Positions 1 through 64,000 of a stretch of 64,000 bases of DNA are shown here, in pieces. The notes beneath the pieces were generated by a model. That model was not told where the DNA came from and made no database searches. It saw only the letters and a list, made by a program, of their open reading frames with translations. A program made the translations under genes and the position numbers. Source of the stretch: Oscillospiraceae bacterium (lineage in GTDB: Bacteria; Bacillota; Clostridia; Oscillospirales; Ruminococcaceae); NCBI GenBank assembly GCA_017427265.1, contig JAFRTG010000003.1:20808-84807 (forward strand), written 5' to 3'. Each line of letters starts with the position of its first letter. The first letter of the stretch is position 1.

Positions 1-961
1 GCAGATCGGAAAGGTCATCCCCTTCTGTCAGCCAGCGGAAATCTGTCTCGCCGTAATAATGCCGGGATTCGTCGGCAGACTCCTGCCTGGACCATACCCG
101 GACCGCTTCAACTTCCGGCTCTGACACCGTCGGCTCGCCGGGTTGTATGCCAGTAGGGGGGGACGTCACAGTTCCGGCCGGCTGCTGTGTTGCTGCTGTC
201 TCGATGTACACAGCTGTCGTTGCTGTGACAGAGGGTTCCCAATCCCGTGTCCCCCATGTTACTGCCGTCGTTCTCACTGTCGCTGTTGTCGTCCGCCATC
301 TTGTCGTCCGCGGAACCATTGTTGTTACCCGTGCCGTTGTCCTTGCAGTCGTCCGTGCTGTCGTTCTTGCTGTCGTCCGTGCTGTCGTTCTTGCTGTCGT
401 CCGTGCCGTCGTTCTTGCTGTCGTTCTTGCTGTCGTTCTGGATGTCGTTCTGGATGTCGTCCGTGCCGTTGTCTTTGCAGAGGAATGAGTCGTTTTCTGT
501 GCTGTCTGTTGGTTCTTTTCTGAAGTATGGGTGTCAGACGCCGTCTTTCCGGAAGCAGTCGTCTGTGCAGATTCGGAATCCTGCGAACCGCCGGTCTTGT
601 GCGTCTGCTCCGTGACAGCAGTGCCGGCCGTAACGGTCTTGGAAGAGACTCCTTCCTCTCCGGGCAGCGTCGTGACGCCCGTCTGAATGGGTTTTTCTTC
701 GCCGTCGGGCAGCGATTCGGCGGAAAGATCGGTCGTGACTGCCGTGACGGCAGTTGTCGTTTCCGGTTCCATAATGACACCGGGTCGAGCCGTGCGCAGC
801 TTCGGGTATACCACCGCGGCGATCAGCACAACCAGACAGGCCGCGAGCACCGGAATCCCGTAAATCTTCCGGATAATCGGGCGCGGCCGGTAGGCCTCAG
901 CCTCTTCAATATACTCTGGCGGAAGCTCGCTCAAGAGTTCCATAAACTCCAGTTCTTTCAC
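1..961 (-). CDS. Partial one-TM protein, likely regulatory partner of the adjacent sigma factor, with ARTT repeats
   Basis: The frame starts at GTG 961 and stays open to the window edge (320 codons, C-terminus missing). The start overlaps the sigma-factor stop as GTGA, so the two are translationally coupled. A short acidic cytosolic N-terminus (about residues 1-30) leads to one membrane segment (about 35-52). A Thr/Ser/Glu-rich linker follows, then about 13 copies of a four-residue ARTT/SRTT unit (about 162-212), then a more ordered segment with Trp and Tyr that runs off the edge. Position and topology fit an anti-sigma or sensor protein with a wall-spanning stalk. No anti-sigma zinc motif is visible, so the role is inferred from context. 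Confidence 0.7.
   Translation of the reverse strand, partial: MKELEFMELLSELPPEYIEEAEAYRPRPIIRKIYGIPVLAACLVVLIAAVVYPKLRTARPGVIMEPETTTAVTAVTTDLSAESLPDGEEKPIQTGVTTLPGEEGVSSKTVTAGTAVTEQTHKTGGSQDSESAQTTASGKTASDTHTSEKNQQTAQKTTHSSAKTTARTTSRTTSRTTARTTARTTARTTARTTARTTARTTARTTARTTARVTTMVPRTTRWRTTTATVRTTAVTWGTRDWEPSVTATTAVYIETAATQQPAGTVTSPPTGIQPGEPTVSEPEVEAVRVWSRQESADESRHYYGETDFRWLTEGDDLSDL
301..480 (-). repeat. 12-bp tandem repeat encoding ARTT units
   Basis: Read on the minus strand, a 12-base unit of the type GCAAGAACGACA is repeated about 13 times with third-position variation. It encodes the Thr/Arg stalk of the partial protein at 1-961. The phase is a multiple of three, so copy-number change would keep the frame. 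Confidence 0.8.
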
Positions 962-1548
962 AGCAATCCCTCCTTCCGCAGATATTTTTGCAGCTTGCTT
1001 CTGATACGCGATAATGTCACTTTTACGTTGATTTCAGTCATTTCAAAGTCAGCTGCGATTTCTGAGATCGGAGAAGTATGCCAATAACGCCGGATAAACA
1101 AACTGCGCTGCCGTTCAGGCAATTCGCCGAGAAACTGCTTGACATGCTCCAGCATCACACGCCGGTCGATCTCCCGCTCGACGTTTTCACCGGATGACAA
1201 ACAGTCTGAAAGCTCTGCGAGGGCAAGCGGCATCTGACCGCCGCCGCGCTTTTCAGCGTGGCCGGCAGCATAGCGCTTCAGCGCAAAATTGCGCACCAGC
1301 GTCAGGAAATAGGCTCCGTAATGCCGCGGATGTGCCGGCGGAATTGCATTCCATGCACTGAGCAGCGCATCGTTCATGCATTCCTCGGCGTCCTCCTCAC
1401 TCCCCAGAATATTGCGTGCAACCGACCGGCAGCGCGCTCCGTACTGACTGACAGTTTCCTGAAGCGCCTGCTCATTTCGATTTTCAAACAATAAAAGAAT
1501 TCTTTCATCTTCCGTGGCAGCCACCGCCCTTCGCGTTTTGGCCTTCAT
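958..1548 (-). CDS. ECF-type RNA polymerase sigma factor
   Basis: Sigma-70 family protein of 196 residues when started at ATG 1548, a usual size for extracytoplasmic-function sigmas. A region-2 helix set (EEDAEECMNDALLSAWNAIP) is followed by region 4 near the C-terminus (LPERQRSLFIRRYW, then an SEIAADFEMTEINVKVTLSR helix-turn-helix). The frame continues upstream to a GTG at 1620, but the promoter -10 box lies at 1625-1630, so that GTG is at the transcript start and is unlikely to be used. No strong ribosome site precedes ATG 1548. The stop overlaps the GTG of the downstream membrane protein, suggesting a sigma/anti-sigma pair. Confidence 0.85.
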   Translation of the reverse strand: MKAKTRRAVAATEDERILLLFENRNEQALQETVSQYGARCRSVARNILGSEEDAEECMNDALLSAWNAIPPAHPRHYGAYFLTLVRNFALKRYAAGHAEKRGGGQMPLALAELSDCLSSGENVEREIDRRVMLEHVKQFLGELPERQRSLFIRRYWHTSPISEIAADFEMTEINVKVTLSRIRSKLQKYLRKEGLL

Positions 1549-1624
1549 ACATAAAGACCCGATTGGCAGAAAAAGGTTACAGGCTGCAAAAAAATTTTTT
1601 GCACCCTGTTTTGAATCCACTGTT

Positions 1625-1653
1625 ATTATAGCATACTATCCGATAAAAAGCAA
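1625..1653 (-). promoter_or_regulatory. Promoter of the sigma-factor operon
   Basis: On the minus strand, TTGCTT (1653-1648) is followed by a 17-base spacer and TATAAT (1630-1625), with TG one base upstream (extended -10). This is a housekeeping-type promoter, not an ECF-type one. Confidence 0.6.
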
Positions 1654-1827
1654 GGCAATCGTGCCGCATTCTTTTCAGCGGCTGAACCCGCACAAGCATC
1701 TTACAAGCAATCAAAACATGTGATAAACAGACGGTTTTGCTGCAAATTCAGCGATATCCGCCAATGATGCAAAGCGCATTGCGTTTCGTTTGGTTCCGGA
1801 TGACCGCAAAAAAATTTCCGGATCCTC

Positions 1828-1856
1828 TTGACAAGTGTATATGTTTATGCTATACT
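1828..1856 (+). promoter_or_regulatory. Promoter of the GntR-ABC operon
   Basis: TTGACA (1828-1833), a 17-base spacer and TATACT (1851-1856), placed 39 bases before the GntR ATG. Confidence 0.85.
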
Positions 1857-1863
1857 GTGCATA

Positions 1864-1875
1864 GTGTATATACAC
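1864..1875 (+). promoter_or_regulatory. Likely GntR (YtrA-type) operator
   Basis: Perfect 12-base palindrome GTGTATATACAC covering the expected transcription start. A related AGTGTATA sequence begins at 1834 inside the promoter spacer. YtrA-type regulators commonly autoregulate through such sites next to their own gene. Confidence 0.6.
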
Positions 1876-1894
1876 ACTTTCTCCGGAGGTAACT

Positions 1895-2281
1895 ATGGAT
1901 ATTATTTTACGGAACGAAACCGACGATCCGATCTATCAGCAGATCATTGATCAGGTGAAAGCGCAGATTATCGAAGGCAAGCTCACGGCCGGGGACGCCC
2001 TGCCGTCGATGCGGGCACTGGCAGCACAGCTCCGTATCAGCGTCATCACCACAAAACGCGCTTACGAAGAGCTGGAGCGCGAGGGCTACATCGAAAACTT
2101 TTTAGGGAAGGGCTGCTTTGTCAAAACGCAGAATACAGATTTTCTGCGCGAGGAAACGGTTCGTCAGACAGAGGAAATGATCGCACAGGTCTGCAAAAAA
2201 GCGAAACTGTGCGGTCTGAATGCCGATGACCTGAAGGAAATGATCGACCTTATGTATTCGGAGGAAAACGAAAATGAGTGA
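1895..2281 (+). CDS. GntR family transcriptional regulator, YtrA subfamily
   Basis: A 128-residue protein with an N-terminal winged helix-turn-helix: PIYQQIIDQVKAQIIEGKL, then LPSMRALAAQLRISVITTKR and the EREGYIENFLGKGCFV wing. A short C-terminal helical tail gives the size and layout of YtrA-type repressors that sit in front of ABC transporter genes. A GGAGGT ribosome site lies five bases before ATG 1895. The last bases overlap the start of the ABC ATPase (2274), so the genes are coupled. It probably represses this operon through the palindrome at 1864-1875. The inducing ligand cannot be read from the sequence. Confidence 0.9.
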   Translation: MDIILRNETDDPIYQQIIDQVKAQIIEGKLTAGDALPSMRALAAQLRISVITTKRAYEELEREGYIENFLGKGCFVKTQNTDFLREETVRQTEEMIAQVCKKAKLCGLNADDLKEMIDLMYSEENENE

Positions 2282-3152
2282 ATATGAAAACGCCGTTGAA
2301 CTCAAGGGCGTAACCAAACGCTATGACGGATTCACGCTCGACAGCCTCAGCTTTACAGTTCCCAAAGGCTGTATTATGGGATTTATCGGGCAGAACGGTG
2401 CAGGCAAGACCACAACAATCCAGTCGATGCTGAATATCATTCCGATCGACTCCGGTGAAATCAGCCTGCTTGGACTGGATCATATCAGAGATGAAAATGA
2501 AGCGAAGGAGCGCATGAGTGCCGTATTCGACGACTGTCCGTTCGGTGAGGTGTTTACTGCCGAGCAGATCGAAAAAGTGTTCAGAGGTCTGTACCTGAAC
2601 TGGAGCAAATCCACCTTTTTTCAGTATGTTGACAAGTTTCAGATTCCCCGGAAAAAGAAGGTCGGGAACCTGTCCAAGGGCATGAAGATGAAGCTGCAAA
2701 TCGCAGTGGCACTTTCGCATGATGCCGAGCTGCTGGTCATGGACGAAGCAACCGCCGGTCTGGATCCCATTGTGCGCAATGAGATTCTCGACCTTTTCCG
2801 TGACTATCTGATGGACGGGAACCGTTCGATTCTCATGTCCTCGCATATCACAAGCGACCTTGAAAAAATCGCAGACTGCCTGACGTTTATCGACAACGGA
2901 AAGCTGCTGCTCACCGGATATAAGGATGATATTCTGGAAACACACGGCGTCATCAAATGCACACGGGAAGAATACAAGGAATTTGCGCCGGAGGATTATA
3001 TCAGCGCAAGACTCAATGACTTCGGTGCGGAAATCATGACAGCCGACCGTGCAGAAACAGCAAGGAAATATTCCGGTGCAATCATCGAAAAGACAACGCT
3101 CGAAGAGATCATGCAGTTTTATGTCAACGCCGGAAAAAAGGAGTGGTCATAA
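2274..3152 (+). CDS. ABC transporter ATP-binding protein
   Basis: A 292-residue ABC ATPase with Walker A GQNGAGKTTT near residue 41, signature LSKGMKMKLQIA, Walker B LLVMDEATAGLD and a switch His in SSHIT. It overlaps the GntR gene by eight bases and ends at the start of the first permease. The YtrB-like partner set (GntR, ATPase, ABC-2 permeases) suggests a cell-envelope-stress or antimicrobial-peptide exporter. The substrate is unknown. Confidence 0.92.
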   Translation: MSEYENAVELKGVTKRYDGFTLDSLSFTVPKGCIMGFIGQNGAGKTTTIQSMLNIIPIDSGEISLLGLDHIRDENEAKERMSAVFDDCPFGEVFTAEQIEKVFRGLYLNWSKSTFFQYVDKFQIPRKKKVGNLSKGMKMKLQIAVALSHDAELLVMDEATAGLDPIVRNEILDLFRDYLMDGNRSILMSSHITSDLEKIADCLTFIDNGKLLLTGYKDDILETHGVIKCTREEYKEFAPEDYISARLNDFGAEIMTADRAETARKYSGAIIEKTTLEEIMQFYVNAGKKEWS

Positions 3153-3919
3153 TGGCAAAGATCATGTCTCTGATTTATCGGGAATGGATACTTATGAGAA
3201 AAATACTGCTCCTCGGACTGGCCGTTGCAGCCGGTATGCTGTTGATGTTTTCGTTCCTCGGATACAGCTTTCAGAACGGCGCTTTCATCGGGAATGAAAA
3301 GCTGAGCAATATGTTCGCAAAGACAGGCGGTTATTTTGAGACATATCTGATTGTGTTCTTTCTGTTTCCTGTAGCGGGAAGCTGTGCAGCAGCATATGAA
3401 AGCGATATCAAGGCAAACTGGATGCGCTATGCCATGACGACCCCTGCAGATACAAAGGCGCGTGCGCTTGCACATACACTGTTTCTGTTCATCCGAATCC
3501 TTGCTGCATTCGGACTGGCGGTGATTGCCGGCATGCTGATGACGGAAGCCTTCGGCAAACCGTTTACGGCCGGAATGGCTGCCGACTTCGGGTTGTATTG
3601 CTGTATCACACTGATTCCGATTTGTATCAGTGAGCTTTTCTGGAGCAAAGCAAAAGATGTGATCTCTTATAAAAAGCAGGGAAGCCGCATGGCCTGTGTG
3701 TTTGGCGGACTCGGCGTTGTGGTCGGTCTGCTGTGTGCAAGAACAACGAAAAGTGCCGGCACGAACGCTGATCCCCTGACAGCACTTGCACCGGTGATCC
3801 ACAAGTATGTTGCATTCAGGAATACGGTGCAGCCTTTTGTCATCCCCGTTCTCATCGGACTGATCGTCCTGATCTATGTGACCGTAAAGCGGAATCTCGA
3901 CAGCTTAAAGCGTGCATAA
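3152..3919 (+). CDS. ABC-2 type membrane permease, first subunit
   Basis: A 255-residue membrane protein with about six hydrophobic segments, for example LLGLAVAAGMLLMFSFLGY and a C-terminal IPVLIGLIVLIYVTV. The start was placed at ATG 3152, eight bases after AAGGAG, rather than the GTG at 3143. It overlaps the ATPase stop by one base. It probably pairs with the ATPase and the next permease. No substrate-specific motif is seen. Confidence 0.8.
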   Translation: MAKIMSLIYREWILMRKILLLGLAVAAGMLLMFSFLGYSFQNGAFIGNEKLSNMFAKTGGYFETYLIVFFLFPVAGSCAAAYESDIKANWMRYAMTTPADTKARALAHTLFLFIRILAAFGLAVIAGMLMTEAFGKPFTAGMAADFGLYCCITLIPICISELFWSKAKDVISYKKQGSRMACVFGGLGVVVGLLCARTTKSAGTNADPLTALAPVIHKYVAFRNTVQPFVIPVLIGLIVLIYVTVKRNLDSLKRA

Positions 3920-3933
3920 GGAGGTCATAACAA

Positions 3934-4707
3934 ATGCAGGGAACAGTATACAAAGAACTGGTGCAGAACCGTTTTTTCCTGCTGTGCGGCCTTTTCCTGC
4001 CGCCGCTTGTCTATATCGCGGTCATCCTGATCGGGCTGATCCTGCACTTCGGAGAAACCGACTTTTCATGGGAAGGCTTTTTCTCGGAATTTCTCGCAGA
4101 CGGCGCTATGTTTCCGAGCAAGCTGCTGATTCTGCTGATCTCATACAGCGGCATGAGACTGTTATCCGCATCGGTGTTTTCTCAGGACGAATCCAAACGC
4201 AAGAGTCTTCTGATGGCTGCCGTTCCGGACGGAACAGCGCGGCAGATCTACGGAAAATATGTCATCCTGTTCATGGCATATGCGCTGTTTTTTGTTTCTG
4301 CCGGCTTTACTGACAGCTTTATGAACTGGATTGTTTTCTGCTTGACAGGGAAAACAACGCCTTCGATGCTGAATCTTCTTGCGCTGATCCTGTTTGCACA
4401 GCTGTTTCTGCGAAGCATTGAGATTCCGTTTTATGTCCGGTACAGCGCAAGAATCGGCAAATATGTCCTCATCATCCTGATGATTCTGATTATGCTTGCG
4501 ATGCTGTTTGTCATGCTGTATGTGCCCTCCTTCGGCAATATCCTCACAGTGATCTGGGATTGGTACAACAGGCTGCTGAACGGTGAGCTTGCGGAAGAAT
4601 CCGTGTTTCTCATATCGGTGTTTCCGCCAGTGTCGATCGCTGCTTATCTGATTTCCTACCGCATCTCGTGCAAGCTCTGGCTGAAAGGAGTGGCAAATTA
4701 TGAATAA
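3934..4707 (+). CDS. ABC-2 type membrane permease, second subunit
   Basis: A 257-residue hydrophobic protein with about six membrane spans, preceded by a strong AGGAGGT site. It lies 14 bases after the first permease and overlaps the next gene by eight bases. Its N-terminal half (YKELVQNRFFLLCGLFLPPL, then a large loop and SYSGMRLLSASVFSQDE) resembles ABC-2 permeases that flank YtrA-type regulators. The hydrophobic profile and context support the call; no single diagnostic motif does. Confidence 0.8.
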   Translation: MQGTVYKELVQNRFFLLCGLFLPPLVYIAVILIGLILHFGETDFSWEGFFSEFLADGAMFPSKLLILLISYSGMRLLSASVFSQDESKRKSLLMAAVPDGTARQIYGKYVILFMAYALFFVSAGFTDSFMNWIVFCLTGKTTPSMLNLLALILFAQLFLRSIEIPFYVRYSARIGKYVLIILMILIMLAMLFVMLYVPSFGNILTVIWDWYNRLLNGELAEESVFLISVFPPVSIAAYLISYRISCKLWLKGVANYE

Positions 4708-5560
4708 CCGTTCCGCCGACATCAAACGCATCGTCATATTTCTGCTCCTTTCCTTTGCAATCGCGTGGATTCCGTGGATTATCATGAACAGTCTGTACGA
4801 CTTTTACGACTGGTTTACAGGCGAAAAACAATATCCGTTTCTCTGGCTCCTGCTGCTGGCAGGCGGATCCCCTGCCATCGCCAGTTTCCTGACCAGATGC
4901 ATCACAAAGGAAGGCATCGCAGACGATTCCCTGCGGCTGAAGCTGAAAGGCAATCTGAAATACTATGTGCTTGCTTTACTGTTGCCGCTCAGCATCGGGC
5001 TGCTTCGAGGAACCATCGCACAGAAAATGCATATCGCCGAAGATGCGGAACTTTCCGGATGGATGACTGCTTCTGTTATCGCGCAGGCATTCTGGCTCTC
5101 GCCTGTTATGGCGTTCAATACCTTTGGTGAAGAATACGGCTGGCGCGGATATTTATATCCGAAGCTCGAAAAAGTCACAAACAGACCGGCTGCACTTATA
5201 ATCGGCGGTATCATTTGGGGACTGTGGCACGCACCGCTGACCGTCAAGGGGCATAATTTCGGTACGGGATACCGGGGCTTTCCGTGGCTCGGCATTCTGC
5301 TGATGTGCGGTTTCTGCGTGGTTTTGGGAATCTTTCTGCACTGGCTGACGCAGAAATCCGGCTCGGTCTATCCGGCATCCATCGCGCATTCTGCGACAAA
5401 CAGCGGCGCAACATTGATTATGATGGCGTTCGTTCAGATGAATGCGGATCGCCGTGATATCCCGCTCCGTGCAAGCCTGATTCTGCTTGCCCCGATGCTG
5501 CTCTATCTGCTGTTTATTCCGTTTCTGATGAATCGCAGAAAGGAACAGAAATGCGTATGA
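4700..5560 (+). CDS. CPBP family intramembrane glutamic endopeptidase
   Basis: A 286-residue polytopic protein with the CPBP (Abi/CaaX-like) signature: EEYGWRGYLYP (EExxxR motif) and then IIWGLWHAPL carrying the conserved His. Members cleave within the membrane; in Gram-positive bacteria several act in self-immunity to peptide toxins or in signal processing. A GAAAGGAG site precedes ATG 4700, and the start overlaps the permease stop. Together with the ABC exporter genes, the context would suit protection against a membrane-active peptide. That role is inference. Confidence 0.88.
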   Translation: MNNRSADIKRIVIFLLLSFAIAWIPWIIMNSLYDFYDWFTGEKQYPFLWLLLLAGGSPAIASFLTRCITKEGIADDSLRLKLKGNLKYYVLALLLPLSIGLLRGTIAQKMHIAEDAELSGWMTASVIAQAFWLSPVMAFNTFGEEYGWRGYLYPKLEKVTNRPAALIIGGIIWGLWHAPLTVKGHNFGTGYRGFPWLGILLMCGFCVVLGIFLHWLTQKSGSVYPASIAHSATNSGATLIMMAFVQMNADRRDIPLRASLILLAPMLLYLLFIPFLMNRRKEQKCV

Positions 5561-6735
5561 AAAAAATAAGCAGGAGAATCGTCAGGGGGCTTTTGATTCT
5601 GATTGCTGCTTTTCTTGTGCTGTGGCTCCTCGTTTTTATCAACAGCAAAATCAGGTTCAGACGTGACAAAGCGTTTCTGGAAGAAAAGGGATACTGCAAT
5701 CTCGTATCTGCCGGAGATTATTCCGTCAATGTGCTGATCTATGGGAATGAAAACGGAAAACACCGCATCATCGCAATGGCAGGTCAGGGCATACCGGACA
5801 GCTGCATCACGATGCGGAGAATGACTGCCGCTCTGGAATCTGACAATCAGGTGATCTTCCTTGACCGTGCAGGATACGGCATCAGCGATGACACAGCGCA
5901 GAAAATGACCGTTGAGAATATCGTGGCGGCATACAGAGCAGCGCTGAAAAATGCCGGGATCGAAGCCCCTTATGTGCTCATGCCGCATTCCATCGGCGGT
6001 GTGTATGCAACCTGTTGGGAGAGTCAATACCCCGATGAAATCGAAGCTGTTGCGATCATTGACGGCACAGAGCTGGAAGCGGTATCCCCTGAGAAACAGG
6101 ACAATGATGATACCGCGGAGATGCGTCTCTATTACAGGCTCGTTAAGGCAGGTCTCGGCGGAACGGGAAATCTGCTGCTGAAACACTTTCTTCCGCCGAA
6201 GGAATGGCTGCGTGACGATGAACAAACAGCGGAATATGCTATGGCTTTGATGACCTATGATTCCCGTGCGCTGCTTTCCGAGAGTGCACAGGAATACCGG
6301 AATATCAATACCGCATGGGAAGCGATCGTGACAAACGATATTCCGAAAATTTATATATCCACGGCTTACCTTACGGCGGAGGATATTGAAGCTGACGGCG
6401 TTCTGACAGATGAAATGATCGAAGAACTGATGAATGACCGCAGGGAGTTGAAGGCAGAGCTTGAGAAGCAGTACAAAAACGGCGAAATATCGCTGGAAGT
6501 TTATGACGAGCTTCTGCCGGAGCTGCCGGACACGCAGGCTGAAAGCCGGCAGATGGCGCTGGAGGACTGCCTTGCATACGGACGCGATTATAAGGAGAGA
6601 ATTCTGCGTCCGTATTTTGAAAAGCTCGGTCGCTGTGAGATGATAAATCTCCCCGGCGACCATCTGATCTATGAACAAAAGCCGGATGCATGCGCAAAAA
6701 TCATTCGTGATTTTCTTGCGGCATCAGAAAGCTGA
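5551..6735 (+). CDS. Membrane-anchored alpha/beta hydrolase
   Basis: A 394-residue protein with one N-terminal membrane span (GLLILIAAFLVLWLLVFI) and an alpha/beta-hydrolase fold outside the membrane. The oxyanion/strand region is FLDRAGYGISD, the nucleophile elbow is PHSIGG (Ser in place of the usual GxSxG context) and a candidate catalytic His is in LPGDHLIYE. A long helical insertion (about residues 180-335) forms a cap. The gene overlaps the CPBP gene by ten bases and is the last of the operon. The substrate is unknown. Confidence 0.82.
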   Translation: MRMKKISRRIVRGLLILIAAFLVLWLLVFINSKIRFRRDKAFLEEKGYCNLVSAGDYSVNVLIYGNENGKHRIIAMAGQGIPDSCITMRRMTAALESDNQVIFLDRAGYGISDDTAQKMTVENIVAAYRAALKNAGIEAPYVLMPHSIGGVYATCWESQYPDEIEAVAIIDGTELEAVSPEKQDNDDTAEMRLYYRLVKAGLGGTGNLLLKHFLPPKEWLRDDEQTAEYAMALMTYDSRALLSESAQEYRNINTAWEAIVTNDIPKIYISTAYLTAEDIEADGVLTDEMIEELMNDRRELKAELEKQYKNGEISLEVYDELLPELPDTQAESRQMALEDCLAYGRDYKERILRPYFEKLGRCEMINLPGDHLIYEQKPDACAKIIRDFLAASES

Positions 6736-6758
6736 ATCCGGCAAAAGTGATGCAACAC

Positions 6759-6793
6759 AAAAGCTCTGCGAATGATGGATTCGCAGAGCTTTT
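6759..6793. terminator. Bidirectional terminator between convergent operons
   Basis: A 14-base-pair stem (6760-6773 with 6779-6792) and a five-base loop, with A-rich and T-rich flanks on both sides. It sits between the plus-strand GntR operon and the minus-strand CotH operon. Confidence 0.85.
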
Positions 6794-6795
6794 GC

Positions 6796-8859
6796 TTATC
6801 TCTTGAATTTCAGTGCAAATACAACACCTGCAAGCAGAACGATTGCCGATACCCCAAGCAGGATATACGATGTGGTCATATCCTTTTGCGTTGTTCCGTT
6901 CATACCAGGGAAGCCGTTCATTTCCGGTCTGCTGCTGTTGTTTGTATCCGAGGCATCTGCATCGCCGCCATCTCCGTTCGGCGGTGTAAAACCTTCCGGC
7001 ATATTTCCGTCAAAGCCCTGCGGCATTTCATTGCCCTGCATTTTTGACGGATCAAATCCTTCGGGCATTTCTCCGGCAGGAAACGCGGACGGGTCAACCC
7101 CCTCCGGGAATTTCCCGTCAAAATCAGACGGCATATTTCCGCCCGGCGGCTGCATATTGCCTGTATTGGTTACTTTGAGGCTCTTTCCGCTGCGGGTATC
7201 GTCGGATCGTCCGAACGCTTTTCCGCCGAAGCCTCCGCCGCTGCCCATAGATCCCATGTCAGATATATTCAGATCTGCGGTGTCAATCAGTGCTGTGCTG
7301 TCAGCAGACTGGCCGTCCGAGGTGGAAGGGATCGTTCCGTCAAGCTGACCCTTTACGCTTTCTGCACGGAGCGTACAGAACTTGGAGATTGCTGCCACAC
7401 CCTTCTGAAATTCCTCATAGGTGCAGAATTTTGTCGGATCCTTCTTAACATACCCGTCTATCATATCTGCTGTCTCGCTGATGATAGACGCAAAATCGGT
7501 ACTGTCGATGAACTCTGCAAACAGTTCATGATACATCTCAGTGTACTTCTCGCTGTCAAATATCCACGCAAGCATCGGGCGGTCGCTCATATCGTCGGAA
7601 ACAGGCGTGTCGATCGCAGCATTCACGGAAGAAGAAGCACTTCCGCCCTGGAATGAGCCGTAGGCAAGATTGTAATCCCACGGAATCATGGAGAGCTGCC
7701 CGTTTTTCTCATAAAGATAGTAGTTGTGAATCATCATGCCCGTGTAGCTGTCTCCGTTGCAGAGAAAATTGTGAACTGCAAAATACCGGATAACCTCATC
7801 GACATCGACTGTCGATTCGATATCATTCGCCTCAGATAATGCTTTCAGCGAACGGATCAGCCGCTTCTTGTCGGCATTGGTGACATCGGTCTTGGCATTG
7901 TTGAAGATATTGGAATAGCTGTCAATGTCATCGTCAATGTACTTCAGCTTGACATCATCGCTGCCCATTCCGCCGAAGCCCTTGAAATCAGGCATTTTTC
8001 CGTCCTCTCCGAACATCTTCGACGGATCAAAGTCATCCGGCAATTCCATTCCGTCCGGCATTTTCATTCCCTGCGGCATGTTTCCGCCGAACATATCCGG
8101 GCGGTTTCCTTTGTCAAAGCTCCTGCTCTTGCCTTCGGCTTTGTCAGAGGTTTTCTCAGCATCGGATCCTTCATCGCTGTTTTTCTTCATGAAATCGTTC
8201 ATGCTGAAATCCTTCCCGTTTCCGGGACCGCCGCCGCCAAAGCTCATGCTGTCAGGTTTGTAAAGCTCGCCGGGCTTGCTGCCGTAATTTCTCTGCAGGA
8301 AGGAATCCTCAATGCTCTCAACAGCAAGATAAAGTCCCCATTCCTCGCCGTTTACGGTCATATAGACATAACTGCAAAGCGGGGAATCCACGCCGAAATC
8401 GCTCATGAGCGTGTAGGCAAGATAATCCTTCATATAGGTGTTATCCTGTATGATATTGTTCAGGCAGAGCTTGTCAAGGCCGTGATAGCTTTTGGTGCTG
8501 TCATACTGATCGAACTCGATCTTGAAGCTGTAACGGCTGCTGTCCATGTTTCTGACGGAGCTGAGAGAGGTATTGCCCTTTCCGCGAATTCCGACATTCC
8601 TGACCGCTTCGCCGTCTATCACAACATTGCAGCGTGCATATTCCTCATTTTCGCAGGTTTCGATAAAGCTGTCCCAATCGTCCATGACGATATCAAGCGT
8701 GTGGACCTTTGTACGGTCAAAGATGCGGTTCTCATACCCGGTCGCGTGTGCAGTCACACCGATGCCGAGTGCCTGCCCGTTACAGAAGATCAGCGCGATG
8801 ACAAGTGTGAATGCAACAATGACGATACATATCCGATCTATGCTTTTATGTGCAGACAT
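6796..8859 (-). CDS. Secreted CotH kinase family protein, C-terminally membrane anchored
   Basis: A 687-residue protein with an N-terminal signal or anchor segment (IVIVAFTLVIALIFCNG) and a terminal membrane span followed by KFKR. The CotH-type core shows IRGKGNTSL, LYKPDSMSFGGGG and the characteristic MIPWDYNLAYG. CotH proteins are extracellular protein kinases in spore coats and are also found in other secreted or cellulosomal settings. Two low-complexity segments rich in Met, Gly, Pro, Asp and Phe interrupt or follow the core (about residues 230-300 and 560-660). It is the last gene of a VTC-DUF4956-CotH operon, a combination seen repeatedly in Firmicutes. The target is unknown. Confidence 0.88.
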   Translation of the reverse strand: MSAHKSIDRICIVIVAFTLVIALIFCNGQALGIGVTAHATGYENRIFDRTKVHTLDIVMDDWDSFIETCENEEYARCNVVIDGEAVRNVGIRGKGNTSLSSVRNMDSSRYSFKIEFDQYDSTKSYHGLDKLCLNNIIQDNTYMKDYLAYTLMSDFGVDSPLCSYVYMTVNGEEWGLYLAVESIEDSFLQRNYGSKPGELYKPDSMSFGGGGPGNGKDFSMNDFMKKNSDEGSDAEKTSDKAEGKSRSFDKGNRPDMFGGNMPQGMKMPDGMELPDDFDPSKMFGEDGKMPDFKGFGGMGSDDVKLKYIDDDIDSYSNIFNNAKTDVTNADKKRLIRSLKALSEANDIESTVDVDEVIRYFAVHNFLCNGDSYTGMMIHNYYLYEKNGQLSMIPWDYNLAYGSFQGGSASSSVNAAIDTPVSDDMSDRPMLAWIFDSEKYTEMYHELFAEFIDSTDFASIISETADMIDGYVKKDPTKFCTYEEFQKGVAAISKFCTLRAESVKGQLDGTIPSTSDGQSADSTALIDTADLNISDMGSMGSGGGFGGKAFGRSDDTRSGKSLKVTNTGNMQPPGGNMPSDFDGKFPEGVDPSAFPAGEMPEGFDPSKMQGNEMPQGFDGNMPEGFTPPNGDGGDADASDTNNSSRPEMNGFPGMNGTTQKDMTTSYILLGVSAIVLLAGVVFALKFKR

Positions 8860-8871
8860 TCTCTCACACCC

Positions 8872-9543
8872 TTATCCCATATAATCGCCGTTATAGCTTA
8901 CCAGCACGGCACTGTGAACGCCCGGCATTTCGGAAAGCTCATTTACAAAATCAGTGTTGTCGTCTTTCAGGCGGACTTCAAGGTTCAGCTCAACGCTGCC
9001 CTTCTGTGCAGTCTTGCTTTTCACAACGCAGCGCTCTGTTTTACCGTCAAGGAAGGACTTGGCCTTCGTTTCGCTCTCGTGACCGTCACAGCGGATTACC
9101 ACGATATAAGGGTTCTTGTGGGATTTTCTGTTGACGAACACGAGCAGGATCACGCCGATGATGACGCTGCCGATGACTGCAAGCGGAATCATTCCGGCCG
9201 CGAGCACGATGCCGACAGCGATCGACCAGAACAGAAACGCAATGTCAAGCGGTTCTTTGATTGCTGTTCTGAAACGGACAATGGACAGTGCGCCGACCAT
9301 ACCGAGCGACAGGACAACATTGCTCGTTACGGCGAGAATAACAACGGTCGTTATCATCGTGAGTGCAACAAGCGTTGTGCCGAAGCTCGACGAATACATA
9401 ACGCCCGAATAGGTCTTTTTGTAGACAAGAAAAATAAAAACGCCGAGGCCGAATGCAAGCACAAGTGCGACTGCCATATCAAGAATGCTTACATTCGTAA
9501 TGTTCTCCAGAAAGTTGGATTTGAAAATATCATTGAAACTCAT
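8872..9543 (-). CDS. DUF4956 domain-containing membrane protein
   Basis: A 223-residue protein with four predicted membrane helices in the first 130 residues and the conserved GMVGALSIVRFRTAIKEPLD core typical of DUF4956. A soluble C-terminal domain of about 90 residues follows. DUF4956 genes are commonly next to VTC-domain and CotH genes, as here. The biochemical function is not established. It lies 12 bases before the CotH gene and about 45 bases after the VTC gene. Confidence 0.88.
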   Translation of the reverse strand: MSFNDIFKSNFLENITNVSILDMAVALVLAFGLGVFIFLVYKKTYSGVMYSSSFGTTLVALTMITTVVILAVTSNVVLSLGMVGALSIVRFRTAIKEPLDIAFLFWSIAVGIVLAAGMIPLAVIGSVIIGVILLVFVNRKSHKNPYIVVIRCDGHESETKAKSFLDGKTERCVVKSKTAQKGSVELNLEVRLKDDNTDFVNELSEMPGVHSAVLVSYNGDYMG

Positions 9544-9589
9544 AATTATCTGCTCCTGTTATTGATTTCGTTCAAACTCTGAATTGGTT

Positions 9590-10258
9590 TCAGCCGTACA
9601 TTCTGCATGCGGCATATTTGGAAAAAGCGCCCTCGCGTCTGTCTGCAAGGGAAACAGCGTCTCTGATGATGTCGGGAAGAAAAGCGTCCCACTTCACTTC
9701 CAGAATGATAGAATCCGAAACGGGAACGGTGACACAGTCCCCGTTCAGAAAATCGGTACACCGCATTCCGCTTCGGATATTGTAGTCAAGCGTGACACGG
9801 ACATTCCCCGCGGGAAACACAAACGGTTCTCTGGTGTAATCCACAATCGTTTTGGGACGGATGCCCTGCACTGTCATTTTGGAGTAGAGCTCCCGGATCA
9901 GCGGATATTCCGAATCCAGCATAAACGCAAGATCGCCGTCAACGATGGCCTGCGCCTGCTGTGCTGTCAGCGGTGCACTCTGCTTGTTTCCAAGGTTGTC
10001 AAACTTGCTTTTCTTTTCCAGATGAATGACCGATGTATCCCCGTTATAATAACGGATACGGAATTTCTCACGGCGGTTCAAGCCATCTGTTTTCTCACGG
10101 AGCACCTTATCAGATAGATCGTCAAAATACAGGCTTCGTATCAGATATTTGCCGTTTATGGCGTGCGGATCGGGGTAAGCCGCCGCTGTGAGCCGGTGCC
10201 GGATTGTTATCATATCGGAGTAATTGATCTCATGCTTGACTTCATGTCTAAGCTCCAT
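9590..10258 (-). CDS. VTC domain protein (polyphosphate polymerase family)
   Basis: A 222-residue VTC-type tunnel domain. Alternating basic and acidic strands include HEVKHEI, SLYFDD, KFRIRYYNGD, LEKKSKF, VTLDYNIRSG and ILEVKWD. Eukaryotic VTC4 makes polyphosphate at such a domain; in bacteria the activity is assumed by family. The start is ATG 10258, eight residues into the longest frame, because GAGGTGAG lies just upstream. It is the first gene of the operon leading to DUF4956 and CotH. The 5' leader contains a 7-bp hairpin at 10291-10317 and a TATAAT on the minus strand at 10346-10341. Confidence 0.85.
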   Translation of the reverse strand: MELRHEVKHEINYSDMITIRHRLTAAAYPDPHAINGKYLIRSLYFDDLSDKVLREKTDGLNRREKFRIRYYNGDTSVIHLEKKSKFDNLGNKQSAPLTAQQAQAIVDGDLAFMLDSEYPLIRELYSKMTVQGIRPKTIVDYTREPFVFPAGNVRVTLDYNIRSGMRCTDFLNGDCVTVPVSDSIILEVKWDAFLPDIIRDAVSLADRREGAFSKYAACRMYG

Positions 10259-10442
10259 ATTCTCACCTCTTTCATTTAACAAGGATGCCGCAGTCAGACA
10301 CGCGATTATGCTGACTGTGCGCGGTACGATCTATGCTCTGATTATACGCGCGCTCGCTGAATTGTTGCTGAAAATGAGCGTGAAAAAAATGGGATGTTCG
10401 TGAAAGGTATGTGAAAAAACAAAAAATGCTTTGATTTTCAGC

Positions 10443-10471
10443 TTGCATTCAGCGTGATATTGTATTATAAT
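10443..10471 (+). promoter_or_regulatory. Promoter of the two-component system
   Basis: TTGCAT (10443-10448), a 17-base spacer and TATAAT (10466-10471), 38 bases before the proposed TTG start. Confidence 0.6.
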
Positions 10472-10508
10472 AGATACATATATGAGATGAGAGATGGGGG
10501 GAATTGCT

Positions 10509-11186
10509 TTGAAGATTCTTATCATAGAGGACGAACGCACACTGGCGGATTCGCTGAAAGTCATGCTGAATTCAAAAGGCTTTGAAACCGATACGGTCTA
10601 TGACGGCGAAAGCGGAGAGCAGTATGCTCTGCTCGATGTTTACGACCTTATCATACTTGATATTATGCTTCCGGGAAAGAACGGGTATCAGGTTGCAAAA
10701 AGTCTTCGCAAAAATCACATCTCCGCCCCGATCCTTATGCTGACGGCAAGAGCAGATATTGAGGACAAAGTTCAGGGGCTGAATGCAGGCGCGGACTACT
10801 ATCTCACGAAGCCCTTTGATTCCCGTGAACTGCTCGCCTGCATCAATGCACTCCTGCGCCGTCAGGGTACGCAGGTCAATGAGCTGGTATTCGGAAACAC
10901 ACATCTTGATCTGGAATCGGCGGCGCTCGTATGCGGTGAGAGCAGCGTCAGTCTTTCGGCAAGAGAGTTTGAAGTCATGCGTTTGCTTATGACATCGGGA
11001 AAAAATCATTTATCCAAAGAAACGCTGCTGACCAAGGTATGGGGCTATGATTCCAATGCCGTCGAAAATCATGTGGAGGTCTATGTCGGATTTCTGAGAA
11101 AAAAGCTGACAAGCATCGGCTCGGATATCCGTATCGAAGCAGTGCGGCGGCTTGGCTATCATCTGGAGTGTGACGGGCAATGCTGA
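10509..11186 (+). CDS. OmpR/PhoB-type DNA-binding response regulator
   Basis: A receiver domain (residues 1-115) has acidic pocket ED, phospho-acceptor in DLIILDIMLPG, a TAR switch and the K of YLTKPFD. A winged-helix domain follows (SLSAREFEVMRLLM, VENHVEVYVGFLRKKL, VRRLGYHL). The start is placed at TTG 10509 (MKILIIEDE), seven bases after GGGGGA; an in-frame ATG at 10494 has no ribosome site. It overlaps the histidine kinase gene by seven bases. It is transcribed away from the VTC-DUF4956-CotH operon and is a candidate regulator of it. Confidence 0.92.
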   Translation: MKILIIEDERTLADSLKVMLNSKGFETDTVYDGESGEQYALLDVYDLIILDIMLPGKNGYQVAKSLRKNHISAPILMLTARADIEDKVQGLNAGADYYLTKPFDSRELLACINALLRRQGTQVNELVFGNTHLDLESAALVCGESSVSLSAREFEVMRLLMTSGKNHLSKETLLTKVWGYDSNAVENHVEVYVGFLRKKLTSIGSDIRIEAVRRLGYHLECDGQC

Positions 11187-12400
11187 AAAAACTCAGGATA
11201 AAATTCATCATTGTCATCATGTCGATGCTGACAGTTCTGTTTGCTGTGATTTTCGGCGGGATTCTCCACTTCACAAGGCGTAATCTGGAGCGCGAGAGCT
11301 TACAGATGATGCGGGCAATGGCTTTTCAGCCGATGAATATGACCGCACCGATTGAAATACCCGATGACAGGGATAAAAAAATGCGCCTGCCGTTTTTTAC
11401 GCTGCGGATAGAAAATAACGGCACAATCACTGCCTCCGGCGGAGGATACTATGATCTGACCGACAAAGAGTTACTGCAAAAGCTGACCGAAGCAGTATCA
11501 GAAAAAAAAGAACCGTCAGGCATAATAGCAGAGTACGATCTGCGTTATCTTGTAACCAGACAGCCCGGCAGCAGGACGATTGTTTTTGCCGATATTTCGA
11601 GCGAACGCACCATGCTGAACGGACTGATCCGAAACTGCATCATTGCAGGGCTGATCGGATATGCGGTGTTTTTCATCATCAGCCTTCTGCTTGCAAAATG
11701 GGTGACAAAGCCCGTTGAGAAAACCTGGACCGAGCAGAAGCAGTTTATTGCGGATGCTTCCCATGAACTGAAAACGCCGCTGACCGTTATCATGACCAAT
11801 GCAGAAATGCTGAATGACAACGATTATACCGAAGCTGACAGAAGCGTTTTCACAAAAAATATTCTCTCGATGTCGAAGCGCATGAGAGGACTGGTGGAAA
11901 GTCTGCTGGAGCTTGCAAGAATGGACAACAGAACATCCGTCGCAGAGATGAAAAGCCTTGACCTGAGCAAGCTCGTGTCTGACAGTATGTTACCCTTTGA
12001 GCCGCTGTTTTTTGAAAGAAATATGGAGCTTTCATCGGATATTGAACCGGGGATCACTGCCGAGGGCGATAAGAACAAGCTGCGGCAGGTCATGAGCATC
12101 CTGCTTGACAACGCCCTGAAATATGACGACCCTTCCGATCCTGTCAATATCAGGCTGGTGCGGAAAGGCCTGAACGCCGTACTGTCCGTTTCAGGCAAGG
12201 GAAAACCACTCTCCAAAGCAGAATGCAAAAATATCTTCAAGCGGTTTTACCGTGTCGATCAGGCCAGAACAGACGGCAGCAGCTATGGGCTCGGCTTATC
12301 CATTGCGGAGAGCATTATAAATGAACACGGCGGAAGAATATGGGCAGAGAGTGAGGAAGGCTTCAATACCTTCTTTGTTTCTGTGAATTTGAAAAAGTGA
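11180..12400 (+). CDS. Sensor histidine kinase
   Basis: A 406-residue kinase with two membrane helices (about residues 10-30 and 150-172) flanking a small extracytoplasmic sensor of about 120 residues. No clear HAMP domain is seen. The H-box is ASHELKTPLTV and the N-box MSILLDNALKYDD. Nucleotide-binding glycines are in GKGKPL and SYGLGLSI. It is coupled to the response regulator by a seven-base overlap. The signal is unknown; neighbouring secreted and envelope genes suggest an envelope cue. Confidence 0.92.
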   Translation: MLKKLRIKFIIVIMSMLTVLFAVIFGGILHFTRRNLERESLQMMRAMAFQPMNMTAPIEIPDDRDKKMRLPFFTLRIENNGTITASGGGYYDLTDKELLQKLTEAVSEKKEPSGIIAEYDLRYLVTRQPGSRTIVFADISSERTMLNGLIRNCIIAGLIGYAVFFIISLLLAKWVTKPVEKTWTEQKQFIADASHELKTPLTVIMTNAEMLNDNDYTEADRSVFTKNILSMSKRMRGLVESLLELARMDNRTSVAEMKSLDLSKLVSDSMLPFEPLFFERNMELSSDIEPGITAEGDKNKLRQVMSILLDNALKYDDPSDPVNIRLVRKGLNAVLSVSGKGKPLSKAECKNIFKRFYRVDQARTDGSSYGLGLSIAESIINEHGGRIWAESEEGFNTFFVSVNLKK

Positions 12401-12483
12401 GCGCTGTCTGATCGTGGCTCCATAAAGCCAGTACGGTCAGTTTGTCTCCGGACGCGCAAAGCGATCCGCCGCAACGGTGCAAG

Positions 12484-12525
12484 ATCTGAAAACACATTTT
12501 TATTTTCAGATTTTATATTTTTTAC
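12484..12525 (+). terminator. Terminator or attenuator between kinase gene and repeat-protein gene
   Basis: A nine-base-pair stem (12484-12492 with 12503-12511) is followed by a T-rich tract. It lies just upstream of the ribosome site of the wall-binding protein, so partial read-through is possible. Confidence 0.6.
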
Positions 12526-12539
12526 AAAGGAGATTTGCC

Positions 12540-13289
12540 ATGAAAAAGCTCAAAACACTTGCCGCAATCCTGTCATTCACTGCTGCAGCTTCCGGCGCTG
12601 CCGGAATCATTCCCCATGCCGCAGCAAATCAGCAGCTTATCACTGTGTATGCCTACAGCGAAAATGCTGCCGGGAACTGGATCAAAGACACGAAAACAGG
12701 CAAATGGTGGTACAAGCACACCGATGGTTCCTATACCAAAAACGACTGGGAAAAAATCAACAATCAGTGGTACCGCTTCGATGCACAAGGCTGGATGCAG
12801 ACAGGCTGGATTCAGGACAACGGAATCTGGTACTATCTGAGCCAGAGCGGTGCCATGCAGACGGGCTGGATTCAGGATAACGGGATCTGGTACTATCTGA
12901 ATGCGAGCGGTGTGATGCAAACGGGCTGGGTACAGGACAAAGGAAGCTGGTACTATCTGAACCAGAGCGGCACGATGCAGACGGGCTGGATTCAGGATGA
13001 CGGAAAACACTACTACCTGAACCCGAACGGTGCCATGCAGACGGGCTGGAAAGAACTAGACGGTACATGGTACTATTTTGGTTCCAGCGGTGCCATGCAG
13101 ACAGGCTGGATTCAGGATAACGGAAAACGCTACTATCTGAACGCGGACGGTGTGATGCAGACAGGCCTGACAGAAATAGATGGTAAACTGTACTATTTTA
13201 ATCCCAAAAGCGAGGAGAATAATCCCAAAGGCGCCATGCAGACAGGCTGGGTTCTAATTGATGGGATATGGCATTATTTCAACGAATAA
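12540..13289 (+). CDS. Secreted cell-wall-binding repeat protein
   Basis: A 249-residue protein made of a signal peptide (MKKLKTLAAILSFTAAASGA, cleavage near residue 35) and then almost only choline/glucan-binding-type repeats. About nine 20-residue units follow the pattern GWIQDNGIWYYLNASGVMQT, with conserved W, YY and G. Such repeats bind teichoic-acid choline or glucans and hold proteins on the surface. No catalytic domain is attached, so it may be a structural or adhesive module. The start is ATG 12540 with AAAGGAG upstream; the longer frame from 12477 would place the signal peptide internally. Confidence 0.88.
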   Translation: MKKLKTLAAILSFTAAASGAAGIIPHAAANQQLITVYAYSENAAGNWIKDTKTGKWWYKHTDGSYTKNDWEKINNQWYRFDAQGWMQTGWIQDNGIWYYLSQSGAMQTGWIQDNGIWYYLNASGVMQTGWVQDKGSWYYLNQSGTMQTGWIQDDGKHYYLNPNGAMQTGWKELDGTWYYFGSSGAMQTGWIQDNGKRYYLNADGVMQTGLTEIDGKLYYFNPKSEENNPKGAMQTGWVLIDGIWHYFNE

Positions 13290-13406
13290 GCCTCATGCCC
13301 TTTTTCGCCTGATACCGGTGATTCCGTACCCTGCAGGTTCAAAAATATCCGTGTGATTTTGCAGGAAAGCGCTTCAAAAAACGAAAAGATTCCGAAAAAA
13401 CAAGAC

Positions 13407-13454
13407 AAGAAAAAGCCGCGTTTACGTAATCTCACGTAAACGCGGCTTTTTCTT
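13407..13454. terminator. Strong bidirectional terminator
   Basis: A 21-base-pair perfect stem (13407-13427 with 13434-13454) with a six-base loop, A-rich on the left and T-rich on the right. It separates the plus-strand repeat-protein gene from the minus-strand tRNA cluster and can serve both. Confidence 0.9.
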
Positions 13455-13458
13455 AGCG

Positions 13459-13533
13459 GGTGGGTAGAGGGATTCGAACCCTCGGTCTTCGGGACCACAA
13501 TCCGACGCTTTAACCAACTAAGCTATACCCACC
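13459..13533 (-). tRNA. tRNA-His (GTG)
   Basis: A cloverleaf folds on the minus strand with GTG in the anticodon loop (context GGATTGTGGTCC). An extra 5' G pairs with C73, the hallmark of tRNA-His. The 3' CCA is not encoded. It is the last gene of a three-tRNA cluster. Confidence 0.95.
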
Positions 13534-13580
13534 ATATGAAATTGTATCAGCAGGAGAAGAAACTCCGTAACTGCCACAGA

Positions 13581-13654
13581 CGCGCCTTAAAGGATTCGAA
13601 CCTTTGACTTACTGCTTAGAAGGCAGTTACTCTATCCAGCTGAGTTAAAGGCGC
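13581..13654 (-). tRNA. tRNA-Arg (TCT)
   Basis: A cloverleaf on the minus strand with acceptor GCGCCTT/AAGGCGC, anticodon TCT between CTGCC and AGCAG, and a normal T-arm with GGTTCGAATCC. CCA is not encoded. Confidence 0.95.
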
Positions 13655-13677
13655 AGATGCCGCCCAAGGTCGGCAGA

Positions 13678-13748
<71 letters not shown>

Positions 13749-13947
13749 ATCAGATAACCAGTGCGGTCAGTTCGGTTTCTTCCCGGCACTGCAAGAGCTA
13801 TTATATCACATTTCGCGTGATTTGTCAAGAGGAAAATCGAATTTTTTTCAGAACAGCTTTTTCATCAACCGGAAGCATCATTTCTCAGCTTGCTTTTTAT
13901 CCTGGAGTATGCTATAATAATCTTACTCAAAAAAGGAGATGAGCAAT

Positions 13948-14526
13948 ATGAAATGGCTGATTGCATCAGATATTCACGGCTCTGCGCTGTACTGCAAACA
14001 GCTTCTGGAGCGATTTGCGGCCGAAAAATCCGACCGTTTGCTTTTACTCGGCGATCTGCTCTATCACGGACCGCGGAACGACCTGCCGGACGGCTATGCG
14101 CCCAAGGAAGTCATCGAACTGCTCAACCCGCTTGCAGACCGCATTCTCTGTGTCCGCGGCAACTGCGAAGCAGAGGTCGATCAGATGGTGCTGGCTTTCC
14201 CGGTGCTCGCGGAATACGCGCTGATGCCGCTCGGCAGCCGCCTGATCTACGTAACGCACGGACATATCTGCAATGCGTCGAATCTGCCGCCGCTGCAGCC
14301 GGGAGATATTCTCCTGCACGGGCATACGCATGTTCCCGTCTGCGAGCAAGCGGGCAGCATCCGCATCCTGAATCCGGGCTCGGTGTCGATTCCGAAGGAA
14401 GGTTCCCCGCGCAGCTATATGACACTGGAAAACGATACATTCACATGGAAAACGCTGGACGGCCGGATCTACGGCACATGGCAGCCGGATACGCCCTGCT
14501 GTGATCTGCGGGCGCATTTCTGCTGA
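13948..14526 (+). CDS. yfcE: YfcE-type metallophosphodiesterase
   Basis: A 192-residue calcineurin-like phosphoesterase, close in length and sequence pattern to E. coli YfcE. Metal-binding motifs are SDIHG (start), LLGDLLYHGPRN, VRGNCEAEVDQ, THGH and HGHTHVPV, followed by LNPGSVSIPKEG. Family members hydrolyse phosphodiester substrates in vitro with Mn2+; the physiological substrate is uncertain. The start is placed at ATG 13948, nine bases after AGGAG, because the in-frame ATG at 13939 touches the ribosome site. Confidence 0.92.
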   Translation: MKWLIASDIHGSALYCKQLLERFAAEKSDRLLLLGDLLYHGPRNDLPDGYAPKEVIELLNPLADRILCVRGNCEAEVDQMVLAFPVLAEYALMPLGSRLIYVTHGHICNASNLPPLQPGDILLHGHTHVPVCEQAGSIRILNPGSVSIPKEGSPRSYMTLENDTFTWKTLDGRIYGTWQPDTPCCDLRAHFC

Positions 14527-14545
14527 ACGAGTTTTATCGTATACA

Positions 14546-14575
14546 AAAGGCTCCCGTTCCGAAAAACGGGAGCCT
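14546..14575. terminator. Terminator between yfcE and the 94-residue gene
   Basis: A 12-base-pair GC-rich stem (14546-14557 with 14564-14575) between converging genes. T-runs are weak on both sides. Confidence 0.7.
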
Positions 14576-14590
14576 TCAATGATATGCAGA

Positions 14591-14875
14591 TTACTTTTCT
14601 TCTTTGTCGTCCTTCTTTTCGATCTTGGCGTCATCGTCCTTCTTGCCGAACAGACCGCCGAGCACATCGGAAATCTTCTCACCGATGCCGCTGAGACCGC
14701 CCTTGGAGATTGCGTCCTTCACCGTCTCGATGATTTTCTTGATCGTATCGTCATCTGCCTGATCGCCGACAATGCCGCGAACCGTACCGGCAGGATCCTT
14801 CATAAATTTTTCCTTCAGGTCGCCGTCCTTGGTCACCTGCGCAATAATTTTTTCGATTTCAGCCTTGATATCCAT
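14591..14875 (-). CDS. Small charged protein of unknown function
   Basis: A 94-residue protein preceded by AGGAGG. The N-terminal half is helical (EIEKIIAQVTKDGDLKEKFM) with a DPAGTVRGI motif. A Gly-containing amphipathic segment follows, then a highly charged Lys/Asp/Glu tail. The LKEKFMKDP pattern recalls the helical leader or carrier domains of Nif11 type, but no core peptide or modification enzyme is nearby. It probably forms a small helical bundle. It is transcribed with, or just after, the DUF1508 gene (38 bases apart). Confidence 0.7.
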   Translation of the reverse strand: MDIKAEIEKIIAQVTKDGDLKEKFMKDPAGTVRGIVGDQADDDTIKKIIETVKDAISKGGLSGIGEKISDVLGGLFGKKDDDAKIEKKDDKEEK

Positions 14876-14913
14876 AGTGTTATAATCCTCCTATACTATA
14901 TTGTGCAGAGCAG

Positions 14914-15285
14914 TTATGCATCCTGCATGATAATTTCGGAATCGGCATTTTTCTTCACGGACTCGATACCGTTCATGCAGCCGCTGATGGCCTTGTAGCC
15001 CTCGCTGACCGCAATGATCTGACCGTTTGTCGCTTTCAGACGGAAGCGGAATTCGCCAGCCTTATCCGTATACACCTCAAACTTCGGGTGCTTTTCCTTT
15101 GCAAATCCTTCGACAGTCTGGTTTTCGACAGCAGCTTCCGGTGCATTTCGCTGAACACTTGCGATGCCTGCGCGGCACGCCTTTTCGGTCGTATAGACTT
15201 CAGAGGTTGCGATGACCTCGCCGTTGCCCGCTTTCAGATCAAATTTGATACCGGTCTTGGTTTTTTTGATCAGATATTTGCCCAT
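14914..15285 (-). CDS. YegP/DUF1508 family protein with two repeats
   Basis: A 123-residue protein built from two tandem DUF1508 units, each with the pattern K/R-F-x-LKAxNGxxIAxSExY, then a helix ending in GIxSVxxNA. YegP-like proteins are small and widely distributed; their function is not established. AGGAGGATCACGG precedes the ATG at 15285. It is probably cotranscribed with the downstream 94-residue gene. Confidence 0.88.
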   Translation of the reverse strand: MGKYLIKKTKTGIKFDLKAGNGEVIATSEVYTTEKACRAGIASVQRNAPEAAVENQTVEGFAKEKHPKFEVYTDKAGEFRFRLKATNGQIIAVSEGYKAISGCMNGIESVKKNADSEIIMQDA

Positions 15286-15511
15286 TTCCGTGATCCTCCT
15301 GTTTTCAAAATCTCCGGCCTCTGTCAGCCGCTGATTTTATTATACCCGAAACTGCACAAAAAGTCAATATTTTTTTGTATTTTTTTATTTCACAGGCCGA
15401 TGAAACTGCGATTTTTTTGCAAATGTGCAAAGAGAGCGGCAAATATATTGCGCGAAATCGTATAAAATACTGTGGAATATGTCCGAAACGAAGAAACTGA
15501 TTGACAAATCC

Positions 15512-15540
15512 TTGACAAACCACAAAGCATGTGGTATAAT
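15512..15540 (+). promoter_or_regulatory. Consensus promoter of the 15547-15758 RNA
   Basis: A perfect TTGACA (15512-15517), 17-base spacer and TATAAT (15535-15540). A second TTGACA lies 11 bases upstream at 15501-15506. It is the best sigma-70 match in this part of the window, yet no normal gene starts behind it. Confidence 0.85.
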
Positions 15541-15546
15541 AATACT

Positions 15547-15758
15547 ATCAATGCCGGAAAGATTCAGCTTGCGATACCGGCAGAAAGGATTGTTTTCCCA
15601 TGTACGATGTTTACACGCTCGTCCTTCGACTTACGGTCTTGGCAGATTGTCAAAGGCCTGCTTCGTTGTGCACGGGCGTTTTCTGATAAGCGTATACGGA
15701 AAACTAAAACCATGTGAGTCAACGGTGTGAGGTCTGAAAGGCTTCACACCGTTTTTTT
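15547..15758 (+). ncRNA. Candidate structured non-coding RNA, family not recognised
   Basis: About 210 bases run from a perfect consensus promoter to a strong intrinsic terminator and contain no convincing gene. Visible pairings are a 5' hairpin (15552-15557 with 15577-15582), a long-range helix (15592-15598 with 15698-15704) enclosing a helix (15616-15622 with 15672-15678), and an inner hairpin (15639-15644 with 15648-15653). The terminator hairpin closes it. A 28-codon ORF starts at ATG 15600 eleven bases after AAAGGA, but it would run through the helices. Size and layout would suit a 6S-like or other housekeeping RNA; none was recognised. Confidence 0.55.
15721..15758 (+). terminator. Intrinsic terminator of the candidate RNA
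   Basis: A ten-base-pair stem (15721-15730 with 15744-15753) followed by seven T. It lies 25 bases before the start of the next gene, separating the two transcription units. Confidence 0.9.
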
Positions 15759-15782
15759 CACTGCGATACTGGAGGTATCACC

Positions 15783-18308
15783 ATGAAGATCTGTTTTTCC
15801 ACACTGGGCTGTCCGGATTTTGAATGGCCGGACGTTTACTCCATGGCCAAGGACATCGGCTTTGACGGAATCGAGCTGCGCTGCTTCGGTCTGCCTGCGG
15901 ATCCCTACCGCAGCAAGCCGTTCACCGGCGTCATGCTGCCGAAAACAGTCGCAAAGCTGAAGGCTCTGAAGCTGGAGATTCCCTGCGTCAGCTCGAACTG
16001 CTGCCTCAACGAGCAGGAGAACGAAGCGCAGAACCGCAAAGAGCTGCTGGCCTGCATGGAGCTTGCCCAGGCCGTCGGCGCACCGTATGTCCGCGTGCTT
16101 GGTGACCGCTACAGCGAAGTGACCGGCGTTGTGGATGACGACTATGTGGCATCCGTACTGACCGCGCTGATTCCGGATGCAGAGGCACATGATGTGACGC
16201 TGCTTGTGGAAACAAACGGTGTTTTCAGCGATACTGCCCGTCTGAAGGCCATGCTCGACCGGATCGACAGCGTCCGCGTCGCAGCAGTCTGGGATATGCA
16301 TCACCCCTACCGCTACGGCGGCGAATCCCCGGAACAGACCGTCGCAAATCTCGGCAGCTACATCAAATTCGTGCAGACCAAGGACAGCTCCTTCAAGGAC
16401 GGCAAGCTCTGCTATGAGCTGATGGGCAAGGGCGACCTGCCGCTTGACGATATGATGGCTGCACTGGGCGGCATCCATTATACCGGCTATATCTCGCTGG
16501 AATGGGTCAAGCGCTGGATGCCGGGGCTCTCTGACGCGGGTATCGTATTCCCGCAGTTTGCAGACTACATGTCCAAGTACCGCACCAAGCACAAGCACGA
16601 TCTGCAGGTCAGCAACCGCGGCAACGGTTATTATCCTTGGCCGAAGGAGCGCCTGATTGACTACACCTTCCCGGATGTGCTCGACCGCATCTGCGAGCAG
16701 TTCCCGAACCAGTACGCTTTCCGTTACACGGAGCTGGATTATACCCGCACCTATCCGCAGTTCCGCGACGATGTGGATACCTTTGCGCGTGCGCTGATTG
16801 CAATGGGCGTCGGTGCAGGCGACAAGGTTGCAATCTGGGCCACGAATGTCCCCGCATGGTATATCACCTTCTGGGCGACGACCAAGATCGGCGCAATCCT
16901 CGTCACCGTGAACACGGGCAACAAGATCCACGAGACGGAATACCTGCTCAAGCAGTCCGATACACATACGCTCGTTATGATCGACGCCTACAAGGGCACC
17001 GATTACAACGAGATCATCCGCACGCTGATTCCGGAGCTCGCAACCGCGGAGCCGGGCAAGCTGGAATCCGCAAAATTCCCGTTCCTCAAGAACATCATCA
17101 CGATCGAGAGCAAGCAGCCCGGCTGCTATACATGGGAAGAAGCGGTCGCCAAGCATACCGAGGTGCCGCTGACTGAGGTCGAGCGCCGCCGCCGTGCAAT
17201 CAAAAAGGACGACGTTGCCAACATGCAGTATACGTCCGGCACGACCGGCTTCCCCAAGGGCGTCATGCTCACACATTACAATGTCGTCAACAACGGCAAG
17301 GCGATCGGTGACTGCATGGATCTGTCCTCTGAGGACCGCATGATGATTCAGGTGCCGATGTTCCACTGCTTCGGCATGGTGCTGGCGATGACTGCATCTG
17401 TCACGCACGCCGTCACGATGTCTCCGATCACGGCATTCTCGCCGCGCAAGGGTCTGCACTGCATCAATCAGGAGAAGATCACCTGCTTCCACGGTGTCCC
17501 GACGATGTTCATTGCAATGCTCAGCCATGAGAACTTCCCCACGACCGATTTCTCCCACATGCGCACCGGTATTATGGCAGGATCTCCGTGTCCGATCAAG
17601 ACCATGCAGGAGGTCATCGAAAAGATGCATATGCCGGAAATCTGCATCACTTACGGTCAGACAGAGGCTTCCCCTGCTACCACAATGTCCAAGACGACAG
17701 ACTCCATTGAGGACCGCGTGAATACGGTCGGCGGCCCGATCTTCGGCGTCGAGTGCAAGATCGTCGATCCGGAAACCGGCAAGGAGGTTCCGGACGGCGT
17801 GGACGGCGAATTCTGTGCCCGCGGCTACAATATCATGAAGGGCTACTACAAAATGCCGGAGGCAACTGCGGCTGTCATCGACGAGGACGGCTGGCTCCAC
17901 TCCGGTGACCTCGCACGCCGTCTGCCGGGCAGCGGTTATTTCAAAATCACCGGCCGGATCAAGGATATGATTATCCGCGGCGGCGAAAACCTCTATCCGA
18001 AGGAGATCGAGGATTTCCTCTACACGCACCCGGATGTCCGCGACGTTCAGGTCATCGGCGTGCCGGATAAGCAGTACGGCGAAGAGGCTATGGCATGTGT
18101 CATCCGCAATGACGGCGCGGCCTGCACCGAGGACGACCTGAAGGAATATGTCCGCACGCACATGGACAAAACCAAGGTGCCGCGCTACGTGCGGTTTGTC
18201 GATTCGTTCCCGATGAATGCTGCCGGAAAGGTTCTGAAGTATAAGATGCGCGAGGAAGCGGTCGATTACCTCAACCTCCACGAGGCAAACAGCATTGTGA
18301 CCGCGTGA
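15783..18308 (+). CDS. Fusion of a TIM-barrel sugar isomerase/epimerase-like domain with an AMP-forming acyl-CoA ligase
   Basis: An 841-residue single frame with GGAGG before ATG 15783. Residues 1-265 resemble the xylose-isomerase-like TIM barrel: DIGFDGIELR, LLVETNGVF with its Glu, WDMHHPYRYGG with Asp and His, and YISLEWVKRW. Residues about 285-841 are an AMP-binding ligase: P-loop YTSGTTGFPKGVM, YGQTEASP, WLHSGDL, GRIKDMIIRGGENLYP and the catalytic Lys region AAGKVLKYKMRE. The ligase half resembles medium- to long-chain fatty acyl-CoA synthetases. The combined reaction is unknown. The gene stands alone between two terminators. Confidence 0.9.
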   Translation: MKICFSTLGCPDFEWPDVYSMAKDIGFDGIELRCFGLPADPYRSKPFTGVMLPKTVAKLKALKLEIPCVSSNCCLNEQENEAQNRKELLACMELAQAVGAPYVRVLGDRYSEVTGVVDDDYVASVLTALIPDAEAHDVTLLVETNGVFSDTARLKAMLDRIDSVRVAAVWDMHHPYRYGGESPEQTVANLGSYIKFVQTKDSSFKDGKLCYELMGKGDLPLDDMMAALGGIHYTGYISLEWVKRWMPGLSDAGIVFPQFADYMSKYRTKHKHDLQVSNRGNGYYPWPKERLIDYTFPDVLDRICEQFPNQYAFRYTELDYTRTYPQFRDDVDTFARALIAMGVGAGDKVAIWATNVPAWYITFWATTKIGAILVTVNTGNKIHETEYLLKQSDTHTLVMIDAYKGTDYNEIIRTLIPELATAEPGKLESAKFPFLKNIITIESKQPGCYTWEEAVAKHTEVPLTEVERRRRAIKKDDVANMQYTSGTTGFPKGVMLTHYNVVNNGKAIGDCMDLSSEDRMMIQVPMFHCFGMVLAMTASVTHAVTMSPITAFSPRKGLHCINQEKITCFHGVPTMFIAMLSHENFPTTDFSHMRTGIMAGSPCPIKTMQEVIEKMHMPEICITYGQTEASPATTMSKTTDSIEDRVNTVGGPIFGVECKIVDPETGKEVPDGVDGEFCARGYNIMKGYYKMPEATAAVIDEDGWLHSGDLARRLPGSGYFKITGRIKDMIIRGGENLYPKEIEDFLYTHPDVRDVQVIGVPDKQYGEEAMACVIRNDGAACTEDDLKEYVRTHMDKTKVPRYVRFVDSFPMNAAGKVLKYKMREEAVDYLNLHEANSIVTA

Positions 18309-18349
18309 GTGAACCGGATATCTCCGAATCCCGAAGAACAGATTAAAAT

Positions 18350-18380
18350 AAGGCGCTGACTTGACTGTCAGCGCCTTTTT
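18350..18380 (+). terminator. Terminator after the fusion gene
   Basis: An 11-base-pair stem (18350-18360 with 18367-18377) with a six-base loop and a T-run. It may also act for the converging minus-strand operon. Confidence 0.9.
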
Positions 18381-18404
18381 GATTCATTATGCAGCGAAAA
18401 GCTG

Positions 18405-19304
18405 TCAGTGCTTCGCTTTTTTGAGTGCGGTTTTGCGCAGCCGCAGACTGTGCAGCAGCCAGAAAAGCAGATAACACAGCACCGCGAAAAGGATGCCGCA
18501 GACAGCGGTCACAATCAGTGCATGGGTGCCGCTGTAGAGGTATCCGGTCACGGCTGCAAAGGTATGGTCGGTTTTGACCGCGAAACGGTCGAACCAGCCG
18601 GTTTTCTGCAGCCAGACCGACGGGATCATGACGAGCAGCGAGGCAATCAGCACGCCGCTGCCGATCCAGTACAGTCCGGTTTCCGGCTCCTGATAATTGG
18701 CAAAGAACAGCAGCAGTGCGAACAGCGTGACTGCCGCAAATGCTGCAAAGACGCCGTAGCCCGCCCACGGAATATAGGTCTTGGCCGGTTCCAGCACGCC
18801 GGCATCTGCAAGCATGGAAAAGCGGAATACATCACATGCCGTGCGAATACGCAGGGAAGCGGACTCCTTCGCAGCGCGCACAGCTTCATCATAAGCGGAA
18901 TCGCGGATGACATTGTTCTTGTCGGCATATTCGGAGAAGAAATTGCCGATCCGGTCGTTCAGCTCCGAAAAATCCGGCTGAATGCCGAGAATGGCTGCAT
19001 CGCCGCGCAGATATGCAAATCCGTTTGTGATTGACTCCCGGATCAGCGGTTCCAGCTGATCGGCAGAGATGCTGCCTTCATAGACGGAAAACGGAATGCC
19101 GGTCGTATTCTCGGCCGTCCGGAATTCTGTCTCAAGCGCAGCATGCACCTTCTCCGACAATTCCTTTTTCGTGACAAGCTCCTGCACGGCATCGGTATCC
19201 AGCATCCGGAACCGCACCACGCCGGCACCCATTGCAAAGATACAGGAAAAAATCAGCAGAACGGTGAAAATAACGCCTGCGATATAGGTCGATGTTTTTT
19301 TCAA
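18405..19304 (-). CDS. Membrane protein of unknown function in the sortase operon
   Basis: A 299-residue protein with an N-terminal membrane helix (about 8-30), an extracytoplasmic helical domain of about 140 residues, and three further membrane helices (about 178-198, 206-226 and 255-285), ending in a Lys/Arg-rich tail. No catalytic motif was recognised. It is the third gene of a minus-strand operon after a surface protein and a sortase. It may act in assembly or anchoring of the surface protein, by context only. Confidence 0.75.
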   Translation of the reverse strand: MKKTSTYIAGVIFTVLLIFSCIFAMGAGVVRFRMLDTDAVQELVTKKELSEKVHAALETEFRTAENTTGIPFSVYEGSISADQLEPLIRESITNGFAYLRGDAAILGIQPDFSELNDRIGNFFSEYADKNNVIRDSAYDEAVRAAKESASLRIRTACDVFRFSMLADAGVLEPAKTYIPWAGYGVFAAFAAVTLFALLLFFANYQEPETGLYWIGSGVLIASLLVMIPSVWLQKTGWFDRFAVKTDHTFAAVTGYLYSGTHALIVTAVCGILFAVLCYLLFWLLHSLRLRKTALKKAKH

Positions 19305-19325
19305 GCTCTTTCCTCCGTTCCGGCG

Positions 19326-20009
19326 TTATTCAGCCTGTTCATAGTATTTTTTGCTGACAGGCTCACAGCGCACACCGATGCGGCGATCCGAGCTGCCGAT
19401 CACCTGCGGCGCGCAGGTATACAGCGTCAGATATTCTTCTTTGGTGACCGCGAGATACTGCTTGTCCTGCTTGTTGAATTCGATCGTCTCCTTGACCTTG
19501 TAGGTGAAGCAGCCGTACTTGGTGTAGACGGTGATCTCATCGCCGATTTTCAGCTTGGAAAGCTCAGAGAAATACGTGTTGACATGCGCATCAATGACGG
19601 CATTGCCTTTTTCTCCGATGATTGCAGACTGTGTGGTCTGACAGGCGCCGCGCTCCAGCAGATCGGCATTGACGCCGTAGTAGACGCTGACATTCAGGTC
19701 GATTGCCGGTGCATTCAGCACAGCGTACTGCTCACCGAATGTCGGATAGATGATATTGCCTTCGTCGTAGGTTTTCCGGTCGGACTTCTGTTCCGTGTCG
19801 ATCTCGTTTTCCCGGATATGCAGACCGGATGTCGTACCGTTGGTTTTGAGGTTATCCATAAAGGCGATATTCAGATACTTCTGCACATAGTGCACCGGCG
19901 CCAGCGAATAGCACAGCACCAGAATGCCGCCGGTCAGCAGCAGCAGCAGCAGCGGTGTCAGCAGATAAGCAGGCAGGGAGCTGCGTTCCTTGGTTTCCTG
20001 TTCAGCCAT
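19326..20009 (-). CDS. Sortase family transpeptidase
   Basis: A 227-residue sortase from ATG 20009, with an N-terminal signal anchor (LLTPLLLLLLTGGILVLCYS). Catalytic residues are visible: His in AVIDAHVNTYFSEL, Cys in LTLYTCAP (TLxTC motif) and Arg in SDRRIGVRCE. The TLYTCAP context fits class B- or D-like sortases. The longest frame begins at 20051, but ATG 20009 overlaps the stop of the upstream surface-protein gene and suits coupled translation. Sortases join a sorting-motif protein to the peptidoglycan or to pilus subunits. Confidence 0.88.
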   Translation of the reverse strand: MAEQETKERSSLPAYLLTPLLLLLLTGGILVLCYSLAPVHYVQKYLNIAFMDNLKTNGTTSGLHIRENEIDTEQKSDRKTYDEGNIIYPTFGEQYAVLNAPAIDLNVSVYYGVNADLLERGACQTTQSAIIGEKGNAVIDAHVNTYFSELSKLKIGDEITVYTKYGCFTYKVKETIEFNKQDKQYLAVTKEEYLTLYTCAPQVIGSSDRRIGVRCEPVSKKYYEQAE

Positions 20010-20835
20010 GCTGCGCCTCCCGTTTTCTGCCGCGGAGCGAAATCCACGCAAGACCTGTGATGCCGCCCAGAACAGCGGCTGCCGAGCCGATTACCGGCAC
20101 GGTCATATTCCAGCCGGTATCGTCCGCAGAGGCGCTGACCGCATTCGCATCAATCAGCTCGCCGTCGCTGTTGCGCACGGAATAGCTGATGCCGCTGCCG
20201 TCCAGCTGGTCTACGGAAATATGCATTCCGAGCTGCTCGCCCAGATCAATAAAGCCGTTCATGACATTGGCCTGACTGCCCTTATCCATCTGCTTGATGA
20301 TGCTGTTGCGCTCCGAAGTGGAGAGCGATGCCAGAAACGCAGCGCGCTCACTTTCCGGCAGACTTGCGACATAAGCCTGCTTTTCCTCCAGCGTCATGTT
20401 GATGAACGGCTTCTCCGGTTTGACGGAGGGTTCCGGCGCAGGCTTTGCGGTTGTCTGCGTCTGATTCTGCTGCTGCGGATCAGCCTGTGTTTCGGTCTGT
20501 TTCATCTGCTCGCGGATGTCGGAGCCGGGAACATTGAACTGCTTTCCGACTTCGTTCCAGATATCATCCTCATAAATTTCCACCATGTCTGCCCAGATGT
20601 CATAGGTGTAGTAGGTATCGTTGATCTTCATGCCGCTGTCGTCATGCTGCGTGTTCTGATACTGCGTTTTCGCTTCCTGAATCATGGATTCCGGCATACC
20701 GATCCGACGCATGGCGGCATAAACATCCTCGATGCTGCCGTCTGCGGCACAGGGCATTCCCGCGCAGGACAGCATCAGGAAAGCTGCCGCTGCTGCCGGA
20801 AGCAGGCCGGTCAGACGTTTTGCAATCTGTTTCAT
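20002..20835 (-). CDS. Secreted protein with C-terminal membrane anchor, possible sortase substrate
   Basis: A 277-residue protein with a signal peptide (LTGLLPAAAAAFLMLSCAG), a helical extracellular region rich in Gln and Lys, and a C-terminal hydrophobic helix (VIGSAAAVLGGITGLAWISL) with a RGRKRE tail. This is the layout of a sorting signal. However, no LPxTG is seen before the helix; the nearest sequence is DDTGWNMTVP. It may use a variant motif or simply be membrane anchored. The gene overlaps the sortase start by eight bases. Confidence 0.78.
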   Translation of the reverse strand: MKQIAKRLTGLLPAAAAAFLMLSCAGMPCAADGSIEDVYAAMRRIGMPESMIQEAKTQYQNTQHDDSGMKINDTYYTYDIWADMVEIYEDDIWNEVGKQFNVPGSDIREQMKQTETQADPQQQNQTQTTAKPAPEPSVKPEKPFINMTLEEKQAYVASLPESERAAFLASLSTSERNSIIKQMDKGSQANVMNGFIDLGEQLGMHISVDQLDGSGISYSVRNSDGELIDANAVSASADDTGWNMTVPVIGSAAAVLGGITGLAWISLRGRKREAQHG

Positions 20836-20921
20836 TTCGGGTTCATCCTTTCAAAAGTGAGAGGGCATGTTCCGGCACACTGGCCGGTGATTTCGGTACC
20901 GGAAAAACCGATACAAAATCT

Positions 20922-20950
20922 ATTATACCATATTGCCGCAAAAAATGCAA
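20922..20950 (-). promoter_or_regulatory. Promoter of the sortase operon
   Basis: On the minus strand, TTGCAT (20950-20945), a 17-base spacer and TATAAT (20927-20922), about 87 bases before the surface-protein ATG. Confidence 0.65.
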
Positions 20951-21109
20951 GTACCTGCATTCTTTTTTATGTTTGCAGCGCGCCGCCCGCAAAAAGAAAC
21001 GCAGATGAAACAATCGGCGTCAGCTTGTGGAAAAAGCGGTATCTCCGAAGGATTGAGAATGGGGGCTCTCGCCCGCTTCGCTGTCAGTTTGGGCGGAGTC
21101 CGTTATGAC

Positions 21110-22915
21110 TCATCGCGCAGCGATACCGTTTTCGTCAGCGGAATCCCGCACGCATTCCTCGGAGAGCAGCGCGGAAAGCGCACTGCCGAGCACGGTCAGA
21201 CTGCCGATATCGGGCGTGCTCCATTTGCGGTAATGGCCGAAGAGCCCGAAGGAAATCACTGCAAACGGCTTCCCCTCCCGCAGTGCGAGATACAGCACCG
21301 CACCGAGCAGATTTTCGGCCGTCAGCCAGCGGTAAACGTCATCCGCAAGACCCTCCAGCGCATTGATATTGTCAATGACGCAGACATGATCCTCGGAATA
21401 ATGCTGCAGAAACGATGCTGTCGTCAGCGATTCCGCCGTCCCCGCGACCGGATGCCCCCAGCTGTAACGCGATGCCCATTCAGGCCCCGTAAAAATCTGG
21501 ATGCCATCCAGACCGAACTGCGGCCCGATCTGCTGAATCACAGAAAGAGCAGACTGTTTTTCAAGCATCAGCTGATGAATCAGTTCAGCCGTGAATCCGG
21601 CATTGCTCTTGGTCGGCGCAGGCGCATAAAGATCCGACATATCTCTTGCACGCTGCATTTCAACGGAACCGTGCTTGTTGACATCGTAGATGATATAGCG
21701 GTTATGTCCCTTTTCACGCGCAATATAAAGCGCCTTGTCCGCCCGCCGGAACAGTTCTTCATAGGTTCGCGCATCTGCCGGATAACAGGCCGCGCCCATT
21801 GAGCATGTCACATGCACCGGCGCTTTTTTTTCGCCGGCAGATTCCCATGCCCATTCCAGCTTGGTGCGGATTGCCCGCAGAATCCCCCGCAGATCCGTCT
21901 CATCTGCAATATGCTCCAGCACGAGCATGAACATGCCGCCGCCGATGCGTCCGGCCGTGCCGCGCGTACCGATCTCCGATTTCAGAATATGCGAAAACGT
22001 GAACAGCACTTCATCTCCGAAGAGATGCCCGAAGCGTTCGTTGATCTCCCGAAAGCCGTCGATGTTCAGCAGAACAAGTGCGAGCTCATCGGCAGGCTGC
22101 CCGGCCAGTACGGTCTTGGCATGTGCCGTGATTGCATTTTTATTGAGCAGATCGGACGCAGAATCACGGGTTGCCTCCAGAAGCCAGCCCGGCTCCTTGC
22201 TCTTATATTTTGCATGGAGAAATCCCACCGTGCCGAGAACCGTTCTGCGGCCGGGTGCATCCGAGCAAGTTACGCCGCGGAATGCGCAGGTCTCCATGCG
22301 CTTGCCCAATGCGCAGACGCTCGTTTCAATCTCGTACTGAAACCGGCAGACACCGGCCTCGATATCGGCGCAGAGCTTCTCAAAGGCAGGCAGATCGCGC
22401 TCGTTGACCATCCCCTGTTCGATCGCCTGCTGCTTCCATGCCTTCAGCGGCATATCCGTGATGACGTTCTCCCGGCAGACATCAAAAGTCATCAGCCGGA
22501 TTCTTCCGGTACGGAAGGAATAGCGGAATGCAAGATCACGCATCAGATTCAGATAGAAACGGTATTCCGTGTTTTCGGCTGTCCGTTCGGTCAGCTGCCT
22601 GCGGATTAAAGCCGCATCGGAAAGATTCAGCTGAAAACGCCGGTGCTCACCGCTGCCGCGTGCCGTAATGCCAGCGAGCATCCAACGCCAGCTTCCGGAC
22701 GCGCCGCGCATCCGCAGCGCAATCTGTTCCGTCTGACCGTCCCGCAGTGCTGCGGCGGTTTCCAGCAGACGTTCCGTATCCGCATCGTGCACCGTGCGCA
22801 GAATGGAATAGAGCACATCATCACCGAAATAGTGAAAATAATCCGCATCCGCATACAGCATATGAAAATGCGCATCTGTTGTGACATTTCCGATTATCAC
22901 AGCTGTTTCGCTCAT
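21110..22915 (-). CDS. PAS-GGDEF-GAF-like regulator with degenerate GGDEF motif
   Basis: A 601-residue soluble protein. The N-terminal part (residues 1-130) is PAS-like, followed by a second sensory region (about 130-255). A GGDEF-type domain covers about residues 260-420: LNIDGFREINERFGH with its metal-binding Asp, then GRIGGGMFMLVLE where GGDEF should be. The third and fourth residues are changed to G and M, so cyclase activity is unlikely. The C-terminal 150 residues resemble a GAF domain. It may be a nucleotide-binding sensor or an inactive partner. No promoter was chosen; the gene stands alone. Confidence 0.82.
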   Translation of the reverse strand: MSETAVIIGNVTTDAHFHMLYADADYFHYFGDDVLYSILRTVHDADTERLLETAAALRDGQTEQIALRMRGASGSWRWMLAGITARGSGEHRRFQLNLSDAALIRRQLTERTAENTEYRFYLNLMRDLAFRYSFRTGRIRLMTFDVCRENVITDMPLKAWKQQAIEQGMVNERDLPAFEKLCADIEAGVCRFQYEIETSVCALGKRMETCAFRGVTCSDAPGRRTVLGTVGFLHAKYKSKEPGWLLEATRDSASDLLNKNAITAHAKTVLAGQPADELALVLLNIDGFREINERFGHLFGDEVLFTFSHILKSEIGTRGTAGRIGGGMFMLVLEHIADETDLRGILRAIRTKLEWAWESAGEKKAPVHVTCSMGAACYPADARTYEELFRRADKALYIAREKGHNRYIIYDVNKHGSVEMQRARDMSDLYAPAPTKSNAGFTAELIHQLMLEKQSALSVIQQIGPQFGLDGIQIFTGPEWASRYSWGHPVAGTAESLTTASFLQHYSEDHVCVIDNINALEGLADDVYRWLTAENLLGAVLYLALREGKPFAVISFGLFGHYRKWSTPDIGSLTVLGSALSALLSEECVRDSADENGIAAR

Positions 22916-23006
22916 TTTGATGCACCGCCTTTCTGTTCCCTGTATTCATTATAGCAAAAATCGCGGACACTGTCAATCCGGGAACAGGATCAGCGGCGCA
23001 TTCCGT

Positions 23007-24428
23007 TCAAATGCGGCCGTTTTCTATATGCAGGATATGTGTGCAGCAGCGTTCGATCAGCTCCGGATCATGCGTAACAATCAGAACCGTCATATCCCGT
23101 CCGAGCGTACGCAGCAGTTCAGCCGTACATTCCATACTTCTGAAATCCAGTCCGCTTGTCGGTTCATCAAATACCAGCAGCTTTTTTCCTGCAAGAAGCG
23201 CCGAAGCAATCGCCGCACGCTGCTTCTGACCGCCTGACAGCGCCATCGGGTGACGATCCTTATACGCAAGAAGCTGCATCTTCTCCAGCAGTGCCAGTGC
23301 CTGATTCTCTGCGCTGTCATCCGCGCCGAGCATCACTTCTTCCAATACGGTTTCGGCAAAAAGCTGGTGATTGACGTCCTGCATGACCATATAGGAGCAG
23401 CGCCGCATGTCCTTCGGCTTCAAGCGTTTTCCGTCCATAATCACAGTGCCGCGGAACTTTTTTTGCAGACCGCAGAGGCATTTTGTCAGAGTGGATTTTC
23501 CCGCGCCGTTATGCCCGACGACAGCAATCACGGCACCTTTCGGTATCTCAAGACGGTCGCTGTGCAGGGCTGTTTCTTTTCCGTAGCTGTAAATGAAGTT
23601 GTCAAGCTCAATGACATCCGTACTGCTGCATTCTGCAATCTGAAACAGTCCCGTTTTCTTTTCGGGGGCGATTTTCTTTTGCATAACCGAGCGAATTCCC
23701 ATTGCATTCAGCTGTGCATCGGGCAGCGAGAAGAACGCTGTACCCGTATATTCTTTCGCAATTCTGCCATCCTCCATCAGCAATACTCTGTCACAGAGAC
23801 CGTTCAGCCAGCCAAGCCGATGCTCCGCTGTCACGATTGTTTTTCCGTTTGCTTTCCACGCCGCAATGATATCGCGGAGTTCGTCAATCGCATCCAGATC
23901 GAGGTTTGATACCGGCTCATCGAGCACAATCAAATCAGGCTGCATTGCCGAAACACCCGCACAGGCGATCTTCTGCTTTTCGCCGCCTGACAGGTTGAAA
24001 ATACTGCGGTTTTGCAGCTTTTCAATGTGCATGTCCGTGACAGCTTTGCGAATACGCTTTTGAATCTCTTTTACGGGGAGTCCCATATTCTCACAGCCGA
24101 ACGCGATTTCCGCTGTCGTATCCACACAGAAAAACTGGCTGCGCGGATTCTGAAATACACTGCCGACTGCACCTGCAAGGTCTTCAACCGCAGTTTCCCG
24201 GAGATTTCTGCCCAGAACGGAAATCTCTCCTTCAAGCGCACCCTCATAGTAGTGCGGAATCAGACCGTTCAGCATCCGGGTCACGGTTGTTTTTCCGCAG
24301 CCGGACGCACCGCAGAGCAGCACGCATTCGCCCTTTCGGATTTGCAGATTCAGATGATGCAGTGCGCCCTCATCCGAATTGCCGTACCGGAAAGACACAT
24401 CATGCAATTCAGCTGCAAATTCGTTCAT
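23007..24428 (-). CDS. ECF-type energy-coupling ATPase with two ABC domains (EcfA-like)
   Basis: A 473-residue protein joining two ABC ATPase domains. Domain 1 has Walker A LCGASGCGKTT, signature LSGGEKQKIACA and Walker B LIVLDEPVSNLD. Domain 2 has Walker A VVGHNGAGKST, signature LSGGQKQRAAIA and Walker B LLVFDEPTSGLD. It should power uptake through EcfT (next gene) and an S component. The start at ATG 24428 overlaps the ecfT stop as ATGA, preferred over the frame start at 24458. It is the last gene of a six-gene minus-strand operon. Confidence 0.92.
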   Translation of the reverse strand: MNEFAAELHDVSFRYGNSDEGALHHLNLQIRKGECVLLCGASGCGKTTVTRMLNGLIPHYYEGALEGEISVLGRNLRETAVEDLAGAVGSVFQNPRSQFFCVDTTAEIAFGCENMGLPVKEIQKRIRKAVTDMHIEKLQNRSIFNLSGGEKQKIACAGVSAMQPDLIVLDEPVSNLDLDAIDELRDIIAAWKANGKTIVTAEHRLGWLNGLCDRVLLMEDGRIAKEYTGTAFFSLPDAQLNAMGIRSVMQKKIAPEKKTGLFQIAECSSTDVIELDNFIYSYGKETALHSDRLEIPKGAVIAVVGHNGAGKSTLTKCLCGLQKKFRGTVIMDGKRLKPKDMRRCSYMVMQDVNHQLFAETVLEEVMLGADDSAENQALALLEKMQLLAYKDRHPMALSGGQKQRAAIASALLAGKKLLVFDEPTSGLDFRSMECTAELLRTLGRDMTVLIVTHDPELIERCCTHILHIENGRI

Positions 24429-25159
24429 GTTATCACCCCGATCATTCCGAGTATCCACAGCACATAAAGAGAACCCGCAAGAAAAAGCACCGCTGTATCC
24501 TGCAAACGGAAACCGATCTTGCAGATATTTGTCCGCTTTACGCTGACACCGAGCCCTCTCGTCAGTGCGGCCGCCGAAAGCTCACTGCCGATGTTCACTG
24601 AGCAGACCATAAGCGGAACCAGTCTGTATTCAATGAACCTGCCTGCATGTTTTCCGCCGATCCGGATATCGCGCATTTTCATTGCGGTATTGATCGCCGC
24701 AAATTCTTCCAGCACCGTCGGGAAAAACCGGAACATCACGGAAAGCGGAATCGTAATCTGCTGCGGAATGTGCATCCGGTGCATGGCTGCGATAAATTCG
24801 CTTACCGTTGTGGATGAAAGCATATATGCGCCCATAATCAGTGACGGCATCAGGCGGACAAAGATCATGCAGCACAGTCCGAGGACGCTGAGTGCGGCAC
24901 CTGTCAGCGTCGGAATCAGCAGGATTTCTGCGGTTTTTATTCCGGCATATATCAGACCGGACAGAAACGCCTTTTTCCATTGCTTTGCAGTCAAAAGCAG
25001 AACGGTCGGCAGTATGCTTATTACCACCGTACCGATACGGACAGCAATGATGCCGCTGCCTGTTCCGCCGAGTGCGAACACGACCAGTGTCAGCATCACA
25101 GCGAGCTTTGTGCGCGGGTCAAGCACAAGCCCTCTGTTTTCAATGTCAGCCGTAAACAT
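24425..25159 (-). CDS. Energy-coupling factor transporter transmembrane protein (EcfT-like)
   Basis: A 244-residue protein with about five membrane helices. The coupling-helix region AAINTAMKMRDIRIGGKHAG and a later AAALTRGLG fit the conserved short motifs of EcfT proteins that touch the ATPases. It starts directly after the ABC half-transporter gene (one base apart) and ends inside the start of the ATPase gene, so the set is tightly coupled. Confidence 0.88.
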   Translation of the reverse strand: MFTADIENRGLVLDPRTKLAVMLTLVVFALGGTGSGIIAVRIGTVVISILPTVLLLTAKQWKKAFLSGLIYAGIKTAEILLIPTLTGAALSVLGLCCMIFVRLMPSLIMGAYMLSSTTVSEFIAAMHRMHIPQQITIPLSVMFRFFPTVLEEFAAINTAMKMRDIRIGGKHAGRFIEYRLVPLMVCSVNIGSELSAAALTRGLGVSVKRTNICKIGFRLQDTAVLFLAGSLYVLWILGMIGVIT

Positions 25160-26893
25160 TTACAGTCTCCATGATGCCGCTTCCCGCCGGCTTTCGACGA
25201 ATGTACGGTAGATTCCGTCCTGCGTCATCAAGGAATCATGTGTGCCCTGCTGTACAATTCTGCCGTTTTCAATCACAAGAATCTGATCGGCATGACGGAC
25301 GGTTTTCAGTCTGTGCGCAATCATGATAATGGTTTTTTCCTTTGTGAGCGCTTCGATCGCTTTCATCAGTTCCGTTTCGTTTTCGGGATCGACATTTGCA
25401 GTCGCCTCATCAAGCACGATGACCGGAGCGTCCTTCATGATCGCTCTGGCAATGGAAATGCGCTGCTTTTCACCGCCCGAAAGACTTGCGCCGCCTTCTC
25501 CGATTACCGTATCATAGCCATCCGGAAGCTGCATGATAAAATCGTGGCAGCAAGCCTTTTTTGCCGCATCCATGACCTTTTCCATCGGCGCATCCGGCTG
25601 ACCGAACCGAATGTTATTTGCAACAGTATCCGCAAACAGATACACACTCTGGAACACAAAGCTGAAATTCCGCATCAGCGCATCCATGCTGTATTCACGG
25701 ACATCTGTGCCGTCAAGCGTCACTTTGCCCTCGTCAACGCCCCAGAAACGGGAGAGCAGCGATGTCAGTGTCGTCTTGCCGCCGCCCGAAGGGCCGACAA
25801 TCGCCGTTGCTGTGTGTTCGGGAATACGCAGCGACACGCCGTCTATGATCTTTTTCTGCTCATAGGCAAAGCTGATATTTTCTGCCGAAATATCACAGTG
25901 CTCCGGCGAGATATCCCTGCCCGAAATATCCATCTGCGGTGTGCTGAGAACGTCCTGTGCCTGCCGCACGCAGACATCGACCGTCCGGAGCAGTGCTGAA
26001 TATTTTCCGGCATTGTCGAGCTGCGCGTAAATCAGATACGAGCTGATAATCATGATGATCGTTGTCAGCAGATCCATACTGCCGCCGATATGCAGCAAAA
26101 CAGACGCAAGCACAATGACCGTGCCGATTGCTTTCAGCCAGAAGCTCTGCGCTGTCATAAACGGAATCAGCTTTAATTCCATTGCGGAATTTGCGTGTTC
26201 GTTTTCGTCGATTGCCGTATTCAGCTCAAGGCTTCTCTGTCCCGTCAGACGGAACGCCTTGACCTCGGCAATGCCCTGAATATACTCAATGACTTTTGCA
26301 ACGAGCGCGGAATCCTTTTCGATTTTCTGCTTTGCCATTGCGGCGGAAGCCTTCATCATGCCGCTGTTGACTGCGAAAAACACCGCCAGTCCGCCGCAGA
26401 GAATCAACCCGATCCGCCAGTCATACACAAGGATCATCACGGTGATAACGGCCGTTGTCAGCAATCCGGAGCACACGATCATGACGACTCTTGTCGCCAC
26501 ATTTTCAAGATTCTGCATCGTATTTGTCGTGACGGACATAATGCGTCCGAGGCTGTTTTCATTGTAGTAGCCCATCGGCAGATACCGCAGGTGCTCCGCG
26601 AGCTTCATGCGCTTTTTCGCACAGGTATGATAGCCGCCCTCGGTTTGCAGCATCGTCGCTTTGCTTTTGACGATACCCGCACCAATCACGCTCACAAGCA
26701 TGATGCAAAGGCAGGTAATACAGGTGTTTGCAGTCACATTCTGTTCCAGAAGCGCCTTCACCATACAAGCGATTGCAGGAATTTTCAGTGCTTCAAAGAC
26801 TGCCTGCAGGAAACTGAACACGATGGAAACATAAAAGCGCCTTCTGTCCTCAGCGCTGCAAAAATCAAAGAAATTCCGCAGTATCTGAAACAT
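25160..26893 (-). CDS. ABC half-transporter, membrane plus ATPase domain (second of pair)
   Basis: A 577-residue fused exporter-fold protein with six membrane helices in the first 320 residues, then the ATPase with Walker A VGPSGGGKTT, signature LSGGEKQRIS and Walker B VIVLDEATANVD. The start is ATG 26893 (MFQILRNFF) with GGTGAGGA upstream, overlapping the end of the preceding half-transporter. The pair is expected to form a heterodimer. In YbtPQ/IrtAB-type systems such exporter-fold pairs import metal-siderophores; the neighbouring ECF genes and AraC regulator make that comparison worthwhile. Confidence 0.9.
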   Translation of the reverse strand: MFQILRNFFDFCSAEDRRRFYVSIVFSFLQAVFEALKIPAIACMVKALLEQNVTANTCITCLCIMLVSVIGAGIVKSKATMLQTEGGYHTCAKKRMKLAEHLRYLPMGYYNENSLGRIMSVTTNTMQNLENVATRVVMIVCSGLLTTAVITVMILVYDWRIGLILCGGLAVFFAVNSGMMKASAAMAKQKIEKDSALVAKVIEYIQGIAEVKAFRLTGQRSLELNTAIDENEHANSAMELKLIPFMTAQSFWLKAIGTVIVLASVLLHIGGSMDLLTTIIMIISSYLIYAQLDNAGKYSALLRTVDVCVRQAQDVLSTPQMDISGRDISPEHCDISAENISFAYEQKKIIDGVSLRIPEHTATAIVGPSGGGKTTLTSLLSRFWGVDEGKVTLDGTDVREYSMDALMRNFSFVFQSVYLFADTVANNIRFGQPDAPMEKVMDAAKKACCHDFIMQLPDGYDTVIGEGGASLSGGEKQRISIARAIMKDAPVIVLDEATANVDPENETELMKAIEALTKEKTIIMIAHRLKTVRHADQILVIENGRIVQQGTHDSLMTQDGIYRTFVESRREAASWRL

Positions 26894-28637
26894 TGTCCTC
26901 ACCGTCCTTTGCCGAAAGATGTGCTGTCCACATTGCGCTGTACAATGCACCGTTTTTCAGTAATTCCTCATGTGTTCCGGATTCCGCAATACTGCCGCTG
27001 TTTATCACATAGATGCAGTCTGCATTCTTGACAGTAGAAAGCCTGTGTGCAATGACAATCAGCGTTTTGCCCTGCACCAGCTTTGCAACACTGCGCTGAA
27101 TCAGCGCTTCGTTTTCGGGGTCTGTGTATGCAGTCGCTTCGTCGAGAATGATAAGATCTGCATTTTTGAGCATGGCTCTTGCGATTGCAATGCGCTGACG
27201 CTCGCCGCCGGACAGATGACCGCCCGATGTGCCGACAACCGTATCATAGCCGTTTTCAAGCTGCATGATGAAATCGTGACAGCCGCATTGTTTCGCTGCT
27301 TCGATGATTTCTGCATCCGATGCGTTCTGATTGCCGAGACGGATATTCTCACGCACGGACAGATCAAACAGGAAATTGTCCTGCGAGACATAGGAAATCC
27401 TGTCGTTGTAGTCATCCAGCGGAATGTCTTTGATATTGACGCCGCCAAGCGAAATACTGCCGTCGCTGACGTCCCAGAGGCTTGCAATGAGCCTTGCGAT
27501 CGTGGATTTTCCGCTGCCGGAAGGCCCGACCAGCGCAATGAATTCGCCCTGATGAACAGTCATGGAAATGCCGTGCAGAATCGCCTTTTCGTCATACCCG
27601 AAATGCACATTATCAAGCACAATATCGCCGCCGCTGTACTGTTTATTCAGCGTTTCTGGACGCACCATTTCGGGCGCGTCCAAGATATTCCGCACCTCGC
27701 TCACAATGGTATCCATTTGAGCGATATCGTCCGAATAGGACATCACACCGAGCAGCGGCTCAATCAGTCCGACTGTGAGAATGATGACCGTGATGAAATC
27801 GGCAGCCGAAACCGTTCCGTGTATCGTCATAAGACCGCCGATCGGCAGAACGGAAAGCATGGTTGCCGGCATGATGCACATGGCAAAGGTCATATACACA
27901 TTGCATTTGCGCATCCAGTCCACAAAGCTGGCGGCAGATTCTTTTGCTGCTGCGGCAAATTTCTCATAGCTGGACTGCGCCTTTCCGAACACCTTGATGA
28001 CCTCGATGCCGTTGATATATTCCGTTGTGACAGCGTTCAGCGCCTTTGTCGCACGGACGGTTCTGCCGTAATTTTCCGCATAGCCGAACACCATCAGCGC
28101 ATAGCATACGATTCCCAGCGGAACCGTAATCAGCGCCGCAAGACCGAGCTTCCAGTTGACTGCAAAAATACAGATCAGCACAATAATCGGCGCACCGATG
28201 CCCGTTGTGAATTCCGGAAGAATGTGCGCAAGTGTTGTTTCAATGCTGTCAATCCGCTCCACGATCGTGCTTTTCAGCGCGCCCGACGGCTGACTGATGA
28301 CATTGCCGAGCGGCATTTTCGCCAGCTTGTCAAGCGCCTTTTTGCGTATCACGGCAAGGGTGTGGAATGTTGCAAGATGTGAATTCGCGGTAGACAGTGC
28401 ATGAAACAGGGAATGCCCAAGCCACAGCGCAAAGATGCTCCCGCAGTTCACGATGTACGCCGTTTTGTCCGTACTGCCGTCTAAAAGCAGTCTGACAATT
28501 TTCGCAATGAAATAATACGGTATGATGCCGCATATCATGCTGCATGCTGCAAGTATCACGCTCACGGTGAATTTTCCTTTGCGCGCACCCGACTGACTGA
28601 GCAGCCAGCCGAATGAACCGTTTTGATCCTTCCCCAT
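26865..28637 (-). CDS. ABC half-transporter, membrane plus ATPase domain (first of pair)
   Basis: A 590-residue fused ABC protein with six membrane helices, then Walker A VGPSGSGKST, signature LSGGERQRIA and Walker B LIILDEATAYTD. Its start overlaps the AraC-regulator stop by one base (TAATG), and its end overlaps the next half-transporter start. Residues are conserved in both nucleotide sites of the pair, so both may hydrolyse ATP. The substrate is not determined; see the operon finding. Confidence 0.9.
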   Translation of the reverse strand: MGKDQNGSFGWLLSQSGARKGKFTVSVILAACSMICGIIPYYFIAKIVRLLLDGSTDKTAYIVNCGSIFALWLGHSLFHALSTANSHLATFHTLAVIRKKALDKLAKMPLGNVISQPSGALKSTIVERIDSIETTLAHILPEFTTGIGAPIIVLICIFAVNWKLGLAALITVPLGIVCYALMVFGYAENYGRTVRATKALNAVTTEYINGIEVIKVFGKAQSSYEKFAAAAKESAASFVDWMRKCNVYMTFAMCIMPATMLSVLPIGGLMTIHGTVSAADFITVIILTVGLIEPLLGVMSYSDDIAQMDTIVSEVRNILDAPEMVRPETLNKQYSGGDIVLDNVHFGYDEKAILHGISMTVHQGEFIALVGPSGSGKSTIARLIASLWDVSDGSISLGGVNIKDIPLDDYNDRISYVSQDNFLFDLSVRENIRLGNQNASDAEIIEAAKQCGCHDFIMQLENGYDTVVGTSGGHLSGGERQRIAIARAMLKNADLIILDEATAYTDPENEALIQRSVAKLVQGKTLIVIAHRLSTVKNADCIYVINSGSIAESGTHEELLKNGALYSAMWTAHLSAKDGEDNVSDTAEFL

Positions 28638-29614
28638 TATGTACCCTCCTGCCCGTTTCTGTAATTCAGCGGTGTGACACCCATGATATCCTTGAACGCT
28701 GCCGAAAATTTAGAAGCATTGTCGTAGCCTGTTTTCTGTGCAATTTCAGCGATTGAGCTGTCCTTGTCTGATATCAGCATAGAAGCCGCAGCTTTCATTT
28801 TATAGCTTTTGATATACTGATAGATCGGAACCCCGTACACGCCTCTGAACACTTTCCGCAATGTCGCGGGCGGCAAATCAAACCTTGCAGACAACGCTTC
28901 AACCGTATAGGTCTCGCTGAGGCTGCCTGTAATCATGTCGTGAATCACTTCGATCTTTTCCGTCAGCTTTGCCGGGAAATACTGCTTTTGTTCCGTAAAG
29001 TGCGAAACATCTGCCGCGCCGAGCAGCAGCAGAATCTCTGCAATTTTAATCCGGTAGTAGTCAATCCGGATGCGCTCCGGAACCTGATACAGCTGTGAAA
29101 ACACACGGTTCAGCGGCTCATAGGAACGAAGCAGCGTTTCTTTTCCGTTCGGACAGAATCGCTCCGACAATGCCGGCAGATCAAACGATAAGCCCTGAAA
29201 CGCAGCAGAAACAGCACGCTCTGCCTCGTTCCGGACAAAGCCGATGGTAATCCCGTGATAATGCGACAGCGGCATATGGATCCTGCCCTCGTGATGCACC
29301 CGGCAGTCAATACGGATATCGCCTGTTTCCATATAATATCTGCCGCCGTTTTCGTTTTCATGCTCGATGCGCCCCTCGCGGCAATGGTCGAGACAGAGCA
29401 GCGTATCCGCATTCTGATACTCAGATACGCATTCCTTCAAATGAAAATCGTTGTACATGAGGTATACGCCGTCCAGTACACGGTACATCGTCATGAAGCC
29501 TTCCCCGGTTTCATCGTCGAGCCGCAGCACCCTGCATTCGCCTTCGGCAGCGACCTCGCGGACATTGGAACCGAATCCGGCCCGGTCGAGCATATCAAAG
29601 ATATCCTGCCTCAT
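28637..29614 (-). CDS. AraC family regulator, PchR/YbtA-like layout
   Basis: A 325-residue regulator with a poorly conserved N-terminal ligand-sensing domain of about 220 residues. The C-terminal double helix-turn-helix reads VEALSARFDLPPATLRKVFR, then IAEIAQKTGYDNASKFSAAF and the closing GVTPLNYRN. Size and position beside paired ABC half-transporters resemble PchR/YbtA regulators that sense a siderophore; this is inference. Its ATG overlaps the stop of the MptD-type gene (ATGA). Confidence 0.88.
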   Translation of the reverse strand: MRQDIFDMLDRAGFGSNVREVAAEGECRVLRLDDETGEGFMTMYRVLDGVYLMYNDFHLKECVSEYQNADTLLCLDHCREGRIEHENENGGRYYMETGDIRIDCRVHHEGRIHMPLSHYHGITIGFVRNEAERAVSAAFQGLSFDLPALSERFCPNGKETLLRSYEPLNRVFSQLYQVPERIRIDYYRIKIAEILLLLGAADVSHFTEQKQYFPAKLTEKIEVIHDMITGSLSETYTVEALSARFDLPPATLRKVFRGVYGVPIYQYIKSYKMKAAASMLISDKDSSIAEIAQKTGYDNASKFSAAFKDIMGVTPLNYRNGQEGT

Positions 29615-30177
29615 GCGATACCGGCCTTCTCAAAATGCTTTTGCAGCAGCTTTTTACCGAGCAAACCGCCGATCACGCCGCAGACAAATGCCGCAAGAAA
29701 CAGCACCGGACACATCCATGCCGGCATCAGCTTTGTCACGGTATCAATATAGTCCTGACCGTAATTCTGACGGCTTGCCCAATACTTGTCTGCCGCAAAA
29801 AACAGCGGGAGATAATTTGCTGCCACCCAAAGACTGAATACGCCGTTTGTCACGACTGCTTTTGCAGCACTTTTATATTTGCCGCTTTTGTATACAAGCT
29901 CCGCGAGCAGTCCGCTGAACACGGAAACAGCAAGCGGCGGCCAGCTCATACCGGTCAGCAGCATCAGAATCCCCATGATGATGCTCATAATCCAGATCAT
30001 TCCGAACTTTTTCACTCTTGTCAAAAACAGCATGAACGGGATACCGCCGAGTATCGGAACAATGACCGAAAGCAGCGGCAGAAACACCGGGATCATGCCG
30101 AGCATGGCAACTGCAAATAAAATCACAAAATAGATTGCCGAGAAAACACCAATGTGAATCAGATCTTTGCCTTTCAT
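29611..30177 (-). CDS. MptD-family ECF transporter S component
   Basis: A 188-residue integral membrane protein with five to six helices. It starts MKGKDLIHIGVFSAIYFVIL and matches the MptD-type putative substrate-binding subunits of ECF transporters. The start is ATG 30177, with GGGAGGTC seven bases upstream, rather than the frame start at 30213. It is the first gene of the operon and would supply substrate specificity to EcfT and EcfA. Confidence 0.85.
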   Translation of the reverse strand: MKGKDLIHIGVFSAIYFVILFAVAMLGMIPVFLPLLSVIVPILGGIPFMLFLTRVKKFGMIWIMSIIMGILMLLTGMSWPPLAVSVFSGLLAELVYKSGKYKSAAKAVVTNGVFSLWVAANYLPLFFAADKYWASRQNYGQDYIDTVTKLMPAWMCPVLFLAAFVCGVIGGLLGKKLLQKHFEKAGIA

Positions 30178-30190
30178 AATGACCTCCCGT

Positions 30191-30210
30191 CGGTTAGAAA
30201 GCGCTAACCG
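30191..30210 (-). promoter_or_regulatory. Inverted repeat in the leader of the ECF/ABC operon
   Basis: CGGTTAG (30191-30197) and CTAACCG (30204-30210) are perfect inverted copies with a six-base centre, just upstream of the ribosome site. It could be an operator or a leader hairpin. Confidence 0.5.
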
Positions 30211-30225
30211 CAAGCAAAAAGATTT

Positions 30226-30240
30226 GTTCCGTTACGGAAC
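30226..30240 (-). promoter_or_regulatory. Inverted repeat at the operon start site
   Basis: GTTCCG (30226-30231) and CGGAAC (30235-30240) with a three-base centre, placed at about +2 to +16 of the predicted transcript. A repressor bound here would block the promoter at 30249-30277. Confidence 0.5.
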
Positions 30241-30248
30241 CAAACTGA

Positions 30249-30277
30249 ATTATACCATGTGTCCGGATATCTTTCTA
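30249..30277 (-). promoter_or_regulatory. Promoter of the ECF/ABC operon
   Basis: On the minus strand, TAGAAA (30277-30272), a 17-base spacer and TATAAT (30254-30249). Confidence 0.6.
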
Positions 30278-30470
30278 CTCCATTCTGTGCCGGATACTCC
30301 ATATTGAACTTTATTTTCAGACGAAAGAGCGCCGCATATGACTGACTGTTCATGCGCTTTTTATGAGCCCTGCCTTACCGATTCCGCTGTTTGCCGTCTT
30401 TTCATATTCCCGCTTTCGCCTGCCCCGATTCAACGCGCGGAAAATGCTGCGCTCAAATGCCGCAGATTAC

Positions 30471-30499
30471 TTTACAAAAAGGCGGTTTTGTGCTATAAT
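30471..30499 (+). promoter_or_regulatory. Promoter of alr
   Basis: TTTACA (30471-30476), a 17-base spacer and TATAAT (30494-30499), with an upstream TG giving an extended -10. It lies about 38 bases before the GTG start. Confidence 0.75.
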
Positions 30500-30536
30500 A
30501 GAGTTGTATGCTCATTTGAAAGGAGCCTGATGCATC

Positions 30537-31736
30537 GTGCAGGGCATTCGGAAGCGGACATGGGCGGAGATTAACCTCGACCACGCCGCATGGAACTATC
30601 AGCAAATCAGAAAAGCAGTCCGGAAGGAAACCAAGGTCTGCTGTGTCATCAAGGCCAACGGCTACGGACACAATGCCGTCCGTCTGGCGGCACTCTATGA
30701 ATCTCTCGGCGCGGATTTCCTCGCCGTATCCAATCTGGAGGAGGCGCTCCAGCTGCGGCAGGGACAGATCACACTGCCGATTCTGATTCTCGGCTATACG
30801 CCGCCGGAATGCGCCGGCGTGCTCGCCAAGCAGAACATCTCGCAGTGTGTATATTCGCGCAGCTACGGCGAATCGCTTTCGCAGGCGGCCATGTCCGACG
30901 GCGTGCGCGTCAAAATGCATATCAAGATCGACACCGGTATGGGGCGCATCGGCTTCCAGCACCGGAACGGACACTCCGAGCTTGCCGATGCACTGGCGGT
31001 CTGCAAGTTGCCGTGCCTGAAGCCGGAGGGCATCTTCACGCATTTTGCCGTCGCGGATGACGGCGAAGCCGGCGAGGATTTCACGCTGGAGCAGTACCGG
31101 AACTTTATCAGCGCAATCGAAAAGCTCAACAGCAGCGGCATACAGTTTGCGCTGCGGCACTGTGCAAACAGCGCGGCCATCTTCGACAAGCCCGCCGCAG
31201 ACGACCTGCCGGATGTGCACCTCGATATGGTGCGTGCAGGCGTTGTGCTCTACGGACTGGCGCCGTCCGGCGTCACGCGCAATCTGCCGGAGCTGCGCCC
31301 GGTCATGGCGCTGAAAAGCGTCATCTCGCACATCAAGACCATTCAGCCGGGTGATACCGTCAGCTACGGCCGCACCTATACCGCGGAATCACCGCGCACC
31401 GTTGCGACCGTGCCGATCGGCTATGCGGACGGCTTCTGGCGGCTGAACGGCAACGGACACTGCAGAATGCTCGTGCGCGAGCAGCTCTGCCCCGTCATCG
31501 GCAGAGTGTGCATGGATCAGCTGATGCTGGACATCACGGATGCCGTCGGCATTTCAGCCGGCGATATCGTCACGGTTTTCGGTGACAGCAGCGGCCTGTG
31601 CACCGCAGATCTGATTGCCGAAAGCACCGGAACCATCAATTATGAAGTCGTATGCGCCGTCGGAGAGCGCGTTCCGCGGTTTTTCCTGCAGGACGGCGTT
31701 CCCGTGGACGTATCGGATAATATCTGGAAACGGTAA
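30537..31736 (+). CDS. alr: Alanine racemase
   Basis: A 399-residue fold-type III PLP enzyme that converts L- to D-alanine for peptidoglycan. The PLP Lys is in VCCVIKANGYGHNAV, substrate-side residues in KIDTGMGRIGF, and the catalytic Tyr region in VSYGRTYTAESP; PIGYADGFWR and GRVCMDQLMLDI also match the family. The start is GTG 30537 because AAAGGAG lies upstream and the nearby ATG (30530) is in another frame. Confidence 0.95.
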   Translation: MQGIRKRTWAEINLDHAAWNYQQIRKAVRKETKVCCVIKANGYGHNAVRLAALYESLGADFLAVSNLEEALQLRQGQITLPILILGYTPPECAGVLAKQNISQCVYSRSYGESLSQAAMSDGVRVKMHIKIDTGMGRIGFQHRNGHSELADALAVCKLPCLKPEGIFTHFAVADDGEAGEDFTLEQYRNFISAIEKLNSSGIQFALRHCANSAAIFDKPAADDLPDVHLDMVRAGVVLYGLAPSGVTRNLPELRPVMALKSVISHIKTIQPGDTVSYGRTYTAESPRTVATVPIGYADGFWRLNGNGHCRMLVREQLCPVIGRVCMDQLMLDITDAVGISAGDIVTVFGDSSGLCTADLIAESTGTINYEVVCAVGERVPRFFLQDGVPVDVSDNIWKR

Positions 31737-31769
31737 GCCCGGAATCCAGTCAGAAAGGAAGCTGTTATT

Positions 31770-32261
31770 ATGTCCAACTCCAAAATCAGAAAGTATATCT
31801 ACACTGCCCTGCTGATTCTGCTGATCGGGTGCGGCATCTGGTATTTCCTGATGCATCCGGCAAAATACAGCGAAAAAAACCTGCAGGACAGCTATGAAGA
31901 GCACTGGGATGCATTCAAATCTGTCACAACCTATCTGACCTCAAAGGAATTCCATACAAGCATCACCGGCGTCCCGACGGTGGACAACCACTACGGCATC
32001 CCGCAGGAGGACAGTGATCCGTACCGTGACTATGTTTCAAGTGTCACGGAGCTGATTCGTGCTGCCTGCGATGAAATCGTCGTGGACGGCCAGAACATCA
32101 CATTCTACTATCCGGAAAAGGGCGGTCTGCTGAACCGGAAATACGCATTGCTCGTTTACAGCAAGGACGGCTCCGGCACCGGTCAGACGTCCAGATTTGA
32201 AAACAAAGACAAGAACTGGTACTTCGCAATCGTGGAGGGCAGGCGCAGCAAGGCGTACTGA
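31770..32261 (+). CDS. Small membrane-anchored protein of unknown function
   Basis: A 163-residue protein with one N-terminal membrane helix (YTALLILLIGCGIWYFL) and an extracytoplasmic domain of about 130 residues. The domain ends in a beta-rich stretch (ITFYYPEK, YALLVYSKDG, NWYFAIVEGRR). No family was recognised. It lies 33 bases after alr, with AGAAAGGAAG upstream, and 16 bases before ung, so it is probably cotranscribed with both. Confidence 0.75.
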   Translation: MSNSKIRKYIYTALLILLIGCGIWYFLMHPAKYSEKNLQDSYEEHWDAFKSVTTYLTSKEFHTSITGVPTVDNHYGIPQEDSDPYRDYVSSVTELIRAACDEIVVDGQNITFYYPEKGGLLNRKYALLVYSKDGSGTGQTSRFENKDKNWYFAIVEGRRSKAY

Positions 32262-32277
32262 ATCCGGAGGAATAACT

Positions 32278-32952
32278 ATGGTTCACATCGGAAATGACTG
32301 GGATGCGCTGCTCGCACCGGAATTTGCAAGCGAATCCTATCAGAAGCTGCGGCAGTTTCTGATTCAGGAATACCGCACCAAGCGCATCTACCCGGATATG
32401 TATGATATTTTCAATGCACTGAAATATACGCCGTATTCCGAGGTCAAATGCGTCATCCTCGGACAGGATCCCTATCACGGAGAGGGGCAGGCACACGGGC
32501 TGAGCTTTTCTGTCCGCAAGGGCATTCAGCCGCCGCCCTCGCTCATCAACATCTTCAAGGAAATTTTCGATGATACGGGCATCGACAACCGCGGCGGCAG
32601 CGGCGATCTGACAAACTGGGCAAAACAGGGCGTCCTGCTGCTCAATGCCGCACTGACCGTCCGGGCAGGACAGGCAAATTCCCATCACGGCATGGGCTGG
32701 GAGGAGCTGACCGACGCGATCATCCGGCACCTGAACAAACGCGAAAAGCCGATGGTATTCCTGCTCTGGGGCAGCAATGCGCGGGCAAAAGCAAAATTCA
32801 TTACAAACCCGCGGCACCTGATTCTGCAGTGTCCGCATCCGAGCCCGCTTTCCGCGTATCACGGCTTCTTCGGGTGCAGACATTTTTCCAGAACAAACGC
32901 ATTCCTGACCGCAAACGGCATGACACCGATCGACTGGCGGGTGCAGCCGTAA
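32278..32952 (+). CDS. ung: Uracil-DNA glycosylase, family 1
   Basis: A 224-residue enzyme that removes uracil from DNA. The water-activating loop is VILGQDPYHGEGQAHGLSFS, the uracil-binding region LLLNAALTVRAG, and the leucine loop HPSPLSAYHGFFGCRHFS with the catalytic His. The start is ATG 32278 after a GGAGGAA site; the longer frame from 32197 would overlap the previous gene. Confidence 0.95.
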   Translation: MVHIGNDWDALLAPEFASESYQKLRQFLIQEYRTKRIYPDMYDIFNALKYTPYSEVKCVILGQDPYHGEGQAHGLSFSVRKGIQPPPSLINIFKEIFDDTGIDNRGGSGDLTNWAKQGVLLLNAALTVRAGQANSHHGMGWEELTDAIIRHLNKREKPMVFLLWGSNARAKAKFITNPRHLILQCPHPSPLSAYHGFFGCRHFSRTNAFLTANGMTPIDWRVQP

Positions 32953-33011
32953 AACAGAGGACAACTGTGACGGTGATACGCAGAAGCCGCACAGCGAAGG
33001 GGGCATCAACG

Positions 33012-33374
33012 GTGAATCATCCGACAGGCTACCGTATCTTTTTCCGGTATCTCGACCATATCTGGAATGCAGAAGAGCACGACTGGTTAGGCTCGCTGCT
33101 GGGCGGCATGAGTCTGCTGCCGGACGGAAGCACGGCTGACCCTGCATATGAATCGGACTGGGATGATGCGATTGAAAAATCGTCCGACCGCAATGACCCG
33201 TATCAGATCGGAATGCAATTCCTGAAGGACTTGCTTGCAATCGGCTATATTGAGGAAATCGGGCAGATACTCCGTGATATGGAAGCAGACAAACGGCGCG
33301 GCCTATGGGAAAAAGCAGTTCAGGATGTGCTGAAAGAACAGGATGATCCGTATCTGCATCTGATGCCGGAATGA
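33012..33374 (+). CDS. Hypothetical protein
   Basis: A 120-residue acidic soluble protein. The likely start is GTG 33012 with AAGGGGG about nine bases upstream; the frame is open from 32829 but that part overlaps ung. Notable features are a Trp/Tyr-rich start (YRIFFRYLDHIWNAEEHDW) and a helical C-terminus. No family was recognised. It lies between ung and metF. Confidence 0.6.
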   Translation: MNHPTGYRIFFRYLDHIWNAEEHDWLGSLLGGMSLLPDGSTADPAYESDWDDAIEKSSDRNDPYQIGMQFLKDLLAIGYIEEIGQILRDMEADKRRGLWEKAVQDVLKEQDDPYLHLMPE

Positions 33375-33411
33375 TAAATCATTCATGATGCAAAGCGAAA
33401 GGGAAATACAT

Positions 33412-34275
33412 ATGAAAGCTATCAAATTGTTTGAAAAGAAACCCGTCCTCTCCTTTGAGGTGTTCCCGCCGAAGCCGAATATCCCGATCGAAAGCATCTA
33501 TCAGACTCTTGATGCGCTGAAGGTGCTCCGCCCGGATTTCATCAGCGTCACCTACGGCGCGGGCGGCTCCGTTCCCGGCGCCTCAACTGCTGAGATCTGC
33601 GAGACCATTCAGAATCAGCACAGCATTCCGTCTATTGCGCATCTGCCGTGCATCAACGAGACAAAGGAATCCGTGCTCGAAAAGCTGAAAATCTTCCGTG
33701 CAAAGGGGGTTGAGAACATTCTGGCACTCCGCGGAGACCGGAATCCGAATCTTCCGCCGAAAGAGGATTTCCGCTATGCATCGGATCTCATCACCTTCAT
33801 CCGGGAGCACGGCGATTTTGATATCGCAGCGGCCTGCTATCCGGAGGGGCATCCGGAAGCGCACGATCTTGACACCGATATTCTGCATCTGAAAGAAAAG
33901 GTTGACGCAGGTGCATCGCATCTGATCTCGCAGCTGTTCTATCACAACGCAGATTATTATGCTTTTCAGGAGAAAATCGCAAAGGCCGGAATCACAGTCC
34001 CGGTCGAAGCCGGCATTATGCCGGTCACATCGAAAAAATCCATCGAGCGGATGGTCTCGCTCTGCGGCGCATCCATCCCGAAGCGGCTTGCCAAACTGAT
34101 GGCACGCTATGCCGACGATCCTGCCTCGCTGAAAGCCGCAGGTCTCGAATACGCAATCATGCAGATTCTTGAGCTGCTGGACAACGGCGTTGACGGAATC
34201 CATATCTATACGATGAACAATCCGGATGTCGCACGCTACATCATGGAGCAGATTTCTGAGGAACCGCGCATATGA
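33412..34275 (+). CDS. metF: 5,10-methylenetetrahydrofolate reductase
   Basis: A 287-residue FAD-dependent TIM-barrel enzyme giving 5-methyl-THF for methionine synthesis. Signature parts are LSFEVFPPK at the start, YGAGGS, NILALRGDRN, DIAAACYPEGHPEA and the C-terminal IHIYTMN. The start is ATG 33412 after AAAGGGAA. It overlaps the next gene (MetH-reactivation domain) by four bases, and metH follows, so methyl supply and use are encoded together. Confidence 0.95.
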   Translation: MKAIKLFEKKPVLSFEVFPPKPNIPIESIYQTLDALKVLRPDFISVTYGAGGSVPGASTAEICETIQNQHSIPSIAHLPCINETKESVLEKLKIFRAKGVENILALRGDRNPNLPPKEDFRYASDLITFIREHGDFDIAAACYPEGHPEAHDLDTDILHLKEKVDAGASHLISQLFYHNADYYAFQEKIAKAGITVPVEAGIMPVTSKKSIERMVSLCGASIPKRLAKLMARYADDPASLKAAGLEYAIMQILELLDNGVDGIHIYTMNNPDVARYIMEQISEEPRI

Positions 34276-34928
34276 ACCCCTCTGATCTTGACCGTGCGGA
34301 GATTCTGATGTATCTCGGCACGCCGTCGCTGACACCCGATCTGGATGCGGTGCTGGAGCAGTGCATCGAGTCGCTCTGCAAGGCCGCACAGCCCCGGACA
34401 ATCTACCGCGTGCTGCCCGTAACGCATACTGAAACCGGCGTCACGCTCGGCGGACTGCCGCTGCAGGGCAGAGATATTTCGCTGCACCTGACCGGCTGCA
34501 AAGAGGCCGTGCTGCTCGGCGCGACGCTTTCCGCACCGGTCGATGCGCTGATCCGGCGCGCTGAGGTCGCCGATATGACGCAGGCCGTCATGTACGATGC
34601 CGTGGCCGGTGCCGCCGTCGAGGCGGTCTGCAATCAGTTGGAAGCACAGATCCGGCAAAAGCATCCCTATCCGTATTACACGGCGCGTTTTTCCGCTGGC
34701 TACGGCGATTTTCCGATCACGCAGCAGGGTGATCTCGTCCGGCTGCTGGATGCGCCCCGCAAGATCGGCCTGACGGTCACGCCGCACCAGACCCTGCTGC
34801 CGATGAAATCCGTCACAGCCGTCATGGGCATGTCACACGAGCCGGTCAAGGATGCAAGACGCTTCTGCTGCGGGCAATCCTGTTCCGAATGCCCCTATCA
34901 CGAAACCTGTGCACATGCAAATCTGTAA
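34272..34928 (+). CDS. Stand-alone MetH reactivation (B12-dependent methionine synthase activation) protein
   Basis: A 218-residue protein resembling the SAM-binding C-terminal domain of cobalamin methionine synthase. FSAGYGDFPI matches the RxxxGY-type SAM site, and SVTAVMGMSHEP precedes a Cys-rich end (CCGQSCSECPYHETC) that could bind a metal or FeS cluster. Such domains remethylate oxidised cob(II)alamin. The metH gene downstream lacks this domain, so the two likely work together. It is coupled to metF by a four-base overlap. Confidence 0.85.
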   Translation: MNPSDLDRAEILMYLGTPSLTPDLDAVLEQCIESLCKAAQPRTIYRVLPVTHTETGVTLGGLPLQGRDISLHLTGCKEAVLLGATLSAPVDALIRRAEVADMTQAVMYDAVAGAAVEAVCNQLEAQIRQKHPYPYYTARFSAGYGDFPITQQGDLVRLLDAPRKIGLTVTPHQTLLPMKSVTAVMGMSHEPVKDARRFCCGQSCSECPYHETCAHANL

Positions 34929-34939
34929 AGGACAACATT

Positions 34940-35341
34940 ATGAAACAGGAACCGGAGCGAAACCGCAAACCGCGCAGGCTGCTGCGGCCGCTGCACAAAT
35001 CAGTCTATATCTACTATTTTCCGCTTGTGCTTGTCATGGGCTGGTTTACGTTTCAGCATTCCTGTGAAGATTATTATCACACGGCATGGCCCGCATGGAC
35101 TGTCGTTTTCATTTTTCCGCTGATTCTGCTCGGCATCACGGCGGGCGTACAGCTGGAAATGTATCTGCAGAAAACAATCGGCAAAAAAGCAGAGATGATG
35201 GTAGAGATTGTGCTCACTTTTCTGCTGATTGCAGCTTTCTTTGCAGCGTATCAGTATGTGATCGTCCCGCAGACCGGCGCGCCGCCGCTGACGCTCCGGA
35301 CGTTCCGGGACGTCATTCTGAAACGACTGCATCTGCGCTGA
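34940..35341 (+). CDS. Small membrane protein of unknown function
   Basis: A 133-residue protein with a basic N-terminus and three hydrophobic helices (about residues 23-41, 53-75 and 87-108). The start is ATG 34940 after AAAGGA. It lies between the reactivation protein and metH and is probably cotranscribed. No family was recognised, and a role in methionine metabolism is not shown. Confidence 0.7.
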   Translation: MKQEPERNRKPRRLLRPLHKSVYIYYFPLVLVMGWFTFQHSCEDYYHTAWPAWTVVFIFPLILLGITAGVQLEMYLQKTIGKKAEMMVEIVLTFLLIAAFFAAYQYVIVPQTGAPPLTLRTFRDVILKRLHLR

Positions 35342-35356
35342 AAAAAGGAGTTTTGC

Positions 35357-37714
35357 ATGGACTTTCGTACATTGCTTTTGAATGAATTTGTGTTTCTGGA
35401 CGGCGGCATGGGCAGCATGCTGCATCTGGCACCGGGCGAGCTGCCGGAACGGCTGAACCTCACCGAGCCGGAGCGCGTCGCGGCCGTCCACCGCGCCTAT
35501 GCAGAGGCCGGCTCACAGATCGTTTATACCAATACCTTCGGCGCAAACCCGCTGAAGCTCGCCGGCACCGGCGTCGATGCGGCGGAAAGCATCCGTGCAG
35601 CCGTCAAGCTCGCAAAGGCGGCCGTCGGCGAAGGCGTCTGCGCTGCACTGGATATCGGCCCGACGGGTCAGCTGCTCCCCCCTGCCGGTCAGATGACCTT
35701 TGAGGCTGCCTACGACTCCTTCCGCACCATGTGCGAAGCGGGCGCAGAAGCCGGCGCCGATCTCATCGTCATTGAAACGATGAGCGACCTGCTGGAAACC
35801 AAGGCCGCGCTGCTCGCAGCAAGGGAATCGACCGATCTGCCGGTGCTCGTCACGATGACCTTCACGGAAAACGGCAGAACCTTCACCGGCTGCCCGATCT
35901 CTGCGGCGGCCATGACACTTGAGGGTCTCGGCGCCGCAGCAATCGGCATCAACTGCTCGCTCGGTCCGAAGGAAATCCTGCCGATGATGCAGGAAATGGC
36001 CAAGTGGACTTCGCTGCCGCTGATTGCAAAGCCGAATGCCGGTCTGCCTGACCCGATCACAGGAGAATACTATCTGACGCCGGAGGATTTTGCGGAATAC
36101 ATGCCGCAGTTTGCCGATTGCGGCGTACAGTTCTTCGGCGGCTGCTGCGGCTCAACGCCGGAATTTATTGCGGCTGTCCGCAAAAGACTAAACAACATCC
36201 GCCGCGGCAGACGGGCGCTGCAGCGTCCGGCAGCACTTTGCTCCGGCACGCGCACCGTCCTGCTGGACATGCCCCGCGTCATCGGTGAGCGCATCAATCC
36301 CACCGGAAAAAAGCGCATGAAGCAGGCGCTGCTCGATCAGGATTTCGATTATCTGCGCGGAGAAGCCATCTCACAAACCGACGCAGGTGCGGATATTCTC
36401 GATGTCAACGTCGGTACGCCGGGCATCAATGAGGCAGAGGTGCTGCCGCAGGCCGTCAAGGCAATCCTCGAAGTCACCGACCTGCCGCTGCAGCTGGATT
36501 CCTCTGACCCCGCCGCGCTGGAAGCCGCACTCCGCATCTATCCGGGCAAGCCGATCGTCAACTCGGTCAACGGAAAGGCGGAATCGCTGGCGACCGTTCT
36601 GCCGCTTGTCAAGCATTACGGCGCTGCCATCGTCGGCCTGACGCTCGATGAAAACGGCATCCCGCAGTCCGCAGCGGAGCGCTTCCGCATCGGCAAAAAG
36701 ATTCTTGAACACGCGCAGAAGCTCGGCATCCCGAAGGAAGATGTCTTTCTGGATTGCCTGACGCTGACGGCCTCCACCGGCGAAAGCGGCCCCTCGGAGA
36801 CGCTGAATGCCGTACACCGCGTCCGCACGGAGCTTGGACTGCAAACAGTGCTCGGCGTCTCGAATATCAGCTTCGGTCTGCCGAACCGGCCGCTCATCAA
36901 CCGGAACTTTCTCAATATGGCGCTGACGAACGGCCTGACGCTGCCGATCATGAACCCAATGGCGGAAGGCATGATGGATACTGTCCGCGCCTACCGGATG
37001 CTCGCCGGCTTTGACCCGAACTGCGAAAAGTTTATCGCGGCCTATCAGGATACCGGTGCGCAGAACGCCGCGCCTGCCGCTCAGCCGGAGCATCTGACGC
37101 TCACTGACGCCGTCTGCCGCGGACTCCGGCAGGATGCCGCCCGTCTGACGCAGGCCGCACTGGAACAGCATGCTCCGCTTGAAATTGTCAATGAGATGCT
37201 GATTCCGGCACTGGATGCCGTCGGCGCGGATTACGAAGCGGGCAAGGTCTTTCTGCCGCAGCTGATTCAGGCTGCAACGGCCGCCCAGAGCGCATTCGGC
37301 GTCATCAAGCAGCACATGGTCTCACAGGAGGGCGACAGCGCCGATAAGGGCAAAATCATCGTTGCGACCGTGCAGGGCGACGTCCACGACATCGGAAAGA
37401 ACATTGTCCGGCTGCTGCTTGAAAATTACGGCTACGATGTTATCGACCTCGGCAAGGACGTTCCGCCGCAGAAAATCGTTGATACGGCAATCGCCAATCA
37501 GGTCAAGATGGTCGGCCTGTCCGCACTGATGACCACGACGGTCGGTGCCATGGCTGAGACCATCAAGCTGCTGCATCAGCAGTATCCGGAATGCAAAACC
37601 GTCGTCGGCGGCGCCGTGCTGACCGGCGACTATGCAGAAACGATCGGCGCGGACTGCTACGCCAAGGATGCCAAGGCAACCGTCGATTACGCCAAAACAG
37701 TCTTTGAAAACTGA
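35357..37714 (+). CDS. metH: Cobalamin-dependent methionine synthase lacking the activation domain
   Basis: A 785-residue enzyme that moves a methyl group from 5-methyl-THF to homocysteine through B12. The homocysteine/zinc domain (about 1-285) has a Cys in GINCSLGP and a pair in FFGGCCGSTPEF. The pterin domain (about 300-560) has ERINPTGKKRM and DVNVGTPG. The cap and B12 domains end with the cobalamin-ligand motif GDVHDIGKN. The roughly 350-residue reactivation domain of E. coli MetH is missing and appears as the separate gene at 34272. AAAAGGAG precedes the ATG. Confidence 0.93.
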   Translation: MDFRTLLLNEFVFLDGGMGSMLHLAPGELPERLNLTEPERVAAVHRAYAEAGSQIVYTNTFGANPLKLAGTGVDAAESIRAAVKLAKAAVGEGVCAALDIGPTGQLLPPAGQMTFEAAYDSFRTMCEAGAEAGADLIVIETMSDLLETKAALLAARESTDLPVLVTMTFTENGRTFTGCPISAAAMTLEGLGAAAIGINCSLGPKEILPMMQEMAKWTSLPLIAKPNAGLPDPITGEYYLTPEDFAEYMPQFADCGVQFFGGCCGSTPEFIAAVRKRLNNIRRGRRALQRPAALCSGTRTVLLDMPRVIGERINPTGKKRMKQALLDQDFDYLRGEAISQTDAGADILDVNVGTPGINEAEVLPQAVKAILEVTDLPLQLDSSDPAALEAALRIYPGKPIVNSVNGKAESLATVLPLVKHYGAAIVGLTLDENGIPQSAAERFRIGKKILEHAQKLGIPKEDVFLDCLTLTASTGESGPSETLNAVHRVRTELGLQTVLGVSNISFGLPNRPLINRNFLNMALTNGLTLPIMNPMAEGMMDTVRAYRMLAGFDPNCEKFIAAYQDTGAQNAAPAAQPEHLTLTDAVCRGLRQDAARLTQAALEQHAPLEIVNEMLIPALDAVGADYEAGKVFLPQLIQAATAAQSAFGVIKQHMVSQEGDSADKGKIIVATVQGDVHDIGKNIVRLLLENYGYDVIDLGKDVPPQKIVDTAIANQVKMVGLSALMTTTVGAMAETIKLLHQQYPECKTVVGGAVLTGDYAETIGADCYAKDAKATVDYAKTVFEN

Positions 37715-37732
37715 GTCATAACGGAGAATATC

Positions 37733-38539
37733 ATGTTTTATCACGCAAAAGAATACAATGTCGAAGTGCCGGGCGGAAATATGCTCTGCATTTCGTTCGG
37801 AAACGGCAAGCGGCCGCTGGTGGCTATCCCCGGACTCCGCCTGAGCGAGATGACCGGAACCGCCAAGGTTGCAGCGCTGTACTATAAAATCTTCGCACAG
37901 GATTATCAGGTCTATCTGTTCGACCGAAAGGATCAGCTTCTGCCCGGCTGCACGGTCGCGGATTTTGCGGAAGATATCGCAGCCGCCATGCAGAAGCTCA
38001 GCATCCGGGATGCCGATGTCATCGGTGTTTCACAGGGCGGCATGATCGCGCAGGAGCTTGCAATTTCGCATCCGGAGCTGGTGCGGAAGCTCGCGCTCGG
38101 CGTCACGCTGAGCCGGCCGAACGACACGGTCAGCAAGGCAGTCTCCGACTGGATCCGCATGGCAGAGCAGGGCGATATGGAAGGCGTCATCCGCGATTAT
38201 GCGGAGCGTGCAAGCTCTGAGAAAACGCTGCGCCGGAACAAGGCCTTTCTGCCGCTTGCCATGAAGCTGCAGAAGATGCTCACGCCGGAACGCTTCCTGC
38301 TACTTGCAAAGGCATGTCTCAGCTGCAATACCTACGACCGGCTTAATCAGATCAAATGTCCGGTGCTGGTGCTCGGCGGCGCCAAGGACAAGGTTGTCTC
38401 CGGCGAAGCCTCTGCGGAAATCGCGGAAAAGCTCGGCTGCCAATGCTATATCTATCCCGATCAGAGCCATGAGGCCTACAATGAGGCGAAAGACTTCAAT
38501 CAGCGGATCTACGATTTCTTTTCCGCAGACCCAACATAA
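37733..38539 (+). CDS. Alpha/beta hydrolase
   Basis: A 268-residue soluble hydrolase. The nucleophile elbow is GVSQGGMIAQELA, the acid is near CPVLVLGGAKDKVV, and the catalytic His is in PDQSHEAYNE. The fold and cap size fit esterase- or lactonase-like enzymes of central metabolism. The substrate is unknown. It is 18 bases after metH and 32 bases before dtd. Confidence 0.88.
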   Translation: MFYHAKEYNVEVPGGNMLCISFGNGKRPLVAIPGLRLSEMTGTAKVAALYYKIFAQDYQVYLFDRKDQLLPGCTVADFAEDIAAAMQKLSIRDADVIGVSQGGMIAQELAISHPELVRKLALGVTLSRPNDTVSKAVSDWIRMAEQGDMEGVIRDYAERASSEKTLRRNKAFLPLAMKLQKMLTPERFLLLAKACLSCNTYDRLNQIKCPVLVLGGAKDKVVSGEASAEIAEKLGCQCYIYPDQSHEAYNEAKDFNQRIYDFFSADPT

Positions 38540-38571
38540 CCCGACTATGATATCAAAACCGGAGGAAGCAT

Positions 38572-39039
38572 ATGCGCGCACTGATTCAGCGTGTCCGTCA
38601 CGCAAAAGTCACCGTAGAGGGACAGGTTACAGGCTCCATTGAGCAGGGCTTTCTGGTGCTGCTCGGCGTTACGGAAACCGATACGGAAGCAGAGGTCACA
38701 ATGCTGACCGACAAGCTCTTAAAGCTGCGGCTGTTCTCTGACGAGGACGGCAAGACAAACTGCAGCATTCAGGATGTAAACGGTTCGCTGCTTGTCATCT
38801 CGCAGTTTACGCTCTGCGCGGACTGCCGCAAGGGTACCCGTCCGAGCTTTTCCCATGCGGCAAAGCCCGATGAGGCCAACCGGCTCTATGAGCTGTTCCT
38901 TGCACAGTGCAGAGCCGTCGTACCGCACACAGACAGCGGCGTATTCGGCGCACACATGGATGTTGAACTGCTCAACGACGGGCCGTTCACCGTTCTGCTG
39001 GATACCGACGAGCTCAAAAAGCCGCGCAGTCATTCGTAA
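38572..39039 (+). CDS. dtd: D-aminoacyl-tRNA deacylase
   Basis: A 155-residue DTD that hydrolyses D-amino acids wrongly attached to tRNA. Signatures are MRALIQRV at the start, the SQFTLCADCRKGTRPSF motif (SQFTL region) and the cross-subunit GxxGAHMDVELLNDGPFT motif containing the Gly-cisPro partner residues of the family. CGGAGGAAGC precedes the ATG. The size is normal. Confidence 0.94.
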   Translation: MRALIQRVRHAKVTVEGQVTGSIEQGFLVLLGVTETDTEAEVTMLTDKLLKLRLFSDEDGKTNCSIQDVNGSLLVISQFTLCADCRKGTRPSFSHAAKPDEANRLYELFLAQCRAVVPHTDSGVFGAHMDVELLNDGPFTVLLDTDELKKPRSHS

Positions 39040-39051
39040 AGGAGCAGCACT

Positions 39052-39534
39052 ATGACGACGAATGAACTGATGGCGCTGGTTGACCGCTCTCTGTTTGCCG
39101 GGATCGGCTATACCGATGAACAGGGGCGGCAGAATATCCGCAATGTTTTCTGCGTCTGGCACCGCGGACTCGGCCGGCATCTGATTTCGACAAATACATC
39201 TTCCGCGCATGTGCAGAGCCTGATGCGGCAAAGCAGCGCATGTCTGTATTTTTCCGATCCGAAGGCCTTTGAGGGGCTTTGCCTGTACGGAAAAATCATG
39301 CTGCACTTCGAGCGGGAATACAAGGAGCTGCTCTGGAATCCCGGTGATGAGAAATACTATCCCGCCGGCATCGACGACCCGGATTACTGCATCATGGAAT
39401 TCATTGCGGATTCCGGCAGATACTACCGCTATGACGGCAAGGGCGAGCTCACACAGGACGAGCTGCTGAAATTTGACGAGGGGCGAACATTTGAGAACGG
39501 ATACGCGAAAACCGACGGCTCCCCTGCTGCATAA
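39052..39534 (+). CDS. Pyridoxamine 5'-phosphate oxidase family protein
   Basis: A 160-residue split-barrel FMN-binding-like protein. NVFCVWHRGLGRHLISTNTS, ACLYFSDPKAFEGLCLYGKI and YCIMEFIADSGRYY fit the HugZ/PNPOx-like fold. The exact substrate is unclear. It follows dtd by 12 bases with AAAGGAG upstream and ends just before a terminator. Confidence 0.82.
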   Translation: MTTNELMALVDRSLFAGIGYTDEQGRQNIRNVFCVWHRGLGRHLISTNTSSAHVQSLMRQSSACLYFSDPKAFEGLCLYGKIMLHFEREYKELLWNPGDEKYYPAGIDDPDYCIMEFIADSGRYYRYDGKGELTQDELLKFDEGRTFENGYAKTDGSPAA

Positions 39535-39540
39535 CACCCG

Positions 39541-39578
39541 AACGGAGCATATCCGGCGTGCGGATACGCTCCGTTTTT
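39541..39578 (+). terminator. Terminator after the alr-dtd region
   Basis: A 14-base-pair stem with one mismatch (39541-39555 with 39560-39574) followed by a T-run. Confidence 0.88.
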
Positions 39579-39663
39579 CGCCGCGCAGCATGTCCGCGCA
39601 CCGCGTACACCCGTATGCACAAAAAGTACAATTTAGAACGTGAAAGTTTGTGAACCCCGCCAG

Positions 39664-39692
39664 TTGATTTTTTCCGCAAAATCGGATATACT
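39664..39692 (+). promoter_or_regulatory. Promoter of aspartate kinase
   Basis: TTGATT (39664-39669), a 17-base spacer and TATACT (39687-39692). The leader to the ATG is only about 33 bases, too short for a lysine riboswitch. Confidence 0.75.
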
Positions 39693-39731
39693 ATTATCTG
39701 GAAAATGACACTGTGAAAGGATGCATATACT

Positions 39732-41105
39732 ATGTCTGAAAATCAGCTGAACAGCAAGGTCGTCAAATTCGGCGGAAGCAGTCTTGCCGACGCCGGCCAG
39801 TTTGAAAAGGTCAAGGCAATCATCACCGCCGATCCGGCGCGCCGCTACGTGGTGCCCTCTGCACCGGGCAAACGCTATTCCGATGATATCAAGATCACCG
39901 ATCTGCTGTATACCTGCCAGAAGCTCGCGGAAACCGGCAAGGATTTTTCCGAGCCGCTCTCCAAAATCCGCTCCCGTTATCTGGAAATCGCCAAGGCGCT
40001 CGGCCTGAGCTTTGACCCGACCGACGAGCTCGACCGCATCGCATACCGCCTGAAGGAAGGCGCAACCAAGGATTTCGCGGCAAGCCGCGGCGAATATCTG
40101 AACGGTATGCTGCTCGCAGATTACCTCGGCTTCCCGTTCATTGATGCAGCAGATGTCATCTGCTTCAATGAAAACGGCGTGCTGCAGATGACCGAAACCA
40201 TGATGCTCCTGCGTGAAAAGCTCACAGAGGTCGAAAACGCGGTCATTCCCGGCTTCTACGGCTCCGGCCCGAACGGTGAGATCATCACCTTCTCCCGCGG
40301 CGGCTCCGATATCACCGGTTCGCTGGTTGCAAGAGCAGTCCGCGCCGAAATATACGAGAACTGGACGGATGTTTCCGGCGTACTCGTTGCCGACCCGCGC
40401 ATCGTCAAGGATGCTGCTGTCATCAACACAATTACATATGAGGAGCTGCGTGAGCTCTCTTATATGGGCGCGACCGTTCTGCATGAGGATGCGATCTTCC
40501 CCGTCCGTGCAGCCGGCATCCCGATCAACATTCGCAACACGAATGATCCCTCCGCCCCCGGCACGCTGATCGTTGCCGGCGACAGTGCCGATTCCGATGC
40601 ACAGACCGGCTACACAATCACCGGTATTGCCGGAAAGAAGGGCTTCTGCGCGATCAATATTCAGAAAGCAATGATGAATGCAGAGCTTGGCTTCTGCCGC
40701 AAGGTGCTGACCGTTCTGGAGGAAATGAGCATCAACTTTGAGCATATGCCCTCCGGCATCGACACCATGTCGATCATTCTCGCAGAGGATGAAATCAAGG
40801 GCAGAGAAAAGACTGTGCTCTCCCGCATCCGCAAGGCCGTTGAACCGGATGTCTGCGAGCTGGAGCACGGAATCTCCCTGCTGGCTGTTGTGGGACGCGG
40901 TATGCGCAGAACCCGCGGTACGGCTGCACGTATCTTTGCTGCGCTTGCACATGCACGCATCAATGTCAAAATGATCGACCAGGGTTCCAGTGAGCTGAAC
41001 ATCATCATCGGCCTGCTGGACGGCGACTTTGAGGAAGCTGTCCGCCGAATCTATGCGATGTTCGTCAACAGCACACTGACTGACGACGATGCAGAGGAAG
41101 CATAA
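39732..41105 (+). CDS. lysC: Aspartate kinase
   Basis: A 457-residue kinase that makes aspartyl phosphate for lysine, threonine and methionine. The kinase domain opens with VVKFGGSSLADAGQF and contains SRGGSDITGSLVA. Two C-terminal ACT-type domains (about residues 310-457) include INIQKAMMNAELGFCRKV and INVKMIDQGSSELNII, giving feedback control. It is single-gene, with its own promoter and a terminator on the plus strand. Allosteric sensitivity cannot be read reliably. Confidence 0.94.
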   Translation: MSENQLNSKVVKFGGSSLADAGQFEKVKAIITADPARRYVVPSAPGKRYSDDIKITDLLYTCQKLAETGKDFSEPLSKIRSRYLEIAKALGLSFDPTDELDRIAYRLKEGATKDFAASRGEYLNGMLLADYLGFPFIDAADVICFNENGVLQMTETMMLLREKLTEVENAVIPGFYGSGPNGEIITFSRGGSDITGSLVARAVRAEIYENWTDVSGVLVADPRIVKDAAVINTITYEELRELSYMGATVLHEDAIFPVRAAGIPINIRNTNDPSAPGTLIVAGDSADSDAQTGYTITGIAGKKGFCAINIQKAMMNAELGFCRKVLTVLEEMSINFEHMPSGIDTMSIILAEDEIKGREKTVLSRIRKAVEPDVCELEHGISLLAVVGRGMRRTRGTAARIFAALAHARINVKMIDQGSSELNIIIGLLDGDFEEAVRRIYAMFVNSTLTDDDAEEA

Positions 41106-41160
41106 ACGGTATCTCTGACGGAATAACAGCAGGAACTTTGTCCCCATTATGAATACAAAA

Positions 41161-41192
41161 AAAGGCGCTGATTTCACCAGTCAGCGCCTTTT
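41161..41192 (+). terminator. Terminator of aspartate kinase gene
   Basis: A GC-rich stem (41162-41171 with 41181-41190) followed by T-rich sequence. Confidence 0.88.
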
Positions 41193-41212
41193 CTCTGCTC
41201 ATTCGGAAAAGC

Positions 41213-41244
41213 AAAAAAAATACCCCGTTCCACAGTGAACGGGG
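41213..41244 (-). terminator. Terminator of the minus-strand small RNA
   Basis: On the minus strand, stem 41244-41237 with 41230-41223, a six-base loop, then TA and eight T (41220-41213). Confidence 0.9.
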
Positions 41245-41416
41245 AAGTTCTCTCTGCAAAAACAGAGAATCCAGATTTACCATAAGCAGACATGCACCGA
41301 TATCTGCTCCTCTTGGGGGAGAGGTTTCTGTGTTTGGGGTTTAAGGGAAGGGATTGCGTGTGCTGCATCTTGGGGGAGAAGCAGCCGTTTTCTGCAATCC
41401 TGAAATCCGGTTTCCG
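41213..41416 (-). ncRNA. Candidate small RNA with two identical C-rich loops, family not recognised
   Basis: About 200 bases run from a near-consensus promoter (41423-41451) to an intrinsic terminator, both on the minus strand, with no plausible gene. Five hairpins are visible. The first is 41394-41400 with 41351-41357, enclosing GCTGC/GCAGC and a C-rich loop. The others are 41324-41309, 41306-41286, 41268-41251 and the terminator. The 12-base sequence TCTCCCCCAAGA occurs twice (41379-41368 and 41322-41311), each in a loop. C-rich loops that can pair with Shine-Dalgarno sequences are known in Firmicute regulatory RNAs such as RsaE/RoxS; this RNA was not assigned to a family. Confidence 0.65.
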
Positions 41417-41422
41417 TTATCT

Positions 41423-41451
41423 ATGATACCTGATTTCGCCTTTTTTTTCAA
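41423..41451 (-). promoter_or_regulatory. Promoter of the minus-strand small RNA
   Basis: On the minus strand, TTGAAA (41451-41446), a 17-base spacer and TATCAT (41428-41423), each one base from consensus. Confidence 0.75.
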
Positions 41452-41512
41452 TGATATATGATATTGAAATGCTGATCTATAATCCTGTCGCAAAATCTAA
41501 TGAGACAAAAGT

Positions 41513-41546
41513 GCAGCCGCTGTACACAATCGCACAGCGGCTGTCA
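41513..41546 (-). terminator. Terminator of glyS
   Basis: On the minus strand, a stem of about ten pairs built on AGCCGCTGT-type arms (41541-41532 with 41524-41515) directly after the glycyl-tRNA synthetase stop. Only a weak T-run follows. Confidence 0.65.
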
Positions 41547-41549
41547 TTT

Positions 41550-42944
41550 TTAATACTTGATCTTATCGTTCAGATAAGCAACCAGTTCCGTAATCGGAAT
41601 GCGAACCTGCTCCATCGTGTCGCGGTCGCGGACGGTCACGCAGTTGTCGCTCTCTGCGGTATCAAAATCATAGGTCACGCAGAACGGCGTACCGATTTCA
41701 TCCTCACGGCGATAGCGCTTGCCGATCGAACCGGTATCGTCGAAATCGACCATGAAGTGCTGCGAGAGCATATCGTAAACCTCGCGTGCCTTCTCGGAGA
41801 GCTTCTTGGAAAGCGGCAGCACGGCGCACTTGAACGGCGCAAGCATCGGGTGGAAGTGCATAACGGTACGCACATCCTCCTTGCCCTTGTCGTCGGTGCC
41901 GAGCACTTCGGTATCATAAGCCTCTGTCAGCACCGAGAGGAACAGTCTCTCAACACCGAGCGACGGCTCAATGACATACGGAATATAGCGCTCGTTGGTC
42001 TCCGGATCGAAGTAATCGAGTGTCTTGCCGGAGGTGTTGCTGTGCTGTGTGAGGTCGTAGTCGGTTCTGTCGGCCACGCCCCAGAGCTCGCCCCAGCCGA
42101 ACGGGAACAGATACTCAAAGTCCGTTGTTGCCTTGGAATAGAAGCAGAGCTCCTCGGCAGAGTGATCGCGCAGGCGGAGATTCTCCTCCTTCAGGCCGAT
42201 CTTCAGCAGGAAGTCCTTGCAGTAGCCGCGCCAGTACTGGAACCACTCCAGATCCGTGCCGGGCTTGCAGAAGAACTCAAGCTCCATCTGCTCGAACTCA
42301 CGCACGCGGAAGATAAAGTTGCCGGGCGTGATCTCATTGCGGAAGGATTTTCCGATCTGGCCGACGCCGAACGGAATCTTGCGGCGGGTCGTGCGCTGAA
42401 TATTCGCAAAGTTCACGAAGATGCCCTGTGCGGTTTCCGGACGGAGATACAGCTCGGATTTGCTGTCCTCGGTGACGCCCTGGAAGGTCTTGAACATCAG
42501 GTTGAACTGGCGGATATCGGTGAAATTCGCCTTGCCGCAGTTCGGACAGACGATACCCTTCTCCTTGATATAGTCAGTCATCTGCTGATTCGTCCAGCCG
42601 GCAACATTCGTGCCGTCAAAGTCCTCGATCAGATTGTCTGCGCGGTGACGGGTCTTGCACTCGCGGCAGTCCATCAGCGGATCCGAAAAGCCGCCGAGGT
42701 GACCGGAGGCAACCCATGTCTGCGGGTTCATGAGGATAGCGCTGTCCAGACCGACATTGTGCGGATTGGCCTGCACAAAGAAATGCCACCATGCCTTTTT
42801 GATATTGTTCTTCAGCTCAACACCGAGCGGACCGTAATCCCATGTATTTGCAAGGCCGCCGTAGATTTCAGAGCCTGCATATACAAAGCCGCGCCCCTGA
42901 CACAGTGCGACGAGCTGATCCATTTGCTTGTCCGTATTTTTCAT
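41550..42944 (-). CDS. glyS: Glycine--tRNA ligase, single-chain alpha2 type
   Basis: A 464-residue class II synthetase of the homodimeric type. Motif parts are [58 protein letters not shown] (motif 2) and a C-terminal anticodon domain with [21 protein letters not shown]. Zinc-ligand Cys are in CRECKTRH and CPNCGK. The start is ATG 42944 after AAAGGCGG; the frame upstream to 43025 overlaps the promoter. The leader is only about 27 bases, so no T-box control is visible. Confidence 0.95.
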
Positions 42945-42977
42945 GCGAAAACCGCCTTTCCATAATTTGCACCTTAT

Positions 42978-43006
42978 ATTATAAACGAGAAGCGGAAAAA
43001 AGTCAA
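42978..43006 (-). promoter_or_regulatory. Promoter of glyS
   Basis: On the minus strand, TTGACT (43006-43001), a 17-base spacer and TATAAT (42983-42978). Confidence 0.85.
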
Positions 43007-43048
43007 GTGTTATCCGCAAAAACATGCCTTGGCCGATCCCAAAAGATC

Positions 43049-43086
43049 AGCCCTCGGAGAATACCTGCAGCGCATTTTCCGAGGGC
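43049..43086 (-). terminator. Hairpin between the serine hydrolase gene and glyS
   Basis: A 12-13 base-pair stem (about 43050-43062 with 43073-43086) followed on the minus strand by TGATCTTTT. It is a likely terminator of the upstream TetR operon. Confidence 0.6.
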
Positions 43087-43151
43087 CTGTTGTGATTATT
43101 CAGTTCCAATGGGGGGATATACCGATTATGGGGTATTCCAGAATGCTGCGG

Positions 43152-44621
43152 TCATTGGATGCGCTTTACGGCAAAGTATCTGGTGAAGGCTGAAACAATC
43201 ATCAAGAGGATCATCAAACTCAGCACCGCAAATGCGATCAGGAAAGAATACGGGAACCATACACCGATCATGCGGCAGCTTGCAAAGCCGTACCCTGCTG
43301 CCCATAGAGTCAGCTTCGGCAGCAGCAGAGTCAATACAAGCAGCGGCATCAGCAAACAGCAGCGTATGCAGAGCTTCCGCTTCTCCTTTGCGAGAGTCCT
43401 CGGCTTCTTTGCTAGACGTTTTTTCTGTGTGAACACCAGTGCAAGAGTCAGCAGGATACCCGCCATACCAATGGCAGTGATGCAGGTTGATACCTTATCT
43501 ACAGTCGAGAGAGGGTCTAAAACATCAAACTGCTGTCTGTTGATCTTCCCGCTCCGCAAAGTCTGATACAGCGAGTTGCCCGCATAATCCGCTGTATTGA
43601 TCCACGCATTGGAAACAGAGAAAATGCCGATGTCACGCTTTTTATCAATCAGAACAAGAGAACTGAAATTTGCATTCGTACCCGTGTGGAAAAGGCAGTC
43701 GTCAGAATCCATCCACCCGTTGTAATACACCATACCGCCGCCCATGTCGATCTTGTGCGCATCGGGAATCTCGTGCGAAGCGGCGATCGCATTCGTCAGC
43801 TTATCCGGCAGTTCCAGATGCCCGAGCTGTGCTTCCAGCCATAATGCCATATCCTTTGATGTGGAACGCAGACCGCCGTCACCGGAAGTAAGCGCAAATT
43901 CAGGCTCGTCATATGGCAGCAGCTTCCGGAAGAACCAGCGATAGCCCTGTGTTGTCGGGATATGATAGCCGCTGTGTGTCATACCGATCGGCAAAAGTAT
44001 TTCATTCGTGACATATTCCTCAAACGGCACGCCGCTGACGGTTTCCGTGATGTATGCGAGAATGTTATATCCGAGATTGCAGTATTCAAATTGCGTGCCC
44101 GGTTCATAAACAAGGTCAATGTTTTCTGCAATGTGCGCGATCTCCTCATTGGAAGGCACGCTGTCACTGACAGGATACTGCATCATCGTTGCATTCGGAA
44201 TCCCCGAACAGTGTTCCAGAAGCTGCCAGAGCTTCGTATCCTGCGGCTGTCCGTTCCAAGTCACATTCCACCACGGCAAATAGTCTGAAACGCTGTCCTC
44301 TATGGAAAGTTTATCATCCTCTTGCAGCAAGAATATCGAAAGCGCGGCGAATGCTTTTGAGCAGGAACCGATGCCGAAAACGATTTCCTCCGTCACGGGA
44401 GCCTGCTCCCCGATATTGGCATAGCCCCAGTTTTTATAGCCGGTTTCCGCGCCTTTTACAACAGCAACAGCAAGTCCGGGCGGATTGTCTTTTTCTATTT
44501 TTTCTTCCACAAATGCATTCCATACTGCATTGTCCAAAATCGCATCCGAAGCAGATGTGTGAAGCGGCGCTGCGATCAGTATAGGCAGTGCAAGCGTTCC
44601 TGCAATAGCTCTCATTATCAT
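43152..44621 (-). CDS. Membrane-linked serine hydrolase, beta-lactamase/class C-like
   Basis: A 489-residue protein with a signal peptide (IAGTLALPILIAAPLHTSAS) and a serine beta-lactamase-like domain (about 25-360). The catalytic SxxK is in GIGSCSKAFAALS and the Tyr in FEYCNLGYN; the third element is probably near FHTGTNANFS. Three to four membrane helices follow (about 375-480). Such proteins act as D-alanyl-carboxypeptidase-like or esterase enzymes at the envelope. The start is ATG 44621; AGGAG lies 19 bases upstream, further than usual. It is the third gene of the TetR operon, 27 bases after the glycosyltransferase. Confidence 0.87.
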   Translation of the reverse strand: MIMRAIAGTLALPILIAAPLHTSASDAILDNAVWNAFVEEKIEKDNPPGLAVAVVKGAETGYKNWGYANIGEQAPVTEEIVFGIGSCSKAFAALSIFLLQEDDKLSIEDSVSDYLPWWNVTWNGQPQDTKLWQLLEHCSGIPNATMMQYPVSDSVPSNEEIAHIAENIDLVYEPGTQFEYCNLGYNILAYITETVSGVPFEEYVTNEILLPIGMTHSGYHIPTTQGYRWFFRKLLPYDEPEFALTSGDGGLRSTSKDMALWLEAQLGHLELPDKLTNAIAASHEIPDAHKIDMGGGMVYYNGWMDSDDCLFHTGTNANFSSLVLIDKKRDIGIFSVSNAWINTADYAGNSLYQTLRSGKINRQQFDVLDPLSTVDKVSTCITAIGMAGILLTLALVFTQKKRLAKKPRTLAKEKRKLCIRCCLLMPLLVLTLLLPKLTLWAAGYGFASCRMIGVWFPYSFLIAFAVLSLMILLMIVSAFTRYFAVKRIQ

Positions 44622-44648
44622 TTTTTGATCATCAACTTTTTCTCCTAT

Positions 44649-45380
44649 CTAATCATTGTAGTCATAAAACAGCTTATCCAGCATCCTGTCAAGCCCGCGC
44701 CTGTCGCCGAGGACTGCTCTGATAAACGTGCCGATATTGCCGAGCATCAGTTTCAGATAGAGCCAATCGCCCATATCGTCGTATTTCCGTGTGGAATTGA
44801 TCAGCACGTTTTTACGCAAAACCGTGTATTTCTTTCCCTGCCGTTTTCCGTATACTTTCAGTGCTTTGGCAGTCGCAGCGTCCTCCATAGCCTTCTTTTC
44901 CACAAAACCGCCGATCGCCTGAAATGTCATTTTTTCAGCCCAGAAGATACCGCAGTACAGTCCTGTGACTGCAAAAGACACTCTGCACAGCAGGTCATTC
45001 AGATACAGCGGAACGGAATAACGCTCAAACCGGATCGGCGCACCGCCGCCGATGTACTTTCCCGTACCGAGCAGAAAAGCAATCTCTTTCAGCGTTCCCT
45101 TCGTCATGCGGTTATCGCAGTCTATGGTCACGATAATATCGCCGGAAGCAGCAAATATTCCTGTATTTCGTACTTTGGCGATACATCTGTCCTCGTTGTA
45201 AATGACCTTAACACCGCATTTCTCAGCGATCTCCGCAGTTCTGTCAGTACAGCGGTTGCAGACAACGATAATCTCAACCTCGCCGCCGTAATGCTTTGCG
45301 GCAGCTTTTACGGAACCGATACACCTTGCCGCATATTTTTCCTCGTTATGAGCAGGAATAATAACCGAAATGCTTTTCAT
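44649..45380 (-). CDS. Family 2 glycosyltransferase
   Basis: A 243-residue GT-A type enzyme. The nucleotide-sugar start is SISVIIPAHNEEKY, the first acidic site NRCTDRT and the metal-binding DxD-like site TIDCDNRM. A Trp-containing acceptor region (GIFWAEKMTFQAIGGF) follows. It is short and without a membrane anchor, so probably cytosolic. Its ATG overlaps the tetR stop (ATGA). It ends in TAG, rarely used as a stop in this window. Donor and acceptor are unknown. Confidence 0.88.
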   Translation of the reverse strand: MKSISVIIPAHNEEKYAARCIGSVKAAAKHYGGEVEIIVVCNRCTDRTAEIAEKCGVKVIYNEDRCIAKVRNTGIFAASGDIIVTIDCDNRMTKGTLKEIAFLLGTGKYIGGGAPIRFERYSVPLYLNDLLCRVSFAVTGLYCGIFWAEKMTFQAIGGFVEKKAMEDAATAKALKVYGKRQGKKYTVLRKNVLINSTRKYDDMGDWLYLKLMLGNIGTFIRAVLGDRRGLDRMLDKLFYDYND

Positions 45381-45997
45381 GATGACGTTTCCTTCCGCAG
45401 ATAAATCTGCTTCCAGTGGTTTATAAGCTGCATATATCCACGTTCAAGTTTGTCCGGATTGATGTCTCCGCTGTTCAGGAATTCCCAGAAGAAGCCCTCG
45501 GCGGCAAGGTATATGTTTCGGTACATCATTTCAAGGTCGAGCCCCTCGATAAACTCAGACGGATCAAATGCCATCATGTTTTTTTGCATCTCAAACTGAG
45601 AATAGGATTCTATCAGTGCTCTAACGTCTCTTTTCAGTTCCGGATCATTTTCAAAGAATCCTCTCATTTCAAACATGGCAAGCTCAGGACAGCGGCGCAT
45701 CTGCCCGACCTTGACCTTTAAGCCGGCTGTCAGCACCTCAAAAAAGCCGTCTTTTCCGTAACAGTCATTTTTCAGCACTTCCTGTTTATTGACTTCAGCG
45801 CAGTATTCCGCAAGATATAAGTACAGCTCTTTTTTGTTCCTGAAATAATAGAATAAAAGAGATTTGCTGATTCCTGCTTCTGCTGCAATCTCGTTCATAG
45901 GGCTTTTCTTGTAGCCGTACTGCGAGAACACACGCAAGGCTGCATTTATGATGGAGTTTCGCCTTTCATCCGGCAAACTCAGAAAGCTGTTCGCCAT
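45377..45997 (-). CDS. TetR/AcrR family transcriptional regulator
   Basis: A 206-residue regulator. The N-terminal helix-turn-helix is RRNSIINAALRVFSQYGYKK, MNEIAAEAGISKSLLFYYFR, with the usual KKELY after it. The C-terminal ligand and dimer domain is helical and variable. The start is ATG 45997 with AGGGGAA upstream; the frame runs back to 46183 through the promoter. It overlaps the glycosyltransferase gene by four bases. It probably represses its own three-gene operon via the TGACCG sites at 46013-46051. Confidence 0.9.
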   Translation of the reverse strand: MANSFLSLPDERRNSIINAALRVFSQYGYKKSPMNEIAAEAGISKSLLFYYFRNKKELYLYLAEYCAEVNKQEVLKNDCYGKDGFFEVLTAGLKVKVGQMRRCPELAMFEMRGFFENDPELKRDVRALIESYSQFEMQKNMMAFDPSEFIEGLDLEMMYRNIYLAAEGFFWEFLNSGDINPDKLERGYMQLINHWKQIYLRKETSS

Positions 45998-46012
45998 GTG
46001 ATTTCCCCTTCC

Positions 46013-46060
46013 TGACCGTTCGGTCAATAGCATTATAACACGACTGACCGTTTTTGAGAA
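46013..46060 (-). promoter_or_regulatory. Promoter and TetR operator of the glycosyltransferase operon
   Basis: On the minus strand, TTCTCA (46060-46055), a 17-base spacer and TATAAT (46037-46032). An inverted repeat of TGACCG and CGGTCA with a two-base centre (46013-46026) covers the start site. A third TGACCG half-site (46045-46050) lies in the promoter spacer. Confidence 0.65.
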
Positions 46061-46070
46061 GCCCCTTTTT

Positions 46071-46283
46071 TTATTTTTCCGGATTCTGACAAAACAAGGC
46101 AATGCCTGACAGGACTTTCGCTGTGCCGGAAGGATCCACGGTCGGAAAGCATTTGTCGAGGAGTTCATGCGTCTTTCCGTCAATGCAGACGGTGCCGCAG
46201 TGGAAATCCGTTCTGCCGAACAGGTCTCGGTCGTTCATTTCCCATTCAGGATGCTTTGCAGTCAGCTGTCCTTCCAGCTTCAT
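46071..46283 (-). pseudogene. fbp: 3'-proximal fragment of class III fructose-1,6-bisphosphatase
   Basis: A 70-codon frame whose sequence (KLEGQLTAKHPEWEMNDRDL, then CIDGKTHELLD and FPTVDP, ending in FCQNPEK) matches an internal stretch of the roughly 640-residue Firmicute Fbp. The region after FPTVDPS is shortened, and the catalytic core is absent. Similarity continues a few codons upstream (ITVIR) and then meets a stop. No ribosome site precedes the ATG. It is a decayed remnant, marking the start of a scrambled region. The 170 bases to its right hold no further recognisable gene. Confidence 0.7.
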
Positions 46284-46454
46284 CCGGATTACCGTGATTC
46301 ATCTGAAAATGCAATCAGGAAGAAGCAGACATAACCGTAACATGGCCGGATGTGTGAAGAACCGGCGCAAAACCATTTCGGGATATCTTTGCCGTGCTTT
46401 CGCTTTGGCCGTTTGCGATTGCGCATCGTATTCCTTCTATCAACATCAGGCATA

Positions 46455-46491
46455 AAAAACGCAGGCGATTATTTTTGAATCGTCTGCGTTT
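46455..46491 (-). terminator. Terminator of the LURP-like gene
   Basis: A 14-base-pair stem with one G-T pair (about 46457-46470 with 46476-46489), followed on the minus strand by a T-run. Confidence 0.85.
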
Positions 46492-46511
46492 CGGTTGCTG
46501 TCAAATTCGTG

Positions 46512-47051
46512 TTATCTGCCAACGCTGAGCGCAGCCTCAATGGCCATGACAACGGCCAGTACCTCGGCTTCATTCTGATCGTCCGAAAAATCTATTTCGC
46601 AGCAATTCCCCTGATCGAGTGCACTGGCCGGAACATGCGCGATCTTTTTCAGCGCTTCGTACAGTGCATCCTTATGCCCTTTGCTGAATTCAACCATTCG
46701 GACCTGTGCGATCTGCTGATCTCCGGCTGTGATCTGATATGTGCGGTACCCCAGAATGCCCTCTGCTTTCCAGTTGAGCTCACTGACCGTGCAATATCGT
46801 TTCCCTTTCCAAGTGGCTGTGCGGCTGACCGTCAGCTCTTTGTCGTTCACGTTCACGATGAACTTCGTTCCCAGTGAGATTTTCTGCCGGATGGATGCTA
46901 CTTCTTCGTCATAAGGCGTCAGAAGATACAGCTGTAACCCGACAGTGCACTTGCTTTTCAGCCGGTACCGGACATTGCCCTGTTCGTCCCACACCTCGAC
47001 TGGCTGCAAGAACGGAAACACTTTTCTTTGATCAACGTAATACAGTTTCAT
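46512..47051 (-). CDS. LURP-one-related/YxjI-like family protein, tentative
   Basis: A 179-residue mainly beta protein. Paired strands around VFPFLQPVEVWDEQGNVRYR and GYRTYQITAGDQQIAQVRMV suggest a beta-barrel with a central helix, like LURP-one/scramblase-type folds. A C-terminal helix (EAEVLAVVMAIEAALS) closes it. This assignment rests on pattern only. GGGAGGAAATC precedes the ATG at 47051. A promoter on the minus strand, TTGCAT-17-TATACT, lies at 47190-47162. Confidence 0.6.
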   Translation of the reverse strand: MKLYYVDQRKVFPFLQPVEVWDEQGNVRYRLKSKCTVGLQLYLLTPYDEEVASIRQKISLGTKFIVNVNDKELTVSRTATWKGKRYCTVSELNWKAEGILGYRTYQITAGDQQIAQVRMVEFSKGHKDALYEALKKIAHVPASALDQGNCCEIDFSDDQNEAEVLAVVMAIEAALSVGR

Positions 47052-47161
47052 TTTGATTTCCTCCCTGAAAAGCTGTCATATTCTCAGATCGCCGAAAAAA
47101 TATTTTCTCTTCAAATTCAATATGAAATTGGCAGAATGATGCTTTCATTCTTCACTGTCTC

Positions 47162-47190
47162 CAGTATACCATGTTTTGCCGGGAAATGCA
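47162..47190 (-). promoter_or_regulatory. Promoter of the LURP-like gene
   Basis: On the minus strand, TTGCAT (47190-47185), a 17-base spacer and TATACT (47167-47162). The 47190-47340 stretch to its right holds nothing recognisable. Confidence 0.6.
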
Positions 47191-47346
47191 AGTGCGCTGA
47201 CCGTTTTGTATCCCCTCTGGCGAAGGAAACTGCTTTGGTCTCCCTCGCTGTTTGTTTTCAGTTGTATGTGCCGGTGCTCTTGATTGCAGCTTACCCGCAA
47301 AAAAACACAACTCACCCTCCTGAAAATGCAGCTTGCCGAAATGCTG

Positions 47347-47376
47347 TTGACTTTCTGTGCCGGATGATTGTATAAT
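47347..47376 (+). promoter_or_regulatory. Promoter of the truncated secreted-protein gene
   Basis: TTGACT (47347-47352), an 18-base spacer and TATAAT (47371-47376), followed by a 130-base leader with a GC-rich hairpin near 47414-47450. Confidence 0.65.
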
Positions 47377-47511
47377 GACAGACAGAACAGCGCCCCTTAT
47401 ATCATTTCTTTCCGGAAGCGCCGGCGCAATCCCGGCTGTGCCTTCCGAATCTATCTGTGCTGCAAAACCGGATGCTTTTTTCAGAAACAACGATCGACGG
47501 AGGTATTTCCC

Positions 47512-47679
47512 ATGAAACGCTTTTTCGCCGCAGTTCTTGCTGCCGCTATGGCACTCCTTCCGATGCCGCTGCAAACCGATGCGGAAGCGGCATCTCTGAT
47601 CACAAAACGCTTTGATTTCGGCGGGCTTGGTACCGCAGACGGCTATATCGGCGTATCCGCATTCGAGCCTACAAAATAG
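47512..47679 (+). pseudogene. 5' fragment of a secreted carbohydrate-active enzyme
   Basis: A 55-codon frame with GGAGGT before ATG 47512. It has a full signal peptide (FFAAVLAAAMALLPMPLQTDA) and then KRFDFGGLGTADGYIGVSA. That segment resembles the start of secreted lyases and esterases of plant-cell-wall-degrading Ruminococcus (KFDFG...GYIGVSA). After that the frame enters the antisense of galT and stops. Promoter, leader and signal peptide are intact, so the loss is a truncation by rearrangement. Confidence 0.7.
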
Positions 47680-48425
47680 TGCGGAAGATAATCCACAATA
47701 TCAAACAGCTTTTCAAACACCTCATCATCAATTATCATCGGGATATGTTTTTCGTTAAACACAATACAATGTTCGTTGTAATAACTGTAAGGCGAATACT
47801 GCAACTGCCATTTTTCATTGTTCACGGTTAAAGGAACGGGACGAAGATTTTGTCTTGCAGGGTGTGTTGCGTAACCAGCGAAGCCTGCATTTTCAGGACA
47901 GAGCTGACATTCAGGATAAGCTGACACTTTCTGTGTTTTTGCCGCAGCAATGTCACGGGGGTCTTTTTCGGGCTTGGAGCAATTTATTGTAATGTCAATC
48001 CTGCCGTACTCGCAGTCATAAGTCCATTTCAGGTCTTTCTCAATTCGTCCTGCACGTACATAGTTCAGCTTCTTGCTGAAATCGAAATACCAGTCGGTAG
48101 CTTCCTTTGGATTTGCTGTGTAACGCTTGTTGAATTCTGCAACGCCCTCTCTGGGCATTGGAGTAAGAATACCCATAAGCTTTGTATCAAATAAGTCATG
48201 GGAGTTCGACGTGTCGCTGATTATTTCTTTTTCGCAAGCGTACTTCACCAGCGGAGCAAGAATTTCATCAATAGTTTCATCTGAACATTCCGACAAATTC
48301 TCCTCCCAATCGGTAAGCTTCAATGCTTCCATAAGCTGATTGCGGACAACATAGATATCGTCGTTTGTTATAAGCTCCTTTTTTATTGCATAGTCAATAA
48401 GCTTTTGTACATCATTGCAAATCAT
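47643..48425 (-). pseudogene. galT: 3'-truncated galT (hexose-1-phosphate uridylyltransferase, class II)
   Basis: 260 codons matching the N-terminal half of the roughly 500-residue Firmicute-type GalT: LCPENAGFAGYATHPARQN, QYSPYSYYNEHCIVFNEKH, and LPHYFVGSNADTPI. The protein is cut right after GSNAD, before the HxHxQ active-site motif. It would therefore be inactive. The start ATG 48425 has AGGGGG upstream, 14 bases after the galE stop. Base composition is lower in GC than nearby chromosomal genes. Confidence 0.85.
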
Positions 48426-48439
48426 GCTTTCGCCCCCTA

Positions 48440-48756
48440 TTATTCGTCATAACCATTCGGATGATTCTTGTGCCAGTTCCAAGCACTTGCAATGATTTCT
48501 TCAAGGCTGTCGTGAACAGGCTTCCAGCCGAGAACGGATTTTGCTTTTTCGCTGGATGCGACAAGTCTTGCAGGGCCGCCTGCACGCCTTGAAGTTTCAG
48601 TTGCAGGAATCGGGTGTCCCGTAACCTTTCTTGCGGTTTCGATTACCTCACGAACGGAGTAGCCTACGCCGTTGCCGAGGTTGAAAATGTCGCTCTTGCC
48701 GCCGTTATTGAGATACTGCACAGCAAGAATATGGGCCTGTGCAAGGTCGGTAAGTA
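48440..48756 (-). pseudogene. galE: 5'-truncated galE (UDP-glucose 4-epimerase)
   Basis: The last 100 or so codons of GalE: TDLAQAHILAVQYL, IFNLGNGVGYSVREVI, RRAGGPARLVASSEKAKSVLGW and the usual tail. Upstream of TDLAQAH the similarity stops abruptly near 48756 and other sequence begins. The NAD-binding half is absent, so it is inactive. With galT it represents an internal piece of a galE-galT operon cut at both ends. Confidence 0.85.
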
Positions 48757-48787
48757 TCCAAAATGGATAAAAATGATTGTTAATGTA

Positions 48788-48812
48788 TGCCCTGACATTA
48801 CGTCAGGGCAAG
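48788..48812 (-). terminator. Hairpin at the recombinase gene end
   Basis: A stem of about ten base pairs (TGCCCTGAC-type arms, 48787-48796 with 48801-48810) that includes the stop codon of the recombinase fragment. T content after it is low. Confidence 0.5.
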
Positions 48813-49284
48813 TCTGTTTTTGTTGGTAAGCGGTTTGTCTATCAGCTTGTAATAGACGTGTATCACACGAGGACGGTCTTTGTGACCTTTGTTGTTCTCA
48901 TCAACCGTTGCGTACTCGATCAGGTCAAGGCACATCTCACGGGTAAGCTCCGTCGCTCCTGCATAACGTTTCAGATGGCTGATGAACTCCGCAACATCTT
49001 CCTCGTCCTGCCTTTCGGATTCGGAACGGGCTGTCATTTCATCATACTCAGCTTTCAGCGTTTTCTTTTCCGCGTGATACTTGTCGAGCATATCAAACGC
49101 CATGTCAGGCTCGATCCTGCCTGCAACCTTATCTTCATACACGCTCTGTATAAGTTTGTCAAGCTCTGCAAGGCGTCTGCCGACAGTTTTCATACGCTTG
49201 GTATCAGAAATGCTTTGAACGTCAATAAACGCTCTCTTGCGTTTGAGAAATTCTGCGGTAGCAGCCTTTTCATCTTTGGCAAGT
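48798..49284 (-). pseudogene. 3' fragment of a large serine recombinase (DUF4368 region)
   Basis: The frame reads continuously from about LAKDEKAATAEFLKRKRAFI at 49284 to RLALT at 48798. It matches the C-terminal coiled-coil/DUF4368 part of element-encoded large serine recombinases (QSVYEDKVAGRIEPDMAFDM, then FISHLKRYAG and RVIHVYYKL). The catalytic N-terminal resolvase domain is missing. It is probably the remnant of the integrase of the mobile element to the right, joined by an internal deletion at about 49285. Confidence 0.8.
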
Positions 49285-49286
49285 TA

Positions 49287-49497
49287 CCGTGTGAATCGGC
49301 GTATGCGATGCCCAGACCGGAAATGTAATATCGGCAGTCTGCCTGAAATAGCCGCGTGCCTTTTCCTCACTCATCGGTTCTAACTGATCGAAATAGTCGA
49401 TACGGTACGGATCTTCTTTCGTTCCGGAACCGCCGCCGTATTTTACCAGCAAGCGGTACAGCTTGGTATCCGCGGTAAAGTCATACGCCTGCCCGCC
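49287..49497 (-). pseudogene. C-terminal segment of the broken element protein
   Basis: It continues in the same frame after the TAA at 49498: GGQAYDFTADTKLYRLLVKY, then GGGSGTKEDPYRI and SEEKARGYFRQTADITF. The pattern resembles extracellular repeat proteins (InlB-like repeat followed by a GLUG-like start). It ends at the deletion junction with the recombinase fragment near 49285, so the natural C-terminus is lost. Confidence 0.65.
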
Positions 49498-49935
49498 TTA
49501 ATATTCGATCTTCTTCCCGTCCGGGTCAGATGTAAAGCCCCATGAATAGCCGGGAACGTGCGTGAAGAAATCCTCTTTGTCAAACTCCGGCAGCAGGATA
49601 TTTGCCTTGCCCTTGATAGCTGCACCTTTCAGCTGCAAGTCTTCAATGGGTATCGCCGAATAACTGCGGTCAATCGTAACCGTGATCTGCTTGGCATTAT
49701 CCGAAACCGCGTCCTGCTTCGGTATAATCAGTCCGTCTTCTGCGACATTCACGGAATCAACCGGCTGTTCAGAAATGACGGTTCCGCCCCCGAAGTTTCT
49801 GCCGACCGCAAATGCAGCCATAGAAAACAGCATCACACCGCTTGCAACAGCCAGGAACAGTACCGGCGACTTCTTCCGTTTCCGGACGATCTCACCGGTC
49901 TTTCTGTCGCGCTTTTCGTTCCGGTCGATCTGCAT
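49498..49935 (-). pseudogene. Middle segment of the broken element membrane protein
   Basis: 145 codons with a membrane span (SPVLFLAVASGVMLFSMAAF) and an extracytoplasmic part. It is in the same frame as the ORF before it (stop TAG at 50014) and the segment after it (stop TAA at 49498). The ATG at 49935 has no good ribosome site. Reading across both stops gives one protein of more than 400 residues. It is therefore treated as the centre of a split gene, not an independent one. Confidence 0.65.
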
Positions 49936-50013
49936 TTCACCGCTGCTGACGATCTCCGCCGCACCGGTTTCGATTAGACGTTCAAAGCGCTCGTTCTCCA
50001 GATTCGCCGTGAT

Positions 50014-50496
50014 CTAGGTTTCCGTTCGGTATACGGAATACTCCGCGACCACCATCTTGCTGCGGATGCCCTGTGTGAACAGCCGGTACTCCCGCGATTC
50101 GACCACCGCTGACTTGGCGAGCTCCGGCACTTCACCGTCCGCAGCATCGAGAATCAGGAACAGTGTGGTCTCCTGATTTTTGCCGGCTTCCAGCCGCACC
50201 TTACAAAAATATTTCAATTCCTCCTTTGCACGGCGTTTCTCCCGCAGCATCATCACCGCACACAGCCCGCCGCCAGCGCCCAGCACAACCAGATCAACCG
50301 GATAGAACCGCCATGATTCATCCGTATCCGATGCAGCGGTTTCCTGCGTATCTGCATCAGTTTCCTTTACCTGATAGTTCATCACCAGACTGATTAGCAG
50401 CGCAGCGGACGCGAGGATTGCAAACAGCGCAACTGCGCCTTTCCGCGAGAAATAGCCGCGCACTTTCTCAGCGCGTTTCTTGTGTCCCTCAAACAT
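50014..50496 (-). CDS. Element membrane protein, N-terminal part of a split gene
   Basis: 160 residues from ATG 50496 (GAAGGAGG upstream) to a TAG. There are two membrane segments (VALFAILASAALLISLVM and VDLVVLGAGGGLCAVMML) and a C-terminal beta-rich domain (TTLFLILDAADGEV, REYRLFTQG). The frame stays open after TAG as ITANLENERFERLIETGAAE and joins the ORF at 49935. It follows the VirB4-linked 424-residue gene in the conjugation operon. The function is unknown. Confidence 0.65.
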   Translation of the reverse strand: MFEGHKKRAEKVRGYFSRKGAVALFAILASAALLISLVMNYQVKETDADTQETAASDTDESWRFYPVDLVVLGAGGGLCAVMMLREKRRAKEELKYFCKVRLEAGKNQETTLFLILDAADGEVPELAKSAVVESREYRLFTQGIRSKMVVAEYSVYRTET

Positions 50497-50498
50497 AA

Positions 50499-51773
50499 TC
50501 ATCCTCCTTCCGGTTCGGTGATCAGGTATTGCTGAATGTTCATCGCCGTCAGCGCCACCCATTGCTGTTCGTCCTCCGTGAAATTCAGCACCTGCATAAC
50601 CTGTTCAGCGGTGTAAAAATTCAGCCCAAATGAATGCAGCGTATGCAGATGATCACAGGTGTAATACGGAGTTCGCGTTGTTTCCGGCGTGTTGTTTCGC
50701 GCAGTTTCTGCCGCCGCAACTTCGCGGTTCAGCCGAGCCTGCATATTCGCGCCGAGCTGTCCGTCAATGTTCAAGCCCCAGATTCCGAATACGCTCGACC
50801 AATTGTTGACCGCCTGCACGAAAAGCGCGTAGGTGCTGTCAACCCGCTGCTGCGCGTAGGGCTGACCAGCGGCAGGCGTGTTGTTGAACTCGTTGACCGC
50901 GTTCACATAGTCATTGCAGCGCGGCACCACCATAATGTTCCAGTCATCCCGCCTCGTGACTGCATTGGTGTAGTTCTGCTGTGCTGTTGCATACGCGGGA
51001 TTATCCGCTACATGATAATGCACGGAACAGTTCGCATCCGGACATTCCTGATTCCTGTACTGCGTTTCCGTAACCGTGACCATATCCGAAAAAATCATGT
51101 CAAATACATCCTGCGTATAGCTGACCGGATACAGAACGCCCTGCGAACCGTGCGCTTCATTGGCTTCATGTTCCAGATAAACATAAGCGATAGCAATCCC
51201 TTCCGCATCGGAAACGGCAAGCTGCCATGCATTTTTCAGCTCTGCTTTCCGGGCGTCGGTCGCAAGAGAAGTCTGAAATGTTGCAGGCGGCTCATTCCGT
51301 ACCAGATAGACCGTATCATTATGGGGCATATCTGCGGTACTGAACCGCAGCGCGTTGATCTGCGAAATAAATGCCTGCTTTTCCGTATTCTCAGCAGCTT
51401 CAAACATGGCCTTTGCCTGCTGTATCTCTTCCGGAATATCCTCGCCGAGCGCGACCGGTGTCGCATACGCCTGATGTTGTGCGTTGTTGTCCTGCGCGGC
51501 AACGCCGGTCAGAATAATGAGAAGCGTCATGAGCAGATACAGCACCAGCCCGATTGCCAGAATTACCCATGTGACAGGCGAGATCAGGATTGCGACCGTA
51601 TGAACGATCAGGTGATGCAGGATATTTACGGTTGTTTTTGCCGCCCGGACGGCAGTCCTTGTTGTATCCCGTGCCGTCCGGACAACTCGCTTTCCTGTCT
51701 TTGCAGCATCGACGCCGAGGCGGACACTTTCCGCGCCGGTATCTGCCGTATCATGCAGATTGATCTTCCGCAC
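50499..51773 (-). CDS. Conjugation-module membrane protein of unknown function
   Basis: A 424-residue protein starting at GTG 51773, eight bases after GAGGTGA inside the end of the virB4 gene. The N-terminal amphipathic stretch has many Arg and Thr (residues 1-50). One membrane helix follows (about 58-90), then a large extracytoplasmic region rich in Gln, Asn and Thr, with Cys pairs (ECPDANCSVHYH). In Tn1549-like elements this position normally holds a protein linking VirB4 to a cell-wall hydrolase. No hydrolase motif is seen here. Confidence 0.75.
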   Translation of the reverse strand: MRKINLHDTADTGAESVRLGVDAAKTGKRVVRTARDTTRTAVRAAKTTVNILHHLIVHTVAILISPVTWVILAIGLVLYLLMTLLIILTGVAAQDNNAQHQAYATPVALGEDIPEEIQQAKAMFEAAENTEKQAFISQINALRFSTADMPHNDTVYLVRNEPPATFQTSLATDARKAELKNAWQLAVSDAEGIAIAYVYLEHEANEAHGSQGVLYPVSYTQDVFDMIFSDMVTVTETQYRNQECPDANCSVHYHVADNPAYATAQQNYTNAVTRRDDWNIMVVPRCNDYVNAVNEFNNTPAAGQPYAQQRVDSTYALFVQAVNNWSSVFGIWGLNIDGQLGANMQARLNREVAAAETARNNTPETTRTPYYTCDHLHTLHSFGLNFYTAEQVMQVLNFTEDEQQWVALTAMNIQQYLITEPEGG

Positions 51774-54150
51774 GCTGCATCACCTCGCCGAATTTCGTAG
51801 TTATAATCCGGTAGATCTCCGTATCTGTCGGGAAGCTGTTGTCAAAGGGAATCACGCCGTAATCACCGGCATAGATCATGCCGCTGCCTGCTGCGACACC
51901 GTTCAGATAGGTGTCCATTGTCTCCTTGGGGATATGAAGAAGTGTCGCAAGCTGTTCACGGTCGGTCTCGTTCTGTCCCAGCATCACCACAAACTGAGTG
52001 TTGGAGATCATTGTCCGCGCCAGCTCCGAGCGCAGGAGATCATCCACATTCTGGGTGATGCCGCAGGGAACGCCGCCCCATTTACGCGCTATCTTGTAGA
52101 GTTCATAGAAGAAGTTGGCGGACTGTTCGCTCTTAAAGAGCAAGTACAGCTCATCACAGAATATCTGCGTTTTTACGCCCTTAGCGCGGTTTTTCGCCAC
52201 TCTGTCCCAGATGTTTTCCAGAACGATCATCATGGAGAGTGTCTGCATATTCTTGCCAAGCTCCTTGATGTCATAGGCAACGATCCGCTTGTGGATGTTC
52301 ACATTCGTCTCATGCGCAAAGACATTCATGCTGCCGTGAACATACAGGTGCAGCGTCTGCCGCAGATATGCCGCAGACGGTCGGGTTTCCTCTGACGCTT
52401 CCTGCTCATATTTTTGCAGTTCCTCATAATACTCTTTCAGCGTTGGCTTTTCATGGTGCGCATAGGTACTGTGCATCACGCTGTCAATGATCGTTTTCTG
52501 GATCGGCGTGATTTCGGCATCACCCATGATCGCGCTGAAAAAGGAAAGCAGGAAATCCAGCTTTGCCTTGACAGGGTTGTACTCTTTATCGTCACTGTCC
52601 GGATTCTCGGTCAGATCAAGCGGGTTTATATGCGTACCTGAATTTTCGCTCATATAGATGACTTCGCCGCCGAGCAATTCAACAAGTGCGGCGTACTCGC
52701 GCGCCGGATCTACAATGAGTATCTCGTCGTTCTGCGAGAGGTAAATGTAGAGGATCATCAGCTTTGCCAGCATGGATTTACCGGAACCCGGCATACCGAA
52801 AATGAAGCTGTTGGGGTTATTCAGCTGCATCCGGTCAAACAGAACGACCGACCGTGAGAGCTTATTCTGCCCGAAATACACGCCGCCTTCATGCAGATAC
52901 TCCCGCGTATTGAATGGCATGAAGATCGCAGTGCTGTCGGTATCCAGCGTGCGCCGAACCTGTAAATTGCGTTCCTTGTCAATACCGCAGGAATTGCCAA
53001 TCGGCAGGCAGGAATCAAAGGTAACTTCCTGCCGCCATGAGGCAACAGACATTTCCATCTGTCTGCCGCGCAGAATGGTCTGGATCCTGTCAGTCGCGGA
53101 TTTCAGTTCTTTCATGGAATCTGCCAAGATCATCATAACAAACTGTACCCGCGTCATTTTTACATTCTGCCCTTGCAGCTTTTCCAGATAGGCTTTTGCT
53201 TCCAGCTTGTCCGTTTCCAGAGCCGTACCCTCGATCGGATCGACATACGCACCCTTGGAAGCATCGGCGGCTTTCCGCTTCTTGGTAAGCTCTTCCTGCT
53301 TCATGTCGGTCAGCTTTCGCTGAACCAGCCGCAGCGCTTCCGCCTGATCGACAAAGTCGATGTTTTCGGAAATAACCGTTTGCAGATTCAGCTCCAGCAG
53401 CTCACGGTACAGACTGTCTGTTGCCTCCGTGCCGATGCGTTTGATGTAGATGCAGCGGGCATATTTGTCGTCAATAATAAAGAAGTCTTTTTTGAATTCA
53501 AGTGAATCGGGACAACAAAGCTGCTTTTCTGCCTGACGGTTAAGCTCGGAGCGGGAAACCGGAGAAATCTCCTTGTCCACGTCGCAGAGAATATCTGTCA
53601 TCAGCTTCACGCGGTCATTGGCTGTCAGCGGAACCGCCTTTGATCCGATCGCGGCAAGACTTTTGTTCAGGCGCTGTTCAAAGTTATACAGGCGCGTATT
53701 GGCAGTTTCAAAGTCTACCGCGCAAACCGTCACCGTGATGATCTTTCGGCATTGCAGCCCTTTTTGACCGTCCATGATCTTGTCATGAATGACTGTATTG
53801 AACTCCTGCCGCTGATGATCATGACCGTCACCGCGTGCATGAAGCATCAGACGCTCAGATTCGGCGCGGTTCATCGGCAGATTGACAAGCGAGATCTGCA
53901 CCGAAACTGTGCTGTCAAAGTTGTTCAGCAGCTCGGAAAACTGCCGCAGTTTCACTTCCTGCTCGTCTTCCGTCAGCACGGAATAGTTGATGTCCTCGAT
54001 CAGATACGACTTGCTGTACAGGTTGACCGTTTCCCGCCCGACCTTGACATTCGCAGCATTCAGCATCACATGATTGCTGACGAACCGTTCATAGGGCAAG
54101 CTCTGGATGGTTGTCCGCTTCATTTTTCTGCCGGATTTTTTCTTCTTCAC
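51751..54150 (-). CDS. VirB4/TraE-type conjugation ATPase
   Basis: A 799-residue ATPase that energises the type IV secretion channel. The Walker A is FGMPGSGKSMLAK, Walker B is KTQIFCDELYLLF and a sensor region is MISNTQFVVMLGQNETDREQ. The N-terminal 350 residues match the VirB4 N-domain layout. The GTG start at 54150 overlaps the PrgI stop as GTGA. The gene is full length for the family and appears intact, unlike its downstream neighbours. Confidence 0.92.
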   Translation of the reverse strand: MKKKKSGRKMKRTTIQSLPYERFVSNHVMLNAANVKVGRETVNLYSKSYLIEDINYSVLTEDEQEVKLRQFSELLNNFDSTVSVQISLVNLPMNRAESERLMLHARGDGHDHQRQEFNTVIHDKIMDGQKGLQCRKIITVTVCAVDFETANTRLYNFEQRLNKSLAAIGSKAVPLTANDRVKLMTDILCDVDKEISPVSRSELNRQAEKQLCCPDSLEFKKDFFIIDDKYARCIYIKRIGTEATDSLYRELLELNLQTVISENIDFVDQAEALRLVQRKLTDMKQEELTKKRKAADASKGAYVDPIEGTALETDKLEAKAYLEKLQGQNVKMTRVQFVMMILADSMKELKSATDRIQTILRGRQMEMSVASWRQEVTFDSCLPIGNSCGIDKERNLQVRRTLDTDSTAIFMPFNTREYLHEGGVYFGQNKLSRSVVLFDRMQLNNPNSFIFGMPGSGKSMLAKLMILYIYLSQNDEILIVDPAREYAALVELLGGEVIYMSENSGTHINPLDLTENPDSDDKEYNPVKAKLDFLLSFFSAIMGDAEITPIQKTIIDSVMHSTYAHHEKPTLKEYYEELQKYEQEASEETRPSAAYLRQTLHLYVHGSMNVFAHETNVNIHKRIVAYDIKELGKNMQTLSMMIVLENIWDRVAKNRAKGVKTQIFCDELYLLFKSEQSANFFYELYKIARKWGGVPCGITQNVDDLLRSELARTMISNTQFVVMLGQNETDREQLATLLHIPKETMDTYLNGVAAGSGMIYAGDYGVIPFDNSFPTDTEIYRIITTKFGEVMQRAEDQSA

Positions 54151-54542
54151 CCCACATCATCCTTTCTGAAATATTCTCCGCTGCTGATTCTCTGCCGCAC
54201 GATTTCTTCCTCAATGATTTCTTCATGCAACTGCTGAAAGATTCCGTCCGCGTCCTCGTATACACGAATCTGTGGACGAAACCACATATTGCACATCGCT
54301 TTGACGAGCTCCTCAAAGCGCATTCCCTTGAATGTGAAGAAGCCGAACGCAAAGAACGGCATGACTGCGACAATCACGAACCACGGAAGCACATCGCCGG
54401 AGATGCGCCCGCGACCGCATACGCCGATCGGAACACCGACCAGAACCGCTCCGGCGATTGAAAAGAACTGCCGTGCTGACAGCCCGAAAATGAGTTTTGA
54501 TTTGTATTCCTGAATCTCCGCAGGAATTTTCATGGATAACAT
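54147..54542 (-). CDS. PrgI family conjugation protein
   Basis: A 131-residue protein starting MLSMKIPAEIQEYKSKLIFG, with two adjacent membrane helices (about 24-45 and 52-75) and a charged C-terminal tail. This is the standard layout of PrgI, a VirB3-like subunit placed just before VirB4. A GGAGGTGCG site precedes the ATG at 54542. The C-terminus overlaps the virB4 start. Confidence 0.88.
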   Translation of the reverse strand: MLSMKIPAEIQEYKSKLIFGLSARQFFSIAGAVLVGVPIGVCGRGRISGDVLPWFVIVAVMPFFAFGFFTFKGMRFEELVKAMCNMWFRPQIRVYEDADGIFQQLHEEIIEEEIVRQRISSGEYFRKDDVG

Positions 54543-54553
54543 GACGCACCTCC

Positions 54554-55729
54554 TTATGCCGCGCCGCAGATCTTTTTTGCCCAGTTGCCGGATTTCATGA
54601 CGCCAAGTCCCAGAGAGATCAGGGCGATAAATTGAATGAGCTTCAGCGATGACAAGCCGGATGTGTGGTTTGCGAAATACTGCGCAACAGCGAGATAAAC
54701 GATGAACATGACCACAATCACCGCGATCTGAATGACCGTCGCAATGTAGTTCTTGATGAACGATTTTGCCACATCGTGTGTGGTATCCGATGCAAAAGTT
54801 GCAATCGGCAGCGGTGCAAAGATCGTATACACAGCCAGCTCGAAGATGCGCCCGATCGTCACCACGAAGATCATATATGCGATTGCTTTCATCGCAAGGA
54901 AATACGGCTGCCAGAGGATGATCTCAATGGTCGGGTTAAAGGTCAGTGCAGAAGTCGGATTGCCGAAGGCATGATCCTCAAACATGACATTGGTTGAGGA
55001 AGGAAAAACAGCGTGTGGATAGAACATTTTGACGGCATCCTGCGAAATCGTATATGTGAATGCGTGGCGTGTTTCACCGGCACCGACATGTTCCCAGAAC
55101 CGGATCCAGCCCTGATACCAGTGATCTGCCTGCACAACATCATGCAGCAGCGATTCCTGAATGGAAATACTGTATGTGACCTTATGACCGGCAGGCAGGA
55201 AGTCCATATTGCTGCTGGTCGCCGCCGTATTGATCGTATTGAACCCCTTGTAGATATACTCGATGATCAGGTCTGCGTTCTGCACGACCTGTTTCACCAC
55301 AATGAGTTTTACCAGGAAGATCAGGATATTCTCCCATTTGCTCGACCACTCGAAGTTTGTCGTTTTCCGGAAGAACTCGACCATGAGCAGCAGTACGGAC
55401 ACAATGAGCGCAAGGTTCTTTGTTGCTGTACGGATCGCCGCGCCGATACCGCCGGCAGTGCCGCCGACGCTGTTGACGATCGAATACGGCGAGACCTGCG
55501 TGAAGCGGAATGCGCTTTTGAGAATCTCGTTTGTCTCGTCCACATTTTCCGTAATCGTTGCGTAGACATCCTGCACATCATTATTGAAAATATCCGCATG
55601 TGCGACCAGCGGAAAGAAGATATTGAAGATGCCCACTACAATGATGAAAATATAGATATTGCGGTGAAAACGCCGCAGCTTTTCTTTTGGGGATAACAGC
55701 GCTGTTTTCCCCTTTGTGATTACACGCAT
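54554..55729 (-). CDS. VirB6/TrbL-type conjugation membrane protein
   Basis: A 391-residue polytopic protein with a signal-like first helix (IYIFIIVVGIFNIFFPLVAHA) and about six further helices, including a C-terminal Leu/Ile/Val-rich set. Polytopic VirB6/TrbL proteins form part of the inner channel. The start is ATG 55729 with AAAGGAG eleven bases upstream; the frame extends to 56140 but there overlaps the passenger gene. It lies 11 bases before prgI. Confidence 0.82.
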   Translation of the reverse strand: MRVITKGKTALLSPKEKLRRFHRNIYIFIIVVGIFNIFFPLVAHADIFNNDVQDVYATITENVDETNEILKSAFRFTQVSPYSIVNSVGGTAGGIGAAIRTATKNLALIVSVLLLMVEFFRKTTNFEWSSKWENILIFLVKLIVVKQVVQNADLIIEYIYKGFNTINTAATSSNMDFLPAGHKVTYSISIQESLLHDVVQADHWYQGWIRFWEHVGAGETRHAFTYTISQDAVKMFYPHAVFPSSTNVMFEDHAFGNPTSALTFNPTIEIILWQPYFLAMKAIAYMIFVVTIGRIFELAVYTIFAPLPIATFASDTTHDVAKSFIKNYIATVIQIAVIVVMFIVYLAVAQYFANHTSGLSSLKLIQFIALISLGLGVMKSGNWAKKICGAA

Positions 55730-55796
55730 ATGAAAATCACACTCCTTTGTATTTCGCATTTCGGAAAGGTTTAGCGCTGATCTGAGTTTCTGGATA

Positions 55797-55825
55797 TTGA
55801 CATATCGGCGGCTGTGCTGTATAAT
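55797..55825 (+). promoter_or_regulatory. Promoter cassette, copy 1
   Basis: TTGACA (55797-55802), a 17-base spacer and TATAAT (55820-55825). It belongs to a 42-base block (55792-55833) that is repeated with two mismatches at 56374-56415. Confidence 0.85.
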
Positions 55826-55870
55826 CATAGTAACAAAAATCGGAATATGTAAGACGATGGAGGAAGTAGA

Positions 55871-56320
55871 ATGAATATTGTGATAGCAGATGAAAACCAG
55901 GTAAAAACAATTGTAGACATGTCTGTCAGAGCATTTGAAACAGACATAGATGTTGGCGGAACAAAAGGTGACTGTCCGCCTGAATATGATTCGGTAGAAT
56001 GGCATAAACGTATGGCTCGAGAGGGGCGTTTGTATCAAGCAATGATCGGAAAAGATATTGTGGGAGCGGCCGTCATATTCCCGGATGAAACAAATAATCG
56101 TGTGTACATTGGCAGAATTTTTATTGACAGCATCTATCATAGAAAAGGTTATGGAATTCGTTTAATGGAGTGCATAGAAAAGAAATACCCATTTGCCGCT
56201 GAGTTTCATCTGGACACTCCAAGCTGGAATGTCCGGACAAACGCTTTTTACGCAAAATTAGGGTATCAGATCATAAAAGAAGAGGACGGATTTGTTTTTT
56301 ACAGGAAGACAAGAAAATAA
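55871..56320 (+). CDS. GNAT family N-acetyltransferase (passenger gene)
   Basis: A 149-residue GNAT enzyme. The acetyl-CoA site is IYHRKGYGIRLMECIE, with a strand pattern of the fold around VGAAVIFPDETNNRVYIGRIFI and the closing NAFYAKLGYQIIKEE. The substrate is unknown; a small drug, amine or peptide terminus is possible. It lies on the plus strand inside the minus-strand conjugation operon, with its own promoter and GGAGGAAG upstream. The frame is AT-richer than its neighbours. Confidence 0.88.
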   Translation: MNIVIADENQVKTIVDMSVRAFETDIDVGGTKGDCPPEYDSVEWHKRMAREGRLYQAMIGKDIVGAAVIFPDETNNRVYIGRIFIDSIYHRKGYGIRLMECIEKKYPFAAEFHLDTPSWNVRTNAFYAKLGYQIIKEEDGFVFYRKTRK

Positions 56321-56378
56321 ACTTCATTTGTGAACCGTATTTCTCACTCATTTGTTCAAATTACAGCTTTTCCGGATA

Positions 56379-56407
56379 TTGACATATCGGCGGTTGCGCT
56401 GTATAAT
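56379..56407 (+). promoter_or_regulatory. Promoter cassette, copy 2
   Basis: TTGACA (56379-56384), a 17-base spacer and TATAAT (56402-56407). It is the second copy of the 42-base block found at 55792-55833. Confidence 0.85.
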
Positions 56408-56445
56408 CATAGTAAAGAGGATCGGAAGTTAGAGGAGAGCGTGCT

Positions 56446-56898
56446 GTGGCTGAATTATTTTACAACATAGAGATTATTTCCTTTCTGGAAAATCGAAACT
56501 TTGAGCATTTTGTTTTCAGAAACGGATGTGCATATATCAACTCTCATGAAGCAGATGAAATCATCATTGAAGCACCGGACAATCAGATCCCGGATGATAG
56601 AATCCGATACATCATAGATGCGCTGTATCATCTGGATGATTGTATCCAAAAGGCACATAGCTGGCTGGAACATATATCCTTGAAGAATGATAAATGGTAT
56701 CCTCACGCTTTGAATCAAGGCTTTGAGGTGTATGGAATGTACTTTGGCACATACACCTACGGTCACGAACCCGAACCCGTTACAAACGGATTCACGCTTT
56801 CTTTCAAAGCGGCAGGAGAATATTTCCCCTGCAAATTTACCGTAAAATTCTGTCGCAATGACATGCACCCGGTTGCTGTTGAAGAATGGTTGGAATAA
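56446..56898 (+). CDS. Passenger protein of unknown function
   Basis: A 150-residue acidic soluble protein from GTG 56446, with AGAGGAGAG upstream. The C-terminal half has a YGMYFGTYTYGHEPEP stretch, then GFTLSFKAAGEYFPCKFTVK and a final DMHPVAVEEWLE. The pattern is that of small conserved proteins of immunity or DUF type, but no family was recognised. It has the same promoter cassette as the neighbouring GNAT gene and ends near a terminator-like hairpin. Confidence 0.7.
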   Translation: MAELFYNIEIISFLENRNFEHFVFRNGCAYINSHEADEIIIEAPDNQIPDDRIRYIIDALYHLDDCIQKAHSWLEHISLKNDKWYPHALNQGFEVYGMYFGTYTYGHEPEPVTNGFTLSFKAAGEYFPCKFTVKFCRNDMHPVAVEEWLE

Positions 56899-56916
56899 AA
56901 TATCGTTTACTCAATA

Positions 56917-56955
56917 ACGAAAGCCTGATAGTTACAAGCTGTCAGGCTTTCGTTG
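56917..56955. terminator. Hairpin after the passenger gene
   Basis: A 13-base-pair stem (56917-56929 with 56942-56954) between the plus-strand passenger gene and the minus-strand end of the VirB2-like gene. Confidence 0.65.
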
Positions 56956-56972
56956 TCTCAACTTTTTGCTGG

Positions 56973-57449
56973 TTATATAAATGTATGCAGGATGCCCGAC
57001 ACAGACACCACGATTGCACCGGCAGCAAAGGTTTTGAGTGCAGCGACCTTTCCGACCGCGTTGTTATCCTTGATCGAAAAGCCGAACATGACCGCGCCGA
57101 CCAGCGTACCGGCAGCACCGACACGCCTTGTCCACCGACCGATAAACAGCAGGATATTCTGGAAAATGGTCTCTGCGTTGGTTGTCGCAAGCTCAAAGAT
57201 ACCGAGATTTGCAATCGCTGCCTGAATCATAAAGCCGGATACCATTGTAAGCAATGCCGGAAGCTGATCTCTTGTTTCATCGGATTTGATCGACAACGCA
57301 AACTTGATCGCGCCGATAAAAGCAACCAGCCCGCCGATACGCGAAATCCATGTGCCGAAGAATTCCAGTCCGGTCTGCGCCAAGGCTGCGGGATTTGCCG
57401 GTGCGCCGGTGTCGGGGAGAATCGCTGCCAGAATTGGTAATACATGCAT
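56973..57449 (-). CDS. VirB2/Maff2-like conjugation membrane protein, longer copy
   Basis: A 158-residue hydrophobic protein with four membrane helices and repeated short motifs (WISRIGGLVAFIGAIKFALSIK, WTRRVGAAGTLVGAVMFGFS), so it looks like an internal duplication. The motif I-R-R-I/V-G...FxGAIMFxxS also occurs in the following 113-residue copy. Such proteins act as pilin-like or channel parts in Tn1549-type elements. The start is ATG 57449 after CAGGAGGGC. It is the gene nearest the passenger insertion. Confidence 0.8.
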   Translation of the reverse strand: MHVLPILAAILPDTGAPANPAALAQTGLEFFGTWISRIGGLVAFIGAIKFALSIKSDETRDQLPALLTMVSGFMIQAAIANLGIFELATTNAETIFQNILLFIGRWTRRVGAAGTLVGAVMFGFSIKDNNAVGKVAALKTFAAGAIVVSVSGILHTFI

Positions 57450-57513
57450 ATGCAGCCCTCCTGTTGCGGGTTAGGCTGCCCGCCCAAAATGGGACGGGCA
57501 GCAGTGCGGATGA

Positions 57514-57855
57514 TCAGCTGAACAGATCAAACATACTGGACGCGGCACAGAGCGCAGCGACAATGAATCCGGCAATCATGGTGATCAGACCGGCCTGCTT
57601 CTGCTCGGCATCGTTGTTTTTGATTGCCAGTGCAAACATGATCGCGCCCACGAAAGCGACCATCATGCCGATGCGGCGAATCCATGTGATGAAAAACTCA
57701 ATCGTGGACTGGTATGCCGCCTCAGAGCCGCCACCGCCGCCTGCACCGCCCGCGGCGAATGCCGTAACCGCGGTAAGCGAGGTCACAACAGCGATCGTAA
57801 ACAGCACAGTGAAAACCTTAATAAACATTGCATTCTTCTGATTCATCAGCTTCAT
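57514..57855 (-). CDS. Maff2 family mobile-element membrane protein
   Basis: A 113-residue protein with a signal-like N-terminus (VFTVLFTIAVVTSLTAVTAFA), a Gly-rich spacer (GGAGGGGGSE) and two membrane helices carrying FFITWIRRIGMMVAFVGAIM. This is the Maff2/VirB2-like layout. The start is ATG 57855 after GAGAGG, in place of 57876. It lies 18 bases after the virD4 stop and 64 before the longer copy. Confidence 0.88.
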   Translation of the reverse strand: MKLMNQKNAMFIKVFTVLFTIAVVTSLTAVTAFAAGGAGGGGGSEAAYQSTIEFFITWIRRIGMMVAFVGAIMFALAIKNNDAEQKQAGLITMIAGFIVAALCAASSMFDLFS

Positions 57856-57872
57856 GCTTATACCTCTCATTC

Positions 57873-60395
57873 TCATGTCATAAGGTCGAAGGAGAATCCG
57901 GTAAGATCATCCGGATCTCCTGATTTCTCTGTATTGTTGGAATAGATCTCAACTGACCGGAGCTGTACCTCCAGTTCTTCCCCGGCCAGGTCTTCAAGTT
58001 TGATGGGAATATCGTCCGGCGTATCATAATAATGAACGTCTGCGATATCTTCCGGTTCGGGTTCCCATACGGATTCTCCGTCCTCATCGATCACAGCGGC
58101 GGGTATCTCTGTTTCTTCATCTGCATCCTCCTCTCTCTGTCCGATTGCTTCACCCATATCCCGGCTCTCGATCTCATCATCGGGGATGCCGTAATACTGC
58201 GTATTGTCGGCATAGGCTTCTGTTCCGGAAACAGACGCAGCCTCCGTGTCCATTTCGAGAATTTCCTCATAGCTTGCGGGAATTTTATCGGCGGTCACTA
58301 CCGGTTCCTGTGCGGCATAGAGCACCTCATCCGGCTTTTCAGCCGGTTTCTTTGCTTTGGCAGCCTCCCTGATCTGCCGGATTACCTCTGCTCTTTTCGC
58401 TTTCTGTTCCGCTTCAAACTCCGCAACCGTCACGGAATGAATCTGTCGGATATCTGCACGGTTTTCGTCATCAGACAGACCGGTAAAGCGGAAATTTGGG
58501 TGATCGAACGCCGGATACTTTACGGCATAGGCCGGATCTTTGGATCGTATCATAACGATACAATCGCTGATCGGCATGGTCGCAAGCTCGTTCTGCTGCA
58601 TCAACTCTCTACCGAGGATAGAATTATTCTCGGAAGTGCTGCTCTGCTTGCCTTTCGTCCGGTTCTGCCCCTTGACATCAATCGTTTCTTTTCCGAGCTG
58701 CTCAGATATAGATTTGAGCGTCGTTTCCTCCTTTCCGCCCAGAAAGATGGTCGAATCGCAGTTACCGGTAATCACTTCCCATGTTTTCTCATACCGCGCT
58801 TTGAGCTGCGCAAGGTTCTGGATGATGACATTCAGGCTCATTTCCATGGAACGGACAAAGGCTATAACCTTGTCAAAGTCAGGAATTTGCCCGATATTAC
58901 TGAACTCATCCATGATGCACCGCACATGACACGGTAGCGTTCCATGATACTTGAAGTTTGCACGGTTTGACAGGGTATCGAACAGCTGCGTATACATCAT
59001 CGACGCGAGAAAATTGTAGGTGCTGTTTGTCGCAGAAATGATGATGAACAGCGCCGTCTTTTTGTCGCCGAGCGATTCAAGATGCACATTATCGCAGCAG
59101 GTCAGGTTTTTGAGGTTCTCCAGATTGAAGAAGAACGTCTTGACATTCGCAGACGAAACGAACGACTGACCGGTTTCCTCCGGTGCATTCCGGATTTCCT
59201 TATAAAGCCGAAATGCAAGCGTATCCGGCTTGCGGCGCTGCAATTCCAGAAACTCGCGGTCAAGCGGACAGAGAAATCCTTTTTCCTGCCGTGCAGCAAA
59301 TGCTTCATTGGATTCACCGGGAAGCTGTGTCAGGAACAGACCGTCTGGCTTCTGTGAACCCTGCGGCGGGTATTGCAGCCCACGCATCTTCTCAGTGATC
59401 GCATAGAAGTTGAGGTTGCTCTCATCGCGTGTTCCGGGAATGATCTTGCCGTTTTCATCGAACAGCGCGTTATACTCGGACTGCTCGATCAGCAGGAACA
59501 TCAGCGCAAGCAGCACGGTCTGTCCTTTCTGACTCCAGAAGTCATCCTTTTCGCCGTCACCCCTGGTTGCCTGAAACAGCACATCTGCCATCTTCTTGAC
59601 GTTATCCTCACAGAGGTCGCCGTTATGGTCATAGATGTAATGGAAAGGATTATAGTTGTTGGAATGCTCCATCTGGATCGTGTTGAACACGCGGACTTCA
59701 TAACCTGCTTCTTGCAGCAGTTTGGCAGTTGCCTGGTAGATTTCGCCCTTCGGATCGGTGATGACAAACGAGGTATTGAGTTGCAAAATATTAGTGATAA
59801 CCCAGAACAGCGTTTTACCGGAACCGGAACCGCCGATCACGAGGGTATTCAGATTGAGCCGATGCTGCTTGGTGTTCAAGGCAAGGTAGACATCCTTTAC
59901 CAGCACGATATTGTAATCGACTTGGGCGCAGATGAATTCGCCCTTGTCATCGTAGAGATACCCGCCGTTTTCATCACGCAAAGCCAGCTGATACGGATTT
60001 TTCTCCTTTTCCGCCAGCGCCCGGACTTCCTTTTCATCCGCCCACTTCGCAGAGCCATGCTCCGTGCCGCGACGGTGCAGGCGCTTCGGCTCCTCGCTGT
60101 ACTTGTAGAGCGCAAAGATGCCGATTACACAGACACCGACAAACAGCATTTTTGGCGCATAGCCGTCTTTTTTAGAGAGCGCAGAGAATATGACAGCCGG
60201 ATGCGACAGCACATAATGCAGCGCCGGACTGAGCTTGGAACTGTCGATCGAACCGTCTGCGCCGAGGGCGTAATCGAACGCAGCGCCCAGCACGACACAG
60301 CCAATCAACAGCACAACCTCGATTATGCTGAGCACAATCAGGGTTGTTCGGTCTATTTTCTTTCGGGGATGCGGGACAGTCAGCTTCTGACTCAT
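57873..60395 (-). CDS. VirD4/TraG-type coupling protein
   Basis: An 840-residue ATPase that brings the DNA-relaxase complex to the secretion channel. Two N-terminal membrane helices (about 17-41 and 78-100) are followed by Walker A NTLVIGGSGSGKTLFWV, Walker B IMDEFSNIGQIPDF and a Gln/Arg-finger region near LGGKEETTLKSISEQLG. The C-terminal 200 residues are acidic and disordered. Its ATG overlaps the preceding ORF stop (ATGA). It looks intact. Confidence 0.93.
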   Translation of the reverse strand: MSQKLTVPHPRKKIDRTTLIVLSIIEVVLLIGCVVLGAAFDYALGADGSIDSSKLSPALHYVLSHPAVIFSALSKKDGYAPKMLFVGVCVIGIFALYKYSEEPKRLHRRGTEHGSAKWADEKEVRALAEKEKNPYQLALRDENGGYLYDDKGEFICAQVDYNIVLVKDVYLALNTKQHRLNLNTLVIGGSGSGKTLFWVITNILQLNTSFVITDPKGEIYQATAKLLQEAGYEVRVFNTIQMEHSNNYNPFHYIYDHNGDLCEDNVKKMADVLFQATRGDGEKDDFWSQKGQTVLLALMFLLIEQSEYNALFDENGKIIPGTRDESNLNFYAITEKMRGLQYPPQGSQKPDGLFLTQLPGESNEAFAARQEKGFLCPLDREFLELQRRKPDTLAFRLYKEIRNAPEETGQSFVSSANVKTFFFNLENLKNLTCCDNVHLESLGDKKTALFIIISATNSTYNFLASMMYTQLFDTLSNRANFKYHGTLPCHVRCIMDEFSNIGQIPDFDKVIAFVRSMEMSLNVIIQNLAQLKARYEKTWEVITGNCDSTIFLGGKEETTLKSISEQLGKETIDVKGQNRTKGKQSSTSENNSILGRELMQQNELATMPISDCIVMIRSKDPAYAVKYPAFDHPNFRFTGLSDDENRADIRQIHSVTVAEFEAEQKAKRAEVIRQIREAAKAKKPAEKPDEVLYAAQEPVVTADKIPASYEEILEMDTEAASVSGTEAYADNTQYYGIPDDEIESRDMGEAIGQREEDADEETEIPAAVIDEDGESVWEPEPEDIADVHYYDTPDDIPIKLEDLAGEELEVQLRSVEIYSNNTEKSGDPDDLTGFSFDLMT

Positions 60396-61804
60396 CTTCT
60401 CGCCCCTCTCGGCGAAGGCTTCGGCATATCCGGTACATCAGGTGTATCCGAGATAGTAATAACCGGCTTGGTATCGGGCAGCGGCGATTCCTTGTGCAGA
60501 TCATCCAGCACATTGCCGTCCGGATGCAGCTCGTGACCGTTTCCGATTGTTGCGGCATCTGCCAGATCATCGGCTTCCGGCATTTCGTCAGCTTCCCTGA
60601 GCATATCCGTATCTGCAAGATACTGCTCATATTCTTCCTGTGAGCTGAATGTGAGGACAGAGTCTTCCTTGTCCATACCGGAAGCTTCGAGCATCTCTGC
60701 CTTCAGATCGGTCCATGCAGTCGTGCCCGTCGCCATGCGAACTGGCTTGCCCTCTGCATCCGTCGTATCCGCATCGCTCAGTCGTTTGCGCTGCTCATCA
60801 CCAACGAGAACAGTATAATCATGAACCACACGCGACCCATTGTGTCCTCCTTCCACCACAATATGTTTCTGCGGCTCTGCCGCGCTGCATACGATCATGC
60901 TGTCGATCGCAAGCTCATCGCGGTCTGTCAGGTGATTCATAGCTGAGTTGAAGTCAGTCTGCTGCGCCTGCACCGCCGCGACACGCTCCTTTACGGCATC
61001 TACGCGGATTTCCTGTGCTTTTTCGACCATCGTTTCCGCCGTCTGCGGGGATACGCCGAGCCCTGCAATCTTTTCCGCCGCTTCCTGGCGGTCAGCGGTA
61101 GACAGCACCACAGACGCCTTGCCGTAGGCGACCGTCATGGAATTCTGCCGGACTTCCTCGATCCGGAGAACGGTCTCCGGACTCTGCGCCTCCGCCTTGC
61201 TGTAAACCTCCTTTGCCATAGATTTTGCATCCGCTTCGCTCATACCGGCATCCATATACATCGCCGAAAGAAAATGCAGCGTGCGCTTTTTGTCCGCCAG
61301 TGAGAATTCCAGATGCTCTGTCTTCTCATGCGGCAGCGATTCACCCTTTTCAGTGATCTCCGTCGATCGGAATGTAGTGTTGACCATAAACAGGTCTTTT
61401 CCGGTGCGTTGAATGCTGTTTTCGACAGAATCCAGCGGCTTCTGCTTTGTGGTATACTCCATGCCGCTTGCGCCGGTATACTTGTGCTCGATGATCTTAT
61501 CCGGCTCGAAATCCTCCATCTTGAATGTTCGGTCAGCGGAAAGCAGCTTCGTATCCTGCCGCGCATAGAAGTCTGTGACGCGGTCTGCCTTGCTTGTCAA
61601 TGCATCGAGCGTCTTGCGGTCGGTAATTCCAAGTTGTGCTGTCAGTACCTCGCGCATTTTTGCACGAGACATCTTCTGCGGTTCCAGAACAGCATACTTT
61701 CCGTCCTGATCTCGGAATACCACACGCGGCTTTTCATCCTTCTTCGGCTGGAGATACCAGCATCCAAACAGCTTTGCATACAGGCTTTCGCCCTCCAGCT
61801 GCAC
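60392..61804 (-). CDS. Element protein, downstream part of a split PcfB-like gene
   Basis: A 470-residue soluble protein if started at the GTG at 61804. The frame is open further upstream to a TAG at 61940 and runs on into the PcfB-like ORF. Between 61804 and 61940 the codons read TQFGYDPVKADLAAAKFGEE and onward, so the GTG is not a natural start. It is rich in Glu, Asp and Lys with long helices and no recognised enzyme motif. It overlaps the virD4 start by four bases. Confidence 0.7.
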   Translation of the reverse strand: MQLEGESLYAKLFGCWYLQPKKDEKPRVVFRDQDGKYAVLEPQKMSRAKMREVLTAQLGITDRKTLDALTSKADRVTDFYARQDTKLLSADRTFKMEDFEPDKIIEHKYTGASGMEYTTKQKPLDSVENSIQRTGKDLFMVNTTFRSTEITEKGESLPHEKTEHLEFSLADKKRTLHFLSAMYMDAGMSEADAKSMAKEVYSKAEAQSPETVLRIEEVRQNSMTVAYGKASVVLSTADRQEAAEKIAGLGVSPQTAETMVEKAQEIRVDAVKERVAAVQAQQTDFNSAMNHLTDRDELAIDSMIVCSAAEPQKHIVVEGGHNGSRVVHDYTVLVGDEQRKRLSDADTTDAEGKPVRMATGTTAWTDLKAEMLEASGMDKEDSVLTFSSQEEYEQYLADTDMLREADEMPEADDLADAATIGNGHELHPDGNVLDDLHKESPLPDTKPVITISDTPDVPDMPKPSPRGARR

Positions 61805-61939
61805 ATTGCTCTCAATGCGCGAAAACTCGTTTTGCGCGCTGCTGCTGAAATACCGCTCTTTTTGCTTCCCAGTGAGTGCTTCCTCTCCAAACTTCGCCGC
61901 AGCCAGATCAGCCTTGACCGGATCATAGCCGAACTGCGT

Positions 61940-62746
61940 CTAAATCTGCTGTGAAACTGTTGCCTTATCCGGTATATGATCGAAGGAGACCTCTCTGCCG
62001 GAATGCAGGTCTTTCAGCGTATAGAAGCCGTTTTCGTCCTTGTCAAAGGAAAAGTTTCTCTCGATCTCCTTGCATTTTGCGACGAATTCCTCGCGGACGA
62101 TACGTACCGCGTCCTGATGCTTCACATCATGCAGGCAATACTGCTCTCCTCTTTTCGTTTCAACGAATACTGCGGGCAGATCGTGCGCTTTGAGCATAGC
62201 AGTCAGGTGCGGCACTTCCCATGCCTGCACCTTGAAATTGCTGAATGATTCCGGTTTTTCTGCGATTTTCTCCTTGATGCACTCAGTACAGATCTGCTTG
62301 AAAATCGGCAGGTCACCGCTGCGGACATTCGCATAGAGGTTGTTCTTGCCTTTCGTATTGGAGAAAGCAACGGGGATGCCGTACTTCTTCGCGGTACGGG
62401 CAATAGCTTTCCGGTCCTCCTGCGAGAAGCCATGCTGTGAGACAGACAGTGCTTCTCCGGTCTCTCTGGCATTTTCGGCGAGATCTTTCAGGGTGACTTC
62501 GCCGGGCTTGATGCCGGTCAGGTTCGTTGCGGTGACATTCGGCGGCTTTGTTTTCTCGGGCGCAGCGCTGCCTTTCGATGCTTTGATCTGTGCCTTTGCG
62601 CGAGCGCGGTCATGCTCCATGCCGAGAAGCTCCCGGAACAGCCTTCCGACCGAATCCAGCACAGACTTGAACGCCGCAAGTGCTGCGTCTGCTGCTTTTT
62701 CCGAAACCTGCATCGATACGGCGGTCACATCTTCGCTCATATTCAT
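61940..62746 (-). CDS. PcfB/DUF3801 family protein, upstream part of a split gene
   Basis: 268 residues to a TAG. It starts MNMSEDVTAVSMQVSEKAAD with AGATGGAGGTG just before. The DUF3801 core is seen in GALSVSQHGFSQEDRKAIAR-like residues (about 90-180) with KKYGIPVAFSNTKGKNN. PcfB-type proteins sit before the VirD4 gene and may help to load DNA. Past the TAG the same frame continues without break into the ORF at 61804, making a protein of about 784 residues. It is probably one gene interrupted by an amber codon. Confidence 0.75.
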   Translation of the reverse strand: MNMSEDVTAVSMQVSEKAADAALAAFKSVLDSVGRLFRELLGMEHDRARAKAQIKASKGSAAPEKTKPPNVTATNLTGIKPGEVTLKDLAENARETGEALSVSQHGFSQEDRKAIARTAKKYGIPVAFSNTKGKNNLYANVRSGDLPIFKQICTECIKEKIAEKPESFSNFKVQAWEVPHLTAMLKAHDLPAVFVETKRGEQYCLHDVKHQDAVRIVREEFVAKCKEIERNFSFDKDENGFYTLKDLHSGREVSFDHIPDKATVSQQI

Positions 62747-62770
62747 TTAGGTTCACCTCCATCTGCGGAC

Positions 62771-62823
62771 AAAAAAAGAGCCAGATATAATAGATAGTAG
62801 TAGGCATCAATAATATCTGGCTC
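62771..62823 (-). terminator. Terminator upstream of the PcfB-like gene
   Basis: On the minus strand, a stem of about 12 base pairs (62823-62811 with 62790-62778) followed by seven T. It ends the transcript of the 146-residue gene at 62904 before the main conjugation operon. Confidence 0.85.
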
Positions 62824-62903
62824 ACGTAAATATTCAGTTGTAGAGGGTATACCGGCAAGATTATGCCGGAGAAGAAATGGTTATTATTGCCGGTAGCGGC
62901 GCA

Positions 62904-63344
62904 TCAGAGCTTGATTTCGTCAATCGCGGACTGCATCAGCTTTTCGATTTCGGTAACGACACGCTCCTGATAGGCAATCTCATCTCTGCGGTAGGCGATC
63001 AGCGGAGCACATTCATCATCGACCATCACGCCACATACCTGCGGTAGCATTTCCTCATTCAGCATGAAGACTGAATCGTCCATCGGCGCATCATCTTCGT
63101 CAGAATCCGGCTCGTAGACGCCGGGAATCTCATACGGGTTGAAGTCAGGGCAGGTATTGATGTAGCGGTGCAGGCTGTCCGCTTCCACGAAGTATTTGCC
63201 GTTCTCATCTTTGAGTACGAAGAACGGACGGCGGCTGCAAAACGCTCTCTTGCAGATTTCGTTCATAAAGGAGACGCTGTAACCAAGCTTTGCTACGGCA
63301 GCAGGCATTGAATAGAGTTTCAGAGTCATAATCATCTGTTCCAT
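62904..63344 (-). CDS. Element protein of unknown function
   Basis: A 146-residue soluble protein from ATG 63344 (GGAGGGATG upstream). The longer frame to 63437 lacks a ribosome site. It includes AVAKLGYSVSFMNEICKRAF and SLHRYINTCPDFNPYEIPGV, then acidic residues and a helical end (QERVVTEIEKLMQSAIDEIK). No family was recognised. It is the first gene on the minus strand of the element and is separated from the conjugation operon by a terminator. Confidence 0.75.
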   Translation of the reverse strand: MEQMIMTLKLYSMPAAVAKLGYSVSFMNEICKRAFCSRRPFFVLKDENGKYFVEADSLHRYINTCPDFNPYEIPGVYEPDSDEDDAPMDDSVFMLNEEMLPQVCGVMVDDECAPLIAYRRDEIAYQERVVTEIEKLMQSAIDEIKL

Positions 63345-63478
63345 TATACATCCCTCCTGATTGATCGGCTGGCTCACGATCGGGGCCGTTTGTTTGTTTC
63401 TGTCTGCATCATTGCAGGCGACTGACAGATCGAGCATTGGTCTACATCGGCATCACCTCCGTCGATTGGGCAAAAGAA

Positions 63479-63511
63479 AAGCCCGTTTTTTCAAGGTCGA
63501 AAAATCGGGCG
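63479..63511 (-). terminator. Terminator-like hairpin upstream of the element
   Basis: On the minus strand, a GCCCG arm and poly-T (63511-63500) pair with poly-A and CGGGC (63490-63479), then TTTTCTTTT follows. It would stop transcription coming from the right. Confidence 0.65.
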
Positions 63512-63588
63512 GATAATAAAATATTCAGTTCAAAAACGGCTAATTTTATATGTCAATTTGCACAAGTCGAAAAAAATGCATCGTTTAT

Positions 63589-63739
63589 GGGAACTTCAAA
63601 AATCCATGTGTTTTTCTATTTTTTGAGTCCCCACGAGGGAACTATAGGAAAACAATGCATCTACGCGGTTTCCACATGGTTTTGAGGACTAGTATATGCC
63701 TGTTGTGGGAACTGTTTTGTGGGAACTCGCGTGGGAACT
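63589..63739 (+). repeat. Iteron-like GGGAACT repeats at the element edge
   Basis: Five copies of GGGAACT on the plus strand. Two are single (63589-63595, 63637-63643). The other three extend to GTGGGAACT at 63705-63713, 63719-63727 and 63731-63739, spaced 14 and 12 bases. The whole 63440-63815 stretch holds no recognisable gene. Confidence 0.6.
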
Positions 63740-63814
63740 AGGGGTGAAAATGGGTACAAAATGCTGTATTTTGGTGCTGATTTCAGCAATTTTATGCCGG
63801 ATAAATATAACGGA

Positions 63815-63855
63815 AAACGTCCTAAATGCGTTAAAATCAAGCATTTAGGACGTTT
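63815..63855 (-). terminator. Terminator of tRNA-Ser
   Basis: A 15-base-pair perfect stem (63815-63829 with 63841-63855), eight bases after the end of the tRNA on the minus strand, followed by TTTT. Confidence 0.85.
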
Positions 63856-63860
63856 CACAA

Positions 63861-63950
63861 TGGCGGAGAAAGAGGGATTTGAACCCTCGCGACCCTTTCG
63901 AGCCCTACTCCCTTAGCAGGGGAGCCCCTTCACCACTTGGGTATTTCTCC
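63861..63950 (-). tRNA. tRNA-Ser (GCT)
   Basis: A cloverleaf on the minus strand with a long variable arm. Acceptor GGAGAAA pairs with TTTCTCC, G73 follows, then an encoded CCA (63863-63861). The anticodon is GCT in loop CTGCTAA between CTCCC and GGGAG. Confidence 0.95.
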
Positions 63951-63983
63951 AATCATGGTGAATGCGATATCCGATGAAAAATG

Positions 63984-64000
63984 TGGCGGAGAGGGTGGGA
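63984..64000 (-). tRNA. Partial tRNA, probably Ser-type, cut by the window edge
   Basis: On the minus strand the last bases read CCTCTCC-G-CCA, the 3' acceptor and encoded CCA of a tRNA. It continues beyond the window, so the anticodon is not visible. Confidence 0.6.

Follow-up and report, generated by a model that had tools for sequence, protein, structure and literature searches.

Small RNAs derived from mRNA leaders are known as a class, and to our knowledge the change of such an RNA into an independent gene has seldom been seen. Among the RNAs compared below, RNAIII also encodes a peptide. The genus analyzed here presents the attached, detached, gene-only and empty states of one leader side by side, and the comparison of close relatives can address whether a leader acted in trans before its release. 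If the reading preferred below is true, the RNA would be a candidate regulator in fibre-degrading gut Ruminococcus.

Vsr217 of Vibrio has been described as a small RNA from the malK 5' UTR with roles both in cis and in trans (PMC8265627). The locus analyzed here resembles it in that the RNA comes from the leader of a sugar-utilisation gene; however, the Vibrio RNA lies within the malK 5' UTR, whereas the Ruminococcus RNA stands alone, with the gene gone or elsewhere, and its trans role is hypothetical. Rli51 of Listeria is described as the mpl leader, which contains a terminator/antiterminator and is released as a trans-acting small RNA (PMC11394854). It is likewise the leader of an enzyme mRNA in a Firmicute, although it still stands in front of mpl, and the two were compared by description rather than by sequence. 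In Staphylococcus aureus, the C-rich hairpin loops of RNAIII pair with the ribosome-binding sites of proven targets (PMC2837412). A C-rich hairpin loop that could pair with ribosome-binding sites is also present here, but as one conserved C5 loop with putative targets. The VirR promoters of Clostridium perfringens have, upstream of the -35 box, two imperfect direct repeats separated by 7-8 nt (PMC2838878). The conserved block at the -35 box of our locus may also contain two direct repeats; unlike the VirR sites, these are 9-mers 12 bp apart, and the block overlaps the -35 box.

The window (the whole stretch of 64,000 nucleotides that was analyzed) contains a putative RNA of ∼203 nt on the minus strand, running from 41415 to 41213, with a promoter before it and a terminator with a T8 tail after it (Table 1). 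The flanking genes, at 41550-43025 (minus) and 39732-41105 (plus, convergent), have the Pfam domains tRNA-synt_2b/HGTP_anticodon and AA_kinase/ACT, respectively, and we take them to be glyS and an aspartate kinase gene. A terminator-like stem of glyS (41543-41514) sets that gene apart from the RNA. Between the small RNA and the aspartate kinase gene, an inverted repeat with T-runs was observed at 41154-41188, which may be a shared terminator. The promoter and the eight-T terminator that an earlier note on this DNA had read from the sequence were both present, the latter with the stem CCCCGTTCACTGTGGAACGGGG at 41244-41223; the start site of the RNA was deduced from its spacing to the -10 box. 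The same scan yielded 2 promoter-like sites in 2.5 kb where 1.3 were expected, so the promoter match alone is little proof. That the note could not assign the RNA to a known family agreed with the search of the whole window against Rfam 15, in which only four tRNAs reached the gathering score. Of 19 permissive matches in the region, the best was to anti-hemB, at 27.3 bits (gathering score, 49.5; E 0.00019 for 411 bases), and it was taken as chance.

Table 1. Features of the putative small RNA locus in the window.
Feature	Position	Strand	Basis or remark
Conserved operator-like block TCAGCATTTCAATATCATATATCATTGAAA	41446..41475	minus	upstream of and overlapping the -35 box
Promoter TTGAAA-17-TATCAT	41423..41451	minus	motif scan; aligns in relatives
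RNA 5' end GGAAACCGGATT	41404..41415	minus	invariant in 5/5 glyS-locus copies
Hairpin 1, CCCCCA apical loop	41351..41400	minus	fold and compensatory changes among relatives
C-rich linker CTTCCCTTAAACCCCAAACACAGAAA	41325..41350	minus	unpaired in MFE fold
Hairpin 2 CCTCTCCCCCAAGAGG, holding the second TCTCCCCCAAGA	41309..41324	minus	fold; 12-mer search
Hairpin 3, matching the terminator stem of the sisters but lacking its T-run	41286..41307	minus	comparison with L002-L005
Hairpin 4, window copy only	41251..41268	minus	fold; no counterpart in sisters
Intrinsic terminator, 8-bp stem then TATTTTTTTT	41213..41244	minus	scan

Five hairpins in a gene of about 200 bases had been proposed, and the MFE fold gave five local hairpins together with one long-range helix. 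For a 208-nt stretch, the MFE was -67.1 kcal/mol, against a mean of -50.1 for shuffled sequences (sd 4.35, z -3.9, 0/200 as low). Within the 64 kb there are exactly two copies of the 12-mer TCTCCCCCAAGA, at 41368-41379 (hairpin 1) and 41311-41322 (hairpin 2); when one mismatch was allowed, the same two sites only were found, where 0.28 were expected, and two or more turned up in 3 of 100 shuffles. The proposal that the 12-mer appears twice in hairpin loops was thus correct as to the two copies and needs narrowing as to the loops: each copy is a hairpin tip UCU-CCCCCA-AGA, in which the ends pair and only CCCCCA stays open. The two C-rich loops are identical in the window, but this identity is not kept in four sister species, where hairpin 2 reads CCTCTCCCCAAGAGG (G020, G024), CCTCTCTGCGCAGAGG (G003) or CCTCATGCACGAGG (G025), and the second C-rich loop is absent from G003 and G025. 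Hairpin 3 is followed by a T-run in the sisters, which the window has lost, and the two hairpins 3' of it in the window have no counterpart in the sisters. From one sister to another, the terminator stem changes on both sides (GCAGATACC/GGTATCTG, GCAGGTGC/GCGCCTGC). The C-rich linker of the window is ∼16-20 bases shorter than theirs, as counted by eye.

When 60 relatives were searched by BLASTN, a similar stretch was found behind glyS in these four genomes of the genus, and the same promoter, GGAAACCGGATT and hairpin were found ahead of genes with signal-peptide-like starts in other genomes; the element is absent from the matches L007, L008, L009 and L011. A strict RNA pattern matched once in each of 16 of the 30 genus genomes, and a looser pattern with part of the promoter located promoter, GGAAACCGGATT (or a near variant) and hairpin 1 in 22 of the 30. 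The looser pattern also gave a second match in G013, lacking the GGAAACCGG block and probably due to chance, and listed one place doubly in G027 and G019. The element is the leader of a lyase gene in 15 genomes, solo behind glyS in 5 and solo at an rpoD site in 2; a further 3 have the lyase and its promoter without the element, and 5 have neither. Beyond the genus, 6 of 396 sampled family genomes had matches, of which 5 were in the genus and the sixth (G340) has CCCC instead of CCCCC. In a collection of named genomes, 18 records matched, 8 of them labelled Ruminococcus sp., 7 Oscillospiraceae bacterium, 2 Clostridia bacterium and 1 Clostridiales bacterium, a count that may omit the genome of the window. 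All 18 are metagenome-assembled; where the isolate name reveals a source, it is sheep, horse, roe deer, pig or water buffalo.

In the 15 leader genomes, the element forms the 5' leader of a gene for a secreted CBM77-pectate lyase-dockerin protein of ∼800 aa; the domains (CBM77, Pectate_lyase_4 and a dockerin at 22.2 bits against a curated cut-off of 22.9) were assigned from the one protein scanned. A protein search independent of the RNA detected an orthologue of this lyase, with at least 64% identity, in 19 of the 30 genomes, some of the orthologues being in pieces or cut at contig ends. The element lies in the leader in 15 of these 19, with small variants of GGAAACCGGATT in three (G008, G010 and G027), whereas G005, G012, G022 and G028 keep the lyase promoter region with no element upstream of the gene. 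Second lyase copies were seen in G008 (L081, G008:C116, 67% identical to the query) and G023 (L082, G023:C60, 62%), the latter with an in-frame TGA. In several lyase leaders (L006, L059, L064, L065, L068 and L072), the C5 hairpin is followed within a few bases by a pyrimidine tract resembling CCCTTTTT, possibly a weak attenuator.

The protein search found no lyase orthologue in the five glyS-locus genomes, only a paralogue of 36-39% identity. Among the 20 of 28 loci in which the 330 bases behind glyS were viewed, the element was present in these five genomes only. In G011 and G028, it stands alone between a sigma-factor-like gene and rpoD (names read off the translations), at the place where L097 and L048 have the lyase; the two loci, L100 and L099, were assigned to G011 and G028 by identical match coordinates and sequence. 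The G028 genome carries its lyase elsewhere, with the promoter and with a leader shrunk to the mini-palindrome GCCGGATTCCGGC (L063), and its rpoD site retains a complete solo element preceded by a separate promoter. The absence of the lyase from G011 is uncertain, as this genome is 75% complete. Neither element nor lyase was found in G006, G009, G015, G016 and G017, of which 4 of 5 are less than 90% complete. Promoter, 5' block and hairpin of the putative small RNA are homologous to those of the lyase leader, as expected of a leader-derived RNA; on these comparisons, the homology of the window copy to the lyase leader and the reality of its first hairpin are well supported.

Hairpin 1 was compared among 22 distinct copies chosen by CATTG, GGAAACCG and CCCCC, which are invariant among them because the copies were selected by these letters. 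Nearly all of them fold with the C run in or near the hairpin loop, on stems that are very different. The pattern searches demanded the C run, but the C-rich apical loop is conserved also in the copies found by BLASTN (L002-L006, L017-L021) and in the 15 of 19 lyase leaders that contain the element. Because stem lengths differ too widely for MAFFT alignments, pairing was tested by swapping 3' arms among 17 representatives of less than 75% identity. The mean pairing was -30.8 kcal/mol with the own arm and -20.1 with swapped arms (sd 1.15, 0/10000 permutations); one representative, G019 (L056), was miscut at a C5 that lies earlier, within the stem, and this error weakens the value given here. 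The evidence for compensatory change around the C5 loop is strong within this comparison of sequences. The earlier note had named homologous helices lacking such changes as a refutation; for hairpin 1 the changes are present, and the prediction of a small-RNA gene now has a promoter, a terminator, homologues and a covarying hairpin 1 on its side.

These results also bear on the idea that a promoter merely precedes a chance hairpin behind glyS and that the conservation reflects DNA operator sites. The survival of the promoter region where the RNA element has been lost would fit such a reading, but the arms of the hairpin covary, and G005, G012 and G022 lost GGAAACCGGATT along with the hairpin; we regard this idea as very improbable. 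As the promoter stays in these three genomes, an RNA role of GGAAACCGGATT is favoured over a role as a DNA operator.

The order of events was read from a nucleotide tree of glyS, built from 26 of 28 sequences (two of less than 700 bases were omitted; G002 and G023 are represented by one of two pieces each; G021 and G026 gave no glyS match). The glyS-locus solo genomes formed one clade with support of 94/91, just under the starred level of the tool, which was recovered in 93% of bootstrap trees, and the rpoD-site solo genomes formed a separate clade (100/99). Both are nested among leader genomes, and the deepest branches have the leader state under a midpoint root that served for drawing only. 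The simplest reading of this tree is an ancestor with the lyase leader, from which leader and gene came apart on two occasions.

Whether the solo copies have been under selection was judged from identities along the locus. The rpoD-site solo pair shares 92% identity in RNA positions 1-65 (97% when gap columns are left out), compared with 75% from -140 to -75, 76% (89%) in the promoter region and 62% (82%) from +65 to +130; in more distant sequence it rises again to 83-90% on both sides. In the glyS group without the window, RNA 66-160 is 72-100% identical, against 47-53% from +261; for the whole group, the upstream spacer is 57-92% and the glyS fourfold sites are 68-94% identical (59-92% and 69-94% without the window). 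The window copy is 64-73% identical to the others in RNA 1-65, which in 2 of 4 comparisons is less than the spacer and the fourfold sites show, and 51-58% in RNA 66-160, near the downstream sequence (48-52%); some of its C-rich linker is gone. For four other solo copies, taken without their terminators, the MFE z values were weak (-0.29, -0.91, -2.37 and -0.96), and in the G028 solo piece the C5 hairpin is missing from the MFE structure, with the tip kept in the centroid. Taken together, the results support a structured RNA, but selection on its solo copies only to a moderate degree.

We tentatively prefer, and are nearly as ready to accept as to doubt, the reading that the small-RNA gene is an orphaned lyase mRNA leader with its own promoter, which was kept after the parting and probably acts in trans. 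The leader, with its own promoter, would have served the secreted pectate lyase gene first and would later have been separated from it and retained alone. The solo RNA would be transcribed, presumably under the control that once served the lyase. Its C5 loop, together with the C-rich linker at the glyS locus, may pair with G-rich ribosome-binding sites of other mRNAs, and this pairing, possibly with Hfq, would lower their translation. On this reading, the leader may already have acted in trans before it parted from the lyase.

The competing view limits the leader to a cis effect on the lyase mRNA, such as that of a 5' stabiliser or an attenuator, and takes the solo copies to be inert relics with a promoter. 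That 15 copies precede the lyase, that several leaders have a CCCTTTTT-like, attenuator-like tract soon after the hairpin, that the target searches found none, and that the window copy is diverging while conservation in the glyS group is only modestly above its surroundings all agree with it. However, promoter, 5' block and C5 hairpin are kept in 7 solo species, the rpoD-site pair is more alike in RNA 1-65 than in the near flanks, the hairpin pairing persists in solo copies, and the glyS-locus copies have their own terminator or T-run; we consider the cis-only view doubtful, though a serious contender. With less assurance than the preferred reading as such, it is also possible that the leader was already trans-acting while attached to the lyase, that the lyase was lost or moved in two lineages independently, and that selection kept promoter and leader as a free RNA. 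The glyS-locus RNA would then carry its own terminator and extra C-rich pairing segments, and the separated RNA of G028 may now be a trans regulator of the lyase that moved elsewhere in that genome.

The operator-like block, TCAGTTNTTC..ATCATTGAAA, was found with up to 3 mismatches once in each of 18 of the 30 genus genomes, and it contains two 9-mers starting with TCA. This search missed a further, weaker copy of the block, which lies before the relocated lyase in G028. The two 9-mers resemble the consensus of LytTR-type (AgrA/VirR) sites, as a candidate likeness only; VR-RNA is a VirR-regulated RNA. No regulon was found in these searches, in which both the block (18 genomes) and the strict RNA pattern (16 genomes) matched once per genome.

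The earlier note had further suggested that the loops bind Shine-Dalgarno sequences and repress many mRNAs, and this part found no backing in the pairing searches. The 10-base loop complement occurred outside its own locus 2, 0, 1, 0 and 1 times in G000, G020, G024, G003 and G025; the reversed control occurred once in each. In four solo genomes, the loop complement followed by ATG occurred 3, 3, 3 and 2 times, and its reversed control 2, 4, 6 and 3 times, so there was no enrichment. Among the 11 matches of the complement, 5 begin real-looking genes, 3 of them with signal-peptide-like starts; judged by eye, none of the five genes appeared orthologous and no shared target was evident.

Pairing of the loop with the ribosome site of its own lyase averaged -9.9 over 15 genomes (a mean that includes the miscut L053), compared with -5.3 inside the coding region. 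Coevolution of loop and lyase site was not detected when 13 tips were swapped (L053, miscut in the same way as L056, and L052, whose tip duplicates L046, were omitted): own pairs gave -9.8 and permuted pairs -10.3, with 9865 of 10000 permutations at or below the own value. The value for 49 generic GGAGG sites, -8.6, is only slightly weaker than that for the own lyase sites. These values do not speak for a dedicated cis switch between loop and lyase ribosome site, as swapped pairs were stronger and generic sites nearly equal. The site of the separated lyase in G028, TTTTTGGGGAGG, pairs with the G028 solo loop at -15.0; its pairing with 13 other tips ranges from -9.6 to -17.7, so the strong value is not particular to G028.

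Alternatively, the C5 hairpin may be a protein-binding site, and the solo RNA a decoy that titrates an RNA-binding protein of other mRNAs. A loop that stays C-rich on a freely varying stem is what would be expected of a recognised loop on a structural support. Nevertheless, the patterns applied here locate a single copy of the element per genome, so the glyS-locus genomes have no second leader of this kind with which it could compete, and we think a decoy unlikely.

Hfq was found in 29 of the 30 genomes. Two individual sites were also observed. In G025, the ribosome site of a secreted-looking protein, TTGGGGGAGAAGATTATG (L150, ∼position 1500; G025:C39:20413-20422, minus), contains a perfect 10-base complement of the loop region of the G025 solo RNA. 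In the genome of the window, TTGGGGGA (L165, G000:C34:153154-153171) stands before the start codon of a secreted-looking protein that resembles a GH95-type glycosidase, a name read off the translation.
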